NCBI GenBank assembly: GCA_024278345.1
Contig: JAJRTK010000464.1
Coordinates: 1 to 10,894 of the forward strand
Reading direction: 5' to 3'
Length of the DNA: 10,894 bases
From: a bacterium
GTDB lineage: Bacteria; CSSED10-310; JAJRTK01
Position 1 is the first letter of the stretch. The number at the start of each line of letters is the position of its first letter. Under the pieces are notes generated by a model. The model worked only from the letters and a program-made list of their open reading frames with translations. It was not told where the DNA came from and made no database searches. The translations under genes were made by a program, and so were the position numbers. Shown here piece after piece: positions 1 to 10,894 of the stretch.

Positions 1-118
1 CCGGTGCCACCGTTTCGGCACGCTACACCGGCAAAATGCCGGTGCCACCGTTTCGGCACGCTACACCGGCAAGATGCCGGTGCCACCGTTTCGGCGAAGA
101 AAATTGTAAAGCAAAAAC
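1..118. repeat. 38-bp tandem palindromic repeats with conserved tail
   Basis: Two full 38-bp units (1-38 and 39-76) and a partial third are joined head to tail. Each carries a near-perfect hairpin: CACCGGCA, a 3-nt loop and TGCCGGTG at 64-82, with a one-base loop variant at 26-44. The last unit is followed after 22 nt by TGTAAAGCAAAAAC (105-118). The same hairpin, 22-nt gap and 14-nt tail recur at 10838-10892 in the same orientation, so this is a dispersed repeat family. Translated, the unit gives HRQDAGAT or GTGILPV, peptides I recall as spurious products of such repeats in Verrucomicrobiota and relatives. It is not CRISPR, because no unique spacers separate the units. Confidence 0.85.
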
Positions 119-144
119 ACGACAATTTGATAGGTCCCCCCGCA

Positions 145-288
145 ACCACGTGCGTCAAGGAATCCAAACTCCCTGCAAAGGTCATCGGCCAGCGCGGTGC
201 GATGGGGCTGTGCTGCCACGAGTCTCCGAATGTAATCGACTGCGTCGGGCCGGGCAAGCCACCTCTGGATGTTGCTCCGGGGTATCAT
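145..288 (-). pseudogene. N-terminal remnant of a DUF4338-like protein
   Basis: An ATG at 288 reading leftward gives about 48 residues with a sensible protein pattern, including RRLVAAQPHRTALADDLCRE and FGFLDARG. This resembles the start of DUF4338 proteins (found in transposase-like proteins and Druantia DruA relatives), where a 'hundreds of hits' style helical region RxxLxxxLCxxxxxxDxxG precedes the main domain. After about position 144 the frame runs into the tandem repeats at 1-118 and stops resembling a protein. The catalytic or main domain is missing, so the gene is truncated. The family name rests on recalled pattern only; the broken state is clearer than the identity. Confidence 0.4.
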
Positions 289-550
289 GACGCCATCATG
301 GCCACCATGGTTTACTTTGGTACAGTCCTACGTATAGGGAATGGGTACCAACCATCCTCGCACCAGACAACAGACTCGACACCCTACCCAAAACCACTCA
401 AAAACCAGAAAATTTCAAAAAAACTGGCAAAAACTGCTCGTCGCTATTATTAGACTGAGAACAGCCGGAATTCGAGCCGCGGATTCGAAATCCAGGATTC
501 GAAAATTCCCGGCCAACATGCTCAGAAAGAACATTGGACAAGAGGGGGAC
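289..550. other. intergenic region with inverted repeat and weak promoter-like sequence
   Basis: No credible gene is seen. It contains an inverted repeat with arms TTGGTAC (317-323) and GTACCAA (345-351), which could be an operator or a transposon-end remnant. A sigma-70-like pair CTGGCA (424-429) and TATTAT (445-450) lies upstream of the first gene, but the 15-nt spacer is short. Base composition is AT-richer at 395-455 than in the surrounding coding DNA, as expected for a regulatory region. Confidence 0.35.
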
Positions 551-1123
551 ATGCGCATGGCGCAAGACGTCCGGCAGCTGCAACTGGAGGCCAGCATCGA
601 AATATTCAAGATTCCGCCCTTCCACGATATTCTGGTGGTTGGGCGGAAGGCGCCCATCGGCAAGAACACCTTCATCAAGATCCTGGATTGGATCGCACCG
701 AACCAATTCGTGAAACTGGATATCCTTGATTCCTCGGAAATCGAAGCGTTCCTGGTCCATCGCAGCCTGTTCAACTTCCTGGGCGAAGAGGCGCTGCGGG
801 AAATCGTGATGGAAGAAGTGGAGCCCATGATGGAAGAGGGGCTCATCCTGGACATCAGTGTCCGGTTCAGGAAGATTGTGAAACGAACCATCGACCTGGG
901 TCCTCGACAGTGGTCGCAAGACAATACTGAGACAGAGAGCGCCGCCCCTGGCCAGGATGCGCAAAGGCGGCCCGACGGCGGCAAACGATGCTGTTGGCCG
1001 GCGTTTCCCGGCGGCGAATCGCCGGTCCCGCGCGGGGACGCATCGCCGGAGCAAGGCCGGGAAAGGGTTTCATCGCCCAGAATCGGATGGAGATGGGAGA
1101 GGAAGATGACTTGGATGGGCTAG
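551..1123 (+). CDS. small unrecognised protein with variable tail
   Basis: A 190-residue product that I do not recognise. Residues 1-125 look like a real globular domain: alternating hydrophobic strands and helices (for example HDILVVGRKAPIGKNTF, an acidic helix EEALREIVMEEVEPMMEEG and a basic RFRKIVKRT). The last 65 residues are Arg/Pro/Gly-rich and look like poorly constrained or out-of-frame sequence. There is no signal peptide, membrane segment or Cys cluster. The purine-rich AGAGGGGG at 541-548 supports the ATG at 551; the ATG at 557 is an alternative with better spacing. The stop overlaps the start of the sigma-54 regulator, suggesting co-transcription and translational coupling. A role connected with that regulator is inference from position only. 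Confidence 0.6.
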   Translation: MRMAQDVRQLQLEASIEIFKIPPFHDILVVGRKAPIGKNTFIKILDWIAPNQFVKLDILDSSEIEAFLVHRSLFNFLGEEALREIVMEEVEPMMEEGLILDISVRFRKIVKRTIDLGPRQWSQDNTETESAAPGQDAQRRPDGGKRCCWPAFPGGESPVPRGDASPEQGRERVSSPRIGWRWERKMTWMG

Positions 1124-2511
1124 AGAAAATCCAACTGCTGGTCATCGACGATGATCGCTATTTCGGCATGGCCGTGCGCGACATGCTGGCAGGCGAAGAG
1201 ATGGAGATCCATCTGGCGGCGAGTTGCAGCGACGGGCTGGCAATGTGCGCCCGAAAAGCCATGGACATCGTCTTGCTCGACCAGAATCTGCCAGATGGCC
1301 AAGGGCATGGACTGTGTCGTGAGCTCCTCTGTCGCAACAACCGTGCGAAAATCATCCTGATCACGGCCTACCCGAGTTTTCCGAAGGCCGTGGAAGCGGT
1401 GAAAGGCGGAGCCTATGACTATCTTTCCAAGCCGGTGGATCCGGAGCGGTTGAAGCTTTTGCTCCGGCGAGCATGGGAGACGATTTGCCTGGAGCGGAAG
1501 GAGCGGATTCTCGGTTACCAGCGGAGCCAGCGGTTCCAAAAGGCGTTTTCGGTTGGCGTGACGGCCTCATGGCGCGAAATCGAAAACCAGGTCGACGTGG
1601 CCCGCAAAGCATCGGCCTCCGTACTCATCACCGGAGAAACGGGGACGGGCAAGAGCATGGTGGCTCGACGCATTGCGGCGGGAACGGGCAATGGAGCGAA
1701 TCCCTTCATTGAAGTCAACTGCGCGGCGATCCCGGAATCCCTGATGGAGGCCGAGTTTTTCGGGCATGAGCGGGGCGCCTTCACCGGTGCGCTTTCGGCG
1801 CGACCAGGTCTTTTCGAGCTGGCGGACGGCGGAACGCTCTTTCTGGATGAAATCGGCGAGCTTCCCAATCCCATGCAGGCCAAGCTCCTGGGAGTCCTGG
1901 ATTCCGGAATTATTCGACGCATTGGCGCACAGGCGACCAGGGAAACCCGAGTCCGGATTCTTGCCGCAAGCAATCTCGACCTGGAAAAAGCGATATCCCA
2001 AGGCCGTTTTCGATGCGATCTCTTTTTCCGCCTCAGCGTCATGCGGATCCATCTTCCCCCCTTGCGGGAACGGAGAGACGACATTCCCGTGCTGTGCCGC
2101 CACTTTCTCATGCAACTGCTCAAGGAACGGGATGCTCAACAGTGCCGACTAGAAGAGGAAGAGATGGAGCGGCTGAAGGAGTATGCCTGGCCGGGCAATG
2201 TCCGGGAACTGAGGAACGTCCTGGAAAGAGCGGTTCTCGTGCATCGAGGTCCGACGATCCATCCGTCGCGCTTCCTCGCTCCTCTGCTCCACCATGGCGA
2301 CCGGCGGAACTCTTCCCCGAAACAGGAAGAAAACCTCGGACGGAAAAACGAAACAGAGAGATTCGAACCAATCTCCCTGGCCGAGGCAAAAAAGCGGCAC
2401 ATCTTGGCGACGCTGCAGCATTGCGGCGGGAACGTCACGCATGCGGCGGCAACTTTGGGGGTATCTCGCTCCACGGTGCAACGTTTTCTTCAGGGGTTCC
2501 GTGACACCTGA
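1087..2511 (+). CDS. NtrC-family sigma-54-dependent response regulator
   Basis: A complete 474-residue enhancer-binding protein that, when phosphorylated, should remodel sigma-54 RNA polymerase at -24/-12 promoters. The receiver covers residues 15-125: acidic pocket D21-D23, phospho-acceptor D65, T93 and K115. The AAA+ domain (about 155-385) has Walker A GETGTGKS (183-190), the sigma-54-contacting GAFTGA loop (230-235), Walker B with D254-E255, and the arginine-finger region FRCDLFFRLS. A Fis-type helix-turn-helix is at about 434-469 (GGNVTHAAATLGVSRSTVQR). All catalytic motifs are intact. The start is uncertain: ATG 1087 or 1093, or TTG 1111, which has the best ribosome binding site (AGAGGA about 7 nt upstream). 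An upstream ATG at 988 gives an Arg-rich extension and is unlikely. It overlaps the preceding gene. A sigma-54 promoter 730 bp downstream is its most obvious target; the kinase at 4844 is the likely partner (inference). Confidence 0.95.
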   Translation: MEMGEEDDLDGLEKIQLLVIDDDRYFGMAVRDMLAGEEMEIHLAASCSDGLAMCARKAMDIVLLDQNLPDGQGHGLCRELLCRNNRAKIILITAYPSFPKAVEAVKGGAYDYLSKPVDPERLKLLLRRAWETICLERKERILGYQRSQRFQKAFSVGVTASWREIENQVDVARKASASVLITGETGTGKSMVARRIAAGTGNGANPFIEVNCAAIPESLMEAEFFGHERGAFTGALSARPGLFELADGGTLFLDEIGELPNPMQAKLLGVLDSGIIRRIGAQATRETRVRILAASNLDLEKAISQGRFRCDLFFRLSVMRIHLPPLRERRDDIPVLCRHFLMQLLKERDAQQCRLEEEEMERLKEYAWPGNVRELRNVLERAVLVHRGPTIHPSRFLAPLLHHGDRRNSSPKQEENLGRKNETERFEPISLAEAKKRHILATLQHCGGNVTHAAATLGVSRSTVQRFLQGFRDT

Positions 2512-3237
2512 CTTTCGCGGGGGAATTCCCCTTGGGCTGGGTTCCGCTCCCATCGCCCGCCATCCGGCGGAGCGCTGCTCGCCCAGCACACCCCTTTCTC
2601 ACTCGGTCACCGGGACACCCTGCGCCCAGGCTGGAAGCAAGCGACTCCACCTCCCCCCACGCCACTTCCCACTCGGTCACCGGGACACCCTGCGCCCGGG
2701 CTGGAAAGATCCTTCTCCAACCGCAGCTTGGAAGGCACCCGAAGACCGAGCCCCCGGTGCAACCACGGGATGCCCTGCCAAGAAGGGCAACTCGGTTGAA
2801 CGGCGAGTCTCGGGGCACTGTAACAAAACCGTCCAGTGGCGCATTTTGGGGCGGTCATTTTGGCCACCAAGGCGGTAGCCGACACGGCGGAAGGCGGTGA
2901 AGCTGGCGGAAGACAACGGACTGGTCCATTCTCTCGGGCAGTTGTTGCATCCGGCGGTCTGCCCGGGGAGGGGCGGGAGCGGCTGCGAGCGACCCGACCG
3001 GAACGCAACAGAAAAGAAACTCCTTTTGCCCGATCCCCAGCGAGAACCGCCGAAGGCGCCATTGCGGAGCCGGCAAGATGGACAATGCCTGATGGAGGGC
3101 TGAGCAACCGTTGGCCGGATGGAACATGGATATATCGGTGACCTATGGACGCAAATGATGATTTCATGCGATTGTCACGATGGAGGGAACGAGCTGAGGC
3201 CAGGCTGACACAGTTGGGGGCGATGCTCGAGGCACAA
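2512..3237. other. long gene-free stretch with repeats and possible element debris
   Basis: No frame in this stretch reads like a protein. Just after the regulator stop lie a perfect GGGGAATTCCCC palindrome (2520-2531) and a GC hairpin, GGCGGAGC at 2566-2573 pairing with GCTCGCC at 2577-2583, which could end transcription but lack a T-tract. Two 37-nt direct repeats follow (2600-2706). At 2836-2867 the octamer CATTTTGG occurs twice (2842, 2856) inside GTGGC/GCCAC inverted arms, reminiscent of insertion-sequence termini. At 3150-3170 CGCA and TGCG arms flank 13 nt, a possible but weak enhancer site for the sigma-54 promoter downstream. Confidence 0.5.
2600..2706. repeat. two 37-nt direct repeats, 70 bp apart
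   Basis: The units at 2600-2636 and 2670-2706 match at 36 of 37 positions (A/G difference in GCCC(A/G)GGCTGG). Both begin CACTCGGTCACCGGGACACC. The 33 nt between them are unrelated C-rich sequence. The unit is GC-rich, lies outside any gene, and looks like a short interspersed repeat distinct from the family at the window ends. Confidence 0.8.
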
Positions 3238-3253
3238 TGGCACAGAATGTGCT
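3238..3253 (+). promoter_or_regulatory. sigma-54 (-24/-12) promoter
   Basis: TGGCACAGAATGTGCT: the -24 element TGGCAC is perfect, the -12 element GTGCT has one mismatch to TTGCW, and the invariant GG and GC are separated by exactly 10 nt. The expected transcript start is near 3263, giving a leader of about 70 nt before the receiver-DUF4388 gene at 3336. It lies downstream of a sigma-54 activator gene, and this is the only site with both correct spacing and strong element matches that I found in the intergenic regions. Confidence 0.75.
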
Positions 3254-3335
3254 TTCTTGTCACGGCCTGCAATGATCATGGTGCGACAGGTATCGGTGGC
3301 GGATTGATGGATCCATTCCCACAGAGGGAGTCGCG

Positions 3336-3962
3336 ATGCGAAGAGTTCTGCTGGTGGACGATGAAGAGTTCCTCTTGAAGAGCCTGGTGGAGATGTTGAA
3401 GAGGAGCGGAAAGTTGGCCGGGGTGGAGTTCGTCACGGCGCAGAACGGTCGGGAGGCGCTGGCGATCCTGGATGCGGGAGGCGCCGATCTGGTGGTGACC
3501 GATCTGAAAATGCCGGAAATGGATGGGATGGAGCTTCTGCAAGAGATGGGGGAGAGCCATGGGGATTTGCCGGTCATCGTGATTTCGGCCTATGGCTCGG
3601 AGGACGTGGAAGTAGAGGTGAAGCGGCGAGGCGCGGTGCGGTATCTGGACAAGCCCCTGGATACCGGGGAGCTGGCGCGGCAGATCGAGGGTTGCCTGGA
3701 AGCGTCGGCTCAGGGGTTCATCAACGGGATCCCGTTGGCGGATTTTATGCAGACGGTGCAACTGGGCCGTAAGAGCTGTTCGCTGGAAGTGCTCTCCGCG
3801 CGGGGAACGGGATGGCTTTATTTTTGGGAAGGCGAGCTGGTGGACGCTGGCATGGAAGGTGCAGCGGATAGTCGGGAAGCGGCGTTGGAGATTGCCGGGT
3901 GGGAGGATGTGTCGATCCGGATTGCGGGGAATTTCGGCGCCGGGAAAACCTGGTTTCGCTGA
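3336..3962 (+). CDS. receiver-DUF4388 response regulator, truncated by frameshift
   Basis: A 208-residue product. Residues 1-120 form a CheY-like receiver with D8-D9, phospho-acceptor D56, S84 and K106 all in place. Residues 128-200 form a DUF4388 (PATAN) domain: GIPLADFMQTVQLGRKSC, WLYFWEGELVDA and REAALEIAGW. In characterised PATAN-REC proteins this arrangement serves as a protein-interaction output (for example type IV pilus control). The start is supported by AGAGGGAG at 3323-3330. The first 200 residues align without gaps to the protein at 7538 (107/200 identical, counted by hand). After residue 200 this frame reads eight unrelated residues and stops, whereas the -1 frame from 3935 continues the homology (RRRENLVSLNLPALLMDVMV). 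The final DUF4388 helix and the Roadblock linker are therefore lost from this product. Confidence 0.88.
   Translation: MRRVLLVDDEEFLLKSLVEMLKRSGKLAGVEFVTAQNGREALAILDAGGADLVVTDLKMPEMDGMELLQEMGESHGDLPVIVISAYGSEDVEVEVKRRGAVRYLDKPLDTGELARQIEGCLEASAQGFINGIPLADFMQTVQLGRKSCSLEVLSARGTGWLYFWEGELVDAGMEGAADSREAALEIAGWEDVSIRIAGNFGAGKTWFR
3930..3940 (+). other. inferred single-base deletion splitting an ancestral fusion gene
   Basis: In-frame codons here read AAT TTC GGC GCC GGG. Restoring one C after 3935 gives AAT TTC CGG CGC CGG GAA AAC, i.e. NFRRREN, identical to the paralogue at 7538. From there the reading frame stays open through the 3963-4282 linker and joins the Roadblock gene in frame, giving a 436-residue fusion against 415 in the paralogue. 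The site lacks a canonical X XXY YYZ slippery heptamer, so programmed frameshifting is less likely than a mutation or a sequencing error. Confidence 0.7.
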
Positions 3963-4282
3963 ACCTTCCGGCGCTCTTGATGGATGTGATGGTCCGGAAG
4001 GATCGGCGGAGGCGCGGGGTGGAGCCCGGGGCGGTCGATGATGGGCGGAGTGCTCGGGGGGAAAGAGTGTGCGGTGGAGCAGAAGACTTGGATGGATCCC
4101 CGGTTTTCTTGCCGGGAAACGCATGTCATGTAGGACTTGGCGGGGCAATTTGTGGTATGGGAGAGACGCCTGGCGGGGATCAGGCGCTCGAGTTCGCTCC
4201 GGAGGGTGATTCCGGTTCGAGGTTTTCGGCAAGCCGGAGCGGGATGATGGTTCGCGGAGACAATGGAAAGGAGAAAGCGAGT

Positions 4283-4645
4283 ATGGCGACGCAGAGACAG
4301 ATCGACGCGATCTTGACGAAGTTGGACGGGATCGATGGTAGCTACGGCGGGCTTCTGGTGGACCGTAGCGGCATGGTCATCGCTTCGCGGTTGGACAAGC
4401 GTTACGCGGGAGACAAGATCGCGGCGCTGACCAGCGCGGCGATCAATACGGCCTCCCGGGTCGTGAAAGAGGCGGATTTCGGGACTCCGGAGACAATGCT
4501 CATCGAAGGCTCCGACGGGAAGATGGCCCTCATTCACGCGGCGAAGGGTGGTTTCTTCATTTCGCTGGTGGGCTCGAAAGGTCTGAATATCGGCATGGCC
4601 CGCATGGCCTTGCACGAAGCCATGGACACCTTCGACGATATTTGA
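4283..4645 (+). CDS. Roadblock/LC7 (MglB-like) domain protein
   Basis: A 120-residue single-domain protein of the Roadblock/LC7 family. Family members dimerise and act as GTPase-activating or scaffold partners of small Ras-like GTPases (MglB with MglA is the bacterial model). Recognisable features are GGLLVDRSGMVIAS, the following helix DKIAALTSAAINTASR, the strand pair MLIEGSDGKMALI and GGFFISLVG. A strong ribosome binding site (AAAGGAG at 4267-4273, 9-nt spacing) supports independent translation from the ATG at 4283. The frame is open upstream to about 3935, so it was probably once the C-terminal domain of the preceding receiver-DUF4388 gene. It is 96/120 identical to residues 296-415 of the protein at 7538. 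No GTPase gene is in the window. Confidence 0.9.
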   Translation: MATQRQIDAILTKLDGIDGSYGGLLVDRSGMVIASRLDKRYAGDKIAALTSAAINTASRVVKEADFGTPETMLIEGSDGKMALIHAAKGGFFISLVGSKGLNIGMARMALHEAMDTFDDI

Positions 4646-4713
4646 TGGGTTCCGAAAGGTTCTGGCGGCGTCTACGGCTTTGGAAGAGAATTCCACGGCT
4701 TTGGGCGCCTGGA

Positions 4714-4729
4714 AGCCTTGCGGAAGGCT
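4714..4729. terminator. possible hairpin downstream of Roadblock gene
   Basis: AGCCTT, loop GCGG, AAGGCT: a perfect 6-bp stem in the gap between the Roadblock gene and the kinase. There is no T-run after it, so termination strength is doubtful. Confidence 0.3.
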
Positions 4730-4793
4730 CCGCGCAGGAGTGCATGAGCAGTTTCAGTTCTCTACGGACTATTAGGAGCGGCATGCGCGCAGC

Positions 4794-4821
4794 TTGACAA
4801 CTGCATTTTTTCCCGTTGAAT
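4794..4821 (+). promoter_or_regulatory. sigma-70-type promoter before the kinase gene
   Basis: A perfect -35 TTGACA (4794-4799) is followed after 16 nt by TTGAAT (4816-4821, 4 of 6 matches). This places a transcript start near 4828, just ahead of the kinase start, and suggests the kinase can be expressed independently of the sigma-54 transcript. Confidence 0.5.
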
Positions 4822-4843
4822 AAAAGAAGGTCGCTTTTGACCA

Positions 4844-7252
4844 GTGTCTTGCATGCACGGCATGCTCCCAGTGCGGATCGAGACCCATCTGAATTCGGTG
4901 AAGCGGTCGGGGGAATGCCGGGTTGATGACGGGCGATTCATCCGGGAAGTTCCATTGCGACATTTTGTTCTCACCGGCTCCAAGACGACGGCCCCTGGGC
5001 ATGGCTTGAGGGAATTCATCCACACGTCCAACGTGGCGATCCAGGTGGATCAGAGCGTCGGACGGGCCATCGTCCAGATGCGGCGGGCGGCTCTTGTCAC
5101 GCTGATTGTCCTTGACGGGGATTCCCTCCGCGGGATGGTCACGCATCGCGAGCTTCTGAAGACACACTCGAACAGGCTGTTGTTGGACTGCCCGCTACAG
5201 CCGATCCCCACCGTGCTGCTCCCGAATCTCACGCCCATCGCGGCGTGGAATCGTTTGAAGGAGACGCAGGCCCAAGCGGCTCCGGTGGTGGAAGATTCGG
5301 GTTCCCTGTTGGGGCTGATCCTGGAAGATGACTTGCTGCGGTATCTCCTCTCTCCGTGGGAGCGAGTCCAAACGCCCAGGGACAAGCGGCGCCCCATGGT
5401 CGCCATGGCGGGGAATCGAACCGAAGAGACGCAACTTCTTAGCGGCGTCCTGCATGAAACGGGCTGCGAATGTTTGTTCCTGGAGAGCCAGGAAAGCCTC
5501 GAAGCGTTCTGGACGGGGGGAACGGCCGACCTTCTCATCCTGTGCTCCAAGCTGGGGGAGCGGGGCGTTCCGGCGATTCTGCGGGAATTGGACAGCACCA
5601 AGGCACGGCCTTTCCGGGTGTTCCTGGTCTTGGAATCCAAGGAATTGGACTTCTACGACGACCTGCTCGCCGCCTCTGCCCTGGATTTCCTTTTGAAGCC
5701 CCTGGATCCCACGGACGTGAGGAGGAAGATCCGGGGCACGCTGCGTTCCATCCGGTTCGACCGGCGAGTTCCTCGGCTCCGGGCCGATTTTCATCTCCTG
5801 GTTCGAGCCGTGGAGAACTCGCCCACGGGCATTACCATCAGTGATCCTGACGGTGTCGTCCTCTACTCGAATCCGGCGGAAGCCAGGATGCACCGGTATG
5901 ACCGAGACGAACTCATCGGCAAGGATGTGGGAGTTTTCGCGCCTCCGGGGACCCGGAAACAACTGGCTGCAGAGGAACTGCGGACCATGAGCACGGCCAG
6001 CCGGGAGACTTGGAACCACCGAAAGGATGGAACATTGCTCCCCGTTCGGCTTCGGTATGCTCCGGTGACGGACGAATGGGGCAACCTTCTTGGCAAGGTC
6101 TCCATCTGCGAGGACATCACGGAAGAACGTGAGATCCGGGCGGAACTCGACCAGGCCCACGCCAGGAACCAGATGATCCTGGAAACGACCACCGAAGGGA
6201 TCCTGCTGGTGAACGGGGAAAAGAAGATCGTGACGGCAAACCGGGCCTTCCTGGAGCTGGTGGCGAAACCCAAAGACGAAGTGGTGGGGCGATCATGCCA
6301 AGAGGTAATCGGGTCGGAGGTGTGCCTCGGCTGCCCCGAAACAGGATTCCCTTGTCGGCGGCCGAGAACGAATCGAGAGTTCGTGATCCACCGGTCGGAC
6401 GGCACCCGGCTCCTCTGTCTTTTCAACACCGGTCTCTACATGGATCCCGACGACAAGCGCGCCCGGATCGTCCATTCTTTTCGGGACATCACCGAGCTTC
6501 GGCGACTCGAGTCCATGGCGGCAACGAGCAATTTGATGAACAACCTGGGATTCATCTTTTCGGGAATCCGCCACGAAATCGGGAATCCGCTGAACACGAT
6601 TCTCACGACGGCGCGGCTCATTCTCGATAACGTGGAGAACCTGGAGGCCGACAAGATCCGGAAATATGCCGGTTGGATCCTGAGCGAGTCGAAGCGGGTG
6701 GACTACCTTTTGAAGTCCTTGAAAAATTTCACCCTTTTCGACACTATCCAAATGCGGCCCATGGACCTGGTGGATTTCCTCGGGAATTTCGTGGCCTTGA
6801 TTCGCCGGGACTGTCAGAAAGAGAACATCGCTGTCGTCTGGTCCAGGCATCCGCCGAAGGCATGGGTTCTAGCCGATCACCAGGCACTGCACCACGCGCT
6901 CTTGAACCTTGTGAGCAACTCGGTGCATGCGCTGAAGGGCCGACCAAACCCGAAGATCGAATTCTCGCTTCGCCAAGGCAAGGAAAAGTTCCTGGAAATC
7001 ATTCTCGAAGACAATGGCCGGGGAATTGCCAGGAAGCGGCAAGCTCAACTTATTACCCCCTTCGTTTCCGACAAGAGGGGAGGAACGGGGCTCGGACTAG
7101 TCATCGTGCGGAAAATCTTGTCCAAGATGGGCTGGGAGATCAAAATTGTCAGTCAAGATGGAGAGGGTACCAGGGTTGTCATGACCTTGGAAGAGGCGGC
7201 GCCTTTGGAGAAGATGGAGAAAAACGAAACCTGTCCGGATACAGAATGTTAA
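4844..7252 (+). CDS. soluble CBS-pseudoreceiver-PAS-PAS histidine kinase
   Basis: An 802-residue cytoplasmic sensor kinase with no membrane segment. Domains in order: CBS pair (about 58-170; LRGMVTHRELL and LLGLILEDDLL are typical CBS ends), a receiver-like fold (about 183-303), PAS1 (about 318-428), PAS2 (about 443-555), dimerisation/phospho-acceptor domain with H577 in IRHEIGNPLN, and HATPase with the N-box around N692, DNGRGI (723-728) and GGTGLGL (746-752). The receiver-like part has lost the acidic pocket (AMAGN) and carries C234 where the phospho-Asp belongs, while keeping K285, so it should not be phosphorylated. PAS2 has C485, C494, C497 and C504, a possible metal or redox site. The GTG start at 4844 follows a promoter; ATGs at 4853 and 4862 are alternatives and no strong ribosome binding site decides. 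It sits between two receiver-DUF4388 modules, its likely phosphotransfer partners (inference). Confidence 0.93.
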   Translation: MSCMHGMLPVRIETHLNSVKRSGECRVDDGRFIREVPLRHFVLTGSKTTAPGHGLREFIHTSNVAIQVDQSVGRAIVQMRRAALVTLIVLDGDSLRGMVTHRELLKTHSNRLLLDCPLQPIPTVLLPNLTPIAAWNRLKETQAQAAPVVEDSGSLLGLILEDDLLRYLLSPWERVQTPRDKRRPMVAMAGNRTEETQLLSGVLHETGCECLFLESQESLEAFWTGGTADLLILCSKLGERGVPAILRELDSTKARPFRVFLVLESKELDFYDDLLAASALDFLLKPLDPTDVRRKIRGTLRSIRFDRRVPRLRADFHLLVRAVENSPTGITISDPDGVVLYSNPAEARMHRYDRDELIGKDVGVFAPPGTRKQLAAEELRTMSTASRETWNHRKDGTLLPVRLRYAPVTDEWGNLLGKVSICEDITEEREIRAELDQAHARNQMILETTTEGILLVNGEKKIVTANRAFLELVAKPKDEVVGRSCQEVIGSEVCLGCPETGFPCRRPRTNREFVIHRSDGTRLLCLFNTGLYMDPDDKRARIVHSFRDITELRRLESMAATSNLMNNLGFIFSGIRHEIGNPLNTILTTARLILDNVENLEADKIRKYAGWILSESKRVDYLLKSLKNFTLFDTIQMRPMDLVDFLGNFVALIRRDCQKENIAVVWSRHPPKAWVLADHQALHHALLNLVSNSVHALKGRPNPKIEFSLRQGKEKFLEIILEDNGRGIARKRQAQLITPFVSDKRGGTGLGLVIVRKILSKMGWEIKIVSQDGEGTRVVMTLEEAAPLEKMEKNETCPDTEC

Positions 7253-7537
7253 GATTCAAGGTTCTCTTTCAGCCAGAACGGGTTCGGTCCTGGAACCCAA
7301 AGGGGGGATCTAGTTGGAAAACCGGTCGAACGCGCCTTCCAGGCCATGATCGTGGTGGTTTCTTTCGGTGAGAATGGGGCGTCGCTTCGACGGGGTGGGA
7401 ATCGTGCATCTGCGGAGTGCTCGGTATCCACCAAGCGAGCAATAGCAATGCGGAAACCATGGCCGGAGGCCACCGGTTGAGTCGGAGAAACCGACCATCG
7501 ATGACCAACGGTCGTCTCTTTCTACAGGGTGGCAAGG
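7253..7537. other. intergenic gap with hairpin, no clear promoter
   Basis: A stem GGGTTC (7280-7285) pairs with GAACCC (7293-7298) 28 nt after the kinase stop and may be a weak terminator. It has no T-tract. No convincing -35/-10 or -24/-12 pair was found upstream of 7538: GG-N10-GC spacings exist but the surrounding matches are poor. The next gene may therefore be read from the kinase promoter. Confidence 0.35.
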
Positions 7538-8785
7538 ATGCACAAAATACTTCTCGTAGACGACGAAAAAGTCTTTCTCGAAAGTCTCGTGGCCACCTTC
7601 CGGCGGATTGAGGCGCTGAAAAACCACGAATATTTGACCGCCTTCAATGGGCTGGAAGCCCTGGAGATCCTCACGACCCGGAAAATCGATCTCCTGATTA
7701 CGGACCTCAAGATGCCGGGAATGGATGGTTTTGCTCTTCTCGAGCAGATGGGCCGCGCGTATGACGATCTTCCGGTCATCGTCATGACGGCGTTCGGGTC
7801 CGACGCCATTGAAAAGAAAGTCACCAGGTCCGGGGCCATGCGCTACATCGACAAGCCCATCGACATCGAGAAACTCACCAGCGAAATCCTCCAGGCTCTC
7901 GCCGCCACTGCTGAAGGCGTGATTTCCGGACTCCAGTTGCCGGATTTCATGCAAACGGTGTACATGGGGCGCAAGAGTTGCACGCTGGAGATCCGATCCG
8001 ATAACCGATTCGGGCGTCTCTATTTCTGGAACGGTGAAATCGTCGATGCGGAGTGGGGTGATCGGCTCTCCGGTCGCGAGGCTGCGTTGGAAATCGCCGC
8101 CTGGTCGGACCCGGAAATCCGGATCACCGGCAACTTCCGCAGGCGGGAGAACCGGGTGGGAATCCCGGTTACGGCCCTCGTCATGGAAGCCATGGTCCAG
8201 AAGGACGAGAGGGAGGTCGCCGAGGGTCCGGAACCAACTCAAAAAACCGTTGTTCCAACGAAATCGAATTACGTTTCCCGGCGAGCGGACGTCAAGGAAG
8301 ACGCTGGTTTTCAAACTCTCTCCGGCAGCGCCTCCAACAAGGAGGCGGCGCCGAATTCGTTAGACATACTGAATCTATCTCCGGCAACGGTAGATTCAAT
8401 TCTTGACAAGGAGGAAGCTAAGATGGCAACCCAGAGACAGATCGACGCTCTTTTGGCGCAGTTGGATGGTATCGATGGAGCCCATGGTGGGCTGATGGTG
8501 GACCGGGACGGGATGGTCATCGCTTCCAAGCTCGACAAGCGCTATGCGGGAGACAAGATCGCCGCCCTGACCAGCGCCGCGATCAAGACCGCGAGCCGGG
8601 TCGTGGTGGATGCGGGCTTCGGCAAACCGGAAAGCATGCTCATCGAGGGAAGCGACGGCAAGATGTGCCTCATCAACGCCGCGCAGGGCGGGTTCTTCAT
8701 CTCGCTCATCGGATCCAAGGATTTGAACATCGGCATGGCTCGCATGGCGCTGCACGAAGTGATCGAGACTTTCGACAACCTGTGA
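7538..8785 (+). CDS. receiver-DUF4388-Roadblock fusion response regulator
   Basis: A 415-residue protein. The receiver (1-120) has D8-D9, D56, T84 and K106. The DUF4388 domain (about 128-230) includes LPDFMQTVYMGRKSC, RLYFWNGEIVDA and a closing helix TALVMEAMVQKDE. A polar linker (about 231-295) is rich in E, P, T and S. The Roadblock/LC7 domain is at 296-415. The phosphorylated receiver probably controls what DUF4388 and Roadblock bind, plausibly a Ras-like GTPase complex. ATG 7538 is chosen because it matches the paralogue start at 3336; GTG 7529 would add three residues. Inside the gene, AAGGAGG (8408-8414) lies 8 nt before an in-frame ATG (8423), so a separate 120-residue Roadblock protein is probably made as well. 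It is the intact counterpart of the split pair at 3336-4645. Confidence 0.92.
   Translation: MHKILLVDDEKVFLESLVATFRRIEALKNHEYLTAFNGLEALEILTTRKIDLLITDLKMPGMDGFALLEQMGRAYDDLPVIVMTAFGSDAIEKKVTRSGAMRYIDKPIDIEKLTSEILQALAATAEGVISGLQLPDFMQTVYMGRKSCTLEIRSDNRFGRLYFWNGEIVDAEWGDRLSGREAALEIAAWSDPEIRITGNFRRRENRVGIPVTALVMEAMVQKDEREVAEGPEPTQKTVVPTKSNYVSRRADVKEDAGFQTLSGSASNKEAAPNSLDILNLSPATVDSILDKEEAKMATQRQIDALLAQLDGIDGAHGGLMVDRDGMVIASKLDKRYAGDKIAALTSAAIKTASRVVVDAGFGKPESMLIEGSDGKMCLINAAQGGFFISLIGSKDLNIGMARMALHEVIETFDNL
8408..8425 (+). promoter_or_regulatory. internal ribosome binding site and start for stand-alone Roadblock domain
   Basis: A full-consensus Shine-Dalgarno AAGGAGG (8408-8414) is followed after 8 nt by ATG (8423-8425), in frame with the fusion gene and exactly at the Roadblock domain border (MATQRQIDA). 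The split copy at 4283 begins with the same seven residues and also has a good ribosome binding site at 4267-4273. The site strength exceeds that of the fusion's own start at 7538. Confidence 0.65.
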
Positions 8786-8804
8786 TCCGGCGCTGTTCTC
8801 CGAC

Positions 8805-8831
8805 GGGGCCGGACTCGGCGAGTCCAGCCCC
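8805..8831. terminator. strong GC hairpin after the fusion gene
   Basis: GGGGC-C-GGACTC, loop GGC, GAGTCC-A-GCCCC: eleven paired bases with one mismatch, 20 nt after the stop of the fusion gene. It lacks a following T-run, so it may be a terminator of the U-poor type or a stabilising 3' hairpin. It separates the signalling genes from the deacetylase gene. Confidence 0.5.
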
Positions 8832-8941
8832 GCGCGTGCCGGGAAGAACCACTGATCATCGCCTCGGCATCGCCTTCGCGCGTCTCAGCCCGGCGAGAGG
8901 CGGGAAGGGCATCTACTGTCCCATGTTGAAGGAACCTGCTC

Positions 8942-10288
8942 ATGCAGATCCATTTGCGGTCGATCCCGACCGGGCCCGGAGATCCGAATCCGTTTGGCCC
9001 AAATTTCGTGGAATTTCCCTGGGCGGCGCAATTCCGGTCGATCCGGAACGGGGCGCCGCGGAAGCTTCTTGGCGTGGAGCTGGAAGGCGAGCTCGTGGGA
9101 GGAATGACCATCGACCCGACATGCCGGCCGCAACAGCTCATCTTCTTCGAAGTTCTTAAGGGGTATCGAGGCCGCGGCATCGGCAAGACGGCGTTGCTCC
9201 AGCTCATCGCCGAGCTTCGCGTGCAAGGTGAGACCGAGCTTTTCGTCCAGACCGGCCGCACGGTGATCTATCGGCGCATGGGGTTCCACTTCCGGCCCGT
9301 GGAGCGCAGCGGTCTCATCATCGATCTGGACCGGCCACTGGCGGAGCGTTCCGTTCCCGATGGAGCCCCCCTGGTGATCGTTCACGACGATGTCTACCTG
9401 TGGCACGACGCATACGACTCGCCGGAATCTCCAGACCGCTTGGCACGCACCTTCAAGCACCTGGAAGAAACGCGGATCCTGGAGGAACTGACCATCGTCG
9501 CACCCCGGTACGCGGAGGTCGATGACATCGCCAAGGTCCATGACCCGGACTATATCCGACGGGTGAAACAGGTGTGCGAGGAAGGCGGCAGCCTGGCCTC
9601 GGACGTAAAGACCTGCCGCGAATCGTTCGACATTGCCCGCCTTGCTTACGGGGGAAGCCTGTTGGCGGGAGACTACGTCGAGGAATGGCGGCGCGTATTC
9701 GTCCTTTGCCGGCCCCCGGGGCACCATGCATCCCGAAGCCAAGGTGCGGGATTCTGTATCTTCAACAACATGGCGGGGCTGGCGCTGGCACTCCAGGCAT
9801 GGGGTTTCCGACCCCTCATCATCGACTGGGATGCCCACCACGGGAATGGCACCCAAGAACTCCTCTACGAAGAACCAATCCCCTATATATCGTTCCACCA
9901 ACGGGATCTCTACCCCTGGACAGGCACCCCCCAGGAACGGGGCAAGGGCGCCGGACTGGGCTTCAATTACAATTTCCCCCTCCCGCCGCTCTGCACCGAC
10001 GAACAGTTCATGACAGCCTTTCGTGAACTGCCGGAGATCGTGGACCGCCATCGACCGGACGTCCTCCTGGTTTCGGCGGGCCAAGACGGGCACCACGCGG
10101 ACAAGCTGAGCGGCATGATGCTGAGCAGCGAATGCTTCGAGGAAATGGCCCGCACGGCACGCAACCTGGCGAATCGCTACACTGATGGCCGGATCATCCT
10201 GCTCCTGGAAGGCGGTTACAACTTGGAGCATCTTGGCCATCTCAACACGCTCATCGCCAAGGAAATCGCCGGGCTGTCACCGCGTTGA
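8942..10288 (+). CDS. GNAT acetyltransferase fused to histone-deacetylase-family hydrolase
   Basis: A 448-residue two-domain protein. Residues about 1-130 are GNAT-like: the acetyl-CoA pyrophosphate loop R76-G-R-G-I-G81 and motif B YRRMGF (110-115). Residues about 145-445 are an arginase-fold deacetylase of the HDAC/acetylpolyamine amidohydrolase/AcuC group: RPPGHHA (257-263), GFCIFNN, DWDAHHGNGT (zinc ligands D297 and H299), SAGQD with third zinc ligand D382, and catalytic tyrosine in GGYN (Y426). All expected catalytic residues are present. Q381 replaces the usual Phe of the SAGFD motif. The start is supported by AAGGA at 8929-8933, 8-nt spacing. One polypeptide thus could add and remove acetyl groups; AcuA/AcuC control of acetyl-CoA synthetase is a precedent for the pair as separate proteins. 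The substrate (protein lysine, polyamine or other) cannot be told. It follows a hairpin, so it may be a separate transcript. Confidence 0.9.
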   Translation: MQIHLRSIPTGPGDPNPFGPNFVEFPWAAQFRSIRNGAPRKLLGVELEGELVGGMTIDPTCRPQQLIFFEVLKGYRGRGIGKTALLQLIAELRVQGETELFVQTGRTVIYRRMGFHFRPVERSGLIIDLDRPLAERSVPDGAPLVIVHDDVYLWHDAYDSPESPDRLARTFKHLEETRILEELTIVAPRYAEVDDIAKVHDPDYIRRVKQVCEEGGSLASDVKTCRESFDIARLAYGGSLLAGDYVEEWRRVFVLCRPPGHHASRSQGAGFCIFNNMAGLALALQAWGFRPLIIDWDAHHGNGTQELLYEEPIPYISFHQRDLYPWTGTPQERGKGAGLGFNYNFPLPPLCTDEQFMTAFRELPEIVDRHRPDVLLVSAGQDGHHADKLSGMMLSSECFEEMARTARNLANRYTDGRIILLLEGGYNLEHLGHLNTLIAKEIAGLSPR

Positions 10289-10519
10289 CAGGACGGAGAA
10301 AGCTGGGCTTGGCGACGGATCCGCCAGTTCACCGCCCACTTGGCGGAACATTTATCTCCCCCTCGAAGACACAAAACGGGTCAACACGACATGCACCAGC
10401 CCCGGGAAATGACGCCCGAACCAGGCGGCCACCCGCCCGTGGGCCGTGAAAATGAACTCCCGCCACGGAGAATATGGATGGATTCCACCAGTAACCGGGA
10501 ACGTAAGCCCATGCGTCAT
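10289..10519. other. gene-free downstream region
   Basis: No recognisable gene. A short stem CCGCC/GGCGG (10332-10346) is a weak terminator candidate for the deacetylase gene. On the - strand a 55-codon frame begins with the ATG at about 10512, next to the stop of the small - strand ORF upstream, and contains WREFIFTAHGRVAAWFGRHF, which looks protein-like. I cannot assign it; it may be a fragment of a decayed gene. Confidence 0.3.
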
Positions 10520-10717
10520 TTACCATGAAAGTACATGGTTAAATCCATCTTCGACGGCGTGGTTATGGCGCGCGGCGCCATTCACTTTCATCTTCCGGGG
10601 TGGGGTCGCCGGGATCATACTCGTTAACCCGAATATCTCATCAAAAATCTGCTGCGGCGTCTGATCCATCGTCTCCACCGGCGTCTTCGTCGGTCGGACA
10701 TCCTCGACGTAGTGCAT
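10520..10717 (-). CDS. possible small hypothetical protein
   Basis: A 65-codon ORF beginning MHYVEDVRPTKTPVETMDQT with a good ribosome binding site (GGAGG, 7-nt spacing, read leftward from about 10729). No family is recognised and no membrane or signal segment is seen. It is the only - strand candidate besides the DUF4338 remnant and lies between unassigned DNA and the right-end repeat, so it may be a remnant of a mobile or decayed gene. The frame continues open upstream into the repeat, which weakens it as evidence. Confidence 0.25.
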   Translation of the reverse strand: MHYVEDVRPTKTPVETMDQTPQQIFDEIFGLTSMIPATPPRKMKVNGAARHNHAVEDGFNHVLSW

Positions 10718-10837
10718 GACTACGCCTCCGGTGTCCGCCTTTCCCTCCTTGGTGGAGCGGGACCTATCAGATCCGGTTGACAAGTCCACGCACGAAAGGA
10801 ACCCACCGTTCAATTCCGTGAATCCCCTCCAGCCCGC

Positions 10838-10892
10838 CACCGGCAAGATGCCGGTGCCACCAGGGCGGCGCCGCGGAGTGTAAAGCAAAAAC
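10838..10892. repeat. dispersed palindromic repeat, copy of the left-end unit
   Basis: The hairpin CACCGGCAAGATGCCGGTG (10838-10856) is identical to that at 64-82. It is followed by GCCACC, 22 nt in all, and then TGTAAAGCAAAAAC (10879-10892), identical to 105-118. Conserved order, spacing and orientation show a defined repeat element. The window ends inside or just after it, so its right border is unseen. Confidence 0.85.
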
Positions 10893-10894
10893 GC

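Follow-up and report, generated by a model that had tools for sequence, protein, structure and literature searches.

The window analyzed here, a stretch of 10,894 nt, carries two copies of a gene encoding a receiver domain, a DUF4388 domain and a Roadblock domain, and in both copies the Roadblock part is preceded by a Shine-Dalgarno sequence and an ATG. The reading that we favor, with moderate confidence, is that both copies descend from a two-product gene, which would encode a long regulator and a free Roadblock chain, and that a frame break in copy 1 separates the two products. Judging from the sequences, copy 2 and those relatives that have this signal inside one continuous gene probably make both the long regulator and the free tail piece. 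The window is the entire small contig C405 of a MAG of 550 contigs and 6.06 Mb; a scan of genome contigs for the same species elsewhere returned essentially receiver-domain matches.

Frame break in copy 1

The two copies contain the following features.

3336–3962, + strand: copy 1 5′ half, receiver and DUF4388 domains (PF00072, E 9.5e-26; PF14332, E 6.4e-10, positions 1–46 of 122)
3932–3936, + strand: frame break, one base fewer than in the paralogue and the family (continuity of the DUF4388 profile across frames; gene HMM)
3935–4009, + strand: C-terminal end of DUF4388 in the −1 frame (14 of 25 residues identical to the paralogue; GC by codon position.72/.36/.80, coding-like)
4010–4282, + strand: copy 1 linker, open in the −1 frame (composition; open-frame shuffles)
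4268–4273, + strand: copy 1 Shine-Dalgarno AAGGAG for the Roadblock part, nine bases before ATG4283
4283–4645, + strand: copy 1 Roadblock, type A, with its own start (Pfam Robl_LC7, E 1.3e-8; 80% identical to copy 2)
7538–8785, + strand: copy 2, intact receiver-DUF4388-linker-Roadblock, 415 aa (three Pfam domains in a single ORF)

The ORF at 3336–3962 encodes 208 aa, and its stop codon lies 25 nt past the frame break. It aligned with copy 2 (7538–8785) without gaps over 200 residues at 53.5% identity, after which the frame was lost; the identity between the copies was 51% in the receiver and 57% in DUF4388. With a DUF4388 profile built from the relatives, model positions 3–80 matched frame 0 and positions 80–109 matched the −1 frame, and the break was placed at approximately 3932–3936 because the profile switches frames there. 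A gene HMM that relies on composition only, and for which the paralogue was not used, also called a frameshift, at 3943. Between 3872 and 4645 the −1 frame stays open, with 237 codons (stop included) beyond the break, and 14 of its first 25 codons after the break are identical to the paralogue. The coding composition of the linker (4010–4282) was weak (GC by codon position.69/.59/.57 vs.55/.44/.79 in the Roadblock part), and approximately 11% of shuffled linkers remained open by chance. The preliminary description had proposed an ancestral receiver-DUF4388-Roadblock gene that aligns gap-free with its paralogue for 200 residues, is broken by one base and then stays open into the Roadblock domain. 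Each of these points held, and copy 2 is intact with the same three domains.

Both copies showed PF00072 followed by PF14332 in Pfam, the domain order that defines a receiver-DUF4388 response regulator, and the phospho-acceptor set D8/D9, D56 and K106 is aligned in copies 1 and 2. The C-terminal part of DUF4388 has a conserved segment (LL.EA...KDE), which is missing from the truncated product of copy 1. Read as deposited, copy 1 can give only a receiver protein with a truncated DUF4388 and a free Roadblock chain. The preliminary description implied that the Roadblock half is still expressible, which agrees well with its intact Shine-Dalgarno and start codon. The same description also suggested that copy 1 may yield an adaptor that can be phosphorylated but is no longer coupled to its Roadblock partner. 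We find this doubtful: the C-terminal segment of DUF4388 is gone, none of the relatives shows such a split and the break may be an assembly error. The one-base split was seen in copy 1 only; neither its paralogue nor any other fusion in the comparison was broken. A recent mutation and an assembly error are about equally likely as the origin of the break, which is not a conserved split.

Putative internal start site in copy 2 and in related genes

Copy 2 contains two further features.

8408–8414, + strand: copy 2 internal Shine-Dalgarno AAGGAGG (AAGGAGG-8-ATG8423, in frame)
8423–8785, + strand: putative second product of copy 2, a free Roadblock of 120 aa (internal Shine-Dalgarno and ATG)

The internal signal of copy 2 (AAGGAGG-8-ATG8423) lies at the same place as that of copy 1 (AAGGAG-9-ATG4283) and is the stronger of the two. 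Copy 2 has this internal start within a continuous ORF; therefore, the Roadblock start is older than the split of copy 1. Thus the Roadblock half of copy 1 does have its own ribosome binding site, AAGGAG nine bases before ATG4283, as had been described, but this site is not a product of the split.

The search for relatives covered 386 genomes around the genome of the window, 199 from the phylum that contains G089, and the small phylum to which G037 belongs. It recovered receiver-DUF4388 ORFs that end in a Roadblock domain, and these Roadblocks fall into four sequence types.

Type A Roadblock: window (Pfam Roadblock)
Type B Roadblock: G001, G037, G582 and G051 (AlphaFold and Foldseek)
Type C Roadblock: G089, G506, G548, G479, G434 and G446 (AlphaFold and Foldseek)
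Type D Roadblock: G489, G557, G541, G518 and G445 (Pfam match below threshold only)

The tails of types B and C were not recognized by Pfam. Their AlphaFold models had a mean pLDDT of 93 and 86, respectively, and Foldseek matched them to Roadblock structures, with MglB among the best. Because the Roadblock types differ between lineages, the fusion occurred several times.

An in-frame internal start was present in copy 2 and in 11 further continuous fusions, covering all four Roadblock types and at least seven other lineages, as judged from the labels "family," "genus," "same phylum" and "same domain." For types A, B and C, which have known free homologues, the first Met of the Roadblock part was aligned to the initiator Met of these homologues. 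Where the Roadblock part kept a Met at the initiator position, 12 of 12 continuous fusions had a Shine-Dalgarno match of 5–8 bases at a distance of 3–9 bases, against a background, among other in-frame start codons of the same ORFs, of 16 of 324 with a match of at least five bases and 1 of 324 with at least six; these twelve cases, three of one genus and three of one family, were gathered after the pattern had been spotted in the window and the first relatives. Without selection on the Met, the internal start was found in 12 of 18 junctions (12 of 19 when G068 is counted) vs 0.7% of seven-residue windows, such an ATG occurring in 28 of 4190 of these windows elsewhere in the same ORFs. Among more distant DUF4388-Roadblock fusions, the internal start was mostly absent.

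The Shine-Dalgarno, its spacing and the ATG stayed fixed while the linkers diverged to approximately 40% identity. G506 and G479, with linkers 38% identical, have the same CACAGGAG-9-ATG, and G489 and G541, with linkers 41% identical and differing by indels, have the same AACAAGGAG-6-ATG. The linkers of G489 and G557 differ by two codons and keep the frame; therefore, selection appears to act on the long product as well. The peptide that overlies the signal varies by lineage, and in G001 the signal is read in another codon register, giving KGG and not KE or QE. In a recoding test, the choice of codons over the signal, given the peptide, was not unusual for any gene alone (P 0.07–0.64), and a constraint on the peptide (KE or QE before the Met) could contribute to the signal. 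In a single species pair (the G489 and G557 genes, L219 and L220), dS was 0.23 in the Roadblock part and twice as high, 0.45, in the receiver-DUF4388 part, as would arise if the Roadblock part were translated twice and its synonymous sites were constrained.

Separate Roadblock genes

Ten fusions with an internal start had no other Roadblock of their own type that we could find in the genome (copy 1 of the window being set aside), whereas G001 and one G582 locus had both an internal start and an additional free Roadblock copy. Of the seven fusions that lack an internal start, six (two in G582 and those of G051, G434, G446 and G445) were accompanied by a separate gene for a same-type Roadblock, either adjacent or close by. 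The exception was G068: its fusion lacks an internal start, and no free Roadblock of the same type accompanies it. The internal start was thus associated with the absence of another same-type Roadblock gene (Fisher p 0.006 over genes and 0.04 with lineages collapsed, which is weaker than the p of 0.0015 obtained without G068). The distant fusions were mixed: G288 has an adjacent free Roadblock, and no Roadblock of types A–D was found in the short flanks retrieved around the genes of G351, G060, G081, G222 and G132.

The preliminary description had set against its own reading the case in which relatives always have two separate genes and a stop-rich linker. This case was not found among the relatives compared. 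They carried either a fusion with an internal start or a fusion with an additional free Roadblock gene nearby, except for G068, whose fusion had neither.

Two loci deserve description here. In G001 (L116, 3998–5663), the fusion is preceded at a short distance by a free Roadblock gene, and this gene and the fused domain even have their leader in common (CCGCTCAAAGGAGG..CTATGAACCTC), as if one of the two had recently been copied or converted from the other. On contig C30 of G005 (L210), three type B Roadblock genes stand in tandem, and no receiver-DUF4388 gene was present on the stretch seen.

Gene neighborhood

Three further genes of the window bear on the context of the two copies.

988–2511, + strand: NtrC-like sigma-54 activator with a receiver domain (Pfam; recurs beside the relatives' genes)
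4844–7252, + strand: histidine kinase (CBS, PAS, HisKA, HATPase), the likely partner (Pfam; homologous core beside the relatives' genes)
8942–10288, + strand: fusion of a GNAT acetyltransferase and a histone-deacetylase-like domain (Pfam; also in G051)

The order in the window is the NtrC-like gene (988–2511), copy 1, the kinase (4844–7252) and copy 2. A kinase with a homologous core, an NtrC-like activator or both were found beside or near the fusion in G037, G089, G506, G489, G541, G518, G582, G001, G434 and G446. In G051, which is outside the phylum of the window, a GNAT-deacetylase fusion lies directly 3′ of a free type A Roadblock (L115, 3112–4449). This fusion follows a type A Roadblock both there and at copy 2, and the Roadblock of the window is therefore probably derived from such a pair. 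No small GTPase domain was detected among the window ORFs scanned with Pfam.

Elsewhere in the window, the gene HMM also called a frame change at 985, where an ORF at 341–1123 (no Pfam match) overlaps the NtrC-like ORF (988–2511), and the sequence at approximately 960–1080 resembles a GC-rich, repeat-like insertion at a gene boundary. Short repeats of the CACCGGCAAGATGCCGGTGCCACC type were present at both ends of the contig (1–100 and 10840–10894) and may explain where the contig ends.

Alternative explanations

The split of copy 1 may be nothing but an assembly or consensus error, in which case the organism would carry copy 1 as an unbroken fusion that shares the internal start of copy 2. We put the chance of this at about one half. 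The MAG is fragmented into 550 contigs, of which the window is one complete small contig; the break adjoins a GC-rich palindrome (GGCGCC) and is accompanied by no second lesion; coding composition is kept on both sides of it; and no relative is split. However, apparent frameshifts were not clearly in excess in the MAG (13 in 253 kb, 5.1 per 100 kb) compared with two single-contig genomes (10 in 280 kb, 3.3–3.7), as counted by a coarse HMM method. Alternatively, the frameshift may be real and recent, so that the fused form of copy 1 has begun to decay and the free Roadblock is the only part of it that is still useful, and copy 2 supplies the long product. The intact paralogue at the same locus is consistent with this, as are the 80% identity of the Roadblock halves and the intact Shine-Dalgarno of copy 1; the 5′ half of copy 1, however, shows no sign of relaxed constraint, and we rate this possibility slightly below even. 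That ribosomes join the halves of copy 1 by programmed −1 frameshifting is highly improbable. The shift required is indeed −1 and the frames overlap by 88 nt, but no other member of the family requires a shift. The overlap (3872–3962) contains no X_XXY_YYZ slippery heptamer.

A different objection concerns the internal signal itself, which might be an unused relic from a Roadblock gene that stood alone before its fusion. Free Roadblock genes that share the leader of a fused copy do exist, as in G001, and the variation of Roadblock type by lineage implies several fusion events. Against this, signal and spacing are unchanged within one genus (G506/G479) and within one family (G489/G541) although the linkers have fallen to approximately 40% identity and dS is above 1, and internal starts tend to occur where no further Roadblock gene of that type is present. 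We therefore regard a relic as unlikely.

Proposed model and comparison with known systems

In the two-product reading, the long product would be a response regulator composed of a receiver, a DUF4388 (PATAN-like) domain, a linker and a Roadblock domain. Initiation at the internal Shine-Dalgarno and ATG at the Roadblock start would give a free Roadblock chain of approximately 120 aa. Because Roadblock domains dimerize, the free chain would most likely pair with the Roadblock domain of the long chain, and it would thereby set the make-up of a complex that the adjacent kinase may control by phosphorylating the receiver.

More broadly, we see as much reason to accept as to doubt that these genes form an undescribed, widespread class: receiver-DUF4388-Roadblock regulators, usually beside a specific histidine kinase, an NtrC-like gene or both, that supply their own free Roadblock, with lineages that lose the internal start keeping or gaining a separate Roadblock gene and copy 1 being a snapshot of this change. 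No article on DUF4388-Roadblock fusions, or on an internal start in them, was found in the open-access literature. Two-product single-frame genes are thought to be commoner in bacteria than the catalogues show, and the majority have yet to be given a role. The comparative signal points to a response regulator family that carries its own subunit, for which Roadblock dimerization is a plausible reason. If this is true, phosphorylation signaling would be tied to Roadblock biology in several lineages, some of them represented by single- or few-contig genomes, and annotation of such loci as simple fusions or broken genes would hide a product.

In what follows, we take DUF4388 to be equivalent to PATAN. 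Receiver and PATAN-type domains are combined in the response regulators PixG, PixE and LsiR (PMC5812497), as in the genes described here, but neither a Roadblock domain nor an internal start has been described for those proteins. Roadblock proteins act on small GTPases as dimers or heteromers, and heteromeric complexes exist (PMC9481161). MglB shares the Roadblock fold; unlike the Roadblock parts here, it is encoded alone and acts on MglA, whereas the scanned genes of the window include no GTPase domain. The widespread RpnL/RpnS genes within genes likewise use an internal start to release a C-terminal domain (PMC10327210), but Rpn is a nuclease with its inhibitor and not a response regulator. 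In type III secretion, SctQ/Spa33 is made as a full-length protein and, via an internal start, as its C-terminal domain Spa33-C, and the two assemble (PMC8211105). Spa33 differs in its SPOA domain and its role in secretion, and Spa33-C has been demonstrated whereas the free Roadblock is predicted here; the likeness is that one gene gives a long and a C-terminal product. By analogy with Spa33 and with heteromeric Roadblock complexes, the long and short products of the receiver-DUF4388-Roadblock genes should pair.
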